Source: Thermodesulfobium narugense DSM 14796 (lineage in GTDB: Bacteria > Thermodesulfobiota > Thermodesulfobiia > Thermodesulfobiales > Thermodesulfobiaceae). From it: a stretch of 64,000 nucleotides of DNA. Made by a program: the position numbers and the translations under genes. Where the stretch lies: assembly GCF_000212395.1 (NCBI RefSeq), contig NC_015499.1:1747421-1811420 (forward strand), in the 5' to 3' direction. Positions 1 through 64,000 of the stretch are shown here, piece after piece; the stretch's first letter is position 1; the number at the start of each line of letters is the position of its first letter. The notes under the pieces were generated by a model. That model did not search any database. It was not told where the DNA came from and saw only the letters and a list, made by a program, of their open reading frames with translations.

Positions 1-2
1 TA

Positions 3-1100
3 AAAGGCTTTTACGAAGGTTCATTTATGTCTTGCCTTGAAGAATGTCTTAATACAATTGGCTTAAACGTATTAAGCAAAGAAAAATATTTGTTCTTAAA
101 CGTTCCACCTGAAATATTCGAATTCGATAACCTAAGAGACATGATCCCGCCCAAAAAGGCAATTTTTATAGTTAATCCCTCTCAAATATCAAATAAAGAA
201 ATATTTAAAAAGTTAAAAAATCAGGGAATAATGCTTTGCGCAAATGTTTCAGATCTCTCAAACCTTGAAGAAGTTAAAAACTTTGATTACGTAAAAATCT
301 CTGTCTCAAGCTTTCAAGGCGATTGGACTAAAATACCTAGCATCTTTAATGGCGGAAAACTTCTCGTTGAAGTAAATGAAAAGCCTATATTTAATAAAGC
401 TGTAACTTCCGGATATGAACTTTTTGAAGGCGACTTCTTTATTCAACCCGAAATAATAGCAAGGAAAGAATTATCTCCTCAAAAAGCAATTATTTTGAGT
501 ATTCTTCAAGATGTAAGACAAAAGGACTTTGATTTTTCAAAGATTGAAGAAAAGATAAAAAAAGATCCATATTTAACAATAAAACTCTTAAAGTTTATTA
601 ATTCTGCCTTTTTTAGTTTTAAAACTACAATAACTTCTATAAGACAAGCTCTTGTAATATTGGGTCAGCAGGAGTTTGTTAGATGGCTGACCTTAGTAAT
701 TCTTGGGAAGCTAAACGAAGGCAAACCTGAAGAGATAGTTTATAGAGCATCAGAAAGAGCAAGATTTATGGAATTGATATCCAACTATGTAGGGCTTTAC
801 GAGAGATCTCAGGAAGCCTTTCTGGTTGGCCTATTTTCTCTTGCGCCTGCAATGACAGATATATCTATGGAAGAGTTTATAAAAGAAGTGCCCGTTACGG
901 ATGACGTTAAGGCTTCACTTCTTGGAAACGGAATATTCACAGATTTATTTAATCTAAGGCTCTCAATAGAAAATGCTAATTGGATGGAGATGAAAAAGAT
1001 TTCAGAAAAGTTAGGAATAAATCCTAACAAAATCGAAATAATAATTTATGAAAGCATAAAGTGGGCGCATGAATCTTTGTTATATATAGAGAAAACATGA
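3..1100 (+). CDS. EAL-like/HDOD signalling protein, 5' end outside window
   Basis: The reading frame is open to the left edge of the window (codons from base 3), and the stretch before the first ATG (27) still reads like the middle of an EAL-type domain, so the true start lies upstream. The visible N-terminal part (about 150 residues) resembles a degenerate EAL domain: it has an FLNVPPE-like segment and a GYELFEGDFFIQPE segment, the usual end of this domain. The C-terminal 200 residues are an HDOD domain (IKKDPYLTIKLLKFINSA, then SIRQALVILG). The architecture is that of YuxH-type proteins, thought to act in cyclic-di-GMP-related or stress signalling. The acidic EAL catalytic residues are not evident, so binding or protein interaction is likelier than phosphodiesterase activity. 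No neighbour gives a specific role. Confidence 0.8.
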   Translation, partial: KGFYEGSFMSCLEECLNTIGLNVLSKEKYLFLNVPPEIFEFDNLRDMIPPKKAIFIVNPSQISNKEIFKKLKNQGIMLCANVSDLSNLEEVKNFDYVKISVSSFQGDWTKIPSIFNGGKLLVEVNEKPIFNKAVTSGYELFEGDFFIQPEIIARKELSPQKAIILSILQDVRQKDFDFSKIEEKIKKDPYLTIKLLKFINSAFFSFKTTITSIRQALVILGQQEFVRWLTLVILGKLNEGKPEEIVYRASERARFMELISNYVGLYERSQEAFLVGLFSLAPAMTDISMEEFIKEVPVTDDVKASLLGNGIFTDLFNLRLSIENANWMEMKKISEKLGINPNKIEIIIYESIKWAHESLLYIEKT

Positions 1101-1150
1101 TCAAATTAACAAAATTTTCCCAAATAGTTCAACTTATTTGTTTTTAAAAA

Positions 1151-1159
1151 TGTTATAAT
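1151..1159 (+). promoter_or_regulatory. Extended -10 promoter upstream of the aldehyde oxidoreductase gene
   Basis: TGT followed by a perfect TATAAT (1154-1159) forms an extended -10 element 45 bases before the ATG. No good -35 hexamer sits at 16-18 bases, which extended -10 promoters tolerate. Confidence 0.5.
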
Positions 1160-1203
1160 ATATTTAATATCTAAAAAAATTTATCCCTAAAGGGGGGTTT
1201 TTG

Positions 1204-2937
1204 ATGAAGTGGATTCGCGTTAACATGTCAGACCTTTCTGTAAAGGTCGAGGATGTACCAAAGAAATACGAACAAATGGGAGGCAGATGGCTAACATCCT
1301 CCATAATAGCGGATGAAGTGCCAGCTACGTGCCACCCTCTAGGTCCTTTGAACAAGGTGGTAATTGCGCCTGGTATCCTGAGTGGTACCACAGCTCCGTC
1401 CTCAGGAAGAATTTCTGTTGGCACAAAATCTCCTTTAACAGGTGGCATAAAAGAAGCAAATGCAGGAGCAAAATTTGGCCAGTATCTCAAAAGAATGGGT
1501 TACAGCGCTATTATCGTCGAAGGACAACCGAAGAATAAAGAATCTAGGTATTTATTGAACATCAGCAAGGAAAAAGTAGAGCTAATTGGTGCAGATGAGT
1601 ACAAGTTTATGGGGCTTTACGAACTTAACGAAAAATTAGCAGCAAAATATGGCAAAGATGTGGGAATAGCATGTGTAGGCCCAGCAGCAGAACACCTTTT
1701 AGCTGGAACTGGTGTGGCCTTCAACGATGTTGAAAACAGACCGGCCAGATATGCGGGAAGAGGCGGAGTAGGAGCCGCATTTGCATCAAAGGGCTTGAAG
1801 GCAATTGTAGTAGAAGCCGTAACTGGACAGGCTACAATCTTAAATAACGAACTATTTGAAACCGGTAGGAAAAAACTTCTTGCAGCTCTTCAAGAGCACG
1901 CAGTAACCAAACCAAAGGGCGCACTAAATACTTATGGTACCGCTGTACTAGTAAACATATTAAACGAGGCAGGAGCACTTCCTACTAGAAATTTCTCTAG
2001 TGGAACGTTTGAAGGCGCAAAAAAGATATCTGGCGAAGCTATGGCAGAAGCAGCAGCCAAAAATCCACAAGCTGGCATGATGGGTCACAGGTGCCATCCT
2101 GGCTGTGTAATAGGTTGCAGTGTGGTATATCCAGACGCACAAGGAAAGTCTCATACTTCAGTTGAATATGAAACTTTATGGGCAATTGGTGCAAACTGCG
2201 GAATAGATGACCTTGATGCCATAGCACAGATGAACACTATGTGTAACGACATTGGGCTTGACACAATAGAATTCGGTGATGCTGTTGCAGTAGCAATGGA
2301 AGGGGGTCTGCTTCCCTTTGGAGACGCAAAAGGAGCAATAGCTTTACTTGAAGAAGTAAGGAAAGGAAACCCACTTGGAAAGATCATAGGTTCTGGATGC
2401 AGCACAGTAGGAAAGGTCTTCGGCGTCAGAAGAGTGCCCGCTGTAAAAAATCAGGGCATGCCAGCTTATGAACCAAGAGTTATCAAGGGTATAGGCGTAA
2501 CATATATCACCACACCAATGGGTGCAGATCATACAGCAGGATATTCAATTGCCCCAGAAATACTCGGGGTTGGTGGAAAGTTTGACCCTCATACAAACGA
2601 AGGCAAGGTGAAATTGTCAAAAGACTTCCAGGCAACCACTTGCTTTATTGACTCGACTGGTTGCTGCGTGTTTACAGCCTTTGCCATACTTGATATCCCA
2701 AGCGGCTTTGAGGGAATGGTAGAAGCATGCAACGCAGTCACTGGAGCCAACTGGACTACTAGCGATGCCTATGAAATAGGTTTAAATATCTTAAAAACCG
2801 AGCATCAGTTTAACCTAGCTGCAGGTTTTACTGCCAACGACGATAGGCCACCTGAATTTATGAAACTTGAGCCTGTTCCTCCACACAATATGGTTTGGGA
2901 TATGGCTGATTCTGAATTAGATTCTATCTGGAAGTAA
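1204..2937 (+). CDS. aor: Aldehyde:ferredoxin oxidoreductase (tungsten AOR family)
   Basis: The product (577 aa) oxidises aldehydes to acids in the cytosol, or runs in reverse, with ferredoxin as redox partner and a bis-tungstopterin plus one 4Fe-4S cluster. The N-terminal AOR domain has the SGTTAPSSGRISVGTKSPLTG region typical of the family. Cluster-ligand candidates are Cys297, Cys301 and Cys305 (CX3CX3C) and Cys487 or Cys488. The ATG at 1204 is preferred over the TTG at 1201 because the AGGGGGG ribosome binding site (1191-1197) lies 6 bases before it. The stop overlaps the next start (TAATG), so a MoaD-like sulfur carrier is co-translated, which is the usual arrangement for tungsten enzymes. 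The length is slightly below that of the roughly 600-residue archaeal enzymes. Substrate cannot be told from sequence. Confidence 0.93.
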   Translation: MKWIRVNMSDLSVKVEDVPKKYEQMGGRWLTSSIIADEVPATCHPLGPLNKVVIAPGILSGTTAPSSGRISVGTKSPLTGGIKEANAGAKFGQYLKRMGYSAIIVEGQPKNKESRYLLNISKEKVELIGADEYKFMGLYELNEKLAAKYGKDVGIACVGPAAEHLLAGTGVAFNDVENRPARYAGRGGVGAAFASKGLKAIVVEAVTGQATILNNELFETGRKKLLAALQEHAVTKPKGALNTYGTAVLVNILNEAGALPTRNFSSGTFEGAKKISGEAMAEAAAKNPQAGMMGHRCHPGCVIGCSVVYPDAQGKSHTSVEYETLWAIGANCGIDDLDAIAQMNTMCNDIGLDTIEFGDAVAVAMEGGLLPFGDAKGAIALLEEVRKGNPLGKIIGSGCSTVGKVFGVRRVPAVKNQGMPAYEPRVIKGIGVTYITTPMGADHTAGYSIAPEILGVGGKFDPHTNEGKVKLSKDFQATTCFIDSTGCCVFTAFAILDIPSGFEGMVEACNAVTGANWTTSDAYEIGLNILKTEHQFNLAAGFTANDDRPPEFMKLEPVPPHNMVWDMADSELDSIWK

Positions 2938-3179
2938 TGCCAAAGATAACAGTTGCTCTTTATGCAGGTCTTAAAGCTCGCGCTCATGCTCCAGAGGGCG
3001 CGAGCGAGTTTGATTTGGAAGTACCAGATGGGTCAAAAATAAACGATATAATAAAATTTCTCGATCTGCCAGAAGACGAAGTCGCAAATATATTTGTAGA
3101 CAGATCTCTAAAAGATAGAGAATATATAGTCAAAGAGGGTCAAAGAATAGCGTTTTTCCCCTTGATAGCAGGTGGATAA
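2937..3179 (+). CDS. moaD: MoaD/ThiS-family sulfur carrier, aor-linked
   Basis: An 80-residue ubiquitin-fold protein ending in Gly-Gly, the tail that is adenylated and thiocarboxylated to donate sulfur to the pterin dithiolene of molybdenum or tungsten cofactor. The final residues read FFPLIAGG, with the diglycine directly before the stop. Its start overlaps the aor stop by one base, so the two are translationally coupled, and this copy is probably dedicated to tungstopterin supply for the upstream enzyme. The 3' end runs 40 bases into the convergent histidine kinase gene. Confidence 0.9.
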   Translation: MPKITVALYAGLKARAHAPEGASEFDLEVPDGSKINDIIKFLDLPEDEVANIFVDRSLKDREYIVKEGQRIAFFPLIAGG

Positions 3180-4516
3180 AGAGGCAAATACACTGAGAAG
3201 GTACTTCCTTCCTTGTATTTGCTCTTTACTTTTATATCTCCACCGTGTAGTTGGATTATCTCCTTAGAAAGAGAAAGCCCCAAGCCAAAGCCGGAGCTTT
3301 GTCTGGAGGAGTCTACCCTATAAAACTTTTCAAATAATCTAGGTAGAGCTTCTTCTTTTATTCCTATTCCAGTATCAATTATGTCTATTACCGCAAAATT
3401 CCCTTCTTCTCTTGACAGTATCTTTACCTCTCCGTTTTCCTTATTGTATTTTATTGCATTATCGACCAATGCCCAAAGAGCTCTCCTGAGATAGTCCTCA
3501 TCGGCATTAACGTACAGATCACAAGTCGAAAAGGTAACAGTTATAGTTTGCGAGAGAGCTTGTGCCTCTTTTGCAATCTCTTCGATAAGCTCTTTTGTGT
3601 TAACCTTTACAAAGTTTATTCTCGGCTTCGATTCTACTCTTGCCAGAAATAACAAATCATTTACCAATCTCTCCATCCTTTGCGTAGCTACTGCAATAGT
3701 CTGAATAGACTCTTCGAGTATCTTCTTGTCATCTTTCCCCCATCTTTTTAGAAGGTCGTTATAACTTTTTATTACAGAAAGAGGAGTTCTTAAATCATGG
3801 GAAGCTGCAGCAACAAATTCCTGCTGGCTTTTAAAACCCTTTTCCAGCCTTTCAAGCATCTCGTTGAAAGCTTGAGCCAGCAAATATAGCTCATCTTTTG
3901 GACCCGATAGAGGAATTCTCTCATCCAATTTACCAGTATTTATCTCCTTAACCTTTTTGGTAAGTATGGCAAGAGGTCTAAGAGTATTTGTTACGCTTAT
4001 GTATCCGCTTGTCATTGCAAACAAAGTAGCCCCCATCATGAGAAAGATCAGCAAACCTGACAGAACCGCAAGAAAGTGTTTTTCTCTCTTTAAGGGATGC
4101 GCTACTTCAACAAATATACCATTTCCAATATCCTTGCCCGAAATCAAAACCTCCTGGCCGTTAATGAGAATAGACTTTACAGGACCATTGTAAAATGGGA
4201 GTTTGATGTTCCCTAAATTTGGAGATTTACTGACAAGTTTATTATCTTTATATATCTGTATCCAGAGCTCCAAACTACCAGCCTGATCTACTAATTCAGG
4301 ATCGTTTAGATTAGGATTTTCCTCGCTTTGAAGAGAGTTTTGAATATTTGAAATTGCTACCTTTATCTTTGAATTTGCCTCTTTTGTAAGAGCAAAGTTC
4401 ATTCCAAATATTACTACAAAACCACACAAAACTAACGTTGTAAGAAGTATAGCGCAATAATATAGTGTAAGCCTTATACCTATTGAGCTTTCAATGTAAT
4501 TCTTAAGCTTTTTCAT
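3140..4516 (-). CDS. Membrane sensor histidine kinase with HAMP domain
   Basis: A 458-residue kinase of a two-component system, made with the response regulator encoded just upstream (their genes overlap by 14 bases). It has an N-terminal transmembrane helix (about 13-38), an extracytoplasmic sensor of roughly 120 residues, a second helix (about 150-175), a HAMP domain, HisKA with the phospho-acceptor His240 in AASHDLRTPLS, and an HATPase_c domain with the N box (VDNAIKYN), G1 (DTGIGI) and G2 (GFGLGLSL). The sensor region has no recognisable fold, so the stimulus is unknown. The C-terminal coding sequence overlaps the convergent moaD gene by 40 bases. Confidence 0.92.
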   Translation of the reverse strand: MKKLKNYIESSIGIRLTLYYCAILLTTLVLCGFVVIFGMNFALTKEANSKIKVAISNIQNSLQSEENPNLNDPELVDQAGSLELWIQIYKDNKLVSKSPNLGNIKLPFYNGPVKSILINGQEVLISGKDIGNGIFVEVAHPLKREKHFLAVLSGLLIFLMMGATLFAMTSGYISVTNTLRPLAILTKKVKEINTGKLDERIPLSGPKDELYLLAQAFNEMLERLEKGFKSQQEFVAAASHDLRTPLSVIKSYNDLLKRWGKDDKKILEESIQTIAVATQRMERLVNDLLFLARVESKPRINFVKVNTKELIEEIAKEAQALSQTITVTFSTCDLYVNADEDYLRRALWALVDNAIKYNKENGEVKILSREEGNFAVIDIIDTGIGIKEEALPRLFEKFYRVDSSRQSSGFGLGLSLSKEIIQLHGGDIKVKSKYKEGSTFSVYLPLYPPAIKGKNAIL

Positions 4517-5195
4517 TCGAATCTATTTTTAGGGCATAACCAACTCCTCTTACAGTATGTAAAATCTTGTTTTCAAACGGATCGTCAATCTTTGCTCTAA
4601 GGTATCTAATATACACGTCAACTACATTTTCGCTGCCATAGTAGTCATAACCCCACACGTGATTTAAGATAGTATCCCTATTTAAGACCTTGCCCACATT
4701 TTCAGCAAGATATTTTAGCAAGTCAAACTCCTTTTTTGAAAGGTTTACTGACTTGTCTGCCCTTTTTACCTCTCTTGTCTGCGGCGATATTACTAGATCG
4801 CCAACTACTATCTGTTCCAAGTCCTTTGTGCCTTTTCTTAGTCTTGCCCTTATTCTAGCTATCAATTCTTCAATCACAAATGGCTTGGTCACATAGTCGT
4901 CTGCTCCTAGATCAAGCCCTTTTACTTTATCTTTTACTGCATCTCTTGCCGTAAGAATTATTATCGCAACGTCTTTTTGCGCCTTCATTCTCTTACAAAC
5001 TTCGAACCCATCGATGCCTGGAATCATCAAATCCAGCAAAACTAAGTCAAAATCCTTCTCAGAAAACAGACCTATTGCCTCATAACCATTATCAGCAGTG
5101 TCTACTAGATACCCTTCGTGTTCAAGCTCTAACTGCAAATATCTTGCAAGATTATATTCGTCTTCAACCACAAGGATTCTATACTCTTTTTCCAT
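4503..5195 (-). CDS. OmpR/PhoB-family response regulator
   Basis: Receiver domain (residues 1-120) with acidic pocket around Glu11-Asp12, phospho-acceptor Asp55 in LVLLDLMIPG and the conserved Thr and Lys (TARD, TKPF), followed by a winged-helix DNA-binding domain (about 130-228) ending VRGVGYAL. It should bind DNA after phosphorylation by the adjacent kinase. The ATG at 5195 is chosen because GGTGGTG lies just upstream; the in-frame TTG 12 bases earlier falls within the ribosome binding site. Target genes cannot be named; the pair is convergent to aor-moaD and separated from the chemoreceptor by its own promoter region. Confidence 0.93.
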   Translation of the reverse strand: MEKEYRILVVEDEYNLARYLQLELEHEGYLVDTADNGYEAIGLFSEKDFDLVLLDLMIPGIDGFEVCKRMKAQKDVAIIILTARDAVKDKVKGLDLGADDYVTKPFVIEELIARIRARLRKGTKDLEQIVVGDLVISPQTREVKRADKSVNLSKKEFDLLKYLAENVGKVLNRDTILNHVWGYDYYGSENVVDVYIRYLRAKIDDPFENKILHTVRGVGYALKIDSNEKA

Positions 5196-5435
5196 AAACA
5201 CCACCAATTTATAAGTATTTAATTAATTTTAATACAGCATAGATTAGAAACAAATTAAACTTAGGACTAAAACTAAAAATTTAACTCTTCACTTAAAAAA
5301 ATATTTAAACATTATCTTCTTATATTAGCATTAAACAAAAATTAAAAAACTTTAATTTTATTATAAAACTTTTAAAAGTTCAAAGGTATATTCTGATATA
5401 AAAGTTAATCCATCATTAGATATGTGGGAGGAAAG

Positions 5436-5537
5436 ATGAAAAAAGGCAGATCTTTTATTAACATTATACTTCTAATATTGTTCTTTCTTGGAACCAGCAT
5501 GAGCATATTCATAATAGCAGGGAGTAAGAAATTTTAA
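5436..5537 (+). CDS. Small membrane peptide (33 aa)
   Basis: A short reading frame with an excellent ribosome binding site (GGGAGGAAAG directly before ATG). The peptide starts MKKGRSF, has one hydrophobic helix (about residues 8-28) and ends AGSKKF. The layout, basic ends around one membrane span, is that of small membrane proteins that regulate larger complexes. It lies alone between the response regulator (divergent) and the chemoreceptor, which has its own promoter downstream. I do not recognise a family. Confidence 0.5.
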   Translation: MKKGRSFINIILLILFFLGTSMSIFIIAGSKKF

Positions 5538-5558
5538 GCATAGTATATTAACTAAAAT

Positions 5559-5589
5559 TTGACAAAAAAAAAAAAATAATATATATAAT
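5559..5589 (+). promoter_or_regulatory. Promoter of chemoreceptor gene
   Basis: A perfect TTGACA (5559-5564) is followed by an A-tract and by TATATA (5582-5587, 17-base spacer) or TATAAT (5584-5589, 19-base spacer), about 55 bases before the ATG at 5644. Confidence 0.6.
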
Positions 5590-5643
5590 TACTACTTAAG
5601 CATTTTAGCTAATTATATTTAAACAATTAGGGGGTATTATGTA

Positions 5644-7812
5644 ATGCTCAAAAACATGTCTTTGCAGGCTAAGCTAATTTTAGTTTCTACGCTTTCATTC
5701 GTGGTTATCGGCCTTTTAGTTATTGGTGTAGTATCTTTTCAGATGGTAAATTATAATCAAACTTTGATGAGAGAGCTTACAGTTAAAAATGACACGACAA
5801 TAGACAAAGTTGTAGGCGGAATTGAAAATTCTGTAAAAAGCTTAACAAAAGACATTGCAAACACTCAAAGAATCAAGACAGATATACAGTCAAACAACAT
5901 GAATGCCCTGTCAAATCTTGTAAATTCATTTTTAGATCTAAAAGAAAACCCAGATTTCTTTTGCGTAGTTACCGATCAAACTGGAAAAATTATATATACC
6001 ACTCTTGGACAAAATCTTGTTGGAACCGATGTAAGCACTCAACCCCCTGCAAAAGCAGCTCTGTCAGGTAAGTCAGGCGTAGGCTTTGAAACCACAAAAC
6101 TGGTAAAGTTAGCAATAAGGGCATATAGCCCTATTTACGACGATAGCGGCAAGCTTATTGGAACTGTACATGTAGGGAAAAAGATTTCTGACTCTAATCT
6201 ATTCGTAGACCAGCTAAAAAAAGATACCGGTTCAGATGTAACCTGGTATCTTGGAGATGAAAGGGTAGCCACTACTTTAGAAGATGTAAAGGTAGGTTCA
6301 AAACAAGAAAATCAAAAGATAATAGAAGAAGTCTTGAAAAATGGCGAAAGTCCTATTGTAAAAACTGAACATGGCGGCAAGAGCTACCTTACACGCTTTG
6401 GGCCCATTAAGGATTCAAGCGGTAATATAATAGGTATGAATTCTACTTCAATAAGCACTGCAGAATACGATAATTATTTTAGAAATATATTTCTGTCGTT
6501 AATTGGCACAATAATTTTAGTATGTATCGTCTTGATAGGCATTTTCTTAGCTTTCATAAAGAGATCTATAGCAAAGCCTATTAGCTCTCTTACCAAGGGC
6601 ATAGAGGATCTTTCTACAGGGGATTTTACCTTGAAGCTTCCTGAAATGAACAAGGATGAACTTGGAAGAATAAGAGAAGCTGTAGAAAAGCTAAGAGGTT
6701 ATCTTGTTGACATACTTTCAAGAATAAACAAGATACAAAGCGAAATACACTCCTCTAGCAAAGATATGTTGGAAGTGTCAAAAGCCTCTAAGCTTGCAGC
6801 AGGAGAAAGCAAAAAAGCAAGCGAGAATATGGCAGATGCAGCCACAAACCTATCTCAGAGCGCTCAAGAGATATCAAATCAGGTTCAACAACTTCTTAGT
6901 GCAATAGACTCTATTGCATCAGGCTCCGAGTCACTTGCAAAGAGTGCATCTAATCTATCAGAAAGGACTGCTGCAATAGCCGATAAATCTGTTCAGATTG
7001 CCACAGATGCAAAAGCAGTAGATGAACTAACCAACAACGTAAATAAGGACGCAAGAGAAGGCGCAAAGATAATCCAGGAGACACAAAACACCATGAACGC
7101 TATAGTGGTTTCTGTAGAGAACCTCTCAAGCGTGATGAACAGCCTCAAAGAGAGGTCTCTTGAAATAGGAAAGATTGTTGACGTGATATCAGGAATAGCA
7201 GAGCAGACTAATCTACTTGCCTTAAACGCTGCAATTGAGGCAGCAAGGGCAGGAGATGCGGGAAGAGGCTTTGCAGTGGTAGCAGACGAGGTTAGGAAAT
7301 TAGCTGAAGAATCACAAAAGGCAGCAGTTGAAATTGGAAACATGATAAATCAGACCATAAAAGAGACAGAAAACGCTGCAAACTCTATGAACGAGACAAA
7401 AGAAGGAGTTTTGAAAGGATCTTCAATGAGCGATAGGACAAGCGAAGCGTTTAAAAACATTTTAAGCGCAATAGAAAAACTATCTGAAAAGATAGACACA
7501 ACAACTCAAAACATTACTACTATTACCAAAGAAGTTCAAGAAATTGAATCAGAGGTATCAAACCTTGCAGCACTTTCAGAAGAAAACAGCGCATCAAGTG
7601 AAGAGATGGCAGCATCTGCCAAAGAAATTTCTACAAATGTAGAGGGAATTGCAGCTACCAGCGAAGAGATGGCAGCATCCAGCGAAGAGGTGGCAGCATC
7701 TGCTCAGGAGAGCGAAACAATGGCAGAACAAATAGACAAAGAAGCCAACAAATTAGCTGAAAGAGCAGATGAATTAAAGAACGAATTAGACAAGTATAAG
7801 TTTTATAATTAA
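5644..7812 (+). CDS. Methyl-accepting chemotaxis protein with Cache-type sensor
   Basis: A 722-residue transmembrane chemoreceptor. Order: transmembrane helix (about 10-33), extracytoplasmic Cache-like sensor (about 40-275), second helix (about 282-308), HAMP (310-362), then a long coiled-coil signalling domain whose hairpin tip begins [18 protein letters not shown] near residue 520. The tip contacts CheA and CheW; Gln/Glu-rich helices on either side hold the methylation sites. The ligand is unknown; the sensor resembles small-organic-acid receptors only in general fold. AGGGGG lies 9 bases before the start. An ATGTAATG sequence at 5639 makes a start-stop codon pair just before the real ATG. 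No che genes are near. Confidence 0.93.
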
Positions 7813-7826
7813 ATATTAACTAACAA

Positions 7827-7864
7827 CACGGGGCAAGACTTTATTTTGCCCCGTGGTTTTTTTT
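7827..7864 (+). terminator. Rho-independent terminator of chemoreceptor gene
   Basis: A perfect 10-bp stem (CACGGGGCAA with TTGCCCCGTG) and a 9-base loop are followed by a run of eight T. The reverse direction lacks a T-run, so it serves the + strand only. Confidence 0.92.
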
Positions 7865-8057
7865 ATTTTGGTACAAATTCCTTACAAGCCTTTCTTGATG
7901 GAAGAAAAATCCTGTCCTTTTTAGTGCAAAGACCAGCATCTGCTCTGGTACTTCCATATGCAGAGCTAAGCACAGTAAATCCCGGGAAGGTTCTTTCAAA
8001 TTTCGCAGGATCGTTCATAAAAAAGGCACATCCTGCACAATTATTTGAAACTTTCAT
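7863..8057 (-). CDS. Small four-cysteine protein coupled to yeiH
   Basis: A 64-residue protein whose ATG overlaps the stop of the transporter gene (TAATG), so it is translated by re-initiation after yeiH. It has a CAGC motif at residues 7-10 and two further cysteines near positions 44 and 58, with a conserved-looking middle part (PGFTVLSSAYGSTRADAG). Four cysteines suggest zinc or iron-sulfur binding. There is no signal peptide or membrane helix. A longer in-frame start upstream would overlap the transporter and has no ribosome binding site. I do not recognise the family; the tight coupling suggests a job with sulfite/sulfate transport or sulfur metabolism. Confidence 0.7.
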   Translation of the reverse strand: MKVSNNCAGCAFFMNDPAKFERTFPGFTVLSSAYGSTRADAGLCTKKDRIFLPSRKACKEFVPK

Positions 8058-9439
8058 TATTGCAAAACACTCCAAAAGCCATAAAATACCTGTGTGGACA
8101 TAAGCCATCCAAGAAATACGTTTACTATAACTCCTATTGTAAATGCAGCAGTAGCTGCCCAGCCGACAGATTTCAATTCCTTAAATCTGGTTGTCAAACC
8201 AATACTTGCAAAACAGAATATAAAGGTCCACGTCCTGAGGGAAGAAATAGGAACAATTAAGTTTGGTTGAACGTTCTTTGAAAATTCTGCTGCCGAATAA
8301 CCTGAAGTAATTATAGTCATTATAATGGATGCCACAAAGAATCCTATAACGAACTTAGGGAAGCGCCACCATATCTCCATCGGAGAAGGAGCAACCCCAC
8401 ACTCTTCCTTTTCCCACTTTAAACAAGCTATAAGAGCAAAAATAAATGACCAAATTCCTATCCAGATATCTCTACCTATAACCTTCATGAGAGTAAAGGC
8501 ATGTAGTGCTGCATTTTCATTACCTACCATGTGCCCATAGGAAACAGCAGCTGCAAAGCCAGCTGCATCAGCAAACTCTGAAGTTCCAATCCATGCACCT
8601 GCTACACCAGCAGGCAAGCCCAGAGCCTTTGATGCGAATGGAAGGACAATAATCATTATCAATGCAGCTATAACAACCAGAGTAACCGTAGAGTAAAGGT
8701 GTTCCTTTTTAGCACCAACAGCGCTGGCACCCGCCATAGCAGCAGAAACGCCGCATATAGCGCCTCCCATTCCTAATATTGAGGCAAATCTCTTGTCTAA
8801 TTTAAAGTATCTAGTCCCAACAAAGAATATAGTTAAACAGGTAATTACAGAAATAATTGTTGCCTGAGTAATAGCAACAGGACCAGCAGAAACAATAAGA
8901 ATAATAGGGAATGTAGCGCCAAGTAGAACTATACCAGTCTTGATATAGTATTCTACTCTGAAACCTTCATCCAACCAGCGAGGAATAGGAAAAACATTAG
9001 CAAGAATAAGACCTAAAACAAGAGCAACCAGAGGGGGCTCAAGGTTAAAATATTGTGCATATTTCCAACCGCCAATAGCGAAAATTATAATAGAAAAGAT
9101 ATAAAGAAGAGTAAATGACGGTATAAATTTAGAAGGCTTTACCCCCATAATTGCTGTAGAAACAGTAAAAAATACCAACCAAAATACATACTGCATAATG
9201 TATTGAGGGGCATTTGCTCCAAGATGAGCAAAAACCTGACCTACATTGTCCCACTTTAGACCCCCCGGATTGATAGAAATAGCCTTTACAAAGGAACTAC
9301 CCGACGCAAAAGCAAAATAGGCAGCTAGAACAATAAAAAGACCAAGCCAGATAGCCCACCAGTCTTCTTTTAGATATAGATCTGTCCATCTTGACTTTGG
9401 CGGAGCGCTTTTCACTACTTCGTCCTTTTCATTTGACAT
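8057..9439 (-). CDS. yeiH: YeiH-family putative sulfate/sulfite exporter
   Basis: A 460-residue membrane protein of the UPF0324 (YeiH, conserved hypothetical 698) family, often annotated as putative sulfate exporter. About ten or eleven hydrophobic helices follow a 30-residue charged cytosolic N-terminus. Family signatures include GIVLLGATFP, a glycine-rich GMGGAICGVSAAMAGAS segment and TSEFADAAGFAAA. Transport of sulfite or sulfate across the cytoplasmic membrane is the usual proposal but is weakly proven for the family. The ribosome binding site (GGAGGGAGG) is strong. A well-formed promoter lies 170 bases upstream, giving a long leader. The four-cysteine protein gene is coupled downstream. 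Confidence 0.88.
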   Translation of the reverse strand: MSNEKDEVVKSAPPKSRWTDLYLKEDWWAIWLGLFIVLAAYFAFASGSSFVKAISINPGGLKWDNVGQVFAHLGANAPQYIMQYVFWLVFFTVSTAIMGVKPSKFIPSFTLLYIFSIIIFAIGGWKYAQYFNLEPPLVALVLGLILANVFPIPRWLDEGFRVEYYIKTGIVLLGATFPIILIVSAGPVAITQATIISVITCLTIFFVGTRYFKLDKRFASILGMGGAICGVSAAMAGASAVGAKKEHLYSTVTLVVIAALIMIIVLPFASKALGLPAGVAGAWIGTSEFADAAGFAAAVSYGHMVGNENAALHAFTLMKVIGRDIWIGIWSFIFALIACLKWEKEECGVAPSPMEIWWRFPKFVIGFFVASIIMTIITSGYSAAEFSKNVQPNLIVPISSLRTWTFIFCFASIGLTTRFKELKSVGWAATAAFTIGVIVNVFLGWLMSTQVFYGFWSVLQ

Positions 9440-9610
9440 TTTGTTTCCTCCCTCCTCTTAAAAGCGATTAATTTTTGCAGCGTTAAAGTTAAAAAAACCA
9501 ATTTCAATAAAATCTGCATAAATCTAAAGAGCATATAACAAGATTAGAATCAATAATCCACCACCTCCTGAATTAAAAACATAAACCAAATAAATGTTTT
9601 TAATAAAAAT

Positions 9611-9639
9611 ATTGTATATTTATGTAATTAGCCTGTCAA
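9611..9639 (-). promoter_or_regulatory. Promoter of yeiH operon
   Basis: On the minus strand, TTGACA (9639-9634), a 17-base spacer and TACAAT (9616-9611): near-consensus housekeeping promoter. Predicted transcription start near 9604, leaving a leader of about 165 bases. Confidence 0.7.
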
Positions 9640-9698
9640 ATATATTTATATTAATATTTTTATATAGCCAATTTCATTTTGGACTTATACAATAATAT

Positions 9699-9728
9699 TT
9701 GACCATACATAAATAAAATTGATATACT
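9699..9728 (+). promoter_or_regulatory. Promoter of nadABC operon
   Basis: TTGACC (9699-9704), an 18-base spacer and TATACT (9723-9728), about 80 bases before the nadA start. Confidence 0.55.
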
Positions 9729-9807
9729 CATAAAAAATTGATATGTTAAAAATAAGATCTAAAATATAAACTTAAGCTATAACAAACAATTTTAAGGGGT
9801 GACAACT

Positions 9808-10959
9808 TTGCAAGAAAATATTTCAGCTAACTCTTTAGCTAAAAAGTTCTACGATCTGTTCAATAGATATGCTGAGGATCTCTATCCTGGTAGATATACC
9901 CATGAAAAGTGTAAAGACCTTGCAAATATTTATTTTGAAATAAAAGATCTAAAACAAAAAAAGGATTCTTTGATACTTTCTCACAACTATCTTTACCCAG
10001 AATTTCATGAAATCTCTGATAATATAGGGGACTCTTTGGGCTTGAGCCTATTTGTCAAAGAAAAAAAGTGTAAGAGAGTTGATTTTCAGGGCGTCTTTTT
10101 TATGGGATCAACCAGTAAAATTATAGTTGGAAATGAAAAGAGACTTTTTGTTCCAGATAAGCCAGAAAACCTTGGCTGTTCGCTTGTAGATTCAATAGAT
10201 ACGACCTACATAAAAAACTGGAAAGAAAAATATGACGGCGTTGTAATAAGCTACGTCAATAGCGACATATACACAAAGTCATTAAGCGATTATATTTGCA
10301 CATCTCGAAATGCAGACAAGGTAATAATAAATGCCATTAAAAAATTTAAGGGCAAGAAGGTATTAATACTTCCAGACAAAAATCTGGGCAAAGTAATGAA
10401 GGCAAGGGCAATAGATTCCTTAAAGGAAGAAGGGACTGACGTAGATCCAAATATCATAGAAGTGTACGAGCAAGAAAAAGCATACTGCCACGTACACGAA
10501 AAAATAAGCTTGGACTATATCTTGTCTTTGATAGACAAGTATAAAGAAAGCGATCTGTTAATTCACCCTGAGTGTAGTTGCAGTTTCAAGCTTTACGAGA
10601 TGACAAAAAAAGACAAAGAACTCAAAAAGAAGCTTTTTATTGTATCTACTGAACAGATGGTTTCTTCTGCCAAAAGTTCTTCAGCAAAAAGCTTTATAGT
10701 TGGAACCGAAAAGGGTATGGTATATAGACTTAGAAAGGAAGTTCCAGAAAAGGAATTCTTGCCAATAGATTTTGCACAGTGTGAGTATATGAAAGAAAAC
10801 ACCCTTGAAAAACTCCTTGAATCCTTAAAAAGCGATAGATATGAGATATTTATTTCTGACACAGAAGAGGTAGAATTCAGAGAAGACGGCATTTACCTGC
10901 CTCGAAAAGTCGCCGAGAAGGCAAGAGTTGCAATAGAAAGAATGTTAGAGATCAAATGA
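9808..10959 (+). CDS. nadA: Quinolinate synthase
   Basis: Condenses iminoaspartate with dihydroxyacetone phosphate to quinolinate, the second step of de novo NAD synthesis, using an oxygen-sensitive 4Fe-4S cluster. The 383-residue protein shows the family's three-fold repeated layout with ligand candidates Cys124, Cys256 (or Cys258) and Cys325, the LSHNYL segment near the start and the HPEC motif. The TTG at 9808 is preferred because AAGGGGTG lies 6 bases before it; the upstream GTG at 9799 is part of that site. The N-terminus is about 40 residues longer than many homologues. Its stop overlaps the nadB start (ATGA), first gene of nadABC. Confidence 0.93.
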   Translation: MQENISANSLAKKFYDLFNRYAEDLYPGRYTHEKCKDLANIYFEIKDLKQKKDSLILSHNYLYPEFHEISDNIGDSLGLSLFVKEKKCKRVDFQGVFFMGSTSKIIVGNEKRLFVPDKPENLGCSLVDSIDTTYIKNWKEKYDGVVISYVNSDIYTKSLSDYICTSRNADKVIINAIKKFKGKKVLILPDKNLGKVMKARAIDSLKEEGTDVDPNIIEVYEQEKAYCHVHEKISLDYILSLIDKYKESDLLIHPECSCSFKLYEMTKKDKELKKKLFIVSTEQMVSSAKSSSAKSFIVGTEKGMVYRLRKEVPEKEFLPIDFAQCEYMKENTLEKLLESLKSDRYEIFISDTEEVEFREDGIYLPRKVAEKARVAIERMLEIK

Positions 10960-12512
10960 ACACTATTGAATGCGAAATTCTTATAATTGGAGCAGGAATT
11001 GCAGGTCTTACTTGCGCAATAAAACTTGCAGATAGAGGGAAAAACGTAGTAGTAATAAATCGTTCAGAAGATCCCGAAGAGTCCAACACAAAATACGCTC
11101 AAGGAGGAATAGTCTGGTGGGGTGAAGATGACTCAGCTGAACTAATAGAAACAGACATTGAAGAGGCTGGGGACGAGATAGGAAGGGAAAGCGCTATAAA
11201 AATCATTGCAGAAGACGGGCCGGTATTAGTTAAATCTTTCTTAATTGATAGGCTCGGTATAAATTTTGACAAGGATCCGTTTGGGAACCTTCATAAAACC
11301 CTTGAAGGAGGACACTCTAAAAATAGAATTATTCATGTAGCAGATCAAACAGGACTCGCCATTCAAAAAGCTCTACTAAAAGAGGCAAAAAATCATCCAA
11401 ATATAAAGATACTTTCGTCTACTACTGCTATAGATCTTATTAGTACAACCCATCATTCTAAAAACAGGGATGCAATATATCAGGCAACAAAAATTCTTGG
11501 CGCATATGTCCTCGAAAGAAATTCAAATAAGATACAAAAGATCCTCTCTTCTTATACAGTTATTGCTAGCGGCGGAGTTGGGGCTGTTTACGAGTACACC
11601 ACCAATCCTGAAGGCGCAAGAGGTGACGGTATTGCTATGGCAAAAAGAGCAGGAGCTCATGTAATAAACATGGAATATATTCAGTTTCATCCAACTGCCT
11701 TTAAGAAGGACAACTGTAAATCTTTTCTCATATCAGAATCTGTTAGAGGAGAAGGGGCAATACTTTTAAACGATAAATTAGAAAGATTTGTAGAATCTGA
11801 ACTTTTGCCTAGAGATGAACTAACAAGGCTGATATATAAAGAAATGAAAAAGAGTTCAAGCAAAAACGTTTGGCTTTCATGTGAACCAATTATAAAAAAA
11901 GGCATAAAGCTCGAAGAAAGATTCCCCAAAATATTTTCAGATTGTCTTGAATGTGGCATTGATATAAGAAAAGACCTCATACCAGTAGCTCCTGCAGCAC
12001 ATTATCTTTGCGGAGGCATAAGGGTTGACGAATGGGGCAAAACTAATCTTGCAAGGCTTTATGCAATTGGTGAGGCATCCTGCACAGGCCTTCACGGAGC
12101 AAACAGGCTTGCTTCTACTTCGCTTCTAGAAGGGCTTGTGTGGGGAGTAAGATCTGCCGAAAATATTATTGGAAACTTTTCAAAGGAAGACATAAAAAGT
12201 TTCCAAATATCCGATTGGGACGAAAGATTTGTATTAAAAGAGCCCGATAAAAATTTGATTAAAGATTACCTTTTAAGGATTAAGACTATAATGTGGGAAA
12301 GGGTAGGCATTGTACGCTCCGAAAAAGAACTTTTAAGGGCGATAAGAGAGTTAACAGAGCTTTCTATAGACATAATTGAAATGTATAGAACGTCAAAGCT
12401 TTCAGATGAGTTAATTGGTCTTAGAAATGCTATTGAGATAGCTATAGAAATTGCTTCTTGTGCAAGAAGAAATAGAGTAAGTAAAGGAGCTCACTATAGG
12501 GAGGATTATTAA
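10956..12512 (+). CDS. nadB: L-aspartate oxidase
   Basis: A 518-residue FAD enzyme that oxidises aspartate to iminoaspartate, the first step of NAD synthesis; in anaerobes fumarate or another acceptor replaces oxygen. The N-terminal FAD-binding motif GAGIAGLTCA, the YAQGGI loop, the EGGHSKNRIIH segment and HPTAF belong to the fumarate reductase/succinate dehydrogenase flavoprotein fold, and the C-terminal domain reads GLHGANRLASTSLLE. The start overlaps nadA by four bases and the stop overlaps nadC by one (TAATG), so iminoaspartate, which is unstable, is produced by a co-translated set. Confidence 0.95.
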   Translation: MNTIECEILIIGAGIAGLTCAIKLADRGKNVVVINRSEDPEESNTKYAQGGIVWWGEDDSAELIETDIEEAGDEIGRESAIKIIAEDGPVLVKSFLIDRLGINFDKDPFGNLHKTLEGGHSKNRIIHVADQTGLAIQKALLKEAKNHPNIKILSSTTAIDLISTTHHSKNRDAIYQATKILGAYVLERNSNKIQKILSSYTVIASGGVGAVYEYTTNPEGARGDGIAMAKRAGAHVINMEYIQFHPTAFKKDNCKSFLISESVRGEGAILLNDKLERFVESELLPRDELTRLIYKEMKKSSSKNVWLSCEPIIKKGIKLEERFPKIFSDCLECGIDIRKDLIPVAPAAHYLCGGIRVDEWGKTNLARLYAIGEASCTGLHGANRLASTSLLEGLVWGVRSAENIIGNFSKEDIKSFQISDWDERFVLKEPDKNLIKDYLLRIKTIMWERVGIVRSEKELLRAIRELTELSIDIIEMYRTSKLSDELIGLRNAIEIAIEIASCARRNRVSKGAHYREDY

Positions 12513-13363
12513 TGAATTTCAAAGATATATTAAAAGAAAGAATCCACCATGACTTAGGCTTTGATTTTTACAGAAAAGAAGGCTATCCCTACTCAAAATT
12601 TAAAATCATTTTCAAAGAGAGCGCAACAATTGCAGGAACAATATTTGTCCCAACAATTGTAAAGATCGTTGAAGAAGAATTCTTTCTTGAAGAGTTTGAG
12701 GAATCAAAAAAGTACAAATTTGAGATCTTAAAAAGAGACGGAGAACAAGTATCTTCGAAAGAGACAATTATGTATGTATATGCAAATGCAAACGTCTTAC
12801 TGAAAGCAGAGAGGACAATTTGTAATATTCTATCTGAATTGTCAGGAATTGCTACTCATGTGAAAGAAATTTTGTCAAAAATAAATACCAGTGTTTTTCT
12901 TTTGGACACAAGAAAAAATGATCCCTTATTCAGACCTGAACACAAATATGCTATAAGGCTTGCAGGCGGTAAAAATCACAGATCAGGATTCTTTGACGGT
13001 ATATTAATAAAGGACAACGACATAGCAATTTTTGGTTCAATAAAATCTGCCATTGACAACTCATTAAAGAATTCAAAGTTTTTAACAAAAATTGAAATAG
13101 AAGTCGGCAATATTCAAGACTTAGAAACTGTTCTTTCAGATGGAAGGGTTGACGCAATATTATTGGACAATATGTCAGTAAAGGACCTAAAAAGGGCAGT
13201 GGAAATTATATCGCAATCAAAAAAACATTACCTTGTAGAGGCATCTGGGGTAAGGGAAGAAGACGTAAAAGAAGTATCTAAAACTGGAGTAGAATTTATC
13301 TCTATGTCATCACTTATAAGAAGGGCAAGATATATTGACGTTTCAATGAAAGTTGATGAGTAA
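12512..13363 (+). CDS. nadC: Quinolinate phosphoribosyltransferase
   Basis: Converts quinolinate and PRPP to nicotinate mononucleotide, completing the pathway begun by nadA and nadB. The 283-residue protein has the usual N-terminal alpha/beta sandwich and C-terminal barrel with LLDTRKNDPLFRPEHKYA, GGKNHRSGFFDGILIKDND and the ILLDN and EASG motifs. The substrate-binding DTRK segment (usually DTRKT) is present as DTRKN, a mild deviation. The enzyme is cytosolic and works as a dimer. Last gene of the operon; no clear terminator follows. Confidence 0.95.
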   Translation: MNFKDILKERIHHDLGFDFYRKEGYPYSKFKIIFKESATIAGTIFVPTIVKIVEEEFFLEEFEESKKYKFEILKRDGEQVSSKETIMYVYANANVLLKAERTICNILSELSGIATHVKEILSKINTSVFLLDTRKNDPLFRPEHKYAIRLAGGKNHRSGFFDGILIKDNDIAIFGSIKSAIDNSLKNSKFLTKIEIEVGNIQDLETVLSDGRVDAILLDNMSVKDLKRAVEIISQSKKHYLVEASGVREEDVKEVSKTGVEFISMSSLIRRARYIDVSMKVDE

Positions 13364-13428
13364 TTTTAAAATTTTTAAAGTGCTAAAATATAAGTAAGTT
13401 CTTATATATTTTTTTGAGGAGGTGTTTT

Positions 13429-13995
13429 ATGCCAAAAGTTTTAATCTTAACAGGCGATTGCGCAGAAGATTATGAGGTAAAAGTACCCCAACAAGCCTTG
13501 ATGCTTTTGGGCTATGACGTAGAAATTAGTGCCCCAAACAAAAGGGCTGGGGATATGCTTCAACTTGTCGTACACGACTTTACTAACCTTGACACCTATA
13601 TCGAATTAACGGGACACAGAATTCCGGTAGATATAGCCACAAAGGATGTAAATGTAGAAGACTATATAGGATTGGTAATACCTGGGGGAAGGGCTCCTGA
13701 ATACATCAGAAGATACAATGAAGTAGTAGAAGTTACAAAAAAGTTTTTCGCCTTAAATAAACCTGTTGCAGCTATTTGTCACGGCTCTCAGCTATTGGCG
13801 GCATGCGGTGTCCTTTCTGGTAGAAAGGTTACAAGCTATCCAGCCTGTGCTACTGAATGTATGATTGCAGGGGCAAATTGGGTTGACCAGGACGTAGTAG
13901 TAGACAATAATCTTATTACTGCTCAAGCCTGGCCAAATCATCCTCTCTGGCTCAGAGAATTTGTAAAACTTCTTGGAGCAAAGATAGAAATATAA
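13429..13995 (+). CDS. DJ-1/PfpI family protein
   Basis: A 188-residue class I glutamine amidotransferase-like fold. The nucleophile elbow is AICHGSQ with Cys117, preceded by an early acidic residue (GDCAEDYE) that pairs with it, and GGRAPEYIR follows the PGG turn. Members are deglycase, chaperone or intracellular-protease-like enzymes; the sequence resembles stress-related PfpI-type proteins more than ThiJ. The ATG at 13429 has GAGGAGGTG upstream; the in-frame TTG at 13414 sits before that site and is rejected. It stands alone between nadC and the arsR-type regulator. Confidence 0.88.
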   Translation: MPKVLILTGDCAEDYEVKVPQQALMLLGYDVEISAPNKRAGDMLQLVVHDFTNLDTYIELTGHRIPVDIATKDVNVEDYIGLVIPGGRAPEYIRRYNEVVEVTKKFFALNKPVAAICHGSQLLAACGVLSGRKVTSYPACATECMIAGANWVDQDVVVDNNLITAQAWPNHPLWLREFVKLLGAKIEI

Positions 13996-14008
13996 ACTCT
14001 ATTACTTC

Positions 14009-14044
14009 TTTAGAGGGCGCAAATTACTTCTTGCGTCCTCTAAA
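14009..14044 (+). terminator. Stem-loop after the DJ-1 gene
   Basis: A 14-bp stem (left arm 14009-14022, right arm 14031-14044, one G-T pair) with an 8-base loop lies shortly after the stop codon at 13995. No T-run follows, so it may stabilise the 3' end or terminate weakly. A second small hairpin (AATGGCA with TGCCATT, 14072-14090) lies beyond it. Confidence 0.45.
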
Positions 14045-14206
14045 CCAGAGCTTCAGACTAAAAAGGCAAGTAATGGCAATCCATGCCATTTGAAAAGTTG
14101 AAGTAGCTCAGGTGGTGCAAAATAAAGATCTAAGCCATTCCATATTTTCCTATCTCCAAAGATTATTAGTTTAATTAAATTTTAACATATAGTAATTTAA
14201 AAATTA

Positions 14207-14536
14207 TTAAATATTCTTTATAGTTTTATATAGTTCCTCGTGACCCTTGGCCTGATCGTTCAAAGTCTTTTTAGCATCGCTTACAAGGTTTAATACAGAT
14301 GGTAAATTTATTCTATAAAACATCTTCTGCCCATCTTTTCTTGAATCTATAATGCCTTGTTTTTTTAAGATCCTCAGGTGCTGAGATAAGTTTGATTGCT
14401 CAACACCTATCTCGTTTAAAAGCTCACATACACACCTTTCCTTTTCGCTTAACATCATCAATATTTGAATCCTTAATGGGTGTGCAAGAGTTTTAAAAAT
14501 TTCAGAAATCAATTGGTATACCAAAACTTTTTTCAT
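14207..14536 (-). CDS. ArsR/SmtB-family metal-responsive repressor
   Basis: A 109-residue winged-helix repressor. The helix-turn-helix lies around residues 38-65 (VEQSNLSQHLRILKKQGII), preceded by the CVC motif (Cys35, Cys37) in the alpha-3 helix, a known thiol metal or metalloid site in this family. The beta-wing contains RKDGQKMFYRI. It probably leaves DNA when metal binds. It is divergent from the MgtE_N-CBS/Nramp operon, whose promoter lies about 110 bases from its start, so it may control that operon or itself; this is inference. A good ribosome binding site (GGAGG) precedes the ATG. Confidence 0.88.
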   Translation of the reverse strand: MKKVLVYQLISEIFKTLAHPLRIQILMMLSEKERCVCELLNEIGVEQSNLSQHLRILKKQGIIDSRKDGQKMFYRINLPSVLNLVSDAKKTLNDQAKGHEELYKTIKNI

Positions 14537-14641
14537 AAAATCCTCCTACATTTATTTAGTATTTTTATAAAATAATAAAGTTCTCAATATTTATATTATT
14601 ATATTATAAATTTTCAGAAACTAAAATAGATATTTCAAATG

Positions 14642-14670
14642 TTTACATAGCAATTCAAATCTGCTAAACT
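14642..14670 (+). promoter_or_regulatory. Promoter of the MgtE_N-CBS/Nramp operon
   Basis: TTTACA (14642-14647), a 17-base spacer ending in an extended -10 TGC, then TAAACT (14665-14670). Predicted start near 14677, giving a leader of about 115 bases before the GTG at 14792. Confidence 0.6.
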
Positions 14671-14676
14671 TTCATT

Positions 14677-14791
14677 CGAATATACTTTCTCATGGAGGTG
14701 ATTTGCATGGATGATATACCCGATTTATGCCTCATAAGATTTTCTTACGACAAGCGCTTTTGCAAATCACCAAAAAGTGAGGAGGTATATC
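14677..14791 (+). promoter_or_regulatory. Candidate structured 5' leader (possible metal-sensing RNA)
   Basis: Two perfect inverted repeats interlock. GGTGATTTGC (14697-14706) can pair with GCAAATCACC (14762-14771). GATATACC (14713-14720) can pair with GGTATATC (14784-14791). The first arm contains part of a ribosome binding site (GGAGGTGAT) for a small leader frame; the last arm overlaps the ribosome binding site GGAGG of the downstream gene. Because the second helix links the loop of the first to sequence outside it, the fold would be a pseudoknot, or two competing states. A small hairpin (TTATG-CCT-CATAA, 14725-14737) lies within the loop. It matches no riboswitch class I recognise. Confidence 0.5.
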
Positions 14792-14829
14792 GTGTCTTTT
14801 ACAAGCGCTATAACAGAGTTTTACCTTAG
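14707..14829 (+). CDS. Possible leader peptide (40 aa) overlapping the MgtE_N gene
   Basis: The ATG follows an almost ideal ribosome binding site (TGGAGGTGAT, 4 bases upstream). The frame starts MDDIPDLCLIRFSY and ends at a TAG inside the next gene, in another frame. Composition is basic and unlike a folded domain, so a leader peptide whose translation opens or closes the downstream start is a reasonable guess. It could equally be a by-product of a non-coding RNA element. Confidence 0.35.
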   Translation: MDDIPDLCLIRFSYDKRFCKSPKSEEVYRVFYKRYNRVLP

Positions 14830-16087
14830 CCAGGAACTAAACAAACCAATTATTGACTATGAAAACAAAAAGGTTGCCCACCTGAGAGACATTGCTGTTT
14901 GTTGGGATAAGAAAGTTCCAATTGGCAGAGGTATCAAGTTTTTAAAGGACTCTAACAAGCTAATAAATATAAACCACATAAAGGAATGGACGAAGGATGC
15001 AATAGTTCTCGCTACAAGCCTTGAAAAGGCAGCTGACATCGTAGCAAGAGATGAAGACATATATATAGTAAAGTGGTTTCTTGACAAACAACTTATAGAC
15101 CTCAAAGGCAAAAAGTTAGTCAGAGTAAACGACATAAAAATATCCTTTTATTCCAAAGACTTAGAAAAAAAATTAATACTTCTTGCTATAGATGTGGGTT
15201 TTTCTGGCATTCTTAGAAGACTTGGCATTAAATTTTTAGAAAGCAAAATTCAACCTCAGTTAATAAGTTGGAATTATCTTGCCCCAATAAAAAAGAGAAC
15301 TTCAAACTTACAACTGGCAACCGAATTTGAGGGTTTAAAAGACCTTCATCCAGCTGATATTGCTGATATTATAGAAGAGCTCAGCCAACCAGACAGAGAG
15401 AAGATAATAGAGAGCCTTGATATAGAAAGCGCTGCAGAGGTATTGGCAGAAGCAGATATTGAAACTCAAGTAAACGTAATTGACTCTCTTGATGCAGAAA
15501 GAGCTGCTGATATACTAGAAGAAATGCCATCTGATGACGCTGCTGATATCTTAAGCGAGTTAGATGAAGAGAAGTCTCAAGAAATATTAGAACATATGGA
15601 TCCAGAAGAAGCAAATGAAGTAATAGAATTAATGAACTATGAAGACGAAGACGTAGGATCGTTGATGACAAAAGATTATATAACTCTTACCGGAGATGAA
15701 ACTTCAGAAGAAGCTCTGAATAAAATCAAAAAAATGGCTGAAGAAGTAGAAACTATTTACGTTTCATATGTAGTTGACAGTGAAGAGAAATTAATAGGAG
15801 TAGTATCTTTAAGGGAGTTGTTAATTGCCAAACCTGATGAAAAAATAAAAGATATCATGCAAAAAAATGTTATAAGTCTAAATCATTTTGACCATCACGA
15901 CAAAGCACTTGAAATGTTTGCCAAATATAATCTCTTTACAATGCCTGTAATAGATAACGAAAACAGGCTTCTTGGAATAATTACAGTTGACGACGTTTTA
16001 AGACTTCTTATGCCAGACAGAAGTGATACCGACACCTTCTCAAGATTTGATTCATTGAAGAAATTCTTAAGAGAAGGTGGTGAATAG
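14792..16087 (+). CDS. MgtE N-domain plus CBS-pair regulatory protein
   Basis: A soluble 431-residue protein. Residues 1-160 look like a PRC-barrel-type region (YLSQELNKPIIDYENKK, repeated as LDKQLIDLKGKKLVRV). Then come the helical MgtE_N superhelix (about 175-290, repeats such as ERAADILEEM) and a CBS pair (about 295-420, LMTKDYITL and IMQKNVISL). In MgtE channels these two domains sense cytosolic magnesium and gate the pore; here the pore domain is absent. The transporter gene directly follows and overlaps, so this protein probably senses metal, or a nucleotide, and regulates that carrier. The GTG at 14792 is chosen because GAGGAGG lies 6 bases upstream. Confidence 0.85.
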   Translation: MSFTSAITEFYLSQELNKPIIDYENKKVAHLRDIAVCWDKKVPIGRGIKFLKDSNKLININHIKEWTKDAIVLATSLEKAADIVARDEDIYIVKWFLDKQLIDLKGKKLVRVNDIKISFYSKDLEKKLILLAIDVGFSGILRRLGIKFLESKIQPQLISWNYLAPIKKRTSNLQLATEFEGLKDLHPADIADIIEELSQPDREKIIESLDIESAAEVLAEADIETQVNVIDSLDAERAADILEEMPSDDAADILSELDEEKSQEILEHMDPEEANEVIELMNYEDEDVGSLMTKDYITLTGDETSEEALNKIKKMAEEVETIYVSYVVDSEEKLIGVVSLRELLIAKPDEKIKDIMQKNVISLNHFDHHDKALEMFAKYNLFTMPVIDNENRLLGIITVDDVLRLLMPDRSDTDTFSRFDSLKKFLREGGE

Positions 16088-17348
16088 TATAGCTATGGAG
16101 AACAAGTTGTCATTATTTAGAAGAATACTTCTATTTCTAACCATAATGGGCCCAGGAATAATTACTGCAAACGTGGACAACGATGCAGGCGGAATTACTA
16201 CCTACTCTGTAACAGGCGCAACAACGGGCTATAAGCTTCTATGGGTATTGATCCCAATGACCATTGCGCTCATAGTTGTACAAGAAATGGCTGCAAGAAT
16301 GGGAGCAGTAACGAGAAAAGGCCTAGCCGATTTGATTAGAGAAAATTTTGGCGTAAAAATGACTTTTCTAATACTCTTAGGAATACTTGTAGCTGACTTT
16401 GGAAATACCATATCTGAATTCGCAGGCATTGCCGCAAGTATGGAAATCTTTAACATAACAAAATATATCTCAGTTCCTATCTGCGCATTATTTGTCTGGT
16501 GGACAGTTTTAAAGGGTTCATATAAGTTTGTAGAAAGAATATTTTTATTTGCATGTCTTGTTTATCTTTGCTATATACCATCTGCCTTTATGGCTAACCC
16601 TCCGTGGGGAGAAGTTGCAAAGAATATAGTTATACCCCATATAGAGTTTAGTCCTTCTTTTTTATCTGTACTTATTGGTTTTATAGGTACCACCATTACC
16701 CCATGGATGCAATTTTATATCCAGTCTTCTACGGTAGAAAAGGGATTAACAGAAAAAGAATATAAGTATTTAAGACTAGACGTAATAACTGGAAATATAA
16801 TGACAAACGTAATAGCGCTTTTCATTGTGGTTAGCTGCGCGGCAACTCTTTTTGTTCATAACGTCAATATTTCAGACGCTAAAGATGCAGCACTTGCACT
16901 TAAACCCTTTGCGGGAAATCTTGCATCCACTTTATTTGCAATAGGGCTATTTAATGCTTCTATCTTTTCAGCCTGTATACTTCCTCTTGCAACAGCATAT
17001 TATGTATGTGAGGCATTGGGATTTAATGCAGGACTTGACTTTACATGGAAAGAGGCACCAGTTTTTTATTCACTAACAACTTTTTTAATCATGGTGGGCG
17101 CAATTGCAATATTGATGCCCAACGCACCCCTAGTGCCCATAATGTTTTGGTCACAGGTTATAAACGGCGTAATATTGCCATTTGTATTGCTATATATGCT
17201 AAAGATCATTAATAACAAAGATATAATGGGCGAATATACAAATTCAAAAACATTTAACATAATAGCATGGCTCACTACTATCATCCTAATAATCTTAACT
17301 TTACTTATGGTAATTACTTCTATCTTTCCAAACTTACTTCCATCTTAA
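16077..17348 (+). CDS. Nramp-family divalent metal transporter
   Basis: About 11 transmembrane helices. Helix 1 reads GPGIITANVDNDAGGITTYS, where canonical MntH proteins have DPGN; helix 6 reads TTITPWMQFYIQSS, where they have MPHN. The metal-site aspartate and one methionine may remain, but the surroundings differ from proven manganese/iron carriers, so the ion is uncertain and magnesium is a real possibility given the MgtE_N partner. The frame overlaps the upstream gene by about 11 bases; the start could be GTG at 16077 or 16080, or ATG at 16095, none with ideal spacing. A terminator follows. Confidence 0.85.
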   Translation: MVNSIAMENKLSLFRRILLFLTIMGPGIITANVDNDAGGITTYSVTGATTGYKLLWVLIPMTIALIVVQEMAARMGAVTRKGLADLIRENFGVKMTFLILLGILVADFGNTISEFAGIAASMEIFNITKYISVPICALFVWWTVLKGSYKFVERIFLFACLVYLCYIPSAFMANPPWGEVAKNIVIPHIEFSPSFLSVLIGFIGTTITPWMQFYIQSSTVEKGLTEKEYKYLRLDVITGNIMTNVIALFIVVSCAATLFVHNVNISDAKDAALALKPFAGNLASTLFAIGLFNASIFSACILPLATAYYVCEALGFNAGLDFTWKEAPVFYSLTTFLIMVGAIAILMPNAPLVPIMFWSQVINGVILPFVLLYMLKIINNKDIMGEYTNSKTFNIIAWLTTIILIILTLLMVITSIFPNLLPS

Positions 17349-17356
17349 ATTTATTG

Positions 17357-17399
17357 CCCAGAGAGCGTGCAAGTTTCTCTGGGTATTTTATATTTTTTT
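17357..17399 (+). terminator. Terminator of the Nramp operon
   Basis: An 8-bp stem (CCCAGAGA with TCTCTGGG), an 11-base loop and a T-rich tail ending in seven T. The tail overlaps the stop codon of the convergent bioB gene. Confidence 0.88.
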
Positions 17400-18342
17400 A
17401 AACTTTAATTAGCTCTAAACTTCCTATTAGTTCAAGATCCTTTTCTATTTCCTCGCCTGGTCTAGTAAGATATCCACCTATCATCAAGGCGTTAGCAGCT
17501 GAGTTTAACGCTAATTTTTGGTATTTTCCAAGAACGCTCTCTCTTCCTGCACAAAGTCTGATAGTGGCATAAGGAAGAACAATTCTAAATATAGCAAGGG
17601 TTTTTAAGATTTCTGATCTATCAAGAAGTTCAAGCCCTTCAAGAGGAGTCCCCTTAATGGGAATTAATATATTAAAAGGAACTGATTTTATCCCAAGATT
17701 TTTAAGAGTAATAGCAAATTCTATTCTTTGTTCAAAGGTCTCGCCCAGTCCTACTATACCTCCAACACAAGGAATTAAGCCCGCTCTTTTTACAGCCTCG
17801 ATTGTATCAATTCTTTCATCGTAAGAATGAGTACTGCAGATGTTGCCAAAAAAGCTTCTTGAAGTCTCAAGGTTGTGATGATAGGTAGAAACTCCCACTT
17901 CCTTTAATCTATTCAGATCTCTTTCTCCAATTATCCCCAAAGAAGCACACAGATCAATATCTACTTCTCTTTTAAGCCTTTCAAAAATAGGCAGTAGATC
18001 ATCCATATCAGCTTTAGAAGGTCCTTTACCGCTTGAGACAAGAGAAAACCTTTTTGAGCCGTATCTCTTCATCAATTTTGCCTTAGCAATTACTTCTTCC
18101 ACACTAACCTTTTTAAACTCTACGCCAGTATTAAAGTAGGAAGATTGAGCACAAAAAGAACAATTTTCACTACAACTTCCTGTCTTATAGCTTATTATCG
18201 AACACAATTCAAAAGAGGAAACATATTTTTCCTTTATCCTTTTTGCAATCATAAGCAGACGATCTGTGTCAAGATTCAAAAGGCCATATATTGCAGACTC
18301 GTTTAATTTACTTTCTGGGTCAAAGTTTTCTAAGTCAATCAT
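17398..18342 (-). CDS. bioB: Biotin synthase
   Basis: A 314-residue radical SAM enzyme that inserts sulfur into dethiobiotin, in the cytosol. The radical SAM 4Fe-4S cysteines are Cys57, Cys61 and Cys64 (CSENCSFC). The 2Fe-2S sulfur-donor site uses cysteines in DLCASLG and GLIPCVGG, with the conserved Arg in IRLCAGRES. Length and ends match the family. It is a lone gene; the rest of the biotin pathway is not in this window. It is convergent with the Nramp gene and divergent from the globin-PsiE gene. Confidence 0.95.
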   Translation of the reverse strand: MIDLENFDPESKLNESAIYGLLNLDTDRLLMIAKRIKEKYVSSFELCSIISYKTGSCSENCSFCAQSSYFNTGVEFKKVSVEEVIAKAKLMKRYGSKRFSLVSSGKGPSKADMDDLLPIFERLKREVDIDLCASLGIIGERDLNRLKEVGVSTYHHNLETSRSFFGNICSTHSYDERIDTIEAVKRAGLIPCVGGIVGLGETFEQRIEFAITLKNLGIKSVPFNILIPIKGTPLEGLELLDRSEILKTLAIFRIVLPYATIRLCAGRESVLGKYQKLALNSAANALMIGGYLTRPGEEIEKDLELIGSLELIKV

Positions 18343-18458
18343 TATAACCTCCAGAATGTTTTTCTATAATCTCATAGATTTTATCAGTAAATTTCATGCA
18401 AGCAAATATTTTTTTGTGTTAGAATTAAATTAATTATTAATTAAAAAGGGGTAATAAT

Positions 18459-19349
18459 TTGGAAAGTTCTGAAAGCATCAAAAAAATTTACAATTTCAAA
18501 GAAACGGATAAAGACAATCTTGAGTCTTTATGCGCTGCAGCAAGACAAAACGTTGACAACTTTATAGAAAACCTGTATAACTTTCTTAGTACCTTCCCAG
18601 ATTATCACAAATTTTTAGGCAAACAGGAAGTTAGAAAAAGACACGAAGAAAAGTTTAAGGTTTGGTTTATAGATCTTTTTTGTGGAAAATATGACGAGAG
18701 CTACATTATAAGAATTCAAAAAATTGGACAAGTTCACGCAGATATGGGACTACCTACTCATTACGTTAGCGCTACAATGAGTTTTATAAGAAATTATATT
18801 CATCAAAGAATACTTCTTTCCTGTCCTAATGAGGAAGAGAGAAAGAACTGTAGAGAATCTGTAGACAAGATTTTAGACATAAACCTCGATATATTAACCA
18901 GCTCATATGTAGATGAGAACAAAATCTATATAGCAAGAACAAAAATAGAAAGCAAAATAGTAAGGATTAGTTCAAAAATATCTTATTATTTTGACATTGC
19001 ACTGATATTAGCGCTTGTATTTACAAGCTTTATGATATTTGTGTTATTCTTGTCAGATATCTACAACTTCTTAAGGAGCGCTTCTTCTTTTGAGACTAGC
19101 GTAGTAAACATACTTGGCGCTATGCTTATAATCTGGACTATTAGAGAGCTTTTAGAAGAAGAGTTAAAAAGGTTAAAAGGGAAAAAATTTGCGCTCAATA
19201 TATTCATAAGTCTTGCAATGGCAGCCATGTTAAGAAAAATATTAATATTTTCACTTGAGCCTCACAACTCTGTGGAGGTAATAGTGCTTGGCTTCCTGGT
19301 ATTGATACTTGGAATAGTATACTGGCTTATGAATAAGAGCGCTATTTAG
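18459..19349 (+). CDS. Protoglobin-like sensor fused to PsiE-type membrane domain
   Basis: Residues 1-155 form a globin-coupled-sensor or protoglobin domain with proximal His93 in IGQVHADMGLPTHYV, so it probably binds haem and senses oxygen, NO or CO. Residues 165-296 hold four hydrophobic helices resembling the phosphate-starvation-inducible PsiE family (IIWTIRELLEEELKRLKG is its characteristic loop). The protein has no kinase, cyclase or methyl-accepting output, so the signal must pass through the membrane domain. It starts at TTG, with AAAGGGG 7 bases upstream. The last eight bases overlap the convergent flavoprotein gene. Function is not established for this architecture as far as I know. 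Confidence 0.8.
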   Translation: MESSESIKKIYNFKETDKDNLESLCAAARQNVDNFIENLYNFLSTFPDYHKFLGKQEVRKRHEEKFKVWFIDLFCGKYDESYIIRIQKIGQVHADMGLPTHYVSATMSFIRNYIHQRILLSCPNEEERKNCRESVDKILDINLDILTSSYVDENKIYIARTKIESKIVRISSKISYYFDIALILALVFTSFMIFVLFLSDIYNFLRSASSFETSVVNILGAMLIIWTIRELLEEELKRLKGKKFALNIFISLAMAAMLRKILIFSLEPHNSVEVIVLGFLVLILGIVYWLMNKSAI

Positions 19350-20001
19350 CCATTATCGATTCAGCAAACCTTTTTCCCATTTCGTATGCTCTCTGACAGT
19401 CTTTAGGAAAAACTTCCCTTCTCCTTCTCTCCTTTGCTTCTACGTCAAATTTTGGCGCAACATACTTAGAATAATCTGTAAACTGATAGGTATCTGTAAC
19501 ATACATTACCTCTACTGAGCCAAAAACTCTTGAAATCATAAACTCAGTTCTTTCGAATATCTTCTTGTAGGAGAGCTCTTCCATCATCTTCTCATTTACG
19601 CCCATAGTATAGATAAATCCAACAGGCATCTTTCTCTTAAAAAGAGTAGAATAATTTTCGTCATAAACCATATATGGAAAAAGAAGCCTTTCTAAAAAGC
19701 ACCTCATTTGCCCTGTCACGCTTGAAAAATAAATAGGAGAACCAAGTATTAAAGCGTCCACGTCTTCTTCAATTTTCTTTAAAATAGGCTCTAATTCATC
19801 TTTTACTGAACATCTGCCATAATTTTTACCTCCCTTTAACTTACAATTGAAACAGCTTGCACAACCTTTGTAATTTAAATCGTAAAGATGAACTATTTCA
19901 GCGTTTGCGCCTTTTGAAACAGCTCCCTCAATAGAATACTTTAACAGCGTTCCAGTATTAAAATCTTTTCTCGGACTCCCATTTATAGCTAATAAATTCA
20001 T
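19342..20001 (-). CDS. Iron-sulfur flavoprotein (flavodoxin-like NAD(P)H:FMN reductase family)
   Basis: A 219-residue flavodoxin-fold protein. The FMN phosphate loop is NGSPRKDFNTGTLL near residues 7-20. A compact cysteine motif (Cys47, Cys50, Cys53, Cys64) matches the 4Fe-4S site of iron-sulfur flavoproteins common in anaerobes, which carry electrons between ferredoxin and small oxidants such as O2 or peroxide. The LILGSPIYFSSVTGQM segment contacts the flavin. The gene is alone on its strand with a GGGAGG site, divergent from the metallo-hydrolase gene. Confidence 0.87.
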   Translation of the reverse strand: MNLLAINGSPRKDFNTGTLLKYSIEGAVSKGANAEIVHLYDLNYKGCASCFNCKLKGGKNYGRCSVKDELEPILKKIEEDVDALILGSPIYFSSVTGQMRCFLERLLFPYMVYDENYSTLFKRKMPVGFIYTMGVNEKMMEELSYKKIFERTEFMISRVFGSVEVMYVTDTYQFTDYSKYVAPKFDVEAKERRRREVFPKDCQRAYEMGKRFAESIMAK

Positions 20002-20216
20002 AACAAACCTCCCATCTAACTAAGCTAAAAATAAAATAAAAATATAGAATTCAGGTATATTGTTACTTATTATAATTCAAAAATATACTTAAGTTTTTAA
20101 AAATCTTTAATAATATCTAACACTAACCATTACATCATTCTCTAAACTAATTACTATAATTATATTTATATATTGTGATAAAATAATATATATAAACATA
20201 TCAGGAGGTAATTAAA

Positions 20217-20966
20217 TTGAAGGAGATTACATATAAGATTCATCCAATAGTTTTAGGAAGCAAAAGCTTTGACAAGAGCATGATGACCTATCAGTTCAAC
20301 TATGGTAAGCCTTTTGTGATCCCTATTTATAGCTGGTATATAGAAGGTGGCGATAAAAGTATTTTAATAGATACAGGCGAATTTATGCCCCTAAAGTCCA
20401 AAGACAGAGAAGATGCGCTGGGAGCAAAAATATATAGCTTTGAAGAAGGGCTTGGAAAGTATGGACTTACCCCTGAAGGAATAGACATTGTAATTCATAC
20501 CCATCTACACAACGATCACTGTGAAAACGATTCAAAGTGCAAGAATGCAACATTCTACGTTCACGAAAACGAGCTAAAACAAATTCACAACCCTCACCCT
20601 TTAGATTATAGATATATGGAAGACTTTATTTTAGACGTAGAGGAAAACAATCAAATCGTTACCTTAAAAGGTGATACCGATATCTTGCCTGGCATAAAAA
20701 CGATATATACGCCTGCACACTCGCCTGGTGGAATGTCTGTATTGATTAACACTGAGAAGGGTAAAGTTTTAATAACAGGATTTTGTGTGATAGACGAAAA
20801 CTTTAACCCACCACCACAAGTACTGGGAATGGGAATGGAGGTAATTCCACCTGGGACTCTGATAAATTCATACGAAGCATATGATATTTTAGTAAAAGTT
20901 AAAGAGCTGGCTGATATCATAGTTCCTTTGCATGAGCCAAGGTTTGCAAAAATAGAAACAATTTAG
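20217..20966 (+). CDS. Metallo-beta-lactamase-fold hydrolase (lactonase-like)
   Basis: A 249-residue hydrolase with HTHLHNDHCEN (residues 94-104), the two-metal HxHxDH motif, followed by downstream ligands in TPAHSPGG and LHEPRF. The length and N-terminal layout are nearest to the N-acyl-homoserine-lactonase/AttM-like group, but substrate cannot be assigned; a lactone, a thioester or a phosphodiester is possible. TTG start with AGGAGG 8 bases upstream. No signal peptide, so it acts in the cytosol. It ends at a good terminator. Confidence 0.85.
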   Translation: MKEITYKIHPIVLGSKSFDKSMMTYQFNYGKPFVIPIYSWYIEGGDKSILIDTGEFMPLKSKDREDALGAKIYSFEEGLGKYGLTPEGIDIVIHTHLHNDHCENDSKCKNATFYVHENELKQIHNPHPLDYRYMEDFILDVEENNQIVTLKGDTDILPGIKTIYTPAHSPGGMSVLINTEKGKVLITGFCVIDENFNPPPQVLGMGMEVIPPGTLINSYEAYDILVKVKELADIIVPLHEPRFAKIETI

Positions 20967-20983
20967 ACACATCTAATCAGTAA

Positions 20984-21017
20984 AGACCTGGCTTAAAATG
21001 CCAGCTCTTTTTTATTT
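20984..21017 (+). terminator. Terminator of the metallo-hydrolase gene
   Basis: Stem CTGGC/GCCAG (20988-20992 with 21000-21004) with outer AGA/TCT pairs and a TTTTTT tail from 21008. Confidence 0.8.
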
Positions 21018-21280
21018 TAAGCAAATTTATCATTATATTTCTTCCAAAATTTCTGAGAGATATTTAAAATGCAATAAGGTCCTAAGAGGGCATTTAATTG
21101 GATAGAATATCCAATTTGTTTGCTAAACTCATAATATTCTTCAACCAATTCTGAGATTAAAGAATCTTTTATATTTTTAAAGTCTTTTTTGCGAATATTT
21201 TTAGAGATTTTTTTAACCAGCTCAGATTCAATTAAAAATTTCTTAGCAAGCTTTTCACTAAAATCTTGATCCACAGACAT
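21017..21280 (-). CDS. Hypothetical small protein (87 aa)
   Basis: A plausible gene with GAAGGG about 11 bases before its ATG and a composition (lysine and glutamate-rich, helical) matching its neighbours. The N-terminal half is amphipathic helix, the C-terminal half contains SIQLNALLGPYCILNISQKFWKKY. No known domain is recognised. It lies beside mobile-element debris and could itself be a remnant. Confidence 0.5.
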   Translation of the reverse strand: MSVDQDFSEKLAKKFLIESELVKKISKNIRKKDFKNIKDSLISELVEEYYEFSKQIGYSIQLNALLGPYCILNISQKFWKKYNDKFA

Positions 21281-21328
21281 TTTATAATTTACCCTTCAAA
21301 ATATAATAATAAATTATAAACTTATTTT

Positions 21329-21457
21329 TTAATTAATGTCATTTTTGCTTAAGTTCTTTGTATAGATAACTTCACCGCCTTCTTTTTTTATAAAATTTAA
21401 TAGTTCATTAATTGATATTGGCTAAGACAAATATTTCATAGCTTTAAATACAGACAT
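21329..21457 (-). pseudogene. Short gene remnant with in-frame stop
   Basis: An ATG frame reads MSVFKAMKYLS, meets TAG, then continues in the same frame for about 30 codons (INELLNFIKKEGGEVIYTKN). Conversion of CAG to TAG would explain it. The parent family is not recognised. It is surrounded by transposon debris. Confidence 0.3.
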
Positions 21458-21579
21458 AGTTTTTTTACTGCAAAACACATAAATAGCTGCACACTCTTTT
21501 AAATCAAGTATGTGTTAATTATCATGAAAACTAACCCTTTTTTATCACGAATTTTAACCCACCCTTGTTGTTCATAAAA

Positions 21580-21924
21580 TTAATCTTTTTTATCCCTTTC
21601 TATTTTTTTGAAGAGTTCTTTCATTCTATAACTCTTTCCAGTTATCAAAAAGGGATAATTGTGATCTAACAACCTGTCTAATATTGCTGATGCTACTACA
21701 TCATCTCCAAATATTTCACCCCATTCTTCAAATGGCTTATTAGTGGTCAATATTATAGATTTCTTTTCATATCTCTTTGACACAAGTTTAAAAAACAGAG
21801 ATGAAGCAGACTTGTTGACTTCAAGGTAGCCAAGCTCATCAATTATTATTAAGTCTATTCTTGACAGTAATTCTACATACTCAGCTATCTTAGCGCTAAT
21901 ATTAGCTCTTATTAGTTCTGTCAT
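21580..21924 (-). pseudogene. istB: IstB ATPase remnant (IS21 family), N-terminus lost
   Basis: The C-terminal half of the IS21-type transposition helper ATPase. Walker B is intact (LIIIDELGYL) and the family's ILTTNKPFEEWGEIFGDDVVASAILDRLL and SYRMKEL segments follow. The Walker A region, normally about 60 residues before Walker B, is missing, so the protein cannot bind ATP properly. Its start sits inside the end of the istA remnant, consistent with an internal deletion that joined the two genes. Non-functional. Confidence 0.85.
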
Positions 21925-22255
21925 CAATTCCTCTATGACTCTTGTTTATTACAATATTTCCTTTATTTTTTGGTATTGTATGCTCAGCTATTAATTTCTT
22001 AGTCTGTGAGTATATATAAAGCTTTATTCCTTTATAGGTTGTAACCCAAGCCTCTTTACCTGAAAAATAATGCGGTACAGAATATCTGTTACCATTGTAG
22101 CTTATTAGACAATCTGAAGTTATCTTTCTTGATTCAAGAAATGATGATAAAAATAGCTCTTTTTCAGGCAAAGAAATTAAGAGTTCTCTCTCTCTTTCAA
22201 AGAACTGATTGTGGCGCTCAATAAAGTCAAATTGTTTTTCTACCTTATTCTTCAA
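21902..22255 (-). pseudogene. istA: IstA transposase remnant (IS21 family), catalytic core lost
   Basis: Only the C-terminal beta-barrel part of an IS21-type transposase is left: NGNRYSVPHYFSGKEAWV, then LYIYSQTKKLIAEH. The DDE integrase core and N-terminal helix-turn-helix are absent. The frame runs directly into the distal end of the CRISPR array, where a decayed repeat overlaps its first codons. With the istB remnant this is a dead element. Confidence 0.82.
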
Positions 22256-22269
22256 AGAATTCTTCTAAT
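22234..22269 (-). repeat. Degenerate terminal CRISPR repeat
   Basis: Aligned to the 36-base repeat, 26 positions match, and 23 of 26 match across repeat positions 10-35. It is spaced from the first intact repeat by 38 bases (22270-22307), exactly a spacer length. The terminal spacer is palindromic (TAGCGTTGTG with CACAACGCTA). A decayed last repeat is the normal sign of the leader-distal end. It coincides with the broken end of the istA remnant. Confidence 0.75.
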
Positions 22270-22307
22270 ATAGCGTTGTGCTAACTAACACAACGCTATT
22301 AGGATTG

Positions 22308-25300
22308 GTCGCAATCCCTTATTCTTCAGGGAATTTTTCTAACGAGGACAAAAATGACTAATCTTTGGTGTTCTATTCACACTGTCGCAATCCCTTATTC
22401 TTCAGGGAATTTTTCTAACAGGACGAGGCTATATTTTAAAAGAGTTTCAAGGGTTCATTAAAGTCGCAATCCCTTATTCTTCAGGGAATTTTTCTAACTT
22501 TCTAACATTAATATCAAAGATGAAATCAAAGAGTATGAAGAGTCGCAATCCCTTATTCTTCAGGGAATTTTTCTAACCTTGGCAGGTGTGAACCTGCCTG
22601 CGAATTATTTTAGTCGCAATCCCTTATTCTTCAGGGAATTTTTCTAACATGGGGGAGGGATGTCGTCCAAGACAAGGACGGGTCAGTCCTGTCGCAATCC
22701 CTTATTCTTCAGGGAATTTTTCTAACTTTAAATGAAAGAAAAAAAATTAAGAAAGCTTGTTGTTAGTCGCAATCCCTTATTCTTCAGGGAATTTTTCTAA
22801 CTGAAAAAATGAAAGAAGCTGTTTCACTTCTTTTATCGATGAGTCGCAATCCCTTATTCTTCAGGGAATTTTTCTAACAAAAAATGAAAAAATTAAAAAT
22901 TTCTGAAATAGAGTCCTTTGTCGCAATCCCTTATTCTTCAGGGAATTTTTCTAACATAAGATAGTAGGCTTTTCAGGTTTTTTGGCAGGCATAAGTCGCA
23001 ATCCCTTATTCTTCAGGGAATTTTTCTAACTTTTCTGGACCTGGAGGTGAAGTATGTTGAAGGTAAAGGGAGTCGCAATCCCTTATTCTTCAGGGAATTT
23101 TTCTAACAAGAAGAACTTAGAGAGATATTGAAAGACTTACGCCGGTGTGTCGCAATCCCTTATTCTTCAGGGAATTTTTCTAACTTCTCGCAACCTGCGA
23201 TTTTTGTTTTCTCTTCACGAGGAGTGTCGCAATCCTTTATTCTTCAGGGAATTTTTCTAACTAGAAGATAAAATTTAAAAAAAGGAGGACAAAAATGACT
23301 AAGGTCGCAATCCCTTATTCTTCAGGGAATTTTTCTAACCAAGGCAGGGGTAAACCTGCCAAGAAGCTATTTCAAGAAAGTCGCAATCCCTTATTCTTCA
23401 GGGAATTTTTCTAACCGCGCCCTTCTTGGGGTGTGCACTTCTTAGTTCAGGAAATTTGTCGCAATCCCTTATTCTTCAGGGAATTTTTCTAACTACGGGC
23501 TTTATGTCCCACTTTTCTACGCTTACTCTGAAAGTCGCAATCCCTTATTCTTCAGGGAATTTTTCTAACTTTGGGAGGTGGTATCCGTATTACGAGGACC
23601 CCTCGTATAGTCGCAATCCCTTATTCTTCAGGGAATTTTTCTAACTACGGGCTTTATGTCCCACTTTTCTACGCTTACTCTGAAAGTCGCAATCCCTTAT
23701 TCTTCAGGGAATTTTTCTAACTATAAGAGTTTCTTTGGTTTTCTTCGTCTTCTCCTAGTCGCAATCCCTTATTCTTCAGGGAATTTTTCTAACGCATGGG
23801 GGAGGAACGTCTTTATAGACGAGGACGGGTCCGTCGCAATCCCTTATTCTTCAGGGAATTTTTCTAACAAACAAAAAAGTGAAATACTGGAAGAGGCTAA
23901 ACGAAAATTGGTCGCAATCCCTTATTCTTCAGGGAATTTTTCTAACTGGAGGGGCAGCCATACTGTTATGAGTCGGAGCCTTACGAATAGTCGCAATCCC
24001 TTATTCTTCAGGGAATTTTTCTAACACAATGAAATTGAAACTAGAGAGAAAAGTAGATTCACAAAAGTCGCAATCCCTTATTCTTCAGGGAATTTTTCTA
24101 ACAGGACAAAAAGATGAAATTGACGAAAGTGGCTCCCACAGAAAGTCGCAATCCCTTATTCTTCAGGGAATTTTTCTAACGCGAGTCTAGTACAGGTAAA
24201 AGTACGATTGTATTTACGGGTCGCAATCCCTTATTCTTCAGGGAATTTTTCTAACTTGATGAAAAGGTTATTTTAGAACTTGATGCACTGTATAGTCGCA
24301 ATCCCTTATTCTTCAGGGAATTTTTCTAACTAGAATTAGACTCGCTATATAGCGAGTCTAGTACAGGTGTCGCAATCCCTTATTCTTCAGGGAATTTTTC
24401 TAACTTTGGACTTGGAGGTGAAGTATGTTAAAGGTAAAGGTCGCAATCCCTTATTCTTCAGGGAATTTTTCTAACAATATGATTTTCAAATACTATAATA
24501 AGGAGGACTAACTAGTCGCAATCCCTTATTCTTCAGGGAATTTTTCTAACATGCATGGTAAAAATTTAATCTTATTTGATGAGTCGCAATCCCTTATTCT
24601 TCAGGGAATTTTTCTAACAATCAAGGAAATAATTAGGGATTTGCGCAAGTGCAAAGTCGCAATCCCTTATTCTTCAGGGAATTTTTCTAACCTGCAGTCT
24701 TCGTTTTTCTCTTCACGAGGCATTTATGTCGCAATCCCTTATTCTTCAGGGAATTTTTCTAACTCATGTCACACTCCGACCAGCGAGCAGCTGGCGGAGT
24801 TAAAAGTCGCAATCCCTTATTCTTCAGGGAATTTTTCTAACAAGGACGGATTTACGTCCTTTGTAACAGGTCAGCTCTTGTCGCAATCCCTTATTCTTCA
24901 GGGAATTTTTCTAACTAAAAAAAGCTATTAAATTTGAAAATAAGCATCAAAATAGTCGCAATCCCTTATTCTTCAGGGAATTTTTCTAACAATGAAGCCT
25001 ACTATCTTATAGTAGGCTTCAGTGGCTTTCAGGGTCGCAATCCCTTATTCTTCAGGGAATTTTTCTAACAAGGTAGGTTTAAAAAAATGAAAAAAGAGAG
25101 TAAAAAATTAAGTCGCAATCCCTTATTCTTCAGGGAATTTTTCTAACTGGAACTGGACTACTCATAGGGTATATGCTCCAAACCCAAGTCGCAATCCCTT
25201 ATTCTTCAGGGAATTTTTCTAACTGTACTTTATTGGAGTAAATATGTATCAAAAGAAGTAAAGTCGCAATCCTTTATTCTTCAGGGAATTTTTCTAACCA

Positions 25301-28300
25301 TATGATGAAAATAACGGTGTAGAGGTTGGGGTTGAGTGTAGTCGCAATCCCTTATTCTTCAGGGAATTTTTCTAACTTAGACAGGCTACATATCTAATAA
25401 ACTTAACATACAGTAAGGTCGCAATCCCTTATTCTTCAGGGAATTTTTCTAACCTCAAATCTTATAGACCCAACAAAGATACGTCCAGAAGCTAGTCGCA
25501 ATCCTTTATTCTTCAGGGAATTTTTCTAACAATGGATGGTTTTTCCATCCAGGGAATAAATGGGGTGCTCGTCGCAATCCCTTATTCTTCAGGGAATTTT
25601 TCTAACTCAAGAGATTTACTAGGAATGGAATGGATGGTTTTTCCATCGTCGCAATCCCTTATTCTTCAGGGAATTTTTCTAACCTATGATTAGTCGAGAA
25701 GAGATTTATAGAATTTATCAAAATGTCGCAATCCCTTATTCTTCAGGGAATTTTTCTAACCGATTGTATTTACGACTAATGGCAACAGGAACATCGCTAT
25801 GTCGCAATCCCTTATTCTTCAGGGAATTTTTCTAACTAGTCAATTTGCTTGAAGAGTGCAAAAAAAGCACTTTTCAAGGTCGCAATCCCTTATTCTTCAG
25901 GGAATTTTTCTAACACGAAACCTACTATAAAATAGTAGGTTTTTCAGGCTTCTTGGGTCGCAATCCCTTATTCTTCAGGGAATTTTTCTAACAAATGATA
26001 ATGAAAATCATTGTACTATTGCTGACAAAAAAGTCGCAATCCCTTATTCTTCAGGGAATTTTTCTAACTGAAAAAAGGTTAAAAAAGATGATCATTAGCG
26101 TTGATGAAAGTCGCAATCCCTTATTCTTCAGGGAATTTTTCTAACTATCCTCATTGCTATATGCATGGTAAAAATTTAATCTTATGTCGCAATCCCTTAT
26201 TCTTCAGGGAATTTTTCTAACGGAATATACAATATTGTGAAAGGAATGGTAGTTCCTGAGCAAGTCGCAATCCCTTATTCTTCAGGGAATTTTTCTAACA
26301 TTTTTTAGTTCTTCTTGAACTTCTGAAGAAGTACAAGAGTCGCAATCCCTTATTCTTCAGGGAATTTTTCTAACTAAGAAAAAAAGAAGATTTGAAACAA
26401 TACAAATATGAAAGTCGCAATCCCTTATTCTTCAGGGAATTTTTCTAACATTTTTTAAGAGCTTTAATTATTTTATGGTTTTTTGCAAGTCGCAATCCCT
26501 TATTCTTCAGGGAATTTTTCTAACTATTTATGCTTAATTCAGAAGATCCTGAATATTTTGAATAGTCGCAATCCCTTATTCTTCAGGGAATTTTTCTAAC
26601 CTGTCCTGCAAGGGACAAGATCTACAAGTACCACTGGGAAAGTCGCAATCCCTTATTCTTCAGGGAATTTTTCTAACGGAAATGGAGTAGCAGTTAAAAA
26701 GTCCAAGAGGTCAAAAATTGTCGCAATCCCTTATTCTTCAGGGAATTTTTCTAACATTTGAAGCAGGGAATATGATATTAGCAATGAATGGAACTGGTCG
26801 CAATCCCTTATTCTTCAGGGAATTTTTCTAACGTAGATTAATGTTATTTAACAAGATGGGAAAGGAATTGATAGTCGCAATCCCTTATTCTTCAGGGAAT
26901 TTTTCTAACACGTTGCCATCGACGTAGATGGTGACGTTTTTGGGTTTATATGTCGCAATCCCTTATTCTTCAGGGAATTTTTCTAACAAGGGCCAGCAAG
27001 GACATTCCCTTGCCGGCTCGCCCAAAGGTCGCAATCCCTTATTCTTCAGGGAATTTTTCTAACAAGTAGAAGAACAATATGGGTTGTACGTACCCAGATT
27101 TGGGTCGCAATCCCTTATTCTTCAGGGAATTTTTCTAACTTGTAAGATATGTGGAAGGGAAGTAGAAGAACAATATGGTCGCAATCCCTTATTCTTCAGG
27201 GAATTTTTCTAACTTAGGGTTGTTGCAACACAATGTAGACGAGGCTTTCAAAAAGTCGCAATCCCTTATTCTTCAGGGAATTTTTCTAACACAGCTTATT
27301 GGGGCGTCGGTAATTTTCCTAAGTGTTTTAGTCGCAATCCCTTATTCTTCAGGGAATTTTTCTAACCGACCGTGAGGCCGTCCTTTTTGAGAGTATGGAT
27401 GGGTCTGTCGCAATCCCTTATTCTTCAGGGAATTTTTCTAACCATTAGTTTTTGGAACTTTGCCGAGGAGAAAGTATTCCTGTCGCAATCCCTTATTCTT
27501 CAGGGAATTTTTCTAACTTGAATACGTGAAGCACCATGGTGGTAGCTTCACAATAGGAAGTCGCAATCCCTTATTCTTCAGGGAATTTTTCTAACAGTTC
27601 AAGCAGATGACATCGTCCTTCAGGACGATGGCTCAAGTCGCAATCCCTTATTCTTCAGGGAATTTTTCTAACCAAAACGGTGTATGCGGTTACGAATTAA
27701 AAGGATTTGAAAGTCGCAATCCCTTATTCTTCAGGGAATTTTTCTAACATGAACTTCCATATCTATACATCTTGGACGAATGTTGTCCAGTCGCAATCCC
27801 TTATTCTTCAGGGAATTTTTCTAACAAGATATTTGGTCACTTGTTGCCATACTTAAGGAGTGTAAAAGTCGCAATCCCTTATTCTTCAGGGAATTTTTCT
27901 AACATATACACTCAATTTGGACGACCGTGAGGCCGTCCTTTTTGTCGCAATCCCTTATTCTTCAGGGAATTTTTCTAACGTAAAAAATGAGGGTAATTTT
28001 TGAAAAAATTGTAAGGTCGCAATCCCTTATTCTTCAGGGAATTTTTCTAACTTGGAATTTTAATTCCGAGAAGGTCTTTCTCGGAAAGTGTGTCGCAATC
28101 CCTTATTCTTCAGGGAATTTTTCTAACAAGGGAGCCTGTTATATACGGGCTCGACTACTTCAACAAATATATGTCGCAATCCCTTATTCTTCAGGGAATT
28201 TTTCTAACTGGTGTTGCGTACAATGTAGGTCTTGGAGAAATTCATAGTCGCAATCCCTTATTCTTCAGGGAATTTTTCTAACACGTGCCATGTGTGTACG

Positions 28301-29417
28301 GTAACAAGTGGGTGTTTAGTCGCAATCCCTTATTCTTCAGGGAATTTTTCTAACTAATCATATGAATCCAAGAGAAGATGTAATCAAAATTGTCGCAATC
28401 CCTTATTCTTCAGGGAATTTTTCTAACTGTGATTGGCTCATTGGAGCTGGACAGATCCGTTTTATGGTCGCAATCCCTTATTCTTCAGGGAATTTTTCTA
28501 ACCAATTTTAGAGTCTTCGAACTTGAAGACTCTGATTTGCAAGTCGCAATCCCTTATTCTTCAGGGAATTTTTCTAACTTAAGACAGATAAGGAAGATTA
28601 TTGATGAGAGAAAGAAAAATGTCGCAATCCCTTATTCTTCAGGGAATTTTTCTAACTTATTGATGAGAGAAAGAAAAATTGGCACGGGTTAGTAAAGAGT
28701 CGCAATCCCTTATTCTTCAGGGAATTTTTCTAACAAATGTAAAATCAGCAGTTGAAAAAGTAGTCTCTGTACCAGTCGCAATCCCTTATTCTTCAGGGAA
28801 TTTTTCTAACCAAATTATTACTACAACAAAACCACAAGAAACAATACAGAAGTCGCAATCCCTTATTCTTCAGGGAATTTTTCTAACCTGTAGAAGGCTT
28901 ACAAGAAAAAATATTCTTGATATTCAAGTCGCAATCCCTTATTCTTCAGGGAATTTTTCTAACTTGGTGGCGCAGCGAGCGTATTATTTGCAAAAGAAAA
29001 GTCAAAAGTCGCAATCCCTTATTCTTCAGGGAATTTTTCTAACAATTTCTTCTTTAAAATAATCTTTCTCACTACTTCCGTCGCAATCCCTTATTCTTCA
29101 GGGAATTTTTCTAACATGAAAAATTATTCAAAATACATTCAAGACTGAAAAATGTGTCGCAATCCCTTATTCTTCAGGGAATTTTTCTAACTATTGAAAG
29201 ACAAAAATTTTATTTAATATCAAGGAAAATAGTCGCAATCCCTTATTCTTCAGGGAATTTTTCTAACATATTGATTCTGAAGTTTTTGGATTAAAGGGGG
29301 TGTTAAAGTCGCAATCCCTTATTCTTCAGGGAATTTTTCTAACAGAAGGTAAATCTCTCAAACAGTTATTGAGAGAAATACGTCGCAATCCCTTATTCTT
29401 CAGGGAATTTTTCTAAC
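22308..29417 (-). CRISPR. CRISPR array, about 94 repeats of 36 bp
   Basis: Repeats of 36 bases recur about every 76 bases; my hand count is 94 intact copies and 93 spacers, mostly 38-42 bases (one of 32). As shown on the + strand each repeat begins GTCGCAATCCC and ends TTTTTCTAAC. Read on the minus strand it begins GTTAGAAAAATTCCC and ends GGGATTGCGAC. That gives the 8-base crRNA handle ATTGCGAC, like the ATTGAAA(C/G) handle of type III systems, and a hairpin (TCCCT/AGGGA). Transcription is therefore leftward, with the leader at the right end. Three repeats (near 23226, 25263, 25495) share one C-to-T change at repeat position 11. Apparent + strand reading frames are repeat translations, not genes. 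Confidence 0.98.
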
Positions 29418-29726
29418 TGTAACCATTATAAACTTTGATTAATCAACGGTCAAATCAATATAATCCTGGAATAGGGTGGGTATGATTTTCTATCATAATT
29501 GCAGACGATACCCAATCCTCATCTATACCCTTATAAAGCCAAATAATTTCCCTAGGATGAAAACGAAGTTAAGCCATTTTTTGAACTTCAGTGGAATACC
29601 AGTATTTCAGTTAGAAAAAAAACGTTATTTTGTTATCAAAGTTCGATTTGCATAGCACTTATTACACTTATACACTTATTAATATATATATTATACTTTA
29701 AATAATAAAGTCAACAAGTTATAAGT
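29418..29726 (-). promoter_or_regulatory. CRISPR leader
   Basis: About 310 gene-free bases between the last repeat and the Cas4-like gene. On the minus strand a promoter (29714-29685) drives the array. The part next to the array contains palindromes (TTGATTAATCAA) and repeated ATACCC/GGGTAT blocks that could be integration-guiding or protein-binding sites. TACACTTA occurs twice in tandem near 29664-29677. Confidence 0.75.
29685..29714 (-). promoter_or_regulatory. Promoter of CRISPR array
   Basis: On the minus strand TTGACT (29714-29709), an 18-base spacer and TATATA (29690-29685); TATAAT also occurs at a shorter spacing (29695-29690). Confidence 0.5.
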
Positions 29727-30416
29727 TTAAGAAATTCCATTAACAAAGTAACAAAAATTCGAAACAGAACAATATTTGCAAGCATAAGGATGTACTAAAC
29801 CATTTGGTAAAAAAATTTTATTCTCTAAAATATCCTTAACATTTTCGATTAACATCAAGGTTTTTTCTTTCATTTCACTAGAAACCTGTGTTTTATAAAT
29901 AACTACTCTTTTCTCGGAAATATAATGTAATTCCACTTTATCTATGCCAGTTAAAATAGAATAAATAGATGTTTGAATAATATGAGAACTTGTAATATCA
30001 GATGGAATTCTGTTTGTAGTCTTAAAATCAATTATAGAATCTTCAGTTATAGCATCTACGATCCCCTTAAATCCTATATCATTAATATCTATATTGAAAG
30101 GTTCTTCTGAAGAAATTACCTTTAAATCTCTAGCAAATGGTTCATAAATCTTGAGCATAGCAAATAGATTATTTTTAATCTTATCTTCTTCATTAAAAGA
30201 TAAGCTCAGTACTTCTGGGTTATAGTTTCGATATTCTTTCCAAGAACTTTCAAAATCATATCTATTTGTTTTAAAATACTTTGACAGAGCAAAGTGAAAA
30301 GCTGAACCAGCAATAGTATTTATATTAAATTTTGGTTGAACCCTATCTATATATTTTAATTTATACGCAAATGGACAAGTCAATAAAAGATTCAAAGAAG
30401 AAGGGCTTAGATTCAT
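29727..30416 (-). CDS. Cas4-like PD-(D/E)XK nuclease
   Basis: A 229-residue RecB/Cas4-type nuclease. An N-terminal cysteine (CPFAYKLKYIDRV, Cys15) and a C-terminal trio (ACKYCSVSNFC) give the four iron-sulfur ligands of Cas4/AddB. The catalytic core is FKGIVDAI with IIDFKTT (D and DXK motifs). Cas4 proteins trim pre-spacers and choose PAM orientation with Cas1-Cas2. It is the last protein gene of the locus before the leader, 26 bases after a small secreted-protein gene. A generic PD-(D/E)XK repair nuclease is the alternative, but the location favours adaptation. Confidence 0.78.
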   Translation of the reverse strand: MNLSPSSLNLLLTCPFAYKLKYIDRVQPKFNINTIAGSAFHFALSKYFKTNRYDFESSWKEYRNYNPEVLSLSFNEEDKIKNNLFAMLKIYEPFARDLKVISSEEPFNIDINDIGFKGIVDAITEDSIIDFKTTNRIPSDITSSHIIQTSIYSILTGIDKVELHYISEKRVVIYKTQVSSEMKEKTLMLIENVKDILENKIFLPNGLVHPYACKYCSVSNFCYFVNGIS

Positions 30417-30442
30417 TTTATCACCTCCAATTAAAATTATGT

Positions 30443-30691
30443 TTAATCTCTATCTATAGTTAATGGACAAATTTTGTATGACTTTATATTTATTGCATAA
30501 ACAGTACCTAAACAATCATAGAAACAAACTTTATTAAATGTTGATTGCATCTCCCCTTTGTAAAAACAAACAAGCGCAATGTTTTCTTTATAATTAGCAT
30601 TTGCAGTTTTTAGTTTAGTCGAATTTAAAACAAATACTGTTAAAAGTACTAAAAATACCAAAAGAAATATAATTTTTAAATTCTTTTTCAT
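30443..30691 (-). CDS. Small secreted cysteine-rich protein in cas operon
   Basis: An 82-residue precursor: MKKN start, hydrophobic signal helix (about 6-24), then a likely signal-peptidase site after ANA and a mature part of about 50 residues with four cysteines (LVCFYKGE, VCFYDC, ICPLT). The ATG at 30691 has TTGGAGGTC just upstream; the TTG inside that site is not the start. Secretion and paired cysteines suggest a disulfide-bonded exported peptide. I dimly recall similar hypothetical proteins elsewhere but no function. Its place between cas2 and the Cas4-like gene is unexpected. Confidence 0.7.
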   Translation of the reverse strand: MKKNLKIIFLLVFLVLLTVFVLNSTKLKTANANYKENIALVCFYKGEMQSTFNKVCFYDCLGTVYAINIKSYKICPLTIDRD

Positions 30692-30738
30692 TTTGACCTC
30701 CAAGATTTTAAATTAAATTAAAACTTCAGATCTAACTT

Positions 30739-31032
30739 TTACAAAATATCGTATTCTGATAGCTCTTGAGGAACACCATTACCTAAAACAGAAATTGCAG
30801 CCTTGCATCTTTTGCAAAGAAGATATATTCTTACTGAATCAGTTTCTGGATTAATTTTTTTCATTATTTCTTTATTTAATTTAATCAATTCTTTTTCTGT
30901 AAGATAACACTCAAAAACGCTTTTTTGTACTCTTGTCCCTTTACCCTCCAAAAGCTTAGCTATCTTATAACGCTTCCTATCTTCAACTACATCGTAGGAA
31001 ATAACATAAAATGAGTAAGCTTTAATGCTCAT
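30739..31032 (-). CDS. cas2: CRISPR adaptation protein Cas2
   Basis: A 97-residue ferredoxin-fold protein with YVISYDVVEDRKRYKIAKLL at the N-terminus, where the Asp of SYDV is the conserved metal-ligand position, and VQKSVFECYL in the middle. It forms the central dimer of the Cas1-Cas2 integrase. Its ATG overlaps the cas1 stop (ATGA), so the two are made together. Confidence 0.96.
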   Translation of the reverse strand: MSIKAYSFYVISYDVVEDRKRYKIAKLLEGKGTRVQKSVFECYLTEKELIKLNKEIMKKINPETDSVRIYLLCKRCKAAISVLGNGVPQELSEYDIL

Positions 31033-32063
31033 TGTTTTTGAATAAATGGTTTATATGTTTCATTTTCACTCAAACACCTCACAAATATTCTAGCCTGCTC
31101 CCTTATGATCTGAAAAAGATTAATATTATTTCCTAATGTACTAATATATTTATTTTTTTCCAAAAGTTCTTGAAAATAAACTAATGCTTTTTTCACTCCC
31201 TCAATGTTTAAATATACTGCCTCAACGCTATTCACTTCCTTAGCATTATCGTCTTCCAGATATTCTTCCTTATACCAAAAATCTTCAGAAGAAAAGATAT
31301 TTTTATTAATTAGTCTAAGCACCAAACCATCAACTAATGCCCTAAATTCTTCCATTAGATCCAAAGCTAAAGAAGGTTTTGAATAATCAGTAGTGTGAAA
31401 AAATCCCAAATATGGATCAAGACTACATTCATACAAAACCGATTCAACCCTTTGATAGAGCAAAACATAAAGAAAGCTCATTAGAGCATTAATAGGATCA
31501 AGAGGCGGTCTTCTATTTCTACCAAAAAATTTAAATTCTTTATGTATAAACAAATTTGCCAAAGCTTCAAAATAAATTGATGCAATTTTGCCCTCAATTC
31601 CTCTAATTTGATCAATGTCATCTGTAAATTCAAGTTTTGCAATTAAAGACTTTATCTTAATAATACAATCTTTAACCTTGCTATTTCGCCTTTCCCAATT
31701 GTATCTTTGGAGAAGATATTTGCAGTTATTCGCTTTTCCAAATACAATTTTTTTTGAAAATTCTACCTTAAATTTCTCATTCATATACAATTTAAACTGT
31801 TTAATTCTAAGCTCTACATTTCTTGGCATCCCTCCTACCAATCTTCCCCTATACAAGCCCTTAGATGATAAAAAAACTGCATCAATATTATTTTTTAAAA
31901 TATAATTAATTGCATGTGGCGTAAAGGATGCGTTTGCCATAATAACTATACTCTCAATCTGGCTTGCTGGATAACTTCTTATAAGTTCTGAACCTCTAAA
32001 AATATCAAATCTATCAAGATCCTTGTGTATTCTTGTCCCGTGCTCTACTATATAAAGTATCAT
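31029..32063 (-). CDS. cas1: CRISPR integrase Cas1
   Basis: A 344-residue Cas1 that catalyses spacer integration at the leader end of the array. The N-terminal beta domain begins MILYIVEHGTRIHKD, and the alpha domain contains the usual catalytic region (IRGIEGKIASIYFE with the metal-binding Glu, RRPPLDPINALMSFLY, and the His/Asp region near YDPYLGFFH-like SLDPYLGFFHTTDYSKPSLALDLMEEFR). It has no reverse transcriptase fused. Both ends overlap neighbours by four bases: primase-polymerase upstream, cas2 downstream. Confidence 0.96.
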   Translation of the reverse strand: MILYIVEHGTRIHKDLDRFDIFRGSELIRSYPASQIESIVIMANASFTPHAINYILKNNIDAVFLSSKGLYRGRLVGGMPRNVELRIKQFKLYMNEKFKVEFSKKIVFGKANNCKYLLQRYNWERRNSKVKDCIIKIKSLIAKLEFTDDIDQIRGIEGKIASIYFEALANLFIHKEFKFFGRNRRPPLDPINALMSFLYVLLYQRVESVLYECSLDPYLGFFHTTDYSKPSLALDLMEEFRALVDGLVLRLINKNIFSSEDFWYKEEYLEDDNAKEVNSVEAVYLNIEGVKKALVYFQELLEKNKYISTLGNNINLFQIIREQARIFVRCLSENETYKPFIQKQ

Positions 32064-33922
32064 TTTTCATTTGAATCTAAGAGTCTTAGCATATTTTCAT
32101 CATCAAAAAATATTTTATAACTGCCAATTTGTCTTTCTTTTACATCTATTTTTCTTAGTTCATTTGTTACTAAAGACAGAGTAGATTGATATATAACATC
32201 TATTTCTTCTTTTTTCTTAGACAGATCAATTAGTCTTAAAATGAGGGTATCCAACTTTGAAAAATTATCTTTTTTGTGTAAATGTATCAAAGGGTTAGGA
32301 TATGTAAAAATTTTTTTCAAACTAAAGCATTCAACACAATAATTAGATGTAATATTAGGAATAAGATTTTTTATTTTATTACAACTCATAGGATTCGAGC
32401 GAAGCGGCTTTTTAAGATAAAGTCTGGTATCAGATACTCCTGCTTTAGTTAACAGTTCATTAACAATAAAATTGCCAAACTCTAAATTTCCAAGCGTAAA
32501 TGTAATAACCTGAATTTCTAGAGAATTGAGCCCAATCCCACTTAATGCCTTATCACAGAGAATGCCAAGTACTGGGCAAGAACTTTTTAAAATTAAGTAT
32601 TCCAAATTTTCATCTAATTTAAACTCTTCTGGTTCTGTATACTTTCCTTGTAAGGGAGTTAGAGCCTTTATATCTTCGTCTGTAACAATCTTATCAATTT
32701 CATTCTTCATTTCTATCTCAAAATTTTTATTTACTGATGCGTCTAAATTACTTATTTCAATACTGTCAACAAAGTTTTTAAGTTTTTCCCTCTCATTTAA
32801 CTTAATATCCATCAGAAACATTAGTTGATTTTCAGGCTCTGTACCATCAGGATTTAGAAATATACTTCTTCTTCCTGATTTAATATGTATTCCTAATGGT
32901 AATTTCACAAGATTTCCTAAGCCACCACTTTTAACAAAGGTTTGTTTTGGAAAAAGTTCTATATTTATTTCTTTAGATAATTTGCCCAATTTAGAAATTA
33001 TATAGTTTCCAAATTTTTTTGCTTTGTGAGCCTGAATTCCTTGTCTTAAGAAAACCCAAACGTGCCGACCTTTATATCCTGAATCCTCTATGTAAGAGAA
33101 TATATCTAATGAAGTACAAATATTGTATATTTCTTGAGCAGTAGATAATAGTAAAGAATCTATTTTTCTTCTTTCTGTAGGCTTTTGAAAATAATCCAAA
33201 AGCTTCGACTTCTCAACGTCTATATCAAATACTATAAAACAAACGCTATTGTCAATTCTAAGTTGATAAACTCCCACAGTAAGATTTCCCAATATGTGGT
33301 TTTTAGCTACGCCTATAGTAAAGGGTTCACTTATCGGAGAATACCCTTGCTCTCCTCTCGCATTTTTCCATTGACGAGCATATATTCCTTCCCTGCCTCT
33401 AAAAAGTTGTAAAAATTTTAAAATGTGTCTGTCTTCTGGCTCAAGAATATCTTTTTCTTCAACATCTGAAGATCCTATATAACTATTCTCTCTATCCTTT
33501 ATAAGAGAATTAAATATTGACTCTCCCGTATTCTCAAAGGCTTTTTTATAAAGAGCAATTGCAGCTTGAGTCTTCTCTTGCATTTCAAGAAACGAGCCAT
33601 ATCTAACATATAATTCTGCTTCACCTGGCATTCTTTCTATAGAATTTAAAAAAAGCTTCTCTGCTTTGTCCAATCTTGAATCTTCAATATACATTTCTGC
33701 CATAGCAAGAATTGCTTTTAGATTTCTCTTATCATCCCTAATTGAGAGCTCCAATTCCTTTTCTGCTAAGGATAAGAGGTCAAAGCAAAGCAAGATCTTA
33801 TAAATCTCAAAATGAAATTCAGAATCTTTTATTTCTATAAAGGGAGCGCATGAGACGATAGCCTCATACGCCTCCTTTTCTTTGCCACTTGAAAACAACT
33901 CAATGATCTGTGTAGGCTTCAT
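32060..33922 (-). CDS. CRISPR-associated primase-polymerase (TPR + AEP domains)
   Basis: A 620-residue protein. Residues 1-140 are TPR-like helical repeats. Residues 165-380 form an archaeo-eukaryotic primase domain of the TOTE/CAPP group: FLQLFRGREGIYARQW opens it, CFIVFDIDVEK supplies the DxD metal motif, SGYKGRHVWVFL the GxH motif, and GGLGNLVKLPLGIH the third motif. The C-terminal 200 residues hold spaced cysteines (CPVLGILC, MSCNKIK, YCVECFSL), as in a PriL-like or zinc/iron-sulfur module. CAPP enzymes can prime and extend DNA or RNA and are linked to type III adaptation. Here the gene overlaps csm5 by 23 bases and cas1 by four, strong support for a role in spacer acquisition. Confidence 0.88.
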   Translation of the reverse strand: MKPTQIIELFSSGKEKEAYEAIVSCAPFIEIKDSEFHFEIYKILLCFDLLSLAEKELELSIRDDKRNLKAILAMAEMYIEDSRLDKAEKLFLNSIERMPGEAELYVRYGSFLEMQEKTQAAIALYKKAFENTGESIFNSLIKDRENSYIGSSDVEEKDILEPEDRHILKFLQLFRGREGIYARQWKNARGEQGYSPISEPFTIGVAKNHILGNLTVGVYQLRIDNSVCFIVFDIDVEKSKLLDYFQKPTERRKIDSLLLSTAQEIYNICTSLDIFSYIEDSGYKGRHVWVFLRQGIQAHKAKKFGNYIISKLGKLSKEINIELFPKQTFVKSGGLGNLVKLPLGIHIKSGRRSIFLNPDGTEPENQLMFLMDIKLNEREKLKNFVDSIEISNLDASVNKNFEIEMKNEIDKIVTDEDIKALTPLQGKYTEPEEFKLDENLEYLILKSSCPVLGILCDKALSGIGLNSLEIQVITFTLGNLEFGNFIVNELLTKAGVSDTRLYLKKPLRSNPMSCNKIKNLIPNITSNYCVECFSLKKIFTYPNPLIHLHKKDNFSKLDTLILRLIDLSKKKEEIDVIYQSTLSLVTNELRKIDVKERQIGSYKIFFDDENMLRLLDSNEK

Positions 33923-34970
33923 TTTTTTCGGTTAATATCGCATAGCCCAATGGCAGCATTTTATTTTTTAAACTAACCAAAAACCTTGTCTTACCTGGCT
34001 TTACCTCTTTACTGCAACCTTTAATTGTGTAACTTAAGTTTCCACAGCCAAATCCCAGTCGAATAAGATAACCCTTTTCTTTATCAATAAGTGCAAAAAA
34101 ACTATTATCAAAACTTGGATAAGCGCGCTTATAAACGTCTTTTTCTACCTTTAAAAGACTTCTATAGAACCTGTCTGTTTTTTCAAGTAAAGTCTTCAGA
34201 TCTAAATTAATTAATTCCTTTTTTAGTTTCGGCAAATTAAGAGGTTTATTGTTCCAACAATCTCTTAAATTTGTTTTAATCGAAATAGTCAGATTGTTAT
34301 TCTTATCTTTATTCGGAACAATGACCTCCTTTACTATAGGTATGCCTTTGCCCTTTGAACCAACTCTAAACATTTCCACTATTCTAGTTTCATTTGATAT
34401 AGATACATCTGATACACTTACAAACTTAAAAGGATCGTTTATAATATTTTTTAAATTTCTTTCATCATCTTTTTCTAACATAAGGTTTCTGCCTTGAAGA
34501 AGGTTATTGTAAACTTCACTATTATATTGCTCTGATAAAAAGTTGAGAAATGCAGTTCTAATAGCTCCTTTGGTAGAGGAACCTGGAATTATGATGTCAT
34601 CCCCTGATCTAAGTGTAAGGCCAATTTGCATCTGCGCATCTGGATTAAAATACCTCGTTGCAAAACTGCCCTCCAAACTGTCCTCAATTTCTATATAATA
34701 CACATAATCATCATTATTTCTATCAAAGATGTCATTGATATTTCTTGCAATAGTTTTAATATTTAGTTTTGAAATGTTTTCTTTTATTATTTTTTCTTTC
34801 AATCCTCTTTTTTCAAGGATGTTAAAAAAGGTATCAGATGAAATCTTATAGAGTTTTTTGTCCTTATAGACATAATCCATTGGATCCATATCTTCTCCAG
34901 TACCTATGTGGATAGGAGAAAGGATCTTTAAATTATAAGTCTTGGTCTCAAAAATTTGCCTCTTAGCCAT
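33900..34970 (-). CDS. csm5: Type III-A RAMP protein Csm5
   Basis: A 356-residue RAMP-fold subunit capping the 3' end of the crRNA in the Csm complex. The N-terminal motif SPIHIGTGEDMDPMDYVY and the glycine-rich IPGSSTKGAIRTAFL segment are diagnostic. The C-terminal part ends PLGYAILTEKNEAY. It overlaps csm4 by eight bases and the primase-polymerase gene by 23. Confidence 0.93.
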   Translation of the reverse strand: MAKRQIFETKTYNLKILSPIHIGTGEDMDPMDYVYKDKKLYKISSDTFFNILEKRGLKEKIIKENISKLNIKTIARNINDIFDRNNDDYVYYIEIEDSLEGSFATRYFNPDAQMQIGLTLRSGDDIIIPGSSTKGAIRTAFLNFLSEQYNSEVYNNLLQGRNLMLEKDDERNLKNIINDPFKFVSVSDVSISNETRIVEMFRVGSKGKGIPIVKEVIVPNKDKNNNLTISIKTNLRDCWNNKPLNLPKLKKELINLDLKTLLEKTDRFYRSLLKVEKDVYKRAYPSFDNSFFALIDKEKGYLIRLGFGCGNLSYTIKGCSKEVKPGKTRFLVSLKNKMLPLGYAILTEKNEAYTDH

Positions 34971-35895
34971 CTTGCCACCTCACAAAAAAGGGAAAAAGTA
35001 AGGAACACTCGTGAACAAAGTCTATACTACTATGAACGCTATCTTTTATCCTGCCATACGCAGCTTTTGGTTCGCTATTTTCTTTCAGTATAAAAAGCGA
35101 TCCTGGTTTAAAGTTTACTACTGGCCTCTTGAATGGATTTTTACTAATATTGTTACCAACTTTTCCAAATTTTACCTCCACATCATAAAAGCATCTTTTA
35201 AACTCTGACAGGCTTTCAAAGCCGTGAGAAAGTGCTATGAAAGAGTTAGGTTTTTTTGATTCTGGCAAAGTAGCATCTGAGATATCAAACTCAAATCTTC
35301 CCCTCCCAACAGAAGCATCTGCCCCATAACCATTTTCCCCTATAAATTTAAAAATTTCCTCAATATATGACTTATCAAATAAAGTCTTTACGTAGACTAT
35401 AGGCTTTACTTCCTCTCTTGCTACCATACACTCCTTTGAAAAAAGCATTCCCTCTTCGACTATCCCAGTTAGTCTATTTATGCTACAATGCCACTCGTCA
35501 AAATTCAGAAAACAGCTACTTATCTTATCCTCATCGTTACTAAAATAGATCTTAAGACCTTCTAAAAACGCTTCAAAACTTTCTTTTAATTTTTCATAAA
35601 TTGAGACAGGGATGTATTTTGCTTTCTTAAGCTCTTTTAAATCAATATCAACTTTAGTTTCGCTAAAATATCTGATAATGCCAGGATATTTTGGCGCAGG
35701 AAGATATCCTTCAGGAAAGACGTCAGAGACTACGATTGGGAAATTGCCTTTTTTATACTTATCCAAAAAGTCTTTCAGTTCTAATTCTTCTTTCAACCGA
35801 AAAATAGCCCAACAAATGTGTCCCCAGATAATGTCCGATCTTAGCGGCGTGTGAAAAAACGACGTTGGCCTAATGCTTATCTTAAAAAGATTCAC
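34963..35895 (-). CDS. csm4: Type III-A RAMP protein Csm4
   Basis: A 310-residue RAMP protein that binds the 5' handle of the crRNA and contacts Cas10. The N-terminal part has RPTSFFHTPLRSDIIWGHICWAIF, the usual Csm4 start, and GYGADASVGRGRFEF is the glycine-rich loop. The GTG at 35895 is preferred, with AGAGGTG 6 bases upstream; the GTG of that site itself is not the start. It follows csm3 after a 44-base gap. Confidence 0.92.
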   Translation of the reverse strand: MNLFKISIRPTSFFHTPLRSDIIWGHICWAIFRLKEELELKDFLDKYKKGNFPIVVSDVFPEGYLPAPKYPGIIRYFSETKVDIDLKELKKAKYIPVSIYEKLKESFEAFLEGLKIYFSNDEDKISSCFLNFDEWHCSINRLTGIVEEGMLFSKECMVAREEVKPIVYVKTLFDKSYIEEIFKFIGENGYGADASVGRGRFEFDISDATLPESKKPNSFIALSHGFESLSEFKRCFYDVEVKFGKVGNNISKNPFKRPVVNFKPGSLFILKENSEPKAAYGRIKDSVHSSIDFVHECSLLFPFFVRWQDG

Positions 35896-35939
35896 TAATA
35901 TCACCTCTCTTTGTAAAAAACTTAGTAGTATTTTTATGT

Positions 35940-36617
35940 CTATATGTTTATTGACCTTAATTGCTCTAACATATCCTGTCCGGTTTCATCTTTTAATTCA
36001 CTAAACTTTATTCTTCCATAACCCCTTGAACCGCACCCTCCCAAAGAATCATTTTCTAATAACTTAAGGCCACAAAGCAAAGTCTTCCAATATTCTTTGT
36101 CATCTTCTTTAAACATCCTGAAGCTTAGAGAAAAATCAAACTCTGCTCCTGCAGGAATTCTTTCTATTGGCCTTGGATTTTCCGCCTTTGCAGTGCATCT
36201 GTTTATAAAGTTTTCGTATTTTATCTCAGTAAACTTTACTATATCTCTATCTTTAAGCCATTTTTTTGTATTATTTGTTAAAAATGCATCTCTAAAAATA
36301 GCTCGAGCAATCCTTGGAGAATTTGAATCAGCCTCAATACTATTAGATGCGCTAATTCCAAATATATTACAAATAGGACAATCAGGTTCTCCACAAGAGT
36401 GAGTCTTTCCATCACCACTGACTTTACCCAATGCCCATTCAAGTATAGATCTAACCTTTCCTTTAATAGAAGACCCTGGTATGTATGGCTCATCATTGTA
36501 TGGGTTTCTAATAACCGGATTATCGTTGCCCCCTATTTCAACAGAACCCGTGCTGGTTCCAACCCTTAAGCCTGTTACACAATAAATTTTTCCTGTCAAA
36601 TTCTTATATGTTAACAT
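35940..36617 (-). CDS. csm3: Type III-A backbone RNase Csm3
   Basis: A 225-residue RAMP that forms the filament along the crRNA and cuts target RNA every six bases. The catalytic aspartate is Asp32 in EIGGNDNPVIRNP, so target RNA cleavage should be active. IPGSSIKGKVRSILEWALG is the family loop, and HSCGEPDCPICNIFG supplies zinc ligands. Strong GGAGGTG site upstream. Confidence 0.95.
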   Translation of the reverse strand: MLTYKNLTGKIYCVTGLRVGTSTGSVEIGGNDNPVIRNPYNDEPYIPGSSIKGKVRSILEWALGKVSGDGKTHSCGEPDCPICNIFGISASNSIEADSNSPRIARAIFRDAFLTNNTKKWLKDRDIVKFTEIKYENFINRCTAKAENPRPIERIPAGAEFDFSLSFRMFKEDDKEYWKTLLCGLKLLENDSLGGCGSRGYGRIKFSELKDETGQDMLEQLRSINI

Positions 36618-36635
36618 TATTTCACACCTCCAAAA

Positions 36636-37214
36636 TTAGTCTTTATCTTTTGAAAATTGATAAAAATATGCATATATTGCCTCAAATTCATTAGAAAATT
36701 TTTTCAATGCGCTTATAATTTTTTTAATATCTCCTTCGTTCTGTCTACAAAGTGTTATACCTCTCTCTAATATTCCCAACAAATATTTCCTTGCATTAGA
36801 ATTTATGTATGTTTTTTTATTAGTTTTTTTTCTATTAGCCAAATAAATCACTCGCGCCTGTAATAATTTTAGCTTAAATATTATTTCGTTAATTATTTCA
36901 TCAACATTAATTTCTTTGTCCTTTTTTTCTTCTTTATTATTATTAAGTTTATTAATCATTTCATCTCTCAAATTAATCACATCATCATAAAATTTTCTTA
37001 GCTGCGACTTACCTAAATCTTCACCATCGCCCGCCAAATTTTCTGCAAATTCTTCTGCTTTTTTCAAAAATTCATCATAGCTCTTATAAGAAAATTCCAC
37101 AAAATCATTGATACCTCCAGCATTTGATTGCTGAAAATTTTGCCTTGCAGCTGATTGTTGTCCATAGGATCCTGAGCTATTTGTTAAATTTCTTTTTTTT
37201 GGAACATTAAACAT
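36636..37214 (-). CDS. csm2: Type III-A small subunit Csm2
   Basis: A 192-residue, mostly helical protein matching Csm2 at LGKSQLRKFYDDV and LQARVIYLANRKK, near the middle and end. It lines the central channel of the Csm complex. It is longer than typical Csm2 (about 120-150 residues), with a low-complexity Gln/Ser/Asn-rich N-terminus (residues 8-35) and a lysine-rich insert. It lies two bases from the end of cas10. Confidence 0.85.
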   Translation of the reverse strand: MFNVPKKRNLTNSSGSYGQQSAARQNFQQSNAGGINDFVEFSYKSYDEFLKKAEEFAENLAGDGEDLGKSQLRKFYDDVINLRDEMINKLNNNKEEKKDKEINVDEIINEIIFKLKLLQARVIYLANRKKTNKKTYINSNARKYLLGILERGITLCRQNEGDIKKIISALKKFSNEFEAIYAYFYQFSKDKD

Positions 37215-37216
37215 CC

Positions 37217-39940
37217 TTATTCTCCTCCTCTCAATTTGTACAAAGTCAAAAATACAGGAATCTTTAAGTTTTTCATGTAAAATTGCCCTACTTTTTTATC
37301 ATCCAATTCCATTAGAACTTTAATATCAGTTAATTTTTTCTCAACTAAATCTTTATCTTTTCTATCCTTAACGATATTTCTTTTTATATCCCTTTTTAAG
37401 AGCGGTATATACCTATAAGAAATAACATTTTTATCAATACACTTTATATAGCCGCCTCTTTCTTCATATCCTTTAGCTCTTAGAAACATGGGCCTGTAGA
37501 TACTTAGAAGCCTATACAAGAAAGCTTTATTAATTAGAGCTCCCGCCTCCTTTTCACCATTATTTTTGCAAAGCTCACAAAGTCTATCTCTGTATTGAAG
37601 CAATTCTTCAAAACCAAACTCATCTGGATTTCTCTTGAAAAGTCTTACAGTGTTTTTAAAAACAGTTATATTCCCTTTAATTTTATTCTTATTATTATTC
37701 TTGTTTTTGAATTCACGACAGGTATCTTCTTCGAAAGTCAAGTGGCCAGACTTGCTCATCTCAAGAGATCTGTCAACAATCTCAACAGCTCTACCAATTG
37801 AAGACCTGGGTCTAAACATCTCAATAGCGCAAGAAAAGGTAATAGCATCCCTTCCTGTAAATTCTCTAAACTTTTTGCTTAGATGTAGCGCAAAATCAGG
37901 CAATATAATCCAAGGTCCTATAAGAAAAAGGTCGTCTCCTCCAGAATACACGGTATAAATAGCTTTAAACTTTTTGTTTTCATCTTTTTCAATAATATCC
38001 TGAAGAACCTCAGTAAAAAAGTAGTTTAGAAACCTTGAAACCGTAGCAACCCTTGAGATAGAGAATTTCTCTTTCATAGAATCTTTAAAAAGTTTGCCAA
38101 GATTGTCTACGTCTGCCTTTAGAACACCCAGATGATCTTCCCCTGTTCTTTCAGCTTGGTTGTTTGATGCAAGAAATCTACTGTAAGTTGCTATACATTG
38201 AAAAGTTAAAGGACCATATTTTACATTCTCTCTAACAATCTCATCATATTCTTGTTTTTCAACGTGGCATCTATCATTACATAAATAACACAGAGTATCC
38301 TTTTTAGGCTCTTCAGAGCCAATGTCAATATCAAAGTCTTTCCCGCGAGGTAAATAATTGTTTATCCATCTTCTTGCACCAATAATAGCTTCTTCTCTTC
38401 CTACATCAAAGAATCTATCCACAACAAAAGAGTCATATAGCTTCTCTTTTATTTCTTCTTCTTTTTCTAATATCTCCAAACATACACCAGGCATAATCTC
38501 ATTAACACAATTTTTGTTGTTTATACTATATATTGCCCAGAACTTTTCTTTAGTTATCTTTGTGCCAATATTTTCCATTATCTTGCAAATTTTACATTTA
38601 TTACTTCCTTCATCTTTAGGAAAGGTACCACACAATTCACAAAGGTCTTCAGCCTTTTTTAATTTTTTATAAAAATCTTCAAGATATTTATCAGATAACA
38701 CTTCATCTTTAAAAAGGCTAAAAAATTTATTTGACTTTGCTATTTGATTGTTAAAGTTTACTTGTTCAAAAATTGACCTAAAGCCCTTTTTCTTCTTTTC
38801 ATCTTCCACCACAAAATCCTTAACTCCCAACTCTACTGGTTCAGTGAGATTTAAGCTTAAAAGACCTGCAAATTCAGAAAAGAAAAATTTATCAAGTTCT
38901 TTGCTAATCTCTGAAATCCTCTTTTTAACATAAGTAGTATTGGGCAAAAGAATAGAAAATTTTCCACCTGCATCAAGAAAGATATTAGATTGAACCAATT
39001 CAAAATCGTTTATAATCTTTAAAGAAACAGCTCTTGACAATGCTGAAATATAAAAAGATCTGCCTCTAAGAGTTTTTGCCAAACCTCTTGGATTTGATCC
39101 CTTAATTTTTAAGATAAAATTTTGAATTCCTGAGACGTCGCCTTGTAAGACAACAAATGGCTTAACACTTTCATCTGTTTCTAATTTGTCCAGATCCGAG
39201 ACCTTGTTAATTTGATTGTCTTTAATAAACAGATAATAAGCACAAGCTATAGCACTAGTAGTGCTTAGATGATCAAACAAAGAAATATCTTGTTTATCTA
39301 CCTGAGTACTTGAAGGAATTAGTGCTAAATATTTTTCCAAAATAGATAGTACCGAAGAAAAGAACAGATTAAAATTGTCCCCAGCTTCAATCCTTATAAT
39401 ATTATCAGTAATCTTTTTTGCTAACTCTTTATACGCAAACTGTGTTCCTTCCCTATTCAACTGACTTTCTTTCTTTAAAAAGACGCTTTCAGGCTCCAGC
39501 TCCCTTATCTCGTAAAACCCGTCTTCTAGATTGACCTCCTGGACATTTTCAAATTTTAAGTTATAAAATATCGATCTCATCCTAGAACGGCTTCTGTCAG
39601 ATTGATTCGCATCTTCATCATCGTATCTTTCAGAGCTCGAAAAGTTGTCAGCCCTACTGATAATGGTAGCAAGAAACCTTTCTCTTTCACCTGAAAGTTC
39701 CTTTGGTTTAAAGAGCTTGCTTGCGCCCTCATGATGGTGGGATGCTATGTGAGAAAATATGCTTTCGTCGACAAACTCTTTGATATTTTCGCACCTTTTC
39801 ATCAATTCATCCAAAAATTGCTTAGTAAGATCGGTATGATTTTTACCGTAGCCATCCTTAGTTCTATTTAGCACCTTTCCTATGTCATGAAAAAGCGCCG
39901 CCAGAGCTATAGTTTGAAATTCTTTTCTTGAATCTATCAA
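37217..39940 (-). CDS. cas10: Cas10/Csm1 with HD nuclease and cyclase domains
   Basis: A 907-residue signature subunit of type III. The HD nuclease motif is His18-Asp19 (ALFHDIGK) with a second histidine cluster in IASHHHEG, so single-strand DNase activity is likely. The Palm2 GGDD (residues 667-670, YSGGDDLF) should make cyclic oligoadenylates from ATP on target RNA binding. Two cysteine sets (CELCGTFP with CKIC, and CYLCNDRC) are zinc ribbons. The TTG at 39940 has AAGGAGGTGA 7 bases upstream. The cyclase is the natural source of ligand for the two CARF proteins nearby. Confidence 0.95.
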   Translation of the reverse strand: MIDSRKEFQTIALAALFHDIGKVLNRTKDGYGKNHTDLTKQFLDELMKRCENIKEFVDESIFSHIASHHHEGASKLFKPKELSGERERFLATIISRADNFSSSERYDDEDANQSDRSRSRMRSIFYNLKFENVQEVNLEDGFYEIRELEPESVFLKKESQLNREGTQFAYKELAKKITDNIIRIEAGDNFNLFFSSVLSILEKYLALIPSSTQVDKQDISLFDHLSTTSAIACAYYLFIKDNQINKVSDLDKLETDESVKPFVVLQGDVSGIQNFILKIKGSNPRGLAKTLRGRSFYISALSRAVSLKIINDFELVQSNIFLDAGGKFSILLPNTTYVKKRISEISKELDKFFFSEFAGLLSLNLTEPVELGVKDFVVEDEKKKKGFRSIFEQVNFNNQIAKSNKFFSLFKDEVLSDKYLEDFYKKLKKAEDLCELCGTFPKDEGSNKCKICKIMENIGTKITKEKFWAIYSINNKNCVNEIMPGVCLEILEKEEEIKEKLYDSFVVDRFFDVGREEAIIGARRWINNYLPRGKDFDIDIGSEEPKKDTLCYLCNDRCHVEKQEYDEIVRENVKYGPLTFQCIATYSRFLASNNQAERTGEDHLGVLKADVDNLGKLFKDSMKEKFSISRVATVSRFLNYFFTEVLQDIIEKDENKKFKAIYTVYSGGDDLFLIGPWIILPDFALHLSKKFREFTGRDAITFSCAIEMFRPRSSIGRAVEIVDRSLEMSKSGHLTFEEDTCREFKNKNNNKNKIKGNITVFKNTVRLFKRNPDEFGFEELLQYRDRLCELCKNNGEKEAGALINKAFLYRLLSIYRPMFLRAKGYEERGGYIKCIDKNVISYRYIPLLKRDIKRNIVKDRKDKDLVEKKLTDIKVLMELDDKKVGQFYMKNLKIPVFLTLYKLRGGE

Positions 39941-39987
39941 ATTATTTCACCTCCTTAAAATACACTGTAAATTATCAAAAAATTGTT

Positions 39988-40016
39988 TTATTATTTATTT
40001 ATCTCACCCCTTTCAA
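39988..40016 (-). promoter_or_regulatory. Possible promoter of cas10-csm operon
   Basis: Minus strand TTGAAA (40016-40011), 17-base spacer, TAATAA (39993-39988), about 50 bases before the cas10 start, in the gap opposite the divergent CARF gene. Confidence 0.4.
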
Positions 40017-40038
40017 AATAATTTGGAGGAATTTCAAA

Positions 40039-41289
40039 ATGCGAAAAGCAAAAGCAATGATAATAACATTAGGCGGCACACCAGAACCAGTAATTAAGTC
40101 TATTAAGAGTCATAAGCCAAAATATGTCTCTATAATTGCTAGCCAAGACTCTATAAATCAGATAATTTTTATAACTCAAGAAACAAAGAACTCAACTGCA
40201 AAGATCAAAAAGTTTATTGTTGACGATCATCAATCTATCGAAGAAACATTTTGCAAAGCAAATGAGGCATACGATTGGATATCTGAGTTTGCAACTCCAG
40301 AAGAAATAGTAGTGGACTTTACTCCAGGTACAAAAGCTATGTCTGTAGGACTTTTTATGGCAATGTCCAATAAAAGGGTAAGGTTTTGTTATATAGGTGG
40401 AAAGAAGAGAACAAAAGAAGGCATAGGTGTAGTCGAAAGCGGTTATGAAGAAATAATAGAAATAAAGAACCCGCTTGAAACTTTTCAAAAAGAAAAGATT
40501 AATCAATTTGTTGATTTTTTTAACTCTCAATTTTTTGCAGCAGCTGACAGAATTCTTGTTGAAATCATAGAAAAGACTGCCAAAAAAACTCTCTTTAAAG
40601 CTATAAGGGAGATAAACAGAGGATATTATCTTTGGGATATCTTTCATTACAAAGAAGCAATTAGATGTTTTAGACCTGCAGTAATGGAAAGAATTTCTGA
40701 GGAAAAGAAATTCAAAGACTTTTATAATGCTATTGAAAGTAATAGAAAATTTCTCGAAGTAATATCTGTTAGCACTAATAAATTTAAAGATTACTCTCTT
40801 GAACTCTTTAGTGACGTTTACGAAAATGCTCAAAGAAGGGCATTGGCTGGTCACTTTGACGATGCTGTATTGAGACTTTATAGGCTGATTGAGATGATTG
40901 CTCAAGAAAGACTCAAAACCAAATTTGGACAGGACAGCTCTTCTGTTGATTTTGACAAACTCAAGATTTCCGAAGATTCTAAGTCTAAATGGAAAGAACT
41001 TTACAAAGGGAAAAAAGGGCTTGGACTTAATGCTGTTTACGATCTTTTGTACAATTTGAACGATGAACTTGGCATAACATTTCAACTTTGTAAAGAGTCC
41101 TTCAAAAAAGTCCAGGACTCCAGAAATCTCTCTTTTCTTGCTCACGGAATAACCCCCTTAGACGAAAAGATATTTAATGAGATAGATAGCTTTATTAAAG
41201 AAGTCTTTATTTCAGAACTTAAAATAGGCTTAATAGACGAAAGAGCGTCGTTTCCAAAGATAGATAAAAACATTTTCACAGACATCTAG
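40039..41289 (+). CDS. CARF-HEPN effector, Cas02710 (Csm6-like) family
   Basis: A 416-residue protein. The N-terminal CARF domain (about 1-150) begins IITLGGTPEPVIKSI and contains VVDFTPGTKAMSVGL, the characteristic ligand-loop motif. The C-terminal half is helical and carries RNLSFLAHG with Arg362 and His369 (RX6H), a HEPN RNase signature. Cyclic oligoadenylate from Cas10 should activate it to cut RNA non-specifically. GGAGG lies 9 bases before the ATG at 40039; a longer upstream frame overlapping the cas10 leader has no ribosome binding site. It is on the strand opposite the rest of the locus and overlaps the end of the next effector gene by four bases. Confidence 0.87.
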   Translation: MRKAKAMIITLGGTPEPVIKSIKSHKPKYVSIIASQDSINQIIFITQETKNSTAKIKKFIVDDHQSIEETFCKANEAYDWISEFATPEEIVVDFTPGTKAMSVGLFMAMSNKRVRFCYIGGKKRTKEGIGVVESGYEEIIEIKNPLETFQKEKINQFVDFFNSQFFAAADRILVEIIEKTAKKTLFKAIREINRGYYLWDIFHYKEAIRCFRPAVMERISEEKKFKDFYNAIESNRKFLEVISVSTNKFKDYSLELFSDVYENAQRRALAGHFDDAVLRLYRLIEMIAQERLKTKFGQDSSSVDFDKLKISEDSKSKWKELYKGKKGLGLNAVYDLLYNLNDELGITFQLCKESFKKVQDSRNLSFLAHGITPLDEKIFNEIDSFIKEVFISELKIGLIDERASFPKIDKNIFTDI

Positions 41290-42737
41290 TAAGGATTGTG
41301 ATCAAATATTATAAAGTCTTTTAATACGGGGGATGAATATCTCAAACTCTTTGCCTTTCCGTGAAGAGCATGAGCTACATATAAATACAACCAAACAGGA
41401 GCATTACCAGTCAATACAACATCTTTTCCATTACCAGCTATTTCTAAAGCTTTATTTTTATATTCTTCTATCTTGTCAATTTTAGCTACATCATTATAAA
41501 GTTGTCCAAGGTCTATCTCAATAAAGTTTTTATTGTCCAAAAAATCTCTTACCTCCTTAATATTGTCTTCAGTAATAGCATTCTCTATCAACTCAATTAG
41601 ATTTTTAATATTGTTTTCAATACTCTTTTCATCAAGTAAATTCCTGTTATAACCACAATGCGCTATCAGATTTCTTAAATTATTTACTTTATCAACGGCT
41701 TCAAAAAATGCATTAGATTTGCCTGAAATAGTTTTGGACATGTAGTTACAACCAGAATAAATCTTCTCTCTTTTTTCTCTATCAGTTAACTCTTCTTTAT
41801 CTTTAATAAATGCATTTATCAAAGATTCTCTTAAGAGTAAAACTGATTGTATCAAAAGACCATGTTCAAGACACCATTTAGCTTTATTAATTGCCCTTCT
41901 AGCCCAAAAAAATGGTTTATTTTGATCTTCTAAAACTAAGCCTTCATATTCGCTTTTAACCCTTTCAAAGATTTTTACAAATGGCTTAGAAAGATAATTA
42001 GCCTCTTTTAATAAAATACTTTCTTGCCTCAGATTCTTAATTAAATCAGATATATAAATATCAATTTTTATTTCCTGAGAAAGGTTGAGCGCTGAAGAAA
42101 TGGATTCAAAGTTTCCCGCAATTGTTTGCAAAAATTTAGGCTTTATAGGATTATTATTCTTATATGCTTTTGCATGAATACTTCTTATAAATTCTTTCGC
42201 ATCCTTTGTAAATATCCCAGTTCTAACAAAAAATCCTGAAAAGTTTATCCAACTTAATATTCCCAAAACTTCATTTAAGTTAATTATTGGATTCTTCTCT
42301 TTTTCCTTGTCATATAAACAGTAATATAAACCGTCTAGTTCAACTCCTTTAATATTTCTCAAAAACTCAATAGTCAAAAATACATAAAAAGGTATCAATC
42401 TATACGAGTGCGTTATATCAAACGAAATTAGATCATACCCTTCAGCGCTATCAATTACTCTATCCCATATCTCCCATCTCTCCTGTTCTGTTCGACCCTC
42501 TGGAATAGATTTTTCCTCTAATTCTATATTGTTTTTAATTTCCTCTTTAAACTTTTCAAAATGCTTTTCTTTGGCCTCTTTTGTAAGAAATAAAATAATT
42601 TTTTCGATATTGTTGAGCTTAGCTACTGCAATAGGAGCATATTTTGTTAAATAAAACTTTTCTTCATCATTTATAAAATATTTAACAGGCTCATAATCTC
42701 CAGTACCCAAAAAACTCAGTAAAACACTTTTCCCCAT
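41286..42737 (-). CDS. CARF-HEPN RNase (Csx1/Csx2 type) with C-terminal Csx3-like domain
   Basis: A 483-residue protein with three parts. The N-terminal CARF domain opens VLLSFLGTGDYEPVKYF and contains SFDITHSYRLIPFY, typical of the Csx1/TIGR02221 group. A helical HEPN domain has Arg355 and His360 (LRNLIAHCG, RX4H). The last 80 residues look like a whole Csx3 (Crn3) domain: KDVVLTGNAPVWLYLYVAHAL, then IIFDHNPY. Csx3 proteins bind and degrade cyclic tetra-adenylate, the CARF activator, so this protein may carry its own off-switch. Whether the ring-cutting residues are all present cannot be decided here. The ATG at 42737 has GGGAG 8 bases upstream. Confidence 0.82.
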   Translation of the reverse strand: MGKSVLLSFLGTGDYEPVKYFINDEEKFYLTKYAPIAVAKLNNIEKIILFLTKEAKEKHFEKFKEEIKNNIELEEKSIPEGRTEQERWEIWDRVIDSAEGYDLISFDITHSYRLIPFYVFLTIEFLRNIKGVELDGLYYCLYDKEKEKNPIINLNEVLGILSWINFSGFFVRTGIFTKDAKEFIRSIHAKAYKNNNPIKPKFLQTIAGNFESISSALNLSQEIKIDIYISDLIKNLRQESILLKEANYLSKPFVKIFERVKSEYEGLVLEDQNKPFFWARRAINKAKWCLEHGLLIQSVLLLRESLINAFIKDKEELTDREKREKIYSGCNYMSKTISGKSNAFFEAVDKVNNLRNLIAHCGYNRNLLDEKSIENNIKNLIELIENAITEDNIKEVRDFLDNKNFIEIDLGQLYNDVAKIDKIEEYKNKALEIAGNGKDVVLTGNAPVWLYLYVAHALHGKAKSLRYSSPVLKDFIIFDHNPY

Positions 42738-42765
42738 TTTATCCACTCCCTAAAATAGCTTTAAA

Positions 42766-43698
42766 TTAAAATTCAGTAATATACCTTCCGAAACCAAAGC
42801 TTGTATTTCTTCCAATAGAAATCTCCTTTACGTTGTCAATTAAACGAATCAACTTGTTAGGTACTTCAACAAAACTTACATCTCCAACCAATCCTATATG
42901 GCTAATTAATCTTTTTTGTCTGCCAGAAAATCTTTTGATTATTTCAGGATATATGTTTGATTCCACAGTCTTTACAATCAGTGCTTCTGAAATACATGAT
43001 CTTATAAATCCTGCATCAAAGGATGGCTCCCCGTAAAAAAACTCAAGTAAAGAAATTCTTCTTAAAATATTCCTTGCTAAAATATGAAATTCAGGATTAT
43101 AAACAGTTTTACCTTCAAATCTAAGTGAAACTGGGGAAAGAAAACTTATTTTTAACTTGCCAAATGATTTTTCATCTTTAGAAATTATTTTGTCAATTTC
43201 CAAAAAAGATGGTTCTTTAAGAAATGAACTGATTGTTTTTTTCCTCTGATCAAACAATTCTTTATCACCATCTCTTACGCTAATAACTTCAAACTTTGCT
43301 CTATTCTTTCCAAATCCAATTTCACCTAATTTTATAAACGTATAGATAAAAAATGGCAGATACTCAATACTTTCTCCAAACAAAACTAATCCAAAATCGA
43401 AAATATCTCCGGCGCTAAAATAGGTTTCAAAATTTTCGGAAAATATTACAAAGGGGTGGGGGATATATGGATATTTTTTCATTTTCATTGAATCCTTAGG
43501 CTTAGGACTATCAAATATCCTTCTATATATGCAACTTTCATTCAAAATACAATCACTACAATCTACAGCCTTTTGAACACACGCAATGCTTTTGAAGACA
43601 TTCCCAAATCCCCCTCTTAGCGTAATGCCCTTATATTTCGGAAGTATTGTCGCATCAAGGAGCCTAATATTTAAAATAAATTTCTTGTATTTTAGCAT
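42766..43698 (-). CDS. cas6: CRISPR pre-crRNA endoribonuclease Cas6
   Basis: A 310-residue RAMP-type Cas6 that cuts the array transcript within each repeat. The start (KYKKFILNIRLLDATILPKYKGITLRGGFG split over residues 3-32) and a four-cysteine segment (CVQKAVDCSDC, then SCIYRRIF) are typical of the Cas6 group found with type III. The C-terminal glycine-rich loop is GRNTSFGFGRY. First gene of the leftward operon, with AAGGGGG upstream of its ATG and a consensus promoter behind it. Confidence 0.92.
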   Translation of the reverse strand: MLKYKKFILNIRLLDATILPKYKGITLRGGFGNVFKSIACVQKAVDCSDCILNESCIYRRIFDSPKPKDSMKMKKYPYIPHPFVIFSENFETYFSAGDIFDFGLVLFGESIEYLPFFIYTFIKLGEIGFGKNRAKFEVISVRDGDKELFDQRKKTISSFLKEPSFLEIDKIISKDEKSFGKLKISFLSPVSLRFEGKTVYNPEFHILARNILRRISLLEFFYGEPSFDAGFIRSCISEALIVKTVESNIYPEIIKRFSGRQKRLISHIGLVGDVSFVEVPNKLIRLIDNVKEISIGRNTSFGFGRYITEF

Positions 43699-43743
43699 TT
43701 AAATTTGCCCCCTTAAATGTATAAAAAACCCTTTTATGAGTTA

Positions 43744-43772
43744 ATTCTATTTACTCGATATTCAGTTGTCAA
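43744..43772 (-). promoter_or_regulatory. Main promoter of the cas operon
   Basis: Minus strand TTGACA (43772-43767), exactly 17 bases, TAGAAT (43749-43744): close to full consensus. Start near 43737, about 40 bases before the cas6 ATG. Confidence 0.72.
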
Positions 43773-43792
43773 GGTTCGTTTATTATGCTAAA

Positions 43793-43821
43793 TTGATTAT
43801 AAGTTTTTTTACATATAAATA
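43793..43821 (+). promoter_or_regulatory. Promoter of WYL regulator pair
   Basis: TTGATT (43793-43798), 17-base spacer, TAAATA (43816-43821), directed away from cas6. The two divergent promoters have their -35 elements only about 20 bases apart, so one bound regulator could affect both. Confidence 0.55.
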
Positions 43822-43852
43822 AGAAGGAAAAAAGTTGTATGAGTTTTAAATC

Positions 43853-45136
43853 ATGCCTAGAGAAGATAAGCAAAAGATTTTAAAATTTTTAAAGATAATT
43901 AACTTAGAAAAAGGGATTAATACAAAAGAAAATCTCATTAATATTTTTGGCTCAAGAGGAAGTCTGGAAAACATTCTTAGGAAAATTAGAAAAATTAGAC
44001 TAGAATCTGAAAAAGCCCCATTTATCTTACAAAAATCAAAAAAGTACTTATATGTTCCTAATTCTGCACTCGATGAATACTTAACTGTTCTTATGTCAGG
44101 TCAAGTAAAAAAAATAGAAGCTATAAGATATGCAAAGATAATAGAATTTCTAAAAAAAAAGAAACTAACTATTGAAGATATAACAGAAGGGCTTAACAAT
44201 GTTACATCTCACACCAAAAATTGTCCTATAGAAATTAGAACTACAAGAAATTATCTTAATTTATTAGTAAAAGATGGATTTATTGAAAAGTTAAAATCTA
44301 ATAGGTTAGTTTTATATAATCTAAAAAAAGGAATAGATTCTTTAGATGAAAATATATTAATAAAACTTTATCTATTCTTAGATTTTTTCACTAAAACAGG
44401 AATTTCAATCACAAGAAGTTTAATAATTAAATACATAATAGAAAAAAGAATTAACAATAAAAAATTGAAAAAATTGAAAGAAACAATTAATTACAAGCAT
44501 TCAAGAATAGTTAGGCTATTTGATGACTTAATTTTACTCTATTTATTAGAAATTTTACAAAGCAAAAAGATTTATGAATTAGAATTAGCTTTATATTCAA
44601 AATCAAAAAGTTCAGGCATAAAGAATATCAAAGTCATGCCATTTTGTTTAATTTTCGATTATCGACTTGCAAGATGGTATCTAATAGCAAGTGGGCCCAC
44701 AAAAAAAATTTTAATAGATAGCATACTTGATATTAAAAAAGTTAATGTTTCAAAAACTCTGTCGAATGACGAATTTAATAAAAGATTTAATGCAATAAAA
44801 AAAACGTGGCTAGTCGAAGAAGATTCTGTTGAAAAAGAAGTTGAGCTAAAATTTTATTTTGAAAACACTTCAAATTCTGAGAATTTTATATTAAAGAGAG
44901 TAACGAAAGAGATAGAAAATCCTGATATAAAATTTATTGACAACAATACTTTTATATTAAAAACTTCTGTTAGAGAACTAAAGGAGATCAAACCCTGGAT
45001 AAGAAGTTTTGGCTCGAGTATAGAAGTTTTAAAGCCTGAAAAGTTACAAAATGAGATAGTTAAGGAATTTCAATTTTTAGAATCAGTTTACAGTTCTATA
45101 TTAAAGAAAACAAAGCATGATATCCAAAATATATAA
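43853..45136 (+). CDS. WYL-domain transcriptional regulator 1
   Basis: A 427-residue protein. The N-terminal part is helical and lysine-rich, with winged-helix-like stretches (residues 1-170). A WYL-type beta-barrel follows (about 250-320, with RLARWYLIASGP) and a C-terminal WCX extension (about 330-420). WYL regulators respond to nucleic-acid or nucleotide ligands and often control CRISPR or other defence genes. The ATG at 43853 lacks a good ribosome binding site; an AGAAGGA better fits an upstream 14-codon frame (43839-43883) that overlaps it. The gene is divergent from cas6 and overlaps the second WYL gene by 20 bases. Confidence 0.8.
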   Translation: MPREDKQKILKFLKIINLEKGINTKENLINIFGSRGSLENILRKIRKIRLESEKAPFILQKSKKYLYVPNSALDEYLTVLMSGQVKKIEAIRYAKIIEFLKKKKLTIEDITEGLNNVTSHTKNCPIEIRTTRNYLNLLVKDGFIEKLKSNRLVLYNLKKGIDSLDENILIKLYLFLDFFTKTGISITRSLIIKYIIEKRINNKKLKKLKETINYKHSRIVRLFDDLILLYLLEILQSKKIYELELALYSKSKSSGIKNIKVMPFCLIFDYRLARWYLIASGPTKKILIDSILDIKKVNVSKTLSNDEFNKRFNAIKKTWLVEEDSVEKEVELKFYFENTSNSENFILKRVTKEIENPDIKFIDNNTFILKTSVRELKEIKPWIRSFGSSIEVLKPEKLQNEIVKEFQFLESVYSSILKKTKHDIQNI

Positions 45137-45917
45137 GCTTGAAATTTTAAAAAAAATTAAAGAGTTCACAAACGAAGAGTTTTGGATTTTAGGCAAAGAA
45201 GAGATGAGATGGTTAAATTTCCTTATAGATACTGATGAATCAAAATTTTTCTTCACAAAAGGCGAAATAGATAAATTAAAAAATTTCTTAAGTGATTCCC
45301 AAAAATTTAATTTATCAAAAGTAGTAATAAAAAATAAACCAAAGAGAGATGAAAGGTCCTGGATTTTTTTAGAACCTATTATAAAAGCAATAATTGATTG
45401 TAAAAATATTAAATTAGAGTATCGTACATCAAATTTTGAACAATTTAAATCTATATGTTTTCCTTATAAGATTGAGTTCGAATTCTATAAAAATGAATGG
45501 TACTTACTTTGGTTAAATCTAAGCAATAACAAAAAGATGATGAGAACACCATTTTCTTCTATTATCTTTCTTGAAACAATTGAAAGAGAGATAGATCTTA
45601 GCAAAGAAGCAGTAGAAATCTTTGATGAAAAAAACTTAACTGCACTTTTTAGTGTTGAAAAAAGATATTCTGATGATTTAAAAAGAATCCTTTTGATTCT
45701 AATAGACTTTAACCCAGTATTAAAAAAAGAAAATTCCAAAGAATTCTTGTTTGAAATATCCTTTAAGCCATCAGAAGAGGGTTATCTTCTTCAGCTTTTT
45801 AGATATCTTGGGCAAAGAGCTATTATACTAAAACCTTCAAATCTAGTCGAAAAAATGCTATTAAGCTATAGAAAAAGCTTAGAAAGATATTCAAAAAAAG
45901 ATTTAGAAATTTTTTAA
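45117..45917 (+). CDS. WYL-domain transcriptional regulator 2
   Basis: A 266-residue protein with a central WYL barrel (about 100-165, NEWYLLWLNLSNNKKMMRTPFS) and a C-terminal WCX-like region (about 185-260, ISFKPSEEGYLLQLFRYLG). No N-terminal DNA-binding helix-turn-helix is evident, so it probably acts with regulator 1. The ATG lies inside the end of the upstream gene, so translation is coupled. It is convergent with the TraT-like gene, ending four bases from it. Confidence 0.75.
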   Translation: MISKIYKLEILKKIKEFTNEEFWILGKEEMRWLNFLIDTDESKFFFTKGEIDKLKNFLSDSQKFNLSKVVIKNKPKRDERSWIFLEPIIKAIIDCKNIKLEYRTSNFEQFKSICFPYKIEFEFYKNEWYLLWLNLSNNKKMMRTPFSSIIFLETIEREIDLSKEAVEIFDEKNLTALFSVEKRYSDDLKRILLILIDFNPVLKKENSKEFLFEISFKPSEEGYLLQLFRYLGQRAIILKPSNLVEKMLLSYRKSLERYSKKDLEIF

Positions 45918-45921
45918 AGAT

Positions 45922-46659
45922 TTATGGGAGCAAGTTTGCTATCGCATGAGCCAATTGTTGTCTTAGTACAGGTTCAACATCTTCAAACTTTATATTCGTG
46001 CCAGATGCTTCAGAAACAACTCTATCCCTATAAATAGCCCAATCTTTAACAGTAGAATTGCTTGAAGTCTCTGTAGTAGCAGTTCCTTGAGTTGCATTGG
46101 TAGTAGTTTCAGTCTGTGTACCGGGTTGTCTTTCTTCTAACTGTACATCTACAACCATCATATACTTATCTGAGTTAATAGAATTCCCAATAGCTGCTCC
46201 AGCTAGTGCTCCAATTACGCCACCAGCAATAGTTCCAGTATACTTTCCGCTAGGGTTAAAGGCAGAACCTATAAGAGCTCCACCAAAACCTCCCGCAAGG
46301 GCTCCTTCAGCAGTATAGTCTTTCGTTTCCTTACCTATATAAAGAACGTTTGACATAAGCATAAAATTAGCTTCATCAGGATTATCTGTAATCTTGTATC
46401 CTTCATTAGTTAATTCTGTTACTAATTCCTTCCTAAAATCCAGACCAGTTGCAGTAGAAGTGTTCCTTGCACTTACATATACTATTTTCTTATCAGGTGG
46501 GACAGGCTGTAAGAAAATGCTTGAACTCATCTTGGTGCTAAGAGAAATCTTACCGGATGTAAGACCACTAGAATCCGCATTTGCTACAGCAGTAAAACAA
46601 AATACAGTAATCAAAAATAGAAACAACACACTATTAAACTTTCCAATCTTAAATTTCAT
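45922..46659 (-). CDS. TraT-like secreted protein
   Basis: A 245-residue exported protein. The signal peptide ends near AVANAD; unlike plasmid TraT there is no lipobox cysteine, so it is not an obvious lipoprotein. The TraT hallmark STKMSSSIFLQPVPPDKKIVYV and RNTSTATGLDFRKEL follow, then a glycine zipper (residues 118-160, GGFGGALIGSAFN and GGVIGALAGAAIG) that can span a membrane, and a Thr/Ser/Gln-rich linker. TraT proteins block conjugation and complement; homologues in non-plasmid settings are outer-envelope proteins of unknown role. AGGAGG lies before the start. Confidence 0.82.
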   Translation of the reverse strand: MKFKIGKFNSVLFLFLITVFCFTAVANADSSGLTSGKISLSTKMSSSIFLQPVPPDKKIVYVSARNTSTATGLDFRKELVTELTNEGYKITDNPDEANFMLMSNVLYIGKETKDYTAEGALAGGFGGALIGSAFNPSGKYTGTIAGGVIGALAGAAIGNSINSDKYMMVVDVQLEERQPGTQTETTTNATQGTATTETSSNSTVKDWAIYRDRVVSEASGTNIKFEDVEPVLRQQLAHAIANLLP

Positions 46660-46793
46660 CTAATTCCTCCAAAAATTTTGGCCTAAAAAATCATCATCTT
46701 CTAAAGATAATTATACAGTCTCAATGCTAAGAGTCAATTAAATAATTTTAAACTATAATTAATATAGTTAGTCTAAGTTCTTTTCTTAAAAAA

Positions 46794-47122
46794 TCAGTAG
46801 TGATATCTACATTGGGTAATTAAAATTTTATTATCTTTAACTGTGTGCACGAGTCTATGTTCTATATTTATTCTTCTTGGCCAAAAACTAGATAACTGAA
46901 ATTTAAGAAGTTCTAAGTTACCCATACCTTATAAATAAAACTTTCTTTATGGCTCTTATGAGTTCGTTTATAGGCTCCACAATGCGTTTTTCGTTTTTTT
47001 GCCAAAGAAATAGTCTTCTTATTCTTCTACGAACTATAACTTCTGGATTATAATTTGTTACAACCTTGTCCATTATTTTTGTTAATTTTAGAATTGGCTT
47101 TAGAATAAAATATTGTTTCCAT
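46794..47122 (-). pseudogene. Collapsed YefM-YoeB toxin-antitoxin remnant
   Basis: An ATG after GGAGAGG starts METIFYSKANSK, a YefM antitoxin N-terminus, then a frameshift leads to LTKIMDKVVTNYNPEVIVRR, also antitoxin. This joins by deletion to toxin sequence (LFLWQKNEKRIVEPINELI). A second frameshift then gives the YoeB C-terminus, GMGNLELLKFQLSSFWPRR, with catalytic-region HRLVHTV and the end CRYHY, terminating at 46796. Two frame changes and one deletion make the pair non-functional. The end of a real YoeB is preserved well enough to suggest recent decay. Confidence 0.72.
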
Positions 47123-47151
47123 AAGTTCACCTCTCCTTATAATTAGGTAGG

Positions 47152-47916
47152 TTATTTTCCAATAAAATTATCTTTAGACCACTTGCCCTGCATTATTATA
47201 GTTCCATCTTTCGAATAGTAAGTGCCATAGCCATCTCTGTACCAGTTTACAAAGTTGCCTTCATAATAATTTCCATTCGCCCAAGTATAAATACCTTGGC
47301 CATTGGCAGCATTATTTGAAAAATTCCCAACATAGCTGTCACCGTTTGTCCAAGTAAACTTGCCTCTTCCAGATTCTGTATCATCTACAAAATAGCCTTC
47401 ATACTTGTCACCGTTTGGCCAGGTAAGAGTACCATATCCATTTCTTTTATCATTTTTAAAAGTGCCAACATATTTTGTTCCATCTGACCATGTCAAAGTG
47501 CCCTGTCCTGATTTTAAGTCATCTACAAAATAGCCTTCATACTTGTCACCGTTTGGCCAGGTAAGAGTACCATATCCATTTCTGAAATCGTTCGAAAAAG
47601 AGCCCACATATTTAGTCTTGTCTGGCCAAGTAAAAGTACCTTGTCCTGACATCTTGCCCTCTAACATTGTTCCTTCGTATCTTTCTACTGGTTTAGAATC
47701 CAAATACCACTGCAAAACTCCTTGACCTGTAGCATATCCATTGGCGTCCACGTTTCCGGACCATTTTGGAATCTCTTTGAATTCTGGAGACGAGTCATAG
47801 ACCTTTCCGTTGTCCGTCTGAACATAGACGCCTTCAGCAAAACCAATCGTTTTAAAGAAAGATAGTATACCAAGAACAAATATTGCTAAAATACAAAGCC
47901 TTAAAAATTTCTTCAT
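47152..47916 (-). CDS. Secreted MORN-repeat protein
   Basis: A 254-residue exported protein with a signal peptide (residues 1-28, cleavage near FAEG) and about seven MORN repeats of 23 residues from residue 75 on, of the form YVGTFKNDKRNGYGTLTWPNG. Such repeats form extended beta-meanders. Two blocks of 65 bases are identical (47381-47445 and 47519-47583), so part of the array was duplicated recently. Role unknown; probably an envelope protein. No operon partner. Confidence 0.85.
   Translation of the reverse strand: MKKFLRLCILAIFVLGILSFFKTIGFAEGVYVQTDNGKVYDSSPEFKEIPKWSGNVDANGYATGQGVLQWYLDSKPVERYEGTMLEGKMSGQGTFTWPDKTKYVGSFSNDFRNGYGTLTWPNGDKYEGYFVDDLKSGQGTLTWSDGTKYVGTFKNDKRNGYGTLTWPNGDKYEGYFVDDTESGRGKFTWTNGDSYVGNFSNNAANGQGIYTWANGNYYEGNFVNWYRDGYGTYYSKDGTIIMQGKWSKDNFIGK
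47381..47445 (-). repeat. Internal 65-bp direct repeat, copy 1
   Basis: Identical to 47519-47583, with a 138-base period equal to two MORN units. Confidence 0.85.
47519..47583 (-). repeat. Internal 65-bp direct repeat, copy 2
   Basis: Second copy of the block at 47381-47445 in the MORN gene. Confidence 0.85.
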
Positions 47917-48081
47917 TTTCTCCTCCGTAAAAATTTATTTATTAACAAACTTACTTAACTAAAGTATAGGGTAAAAATAGGAATAACACAATAATATTTT
48001 CAATTTGATTTTTGGAAATTTGCTTTAGTTTATAATAATAATAAAAGAATAATTAAATCATTTTTGAGCCAGGAGAAAAAA

Positions 48082-48801
48082 GTGGAAAAATCTTGTTTAG
48101 AAGAGGGCTTTATAAACGAAGATCATTCAGAACTAACGCCTAGTTTAGAAAATTATCTTCGAACTATATATGATATAAATCAGTCAAAGGGTATTGCCAG
48201 AGTAAGAGACCTTGCAAAGCAACTTAAAGTAAAAACGCCTTCTGCAGTAGCAGCAATTGAATCTTTAAAAAACAAAGGCCTTGTAACTCAAGAAAGATAT
48301 GGTCATATAGAGCTTACAAATAAGGGAAGAGTTCTTGCTCAAAACCTCTCAAGAAGAAAAAATACAATAGTTAACTTCTTGGTACGAATCCTAAGAATAG
48401 AAGAAAGTCTAGCAGAGCAGGACGCCTGTCTTTTAGAACATGACTTCAGCCAAAGTACATTTAGAAAAATGGAAAGAATGATTGCATTCATAGAAATGCT
48501 TGAAGAAAAACATCCAGAAATTTTTGAAGAGTTTAAGAAGTTTATATTCGATAGCGATGAAAAGTTTGAATTAAATGAAACTAAAAGTTTAATTGAACTT
48601 CAAGACGATGAAGAAGCAATCATAGTTCACATTAATCTCGATCAAATTAGCAAAGAAAAATTAGCTATACTCGATCTAAAAAAGGGTTCAAAGATAAAAA
48701 GAATTCAATCCTACAAAGATATAATCAACTTTCAAATCGATGATAATTTTATAGCACTATCTCTAAACGAGTGCAAACACATCTATTGTAAGGCAATATA
48801 A
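48082..48801 (+). CDS. DtxR/MntR-family metal-dependent regulator
   Basis: A 239-residue regulator. The helix-turn-helix lies around residues 35-70 (ARVRDLAKQLKVKTPSAVAAIESLKNKGL), the dimerisation and metal domain follows (EQDACLLEHDFS, with the Cys/Glu/His cluster of the family), and a C-terminal FeoA-like SH3 domain (about 165-239) ends the protein. It should repress iron or manganese uptake genes when the metal is plentiful. GTG at 48082 is chosen, 6 bases after AGGAG; a TTG at 48064 precedes that site. It is convergent with nuoN and separated by a hairpin. Confidence 0.88.
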   Translation: MEKSCLEEGFINEDHSELTPSLENYLRTIYDINQSKGIARVRDLAKQLKVKTPSAVAAIESLKNKGLVTQERYGHIELTNKGRVLAQNLSRRKNTIVNFLVRILRIEESLAEQDACLLEHDFSQSTFRKMERMIAFIEMLEEKHPEIFEEFKKFIFDSDEKFELNETKSLIELQDDEEAIIVHINLDQISKEKLAILDLKKGSKIKRIQSYKDIINFQIDDNFIALSLNECKHIYCKAI

Positions 48802-48838
48802 ATAAGCCGCAAGTTTTTCAAAATCCTTACGGCTTATT
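48801..48838. terminator. Bidirectional hairpin between regulator and nuoN
   Basis: Stem AATAAGCCG with CGGCTTATT (48801-48809 with 48830-48838), extended by AAG/CTT around one mismatch. T-runs are weak on both sides. Confidence 0.55.
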
Positions 48839-48853
48839 ATTAAATATTAAATT

Positions 48854-50230
48854 CTAATGGATAAATATTGAGGGCAAAGTCCCCAATACTATTACTAATA
48901 TCGAAAGGCTTAAAACCAATCCCTTTGTAAAATCGCTCGAAATAACCTCTGTTTCTGCATCTGGCTCCTTCATATACATATTCATTACGATCCTTAGATA
49001 GTAAAATGCGCTTGTAATAGTCATTAAAACAGCAATAATTACCAGCGATGTAAGACCAGCGTTCACAGCTGCCAAAAAGAGCTGAAATTTTGCAATGAAT
49101 CCTACAGTTGGTGGAATTCCTGCAAGAGAGAACATAAATATCATCATTATTCCAGCAAGATACGGATATCTTTTTGCCAGTCCATTATAAGTAGACATGT
49201 CATCACCGTTTTTCAACATAAATACTACGCCAAATGCCCCAAGATTCATAATTGCATAGGCTATCAAATACGTTAATATTGCACTCAGACCTTCTTGGGT
49301 CCCAACAATTATCCCAAGAAGCATATAACCTACATGAGACACAGACGAGAATGCAAGCATTCTCTTTACGTTCTTCTGTGATAGGGCTAAAAGATTACCG
49401 CCAACCATTGTAAATATGGACAAAACAATAAGCACTGTTTTTGGTTCAATCCATATTGGTATCAAACTTCCAATAAAAAATCTACCAAAAGCCAATAATA
49501 AAGCGGTTTTCGGAGCTGTAGCAAGAAATGCTGTTATTGGAGTAGGCGCTCCTTGATAGGTATCCGGTGTCCATGCATGAAATGGTATGACAGAAGACTT
49601 AAAGCTAAAAGTCACAATCACTGCTACAACACCTGCTATAAACATAGGATCTGTTAATACCTTGGTAGAGGATAAAGACTTTGTTATATCGTAGAAATTT
49701 GTAGTGCCTGTAGCGCCATAAATGAGCGCTATGCCATATAGCAAAATAGCAGTTGCAACTGTTCCCATTAGATAATATTTAAGCCCTGCCTCGCTTGAAA
49801 GTTTGTCTTTTCTATAAAAAGAACATAGTATATAAAGTGACAAAGACAAAGTTTCAAGTCCCAAATACAGTATTATCAGGTCTCTTGAACCTATCATAAA
49901 GAGCATCCCAACAACAGAAGTTAATATAAGCGTTAAAAATTCTCCGTAACTGGTATTTGGTATTGCAATGTCATCTATTGAAATCAATATTACGTAAACA
50001 GCTATTAAAATAATGATCCAACTACCTAAAATGTCAAATGAATCTACCGAAAAAGATAAATTAAATATTGCACCATGCAAAGAATACTTCCAAACTCCAG
50101 CAATTAAGAGTCCCAATATTGCAAGAATTGAAAAAGTCCTTCTGTTCTTTATAAAAAGGGCTGAGAGAAAAATAGATATTGAGCACGCAATCAAAAACAG
50201 TTCAGGAGCAATAACTTTAAACATCGTCAT
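48854..50230 (-). CDS. nuoN: Complex I antiporter-like subunit NuoN
   Basis: A 458-residue membrane subunit with 14 predicted helices. GLETLSLSLYIL carries the helix-5 glutamate and SSVIPFHAWTPDTYQGAPTP the helix-7/8 lysine-loop, both part of the proton channel, and RMLAFSSVSHVGYMLLG is the family motif. It pumps protons or sodium in the membrane arm. The ATG at 50230 overlaps the nuoM stop (ATGA). Last gene of the operon. Confidence 0.92.
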   Translation of the reverse strand: MTMFKVIAPELFLIACSISIFLSALFIKNRRTFSILAILGLLIAGVWKYSLHGAIFNLSFSVDSFDILGSWIIILIAVYVILISIDDIAIPNTSYGEFLTLILTSVVGMLFMIGSRDLIILYLGLETLSLSLYILCSFYRKDKLSSEAGLKYYLMGTVATAILLYGIALIYGATGTTNFYDITKSLSSTKVLTDPMFIAGVVAVIVTFSFKSSVIPFHAWTPDTYQGAPTPITAFLATAPKTALLLAFGRFFIGSLIPIWIEPKTVLIVLSIFTMVGGNLLALSQKNVKRMLAFSSVSHVGYMLLGIIVGTQEGLSAILTYLIAYAIMNLGAFGVVFMLKNGDDMSTYNGLAKRYPYLAGIMMIFMFSLAGIPPTVGFIAKFQLFLAAVNAGLTSLVIIAVLMTITSAFYYLRIVMNMYMKEPDAETEVISSDFTKGLVLSLSILVIVLGTLPSIFIH

Positions 50231-51732
50231 CTTAACCACCCCACTAAGGGTAAAGTGTGAGCTATTGTAGTAGAACTAAATTTTGTAGCTATCAAATTGG
50301 ACACAGAAGATTGCATATACGAGGTAAACACCCCTGGCTGAAAACCGATATATAATACCAGTAAAAGTAGTGGTATTAACGTTAATATCTCTCTTGGACC
50401 AAGGTCGTATATTAGATCCTTAATCTTTTCGTTCAAATTGCCATATGCAACCCTATAGTAAAGCCATATCATATAAGTAGTTCCGAGAATTATTCCAATA
50501 ACCGCAAAAGCTCCGAGCGGTATAAACCTTAAGAATGCACCACAAAGAATCAAAAATTCTCCCATAAATGAGTTAGTTCCAGGGAGCCCGATTGCAGCAA
50601 GAGTAAAAAATGTATAAAACAAAATAAATATAGGCAAAGCAGGCTTCAACCCTCCATAGTCAGCAATCTGTCTTGTATGCGTTCTTTCGTAAATCATACC
50701 AACTAGACAAAACAAAGCCCCTGTTACAATTCCGTGATTTATCATCTGCAAAATTCCACCAAGCATTCCTATTTGAGTAAGTGTAAATAAGCCAAGAGTT
50801 ACAAATCCCATATGAGAAACAGATGAATATGCAATAAGCCTTTTAAGATCTGTCTGTTTTAATGTCACAAATGCACCGTACACAATAGCTACCACTGACA
50901 GAACTTGAAGTAGGCTCAAAAACATCAGAGTAGCTTCAGGGAAAAATGGCATAGAAAATCTCAAAAATCCATACGCTCCAAGTTTAAGCAAGACTCCAGC
51001 AAGTATTACGCTACCTGCTGTTGGAGCTTCAGTATGAGCATCCGGAAGCCATGTGTGAAGAGGAAACATAGGAACCTTCACAGCAAAAGCAAGAGTAAAT
51101 GCAATAAACAAGAATATTTGCATGTTTACTGGCAGATTAAGCTTTGTTAACTCAAGGATATCAAAAGTATGTCCGCCTGCAAAATATAATACCAAGATAG
51201 ATACAAGCATCAACACAGAGCCTGCAAAAGTAAACAATACAAATTTAATTGACGCATAAACCCTGTTTGGCCCGCCCCAAACTCCAATTAGTAAAAACAT
51301 AGGGATAAGCATAGCTTCCCAAAAGGCGTAGAAAAGCAAAAGGTCTAAAGATACAAAAACTCCAATCATTGAAGTCTCCATGAGAAGAATCATTATAAAG
51401 AACTCTTTTACCTTTTTGTCTATTGCCTTCCAGGAAACGCTTACGCTTATCACAGTAATAAGAGTTGACAACAAAACGAACAAAACTGATATACCATCTA
51501 CACCTACTGCATATTTTGCGTTTATAAAGGGTATCCATGGATGAACTTCTACAAACTGCATAGAGTGAGAATTCTTATCAAACAAAAACCAGAGAGGAAG
51601 TGAAACAAAAAAGTCTATCAAAGCAAATATTAAAGCAGTAGACTTTATAAGAGTTGAATTTTTCATAAATAGCATAAGAATAGCACCAATTACAGGTATC
51701 AAAAGAACAAGAGACAATATAGGAAAGTTCAC
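50227..51732 (-). CDS. nuoM: Complex I antiporter-like subunit NuoM
   Basis: A 501-residue antiporter-type subunit with 14 helices. MAKVPMFPLHTWLP-type motif is present as KVPMFPLHTWLPDAHTEAPTAG, and the helix-5 region reads LLLFYAFWEAMLIPMF. RLIAYSSVSHMGFVTLG follows. It starts at GTG immediately after the stop of the upstream antiporter gene, with GAGAGGGGGG upstream. Works between NuoN and the MrpD-like subunits in the membrane arm. Confidence 0.93.
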   Translation of the reverse strand: MNFPILSLVLLIPVIGAILMLFMKNSTLIKSTALIFALIDFFVSLPLWFLFDKNSHSMQFVEVHPWIPFINAKYAVGVDGISVLFVLLSTLITVISVSVSWKAIDKKVKEFFIMILLMETSMIGVFVSLDLLLFYAFWEAMLIPMFLLIGVWGGPNRVYASIKFVLFTFAGSVLMLVSILVLYFAGGHTFDILELTKLNLPVNMQIFLFIAFTLAFAVKVPMFPLHTWLPDAHTEAPTAGSVILAGVLLKLGAYGFLRFSMPFFPEATLMFLSLLQVLSVVAIVYGAFVTLKQTDLKRLIAYSSVSHMGFVTLGLFTLTQIGMLGGILQMINHGIVTGALFCLVGMIYERTHTRQIADYGGLKPALPIFILFYTFFTLAAIGLPGTNSFMGEFLILCGAFLRFIPLGAFAVIGIILGTTYMIWLYYRVAYGNLNEKIKDLIYDLGPREILTLIPLLLLVLYIGFQPGVFTSYMQSSVSNLIATKFSSTTIAHTLPLVGWLR

Positions 51733-53511
51733 CTAAATCCCCCCTCTCAACAATATAATTACACAGGCAAGAATAAGTATTCCGATAACAAACAGGATCA
51801 TGTAATCCTGCAAGTTTCCTGTCTGAAGCTTCCTTAAAGTTTTGCTTACTGAATAAGTTACCTTTGCGCTACCGTTTACTGTCCCATCAACGACGTAGGT
51901 ATCTATTCCTTTAAAGAATTTTGCAAAAGCCATCATAGGATTTAAAAATAGCCATTCGTAAGCTGTATTTACTATCCTATCTTCAAACTCAACCAATACC
52001 TTTCTGTCAAGGTACATAAACAACTGTAGACCTCTTCTATAAAACCAGTCAAAGTCAAGATTTATAGCCCTCATTTCAGGTGGATAGATGCCTGATAGCA
52101 TAAGCAATGTAAAAGCAAGAGCTGAAAATCCTAACAATTCAACCATCTCCATAACGTGATTTGGAGCATATGGAATATAGTGAACTGGATAAGGAAGTAT
52201 AGAATAAAGTGCCCACGGGTAAACTCCTATTGCTATACAAAGAAACGCAGCTATCCCCATAGCAAGTAGCATGTGAAATGGCGCTTCTTTAGGCCTGAGT
52301 CCCGAATCATGTGAGAAAAAGGCAAAAAATGGAATTTTTATACCAGAATGGTGGAAAACACCAGCAGAGGCAAACAACAGCAAAAACCACGCAATTGTAA
52401 GGCCTTGATGAGCAGATGCTGCAACTATCATAGATTTACTTACAAAACCGCTTGTCAGAGGTACACCAGATATGGATGCAGCTCCAACTATACAAAAGGT
52501 CAAAGTCCACGGCATTGTTCTAAACAGGCCTCCAAGTTCTGTAGCCTTTATCTTTCCTGTCTGTTTTAAAACTGCGCCCATAGACATGAATAGCAGTGCC
52601 TTATAAAGAATGTGTGCAAAAGCATGTGCAACAGTACCGTTTAGCGAAAGTTCAGTTCCTATTCCTATTCCAGTCACCATAAAACCAACCTGGTTGATCA
52701 GAGAATAAGAAAGAACTTTTCTCATATCGTTTTCGATAACAGCAAAGAATATCGGAAAAGCCGTCATTATTACTCCCGCAACAATTAGTATTTCTGTGCC
52801 TGGAAAGGCTCTTGCAAGAGTATAAACTGCAGATTTTGTTGTAAATGCGCTCAAAACTACTGTTCCAGCGTAGCTTGCCTGAGGGTAAGCGTCTGGAAGC
52901 CATGTATGTAAAAGTGGGAATACTGCATTTATACCAAATCCTATTAAAATGAGCAAAGATGCTAAATTTGTTAAACCTAGATAATTAAATGCTATCGAGC
53001 CTGTTTGGTGGAAATGAAGAAGTATCCCTCCCAATAAAAACACGCCGCCAGTAACGTGCATCAAAAGATATCTAAATGAAGCTTTTAAGGAATCTTCCCT
53101 GCCGCCTATTGCCACCAGATAAGACGTTGACAAAGCCTTTATCTCCCAAAAGAAAAACAGCGAAAAGTAATCTCCCGCAAATACTACTCCAAGTGCAGCA
53201 GCCTCTGTTAAAAGCGCTGCTACGTGGTGGCGATAATCATCAAGTCCATAAGCATAAATTGAATTCAATAAGCTTATAATACAAAATATCAATCCAAAAA
53301 CATATGAGAGTTGATCTATTCTCACAGGAGCTAGATCAAGCCCAATAAAGTGAACGTTATAGACAAAGCCTTTAGGCAATATAAAGGCATTAACTAAAGC
53401 TACAGCCGGAACAATAATTATCCACCACTTTAGTACCTTGCCTCTAAGGAAAAGTGCAAAAAACGAGCCTATCAAAAATATTAAAAATGGTGGCATAAAG
53501 CTAATTGTCAT
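51733..53511 (-). CDS. MrpD/NuoL-like antiporter subunit B with C-terminal extension
   Basis: A 592-residue proton-conducting subunit. The core has FGINAVFPLLHTWLPDAYPQASYAG and KVLSYSLINQVGFM, the PF00361 fold, and FFFWEIKALSTSYLV at helix 5. About 130 C-terminal residues beyond the fold end in one helix (QTGNLQDYMILFVIGILIL), like the end of NuoL but without a full lateral helix. The gene overlaps the small membrane protein by 11 bases and nuoM starts directly after. Not a standard NuoL; nearer to MrpD-type proteins of anaerobes. Confidence 0.85.
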   Translation of the reverse strand: MTISFMPPFLIFLIGSFFALFLRGKVLKWWIIIVPAVALVNAFILPKGFVYNVHFIGLDLAPVRIDQLSYVFGLIFCIISLLNSIYAYGLDDYRHHVAALLTEAAALGVVFAGDYFSLFFFWEIKALSTSYLVAIGGREDSLKASFRYLLMHVTGGVFLLGGILLHFHQTGSIAFNYLGLTNLASLLILIGFGINAVFPLLHTWLPDAYPQASYAGTVVLSAFTTKSAVYTLARAFPGTEILIVAGVIMTAFPIFFAVIENDMRKVLSYSLINQVGFMVTGIGIGTELSLNGTVAHAFAHILYKALLFMSMGAVLKQTGKIKATELGGLFRTMPWTLTFCIVGAASISGVPLTSGFVSKSMIVAASAHQGLTIAWFLLLFASAGVFHHSGIKIPFFAFFSHDSGLRPKEAPFHMLLAMGIAAFLCIAIGVYPWALYSILPYPVHYIPYAPNHVMEMVELLGFSALAFTLLMLSGIYPPEMRAINLDFDWFYRRGLQLFMYLDRKVLVEFEDRIVNTAYEWLFLNPMMAFAKFFKGIDTYVVDGTVNGSAKVTYSVSKTLRKLQTGNLQDYMILFVIGILILACVIILLRGGI

Positions 53512-53746
53512 AATAGTCCTCCTTGCGTTTTACAATTGGCCTTAGGATATACTTTGCTGCAAGAACCAAAACTACGCATGCGACGAATCCATAGACAGAA
53601 AAAAAGGAGGGAAATTTCTCAAAGCCATATTCTGCTTCTTTAGGAATTATTAGATCAAGAACAGTAACTATTGCTAAGAAAGAAAACAAAACAATAAGTG
53701 TAATTTTCAAGCTATTTGGCTTTTCAAAAAATTTATATGGATTCAA
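53501..53746 (-). CDS. Small two-helix membrane protein of complex I operon
   Basis: An 81-residue protein with two helices (about 14-33, 47-66) and conserved-looking YGFEKFPSFFSVYGFVACVVLVL and a charged tail KRKEDYYD. Similar small proteins accompany MrpD-like subunits in sulfate reducers, as I recall, without an established role. TTG start with GGGAGG upstream. It may fasten an extra antiporter subunit to the membrane arm. Confidence 0.72.
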   Translation of the reverse strand: MNPYKFFEKPNSLKITLIVLFSFLAIVTVLDLIIPKEAEYGFEKFPSFFSVYGFVACVVLVLAAKYILRPIVKRKEDYYDN

Positions 53747-53769
53747 CTCTTTGCCTCCCTTCCTTATAA

Positions 53770-53922
53770 TTAGTGGTGTGAAACAATTCTATAATTTCCA
53801 TTTAACAAAATGTAACTAAGGTACAATACTCCTATAATAAATGCTATCGCAAAAACAAGTGGAAAGCCTGGTTTAGGATCGTGCTTTAACTCCATCAAAG
53901 GCTCCTCGTGATCCTCTTTCAT
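53770..53922 (-). CDS. Small single-helix membrane protein of complex I operon (50 aa)
   Basis: A short gene after a strong AAGGAGGG site. MKEDHEEP start, charged for 20 residues, then PGFPLVFAIAFIIGVLYLSY as one transmembrane helix and a short tail ending VSHH. The acidic N-terminus would face the cytosol. Between two antiporter genes, in the same direction with short gaps, it is very likely an accessory subunit. No family is recognised. Confidence 0.65.
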   Translation of the reverse strand: MKEDHEEPLMELKHDPKPGFPLVFAIAFIIGVLYLSYILLNGNYRIVSHH

Positions 53923-53961
53923 AAAACCCTCCTTGAATTAAAACTCATAAATTTATCTATC

Positions 53962-55440
53962 CTAAAACCCAGCAAGAACCATTCTTGCAAGATGTAAAAA
54001 TATACCCGGAAACCAACCTAACAAGATGCTAATAATAGCCGTTATAAGTAACGGAACAGCCATAAATGGATTTTCTATAATGTTTTTCGTATAGTGATGG
54101 GAATGGTTATCAACTTTCTCCTTTTCAAAAAATGCCTTATAAGCAACAGGCAAGAAATAACCAGCATTCAATACCGTGCTAAGGAGAAATACAAACAAAA
54201 GAATTGTAGAGTGCATCTCCATAGTTCCGTTTAAAAGGAACCACTTTGAAATAAATCCGCCTGACGAGGGAATTCCTATCATGCTCAAAGACCCTATAAA
54301 AAATGCTGTCATTGTTATAGGCATTCTCTTAGCAAGACCACTTAATTGACTGACCTCTGTCTTGTGTGAACAAACAATTATAGAGCCTGCACAGAAAAAT
54401 AAGGTAATCTTAGCAAACGCGTGGGTAGTAATGTGAAAAATAGCGCCCATAATTGCGCTTGGAGTTAGCATAAAAGCGCCCAAAAGGATGTATGACAACT
54501 GACTTATTGTCGAGTATGCAAGCCTTGCTTTCAAATTATCTCTCGTAAGAGCTATGATAGAGGCAACAGTGATAGTAAATGCTGCCATAAAAATTGCCAC
54601 ATCTCTTCCCCACAAAGTAGCCAAAGTCTGAGCACCAAATATAAAAAGTGTAACTCTCAGCACTGTGAAAACGCCCGTCTTTACAACTGCCACAGCATGC
54701 AAAAGCGCACTAACAGGAGTTGGAGCTACCATTGCAGCGGGAAGCCACCCGTGAAGCGGCATGATTGCACACTTTGCAAAACCGTATATAAACATTAAGT
54801 ATAAAATTGAAAGCAAAACTTTTTGGGCAATAGCTGCTTGAGGAAAGATGCCTCCGTAATGAAATTCTAAAGTACCTGCAAGATTGTAAGTTATTACTAT
54901 TGCAGCCACCAAAAGAAGCTTAGCAGCACCCAAAAGATATATAACATACTTTCTTGAACCCCTTTTTGCTTCATCGTCCGTTCCGTGACCAACTAATGGA
55001 TATGTTGCAAGGGTAAGCGCCTCATAAAAAAGAAACATAGAAAATAAGTTTGCAGAAAACGCTACGCCCATTGTTGTGGAAAGAGCTACTGCAAAAAACG
55101 AAAAATATCTGGTCTGATTAAGTTCTTTGTGACCTCGCATATAACCAATAGAATAAAAAGTTGTCAATATCCACAAGAAGGATGCGCCAACAGCAAATAA
55201 AAAGCCTAAGGCGTCAACCCTAAAAGAAAATGAAATTCCAGGCAAAAGCTGAAATAACGTAAAATGATAGTCTTTCCCTTGCAAAACTGATGGCAATAGC
55301 GACAAAACAAGCAAAAACATTATTACGCTAGCAAGTACTGACCAAAACTCTCTTAGGTTTCTATTTCTTTCACCACTATAAAAGATTAGTGGAATTGCAA
55401 GTAAAGGTGTTAATATTATTATTAGAGGTAAATATTCCAT
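53962..55440 (-). CDS. MrpD/NuoL-like antiporter subunit A
   Basis: A 492-residue antiporter-like subunit of 14 helices. YGFAKCAIMPLHGWLPAAMVAPTPVSALLHAVAVVKTG carries the key His/Lys channel residues (split here by function: PLHGWLP loop and AVAVVKTG helix). FLFYEALTLATYPLV contains the helix-5 glutamate. It takes the place where nuoL normally sits, but it lacks the NuoL C-terminal lateral helix and resembles cation/proton antiporter subunit D. The start follows the nuoK stop by three bases. Confidence 0.86.
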   Translation of the reverse strand: MEYLPLIIILTPLLAIPLIFYSGERNRNLREFWSVLASVIMFLLVLSLLPSVLQGKDYHFTLFQLLPGISFSFRVDALGFLFAVGASFLWILTTFYSIGYMRGHKELNQTRYFSFFAVALSTTMGVAFSANLFSMFLFYEALTLATYPLVGHGTDDEAKRGSRKYVIYLLGAAKLLLVAAIVITYNLAGTLEFHYGGIFPQAAIAQKVLLSILYLMFIYGFAKCAIMPLHGWLPAAMVAPTPVSALLHAVAVVKTGVFTVLRVTLFIFGAQTLATLWGRDVAIFMAAFTITVASIIALTRDNLKARLAYSTISQLSYILLGAFMLTPSAIMGAIFHITTHAFAKITLFFCAGSIIVCSHKTEVSQLSGLAKRMPITMTAFFIGSLSMIGIPSSGGFISKWFLLNGTMEMHSTILLFVFLLSTVLNAGYFLPVAYKAFFEKEKVDNHSHHYTKNIIENPFMAVPLLITAIISILLGWFPGIFLHLARMVLAGF

Positions 55441-55443
55441 GCT

Positions 55444-55746
55444 CTAACCTCTCATATCCTTAAATAGATCTATCTTTACAGTCTTCTTAAGTCTATATCC
55501 GTTTATTAAGAGAGCAAGACCTGTAGCCATTCCTGCGCCAGCATTAGCAATGATCAAAAGGGCAATAACCTGTCCCATAAAGTCTTGCATGTAGTGGCTC
55601 AATGAAATTAGTGTAATGTTTACCGCATTTAACATTAGTTCTACACAAAGTAGCATCATAATAATGCTGCGTCTTGTCATAAAGCCAATCAAACCTATCG
55701 CAAAAATTGTGGCTGCAAGTATCAGATACGCATTTAATGGCACCAT
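55444..55746 (-). CDS. nuoK: Complex I subunit NuoK
   Basis: A 100-residue three-helix protein; MLLCVELMLNAVNITLI carries the membrane glutamate of helix 2 used in proton transfer. Adjacent to nuoJ without a gap. Confidence 0.95.
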   Translation of the reverse strand: MVPLNAYLILAATIFAIGLIGFMTRRSIIMMLLCVELMLNAVNITLISLSHYMQDFMGQVIALLIIANAGAGMATGLALLINGYRLKKTVKIDLFKDMRG

Positions 55747-56262
55747 CTACTCATCACTCCTTTTTCCGGCCAGGACTATAGCAGCAATCATTGGAACGAA
55801 AAGCACTACGCCCATAATAATAAGCGGCAAGTTGGCCTCAGAATAAAAAATTTGTCCCAAAAGTTTCGCGTCCGAAACTTTATTTACTAGGTCTATAGAA
55901 AATTTTCCTGTAGTATTCAAATAGGAAGTCTGAAGCACAATTGCTAATACGCCTAAGACGCAAAAAACAAGGAATGCTTTTGGGATTGACAAAGAGCTTA
56001 CATCACTAAGGTGATCTTCGTGCTTTACGTTCAAAAGCATAATTACAAAGATTAACATTACAAGTATTGCTCCAGCGTATACTATCATCTGAATCATAGC
56101 AAAGAATTCAGCATTCAAAAAAAGATATATTCCTGAGATATGTACAAATAAAAGAAGTGTCCACAAGACTGCATGTATATAATTTTTTCTGGTAATTACA
56201 ATCAAAGATATAACTATAGAAGCCAGGGCAAAGTATGAAAAGAACAAAACTGGTACACTCAT
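55747..56262 (-). CDS. nuoJ: Complex I subunit NuoJ
   Basis: A 171-residue subunit with five helices; MIQMIVYAGAILVMLIFVIMLL is the conserved third helix, whose bulge couples quinone reduction to pumping. ATGA overlap with nuoH upstream; nuoK follows directly. Confidence 0.94.
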   Translation of the reverse strand: MSVPVLFFSYFALASIVISLIVITRKNYIHAVLWTLLLFVHISGIYLFLNAEFFAMIQMIVYAGAILVMLIFVIMLLNVKHEDHLSDVSSLSIPKAFLVFCVLGVLAIVLQTSYLNTTGKFSIDLVNKVSDAKLLGQIFYSEANLPLIIMGVVLFVPMIAAIVLAGKRSDE

Positions 56263-57260
56263 GGCAAGAACACCTTCTTTATAATCATAATAATAAACAA
56301 GTTTGTTAGGCTAAGAGGTAGCAAAAACTTCCAACCAATCTTAAGTAATTGATCGAATCTGTATCTTGGAACAGTACCTCTTACCCATATATAGAAAAAC
56401 ATAAAAAAATAAACTTTAAGTAAAAACCAAACAATGCCCGGCACTAAGTTTAGAAATGGCAAAAGAGAAGTTAAAAATGGCGGAAGTGTCCAACCGCCCA
56501 AGAAACAAATAGTAAGCATTGATGACATAACATACATTGCTGAATACTCTGCCAGGAAAAATAAACCCCATCTAAAACCAGAATACTCAGTCAAGTATCC
56601 AGCAACCAGCTCTGTTTCTGCTTCAGGTAAATCAAAAGGAGTTCTGTTAGTTTCTGCAAACGCACAAACAAGAAAAACAAAAAAACCAATTATTTGAGGA
56701 AATATAAACATTCCCCAGGGCAGTTTTTCTTGAGCGTACACAATATCAGAAAGATTAAGAGAGCCAGACATAATCAAGACTGCAAGAAGTGCAACGCCCA
56801 TTGGTATTTCGTAACTTATTATCTGTGCACTGGATCTAAGAGAACCTAGAAATGCATACTTTGAGTTGGAAGACCAACCTGCAATAATTATTCCATATAT
56901 CCCCAAAGATCCCATAGCCAGAACAAGAAGCAAGCCTACGTTTATATTTGCCAATACCCACCCCGCAGCATATGGGATAACTGAAAAGGACGTCATAACG
57001 CAGGTTACTACTATTACAGGAGCAATTGTAAACAAAACCTTATCTGCTCCATATGGGATATTATCTTCTTTAAAAAAGAGTTTTATAAGATCTGCAAAAG
57101 GCTGAAATAGACCCAAAGGTCCTACTTCCGTGGGTCCAAGTCTTGCCTGAATGTGTCCTAGAATCTTTCTTTCAAAATACACTGCATAAGCAACGTGAAG
57201 CAACAAAACTCCTAGAACTATTGCAACCTTAACAATCAGAATAATAAGGTCTAACAGCAT
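56259..57260 (-). CDS. nuoH: Complex I subunit NuoH
   Basis: A 333-residue subunit with eight helices that forms the quinone channel with NuoB and NuoD. ERKILGHIQARLGPTEVGP in the first loop and ETNRTPFDLPEAETELVAGY in the third are the family signatures, with the acid cluster that relays protons. Two bases separate it from nuoC. Confidence 0.96.
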   Translation of the reverse strand: MLLDLIILIVKVAIVLGVLLLHVAYAVYFERKILGHIQARLGPTEVGPLGLFQPFADLIKLFFKEDNIPYGADKVLFTIAPVIVVTCVMTSFSVIPYAAGWVLANINVGLLLVLAMGSLGIYGIIIAGWSSNSKYAFLGSLRSSAQIISYEIPMGVALLAVLIMSGSLNLSDIVYAQEKLPWGMFIFPQIIGFFVFLVCAFAETNRTPFDLPEAETELVAGYLTEYSGFRWGLFFLAEYSAMYVMSSMLTICFLGGWTLPPFLTSLLPFLNLVPGIVWFLLKVYFFMFFYIWVRGTVPRYRFDQLLKIGWKFLLPLSLTNLFIIMIIKKVFLP

Positions 57261-57262
57261 AT

Positions 57263-57799
57263 CTAACCTCCTCTCCTGACTTCATATTTAGAGAGGCTTT
57301 GAACTTTCTTGAGAAGCTTTTCGTGATCTTCCCAAACTCCTATGCCCTTAAGAGGATAATCTTTCCTTAGCGGATGCCCGACCCAATTGTCTGGCATAAA
57401 AACTCTCCTTAGGTTAGGATGGCCTCTAAATTTTATCCCGAACATATCATAACACTCACATTCGTGCCAATTTGCCCCCTTAAAGATACAGGTAAGACTG
57501 TTTACTTCCATATCATCTTCTGGAACCTGAATCTTCACTCTGATCCTATGCTTGAACTTAATAGAATAAAGGTTATAAACTACTTCGTACCTAACATCCC
57601 TTAATTTATAATAGTCAACCCCGCATAGATCAGCTAGGTGATCAAATTTTAAATTCTCGTGCTCTTTTAGAAAGAGAATAACTTCAGTATTGTCATCCTT
57701 TGGAACGCTAATGCTAAGCTGACCAAAATTAATTTCTTCAGATAATATTCTTTCTTTGAATTCATCTTTAACCACTTTCAAGATTTCTTCCACAGTCAT
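57263..57799 (-). CDS. nuoC: Complex I subunit NuoC
   Basis: A 178-residue 30-kDa-type subunit of the peripheral arm. NWHECECYDMFGIKFRGHPNLRR and the LRKDYPL signature are present. It is not fused to NuoD. Unusually it lies after nuoA rather than between nuoB and nuoD. ATGA overlap with nuoA. Confidence 0.94.
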   Translation of the reverse strand: MTVEEILKVVKDEFKERILSEEINFGQLSISVPKDDNTEVILFLKEHENLKFDHLADLCGVDYYKLRDVRYEVVYNLYSIKFKHRIRVKIQVPEDDMEVNSLTCIFKGANWHECECYDMFGIKFRGHPNLRRVFMPDNWVGHPLRKDYPLKGIGVWEDHEKLLKKVQSLSKYEVRRGG

Positions 57800-58188
57800 T
57801 GCCTCTTCCTCCTATGATACATATCAAATGCGCCCTTTTTCCAGTCATAAATATAACCAGCAATAAGTATTGCTATAAATATCAATACGCTAATCATAGC
57901 TACAGAAGAAATGTTATCAAAGTTTATCGCCCAAGGATAAAGAAATGCAATTTCAACGTCAAATACTACAAATAGCATAGCAATAACGTAAAACTTTACC
58001 GAAAATCTCTCACCTGTTTCGCCTATTGGATCGTTTCCAGACTCGTACGGTATCAAGGATTCAGAGTATCTTCTCTTTAGTCTAAAAAAGCTTCCAAAAA
58101 CTAAGATTCCAACTGCAAAAAGAAAGGCAGCAATCATCATAAATAAAACTGGCAAGTACCCTATAGGAACATATGATCCCGGCATCAT
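57796..58188 (-). CDS. nuoA: Complex I subunit NuoA
   Basis: A 130-residue, three-helix subunit; YESGNDPIGE and FYVIAMLFVVFDVEIAFLYPW are diagnostic (the loop binds near the quinone site). ATGA overlaps with nuoI before and nuoC after. Confidence 0.96.
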   Translation of the reverse strand: MMPGSYVPIGYLPVLFMMIAAFLFAVGILVFGSFFRLKRRYSESLIPYESGNDPIGETGERFSVKFYVIAMLFVVFDVEIAFLYPWAINFDNISSVAMISVLIFIAILIAGYIYDWKKGAFDMYHRRKRQ

Positions 58189-58763
58189 GATGCGATCTCC
58201 TCGTTCTTTTTCTTGATTTCGATTGGCTTCTCATTTCTCTTTTGGGGAGTAAGCATCTTTTCAGGCATTCCAGGTGGTCTCCAAAACTTGTTAAAATAAA
58301 ATTCACCTGGATAATTGGCCAAAAAATCATCCCAGTTAGAAAGAAGCTTATCTTTGTTAAACAAAAGATCTGATCTTTTGTCTCCCAGATATTCATATTC
58401 TTCAGTCAAAACAAGTGCATTTACTGGACAAACCTCTACACAATAGCCACAGTAAATACATCTTGTGGCATCTATAGAATATTCCTTTAATACTCTTGCA
58501 TTATTTTCATCTTTACCCACTTCAACTTTTATACAGTTTGACGGGCAAACAGTTTTACACCTCAAACACATGATGCAGCGTTCTTTAAGTTTATCTGGAT
58601 CTCTTACAAGAGCCTGTCTGCCCCTAAAACCTGGAAATGGCTGCCTTTTTACATGTGGATAAAGTCTAGTAACAGGTTTTTTCAGCATAGTTCTAAAAGT
58701 TACAGAAAGTCCCCTAAACCATTCTACTAAAAGCACATCTCTAATTAATTTTTGTATCTTCAT
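58185..58763 (-). CDS. nuoI: Complex I ferredoxin-type subunit NuoI
   Basis: A 192-residue peripheral-arm protein with two 4Fe-4S motifs, CIMCLRCKTVCPSNC and CIYCGYCVEVCPVNA, carrying electrons to the NuoB cluster. Without NuoE/F/G in the operon, NuoI may take electrons directly from ferredoxin or a partner module. Four-base overlaps on both sides. Confidence 0.95.
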   Translation of the reverse strand: MKIQKLIRDVLLVEWFRGLSVTFRTMLKKPVTRLYPHVKRQPFPGFRGRQALVRDPDKLKERCIMCLRCKTVCPSNCIKVEVGKDENNARVLKEYSIDATRCIYCGYCVEVCPVNALVLTEEYEYLGDKRSDLLFNKDKLLSNWDDFLANYPGEFYFNKFWRPPGMPEKMLTPQKRNEKPIEIKKKNEEIAS

Positions 58764-60010
58764 TTATCCGACTCCCCTAAGACAATATCGATAGAACCTA
58801 TAATTGCAATAATATCTGCTACCATGTGGCCAATTGACAAAACTGGCATTGCAGAAATGTGCACAAAAGAAGGAGTTCTAAGCCTTAATCTATATGGCTT
58901 TCCAGAACCATCGCTTACAACATAAATGCCAAGTTCACCCTTTGGCACCTCTACAGCGCTATACAAATCACCAGTATTTATCATCTTTCTCTCTTTTGAA
59001 AGCGTTATAAAAGCGCTTGCAACGCTTCCTGCCGCCTCAACCTGTCTAGGAGGCGTTGGGATTACTAGGTCAGGAGTATCATCGCTAACTGTTTCTCCAT
59101 CAGGGAGCTGATCCAAAAGTTGTTTAATTATCTCATTAGACTGCCTTAACTCTTCCATCCTGCAAAGATATCTATCGTAAACGTCTCCGTTTTTACCTGT
59201 CGGAACATAAAATTTTACATATGGATAGGCGTCATAAGGCTGGTCTCTCCTAAGATCATAATCCACTCCTGAGCCTCTAAGACAAGGTCCAGTAAGACCC
59301 CAGTTAAGAGCATCTTCAGCCGAAATCTGTGCAATTCCGATGGTTCTCTCCATCCATATAGGATTTTTGGTAAGAAGCGTTTCATATTCTTGTACCTTTG
59401 AAGGAAATACTTTTGTAAACTCTCTTAGACTTTGAACGAATTCAGGGCTAATATCACACCTTACCCCACCAATTCTTGCAAAATTTGTAAGTAGTCTTGC
59501 ACCTACGGTCATTTCAAAGAGATCCAAAAGCCACTCTCTTTCTCTAAAACAATAGGTAAAGATAGTCATTGCTCCTATATCTAGCGCATGAGTAGCAAGC
59601 CATAAAAGATGGCTACATATCCTTGACATCTCACAGAAAATAGTTCTTATAAATTTTGCCCTAATGGGCGCTTCAATTCCAAATAGTTTCTCAATAGCAA
59701 TGGCGTAAGCGGTGTTATTGGCTGGACTTGATATATAGTCTAACCTATCTGTAAGAGGAAGTGCCTGAGCGTAGGTTTTTGATTCCATTAGTTTTTCTAT
59801 TCCTCTGTGTAAATAACCTATGTGAGGCTCCATGCCAACTATTTCTTCACCGTCAAGTCTAAGCACCAATCTAAGCACACCGTGGGTTGCAGGGTGTTGA
59901 GGTCCCATGTTCAGGATCATCTCTTTTGTATCGAGATTCTCCTCAGCTTCAGGAAGTATACACACGTTTTGATCTGTTAAAATTTGTTCTTTAATATCCT
60001 TTATCTCCAT
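58760..60010 (-). CDS. nuoD: Complex I 49-kDa-type subunit NuoD
   Basis: A 416-residue subunit of the quinone-reduction site, descended from NiFe-hydrogenase large subunits. [20 protein letters not shown] and [16 protein letters not shown] are diagnostic; the hydrogenase cysteines are absent as expected. The ATG at 60010 overlaps the end of nuoB by 10 bases, with GGGGAGC upstream; longer in-frame starts lie inside nuoB. Confidence 0.96.
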
Positions 60011-60537
60011 GCTCCCCATACCATCCTTTCCTTCTTTATTTTTTGCTGGAGATATAAGAGAGCATGTAACAATGCTTCGGGTCTTGGAGGACATCCAGGA
60101 AGATACACGTCAACAGGAACAACCTGATCTACTCCTTGTAAAACTGAATAGGTGTTAAAAATTCCGCCGCTATTTGCACAACTGCCCATTGATATAACAT
60201 ATCTTGGCTGCGGCATTTGATCATATACCCTTCTTAAAACAGGAGCCATTTTCAAAGTTACCGTTCCAGCAACAATCATAAGATCCGCCTGTCTGGGTGA
60301 TGCCCTAAACAGGATGCCAAATCTGTCAAGGTCGTTGTGCGGTGCACCTACAGCCATCATCTCAATAGCGCAACATGCAAGACCAAAGGTCATAGGCCAC
60401 AACGAAGATACTCTTCCCCAGTTGACGACCCAATTAATCGCCTTGTCAATAGGAGAGACAATGGCGTTCGCTGCTGGAATTGCTTTCACCCCATCAGCAA
60501 TCTCTATTTCTCTTTCCTTAACCCCGTTTTCGCTCAT
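60001..60537 (-). CDS. nuoB: Complex I subunit NuoB
   Basis: A 178-residue subunit holding cluster N2. The cluster ligands are the tandem Cys55-Cys56 ([11 protein letters not shown]) and cysteines in MGSCANSGG and [15 protein letters not shown]. It has a 30-residue N-terminal extension. First gene of the operon, before nuoD; GGAGG site upstream. Confidence 0.96.
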
Positions 60538-60638
60538 ATCAACCTCCTTGACAGTTACTAAAAATTAACTACGTATAAAATAACATTAAGCAATAAAAAC
60601 TTTAAAATATTAACATTTATAATACTATCACTTTAGAG

Positions 60639-61145
60639 TTATTTTTTCAAAGGTGATATATCTTTCGCAAATTTTTCTCTTTTAATTTGTGATGCCTCGC
60701 TAGGAGATACGAATTTCAAAGCACCTGTAGTACATCCAGTAACGCATGCAGGCTCTAACCCCTGGTCAATCCTATCCATACAAAAATCGCACTTCATAAC
60801 TTTGCCCGTCTCTGAATTCCATTGAGGAACTCCCCATGGGCAAGCAGTAATACAGTTTTTACAACCCACACATAGGTCTTGATTAACGTAAACAATGCCA
60901 TCTTTTGCTCTTTTTGTCATTGCGCCAGTGGGGCATGCATACACACACCATGGTTTTTCACAATGAAAACAGGGCATAAATACAAAGTGCATTCTAGGAA
61001 CGCCTTTTACTACCTGAGGACCAGTTGGCACTATTCTACAAAGCTTTGCGCCTTCTGGAGCGTTATTCTTGGTCTTGCAGTGAAGCTCACAGGCATAACA
61101 ACCTATGCATCTCTTCTGATCTTGAAATATATAATACTTTCCCAC
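60639..61145 (-). CDS. Four-cluster ferredoxin subunit (DmsB/PsrB type)
   Basis: A 168-residue electron-transfer subunit with four cysteine groups: CIGCYACELHC, CFHCEKPWCVYACP, CVGCKNCITACP and CDFCMDRI with CVTGC. It would pass electrons to or from the molybdopterin subunit encoded upstream. No TAT or Sec signal, so it should stay in the cytosol. The gene lies 35 bases after the catalytic gene and 101 bases before nuoB, in the same direction. Confidence 0.92.
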   Translation of the reverse strand: MGKYYIFQDQKRCIGCYACELHCKTKNNAPEGAKLCRIVPTGPQVVKGVPRMHFVFMPCFHCEKPWCVYACPTGAMTKRAKDGIVYVNQDLCVGCKNCITACPWGVPQWNSETGKVMKCDFCMDRIDQGLEPACVTGCTTGALKFVSPSEASQIKREKFAKDISPLKK

Positions 61146-61180
61146 ATTACTCCTCCAAAATTTTTTTATTTATACTTATA

Positions 61181-63265
61181 TTAATTAGCCTTCTTAACTG
61201 AAACTGTACACTCCGTATATGGACAGTTCCCACCAATTGCAACTTTTGCAAGCCCCTTTTGAAGTCTTATATCAGATGCACCTTTGCCAAAAGACCTAGT
61301 TCTTAGGGGCACGTCATCGCCAAAGCCATGAAGCATAAATACTACATCAGGATGTATATACTTTGTAAGTTTTGCTTTTATATATTGTTTTTCTCCTTCA
61401 TTTTCTACCTCAAGAAGATCGCCTTCTTTTATCCCAAGTTCTACTGCTTTGTCTTCATGTATATATAAATGATTTTCGCTAACATATTCGTTTAGAAGCC
61501 TATTATTTGAAGTAGTTCTACCCTGAGTGTGCAAAGCACACTTACTGGTAACTAGCCTAAACCTTCCTGGTTTTAGTTCTATCGGCTTTTCATATGGGAT
61601 AAAGGAAGGAACACCAGCATCTTCTAACTTTTTGGAAATAAATTCTATCTTGCCAGATGGAGTCTTAAATTTTAGTCCATCAGTCCTATCCCACATTATA
61701 GGCTTATCTACCAATTCAATATAACCTTTTTCGTTAAAGTCTTCTAATTTGTATCCAGTTCCTTCCAATTGCCAGGCAATTAACTCTTCTATACTGTTGT
61801 ATGGAAAATATTGACCCACACCAAGTCTATTTGCAAGTTCTTTAAATATCCACCACCTTGGTCTGGTATCAAACCTTCTTTGTACTGCTGCTTGTCTAAG
61901 AATATAACCGGGCTTTGGGCCATTTCTTGCTATAACGTGATCAGTCCTCTCAAGGTATGTATCTTCTGGAAGAATCACGTCAGAAAACCAACCTGTTTCG
62001 CTATAATTTACATCAATAGATACCAACAAATCCAACTTCTTAAAAGCGCTTCTAAAGAAGTCTGGATCGGGCAAAGAAGCAAGCGGATCGTGTCTAAAGA
62101 CAATATACGCCCTTACAGGGTAGGGATCATCGGTAAGAAGTACGTGAGCTAATTCCTGTGCTAACCCCCATTGACCGCTAAGGTGGGGATATTTTGTTCC
62201 ACAACCGTCAAACCTTGGATCTTTTGGCTTTGGAACCTGAGCCAAAAGTGACTTAAGAGGCTTTCCGACGGCTGCAGGTCCTTTATTAATTATTAAGCCT
62301 CCCTTTGCCTCATATACGCCTAAAAGCGCGTTGAGAGAACAAATGGCTCGCCTTAGATAAAAGTCATTTGAATACCAAGCAGTCATCCAGCCAAGGTGAA
62401 ATATTACCGATGGTTTGGCATTTCCCACATCATGAGCTAATTTTACAATTTCAGCTGCAGGAATGCCAGTCTCCTTTTCAGCAAATTCAGGAGTATATGG
62501 CTTTACAAAGTTTGAAAGTTCCTCAAACCCCACAGTCCATCTCTTAACAAAGTCAGAATCATAAAGAGAGTCCTTTATAATCACGTGAATTAAAGCTAAA
62601 GCCAAAGCATAATCAGTACCTGGATTAATCAAAAAGAACCTATCAGCCTTTGCAGCTGTATAGTTCCATCGCACGTCAATCTGTATGAGTTTTCCGCCGT
62701 TATCTATCATGTCTATAACATTTTTTGCCTCTCCTGTGACAAGAGATTCAAGCAAATTTCTACCAAAACTGACCAAATATTTACAGTTTTTGTAATCATA
62801 AGTCACGCCGTTTCTTGCAAGGCCAGCAACTGACAGATGAGCATTGTGGATAGAATTAGAACAAGCCGCGTGATGATTAAAGTAATTTGGAGAACCAATT
62901 GCGGCAATAAACGTCTTCTCAAATTCCGTTATTGCGCCCCCTCTATCAGATAACACGACACTTTTTGCTCCATAAGTATCAATTATCTTTTTTAACTTTT
63001 CTGCTACATAATCTAGAGCCTCATCCCAAGAAACGCTTTTCCACTTCCCAGAACCCCTCTCTCCATCACGTATCAAAGGCGTTTGTGGCCTTTCTGTGTC
63101 ATTTAATAGAGCTTTGCCAGCAGCCCCTCTTGGACATAAATGATACCCGCCCAAAAGATGTGGATTGCCCCAAATGTGTTCCACTTCATTTCCGTTAACA
63201 TCAACCACAATAGGGCACCTTCCTGTACACATCGCACAAATACTATAAACCCTCTTGCTACCCAT
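61181..63265 (-). CDS. Molybdopterin oxidoreductase, PsrA/PhsA-like
   Basis: A 694-residue catalytic subunit of the DMSO-reductase superfamily. The 4Fe-4S motif is CAMCTGRC with a later CPRG (Cys10, 13, 17, 44). The likely metal-ligand cysteine is in NHHAACSNSIHNAH, as in polysulfide, thiosulfate or arsenate reductases. It lacks a twin-arginine signal, unlike most PsrA/PhsA enzymes, so it is cytosolic or differs in direction. GGAGGAG lies before the ATG at 63265; the in-frame TTG there belongs to that site. Substrate unknown. Downstream are its ferredoxin subunit and then complex I, and no membrane anchor gene is present. Confidence 0.88.
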   Translation of the reverse strand: MGSKRVYSICAMCTGRCPIVVDVNGNEVEHIWGNPHLLGGYHLCPRGAAGKALLNDTERPQTPLIRDGERGSGKWKSVSWDEALDYVAEKLKKIIDTYGAKSVVLSDRGGAITEFEKTFIAAIGSPNYFNHHAACSNSIHNAHLSVAGLARNGVTYDYKNCKYLVSFGRNLLESLVTGEAKNVIDMIDNGGKLIQIDVRWNYTAAKADRFFLINPGTDYALALALIHVIIKDSLYDSDFVKRWTVGFEELSNFVKPYTPEFAEKETGIPAAEIVKLAHDVGNAKPSVIFHLGWMTAWYSNDFYLRRAICSLNALLGVYEAKGGLIINKGPAAVGKPLKSLLAQVPKPKDPRFDGCGTKYPHLSGQWGLAQELAHVLLTDDPYPVRAYIVFRHDPLASLPDPDFFRSAFKKLDLLVSIDVNYSETGWFSDVILPEDTYLERTDHVIARNGPKPGYILRQAAVQRRFDTRPRWWIFKELANRLGVGQYFPYNSIEELIAWQLEGTGYKLEDFNEKGYIELVDKPIMWDRTDGLKFKTPSGKIEFISKKLEDAGVPSFIPYEKPIELKPGRFRLVTSKCALHTQGRTTSNNRLLNEYVSENHLYIHEDKAVELGIKEGDLLEVENEGEKQYIKAKLTKYIHPDVVFMLHGFGDDVPLRTRSFGKGASDIRLQKGLAKVAIGGNCPYTECTVSVKKAN

Positions 63266-63463
63266 AGTCTCCTCCAAATTTATTTGAAATATTATAAATC
63301 AATTCTCTTAAAATTGACAGAAAATTTAGACAATATTTTTTTCTTAACTATTATAATTTATAATTATTAATTAATATATTTTTAGTCTAACAAAATATTA
63401 GTAAAAATGTTTATAAGAATTGTTTATTATTAAATTTAAAATAGTGATAGAAAAGGGGTATTT

Positions 63464-63847
63464 ATGCCAGAAGCAAGCGGTAAGACTTTTGAATTCAAAG
63501 ACGAATCTCATATTATGACAGATTTCCTTGAAGGATTTAGTTTCAGGGCTGAAGAATACATAAAGATTGAAACTAAAGAATTTAGCGCAGTTTGTCCCTT
63601 TAGTGGTCTGCCAGATATCGGGAGACTAATAATCGAATATTTTCCAGATGGAGGAGTCTGTGTAGAGCTTAAAAGTTTGAAATATTACCTTACATCGTTT
63701 AGAAATGTAGGGATTTATCAAGAAGCAGTTACAAAGAGAATATACGAAGACCTAAAAAGGCTTCTAAAAACTGATAGATTGAAAGTAACACTTATATACA
63801 ATACAAGGGGCGGGATGGACACTTTAACCAGCATGGGAAGCTTATAG
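63464..63847 (+). CDS. queF: NADPH-dependent preQ0 reductase QueF
   Basis: A 127-residue unimodular QueF that reduces preQ0 to preQ1 in queuosine synthesis. The active site is Cys44 with Asp51 in [11 protein letters not shown], and [14 protein letters not shown] is the family motif. AAAGGGG lies before the ATG. No other queuosine gene is in view. Confidence 0.94.
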
Positions 63848-63983
63848 AGAAAAATAAACTAAATAAATAATATAATAAATAATTCTAATTCTAAAACAAA
63901 TTTAAGCTAAAAATTTGAAATATTTAAGTGTTAAAATAAAGTTTAAATTAAAAAATTTATTTTAATTTGGGAGAGAACTAAAA

Positions 63984-64000
63984 ATGAACATTATTCAGAA
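63984..64000 (+). CDS. Start of a gene cut by the window edge
   Basis: GGGAGAG is followed at 7 bases by ATG, then codons reading MNIIQ. Too short to identify. Confidence 0.4.

Follow-up and report, generated by a model that had tools for sequence, protein, structure and literature searches.

Genes and features of the locus

The window analysed here is a 64,000-nucleotide stretch of DNA from Thermodesulfobium narugense DSM 14796. It contains a metal-transport operon composed of a gene for a soluble MgtE_N-CBS protein and a gene for an Nramp-related transporter, preceded by a leader with a short open reading frame and two inverted repeats. In window coordinates, the locus comprises:

14642–14670, forward strand: candidate promoter, TTTACA and TAAACT spaced by 17 nucleotides, with TG before the −10 element; identified by a consensus scan alone
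14681–14693, forward strand: 5′ arm of helix A, predicted anti-SD for the MgtE_N gene; identified by folding, pairs kept in four genomes
14695–14703, forward strand: ribosome binding site (SD) of the leader, GGAGGTGAT, a 9-nucleotide match to the anti-SD complement with a spacing of 8; invariant in four genomes
14697–14707, forward strand: 5′ arm of helix B, predicted to mask the leader SD, formed by the 10-bp repeat plus one A-U pair; invariant in four genomes
14707–14829, forward strand: leader open reading frame, MDDIPDLCLIRFSYDKRFCKSPKSEEVYRVFYKRYNRVLP, 40 residues, of the M[DE]..P class; frame kept through a 3-nucleotide indel
14707–14730, forward strand: acidic/proline start MDDIPDLC, candidate ribosome-destabilising motif; fits a statistically defined class
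14713–14720, forward strand: 5′ arm of the 8-bp pair, which could pair with the MgtE_N SD region as an alternative; identified from sequence, invariant
14761–14771, forward strand: 3′ arm of helix B; identified from sequence, folding and conservation
14777–14789, forward strand: 3′ arm of helix A, holding the MgtE_N SD; identified from folding and conservation
14792–16087, forward strand: soluble MgtE_N-CBS protein gene, 431 residues (PF03448, PF00571), starting with GTG at 14792 and preceded by the SD GAGGAGG at 14779–14785
16077–17348, forward strand: Nramp-related transporter gene of the NRMT (NrmT) type (PF01566), start probably ATG 16095

The 40-codon leader frame starts with ATG at 14707–14709 and overlaps the beginning of the MgtE_N gene in a different reading frame. 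This frame and both ribosome binding sites lie where the first-pass annotation had placed them. The promoter region is conserved in an alignment of four genomes of the genus. Since the promoter-like element ends at 14670, transcription would start at the outer arm of the leader hairpin, with a predicted mRNA 5′ end at about 14677–14679. A gene for an ArsR/SmtB-family metalloregulator (14207–14536, reverse strand) is divergent from the leader, and through its product this intergenic region may also be controlled at the level of transcription.

Transporter and magnesium import in the genus

The closest relative of the transporter with a solved structure is the Mg2+ transporter EleNRMT (7qia), matched at 405 bits, versus about 100 bits for MntH. 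Helix 1 of the transporter keeps the aspartate-containing motif DAGG, helix 6 reads GTTITPW versus GTTIAPW, and the protein has no binding-site methionine. Judged by these sequence features, which were taken from the description of the NRMT binding site (PMC8806188), the transporter belongs with the Nramp-related Mg2+ transporters (NRMT) and probably carries Mg2+. The NrmT of A. capsulatum behaves as a Mn2+ transporter, so that not all NrmT proteins are Mg2+ transporters (PMC4072509), and for this reason the ion of the window transporter is given here as the probable one. The search for CorA and for the MgtE membrane domain returned no match in three genomes of the genus, and that for MgtA returned nothing above the cut-off in three genomes. 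The organism seems to have no recognisable Mg2+ importer apart from the NRMT-type transporter.

Operons of NrmT and an MgtE-like fragment often lie behind an M-box (ykoK, RF00380) riboswitch (Shin et al. 2014, PMC4072509), and share the operon type and the presumed signal with the window locus. The window locus differs from them in lacking the riboswitch, as M-box searches gave no match in the window, in the leader at E values up to 5, or in four genomes of the genus. A search of the window and the leader against 4227 Rfam families gave no cis-regulatory match, yybP-ykoY included, in agreement with the first-pass annotation, which had set the leader apart from both elements.

Predicted hairpin over both ribosome binding sites

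The two inverted repeats of the leader are perfectly complementary, as claimed before: GGTGATTTGC (14697–14706) pairs with GCAAATCACC (14762–14771) over 10 bp, and GATATACC (14713–14720) pairs with GGTATATC (14784–14791) over 8 bp. Among 3000 dinucleotide shuffles of 14677–14829, a perfect 10-bp inverted repeat arises in 0.57%, and a 10-bp repeat with an interlocked 8-bp repeat in none; these figures are post hoc, the features having been picked after sight, and the repeats are still well above chance.

Folding from the predicted 5′ end places the 10-bp repeat in the inner half (helix B) of a longer hairpin. The outer helix A is formed by 13 bp (14681–14693 with 14777–14789), is extended by pairing of 14677–14679 with 14790–14792, and encloses helix B. 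The 161-nucleotide stretch folds at −38.4 kcal/mol with a z-score of −3.1, and one of 200 shuffles is equally good. The z-score is only −0.6 once the 5′ arm, which had been missed before, is omitted from the fold. The predicted hairpin covers both ribosome binding sites, helix A that of the MgtE_N gene and helix B that of the leader. The fold bears out the claim that both translation starts are masked, and it supports a translational switch in front of the metal-transport operon.

The repeats had been proposed to interlock as a pseudoknot. We reject the pseudoknot as the main structure because the 8-bp pair uses the bases of the 3′ arm of helix A. It competes with, and is mutually exclusive with, the stronger and conserved 13-bp helix, and its probability in the free RNA is about zero at both 37 and 55 °C in the equilibrium model. 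The 8-bp pair forms in the model only when the 3′ arm of helix B is made unavailable.

A hairpin that is simply closed, or an RNA thermometer, acting without peptide sensing, would account for the masking of both ribosome binding sites in this thermophilic genus. However, the modelled hairpin of the free RNA remains closed at 55 °C, and the explanation does not extend to the acidic leaders in bacteria whose leaders have other structures. We consider it very unlikely.

Conservation of the leader within the genus

The locus is also present in three further Thermodesulfobium genomes, which gives four sequences from two lineages. Each of the 24 pairs that make up helices A and B forms in every one of these sequences. 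Helix A contains one compensatory double change from C-G to U-A and two G-U wobble changes among the four genomes. The helix covariation score of this alignment is not above the shuffle control, as 78 of 500 shuffles score as high, and the covariation is suggestive only, because the sequences represent two lineages. In helix B and in the 8-bp pair, the columns are invariant or nearly so across the four genomes, and the invariant 8-bp pair therefore gives no covariation information.

Alignment columns 25–61, which span the leader SD to codon 8 (MDDIPDLC), contain one synonymous difference in a proline codon, and MDDIPD is invariant in the four genomes. Among the codons of the MgtE_N gene that are identical in amino acid, 40% differ synonymously between the two lineages. 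Codons 1–8 of the leader are conserved and its middle is variable, with a length of 40 versus 48 residues within the genus. The loop between the hairpin arms is variable and contains a 3-nucleotide indel that keeps the frame. Within the genus, conservation in the leader falls on the SD with MDDIPDLC and on the hairpin arms.

Since conservation rests on these elements and the loop is free to vary, a metal-binding riboswitch is not needed to explain the leader. In such a riboswitch, the pseudoknot formed by the repeats would bind Mg2+, Mn2+ or Fe2+ and hide the start sites, and the leader frame would be incidental. The two perfect repeats beyond chance and the metal transporter downstream fit this explanation, but the leader matches no Rfam family, lacks a conserved junction or loop of the aptamer type, and carries an indel in its variable loop. 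Furthermore, the pseudoknot is unpopulated in the model, where a conserved helix of greater strength competes with it, and the amino acids of the leader fit a peptide class seen in unrelated leaders. We regard a metal-binding riboswitch as highly improbable. The first-pass annotation had offered either a metal riboswitch or a leader-peptide device; the conservation of peptide and arms makes the former unnecessary, and membership in the peptide class favours the latter.

Alternatively, the leader may encode a functional small protein, such as a partner of the transporter, with the hairpin serving simple translational coupling. A strong SD, a conserved start, and the overlap of leader and gene, as in coupled genes, are compatible with this. 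Nevertheless, besides the stretch fixed by RNA pairing, conservation in the genus covers about eight N-terminal residues. The rest of the peptide diverges, in length as well, and the leader tails are unrelated across the peptide class. A functional small protein is quite unlikely in our view.

Acidic leader peptides upstream of magnesium transporter genes

Leaders were collected from two kinds of loci. At NrmT loci, the short frame whose SD was strongest within the 420 nucleotides upstream of the gene was picked blind to its amino acids. At M-box loci with any transporter, the frame between the M-box and the gene was picked likewise. No SD-led short frame was found at 21 of 80 NrmT loci and at 21 of 61 M-box loci. 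The leaders start with Met-Asp or Met-Glu in 84 of 97 cases, and in 46 of 59 after dereplication, which leaves related genomes partly non-independent. The same start occurs in 52 of 779 controls, and in 8 of the 99 controls with an SD of at least 7 nucleotides; the controls were picked by the same procedure from other parts of the loci and from the window, and are largely coding DNA. The enrichment in leaders over the two control sets corresponds to Fisher p values of 2e-36 and 9e-20.

The dereplicated profile contains Asp or Glu at position 2, Asp, Gly or Pro at position 4, Pro or Ser at position 5, and Pro or Asp at position 7. All four Asp/Glu codons are used at codon 2 (GAT 32, GAC 19, GAA 14, GAG 3), as are all four proline codons (CCT 32, CCC 16, CCG 9, CCA 3), which argues for selection on the amino acids and not on the RNA. 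Examples from Bacillota, upstream of related operons, are MDSGPYPDY, MDAGPANLC, MEGGPLSRRS, MEDDPEDK, MDTDPDGRC and MDDYDTDNC.

The leader peptide might also sense tRNA supply instead of Mg2+, that is, charged tRNA-Pro, as in Salmonella mgtP (PMC8092293), or the tRNA for cysteine. The MgtP precedent and the frequency of proline, present within residues 2–8 of 66% of the dereplicated leaders, speak for such a sensor. However, Asp or Glu at position 2 is more constant (78%), many members have acidic runs and no early proline (MDDYDTD, MESDDDY), and 39% of control leaders contain proline anyway. We consider tRNA sensing unlikely.

Members of the class lie upstream of NrmT, MgtE, CorA and MgtA genes, and most of them follow an M-box riboswitch. 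The M-box loci of CorA, MgtE and MgtA genes (L149–L218) include the leaders MDDPEADL, MDDPDADL, MDGDPSPY, MESEEGDYY and MEPESSNG. No M-box was found within the locus DNA examined at several leader loci, among them L055, L058, L087, L090 and L140/142/145. Candidates outside Bacillota are MDPDSVRY from a Kapabacteria MAG (L078) and possibly MDDGPSPG (L012). Among 348 genomes searched in the family to which G061 (Anaerocolumna) belongs, only 3 carry the operon.

The window leader fits the class, as it has its own SD, starts with MDDIPD, and lies upstream of a putative Mg2+ transporter. It appears to be a lone-standing case, ahead of a transporter that seems to be the sole Mg2+ importer recognisable in the organism. 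The occurrence of similar acidic leaders before Mg transporter genes in many bacteria suggests a widespread, largely undescribed sensing of low Mg2+ by ribosomes. We lean slightly towards the view that M[DE]..P leaders are Mg2+ sensors based on the ribosome and form a large class that is mostly undescribed, controlling Mg2+ transporter genes of several families in Bacillota, Thermodesulfobiota and probably other phyla. In this view they are often stacked behind the M-box, adding a second Mg2+ sensor to one mRNA, and in some lineages stand alone.

Comparison with known leader peptides

In the literature found, Mg2+ sensing by ribosome drop-off on acidic leaders is described for enterobacterial mgtL and mgtQ. 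The EPDP motif of MgtL causes Mg2+-dependent ribosome drop-off at low Mg2+ (PMC11282234). MgtL, located upstream of mgtA in E. coli and Salmonella, resembles the window leader in being a short open reading frame with an acidic and proline-containing start before a Mg2+ importer. However, it acts via Rho-dependent transcription termination, whereas the window hairpin is predicted to mask a translation start. It also belongs to another phylum and transporter family, and is unrelated in sequence outside the motif. MgtQ, from the mgtC-mgtB operon of Salmonella, is the closest in mechanism. Ribosomes are destabilised by its Asp2 and Glu5, and the abortive translation frees the ribosome binding site of mgtB from an inhibitory stem-loop (PMC8092293). 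Like the window leader, MgtQ, with its Asp2, Pro4 and Glu5, is a short open reading frame, and its stem-loop over a downstream ribosome binding site resembles the hairpin predicted in the window. MgtQ has 8 codons and is intergenic within its operon, whereas the window leader has 40 codons, lies at the 5′ end, and overlaps its target gene.

In relatives, the acidic leader sits between the M-box and the gene, and the two are therefore separate devices. Behind the mycobacterial M-box lies a conserved short open reading frame, uORF2/Rv1805A, which has a conserved N-terminus and an invariant proline, and to which its authors assigned no function (PMC12810186). It differs from the class in being described as mycobacteria-specific and in having its proline at position 7, and we liken the two by description. 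uORF2 could be another member of the acidic leader class, and the class suggests a possible role for it. A literature search, thin on subscription papers, returned no acidic leader peptides behind the M-box of Bacillota or before NrmT operons, which is weak evidence of novelty.

Proposed mechanism of the switch

We think it fairly likely that the leader is an MgtL/MgtQ-like, Mg2+-responsive leader-peptide switch for the NRMT-type importer operon. This proposal builds on the predicted hairpin, which is conserved and shows limited covariation, on the leader frame and its class membership, and on the operon content. In the resting RNA, helix A would join the mRNA 5′ end to the MgtE_N-CBS SD, and helix B would pair the leader SD with codons 19–22 of the leader itself, so that both start sites would be closed. 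By analogy with MgtL and MgtQ, MDDIPDLC may destabilise ribosomes, which at low cytoplasmic Mg2+ would drop off at its acidic/proline portion MDDIPD. Repeated loading and abortion at the leader start would hold the 5′ arms open and free the MgtE_N SD (ON), and ribosomes would not traverse the MgtE_N start region. With sufficient Mg2+, ribosomes would move off the start, the hairpin would re-close behind them, and finishing ribosomes would run across and beyond the MgtE_N start codon (OFF). The same analogy suggests both the abortion of ribosomes at the window leader and its dependence on Mg2+.

Leader translation is coupled to hairpin opening in the model only, and the opening is incomplete. 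At 55 °C, occupation of the leader start reduces the modelled pairing of helix A from 1.0 to 0.2, with only 0.26 of the MgtE_N SD unpaired, and a ribosome in mid-leader restores the pairing to 1.0. At 37 °C, 0.75 of the outer helix persists in the model with a ribosome on the leader start. The modelled hairpin stays shut with a ribosome parked at codons 5–6. Opening at the leader start and re-closing in mid-leader favour the ON state at low Mg2+.

Wiring of leaders in relatives

Some related leaders have a three-segment wiring, in which the leader tail duplicates the SD region of the gene and an anti-SD lies between this copy and the SD. With this wiring, translation of the full leader would close the SD, and early abortion would leave it open (ON). 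The SD copy is longer than shuffles give at loci L100 (13 nucleotides), L102 (8 nucleotides) and L110 (10 nucleotides), and L086 contains a 5-nucleotide word beyond shuffles. The same wiring is visible by eye in L108 and L078. In L100–L106 and L110, a stretch of 8–13 bases is identical between the leader tail and the gene SD region, and its complement lies in between. In the Kapabacteria MAG (L078, 4891–5001), the tail ATCACGCAGGGAAA of the leader MDPDSVRYIFSNKHITQGN, the anti-SD TTTTCCCTCCGTGAT and the SD GGAGGGAAAATG together resemble a textbook attenuator, here in a genome that does not belong to Bacillota.

The three-segment wiring is not significant in most of the loci tested, nor in the leaders of the window genus. 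The three-segment attenuator was rejected as a universal wiring, as it exceeds shuffles in few loci only. The window leader is wired otherwise, with its anti-SD at the predicted mRNA 5′ end, a feature that also distinguishes it from MgtQ. Because the window leader has no clear three-segment wiring, the sign of the switch is the weakest step of the proposed mechanism, and we rate ON at low Mg2+ as an even call.

If the class works like mgtL and mgtQ, it would represent a mechanism general among bacteria that shares its leaders with the best-known Mg2+ riboswitch. Substitution of the leader Asp by Ala or Asn would then abolish induction at low Mg2+, a prediction testable in standard Bacillota hosts.

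The M-box is also located directly before ABC permease genes (PF00528) at loci L149, L159, L175 and L178, the last with two such stretches. The permease loci L149 and L159 carry the leaders MDADPGPQ and MDADPEPQ, respectively. The permeases at these four loci are candidates for uncharacterised ABC-type Mg2+ importers.
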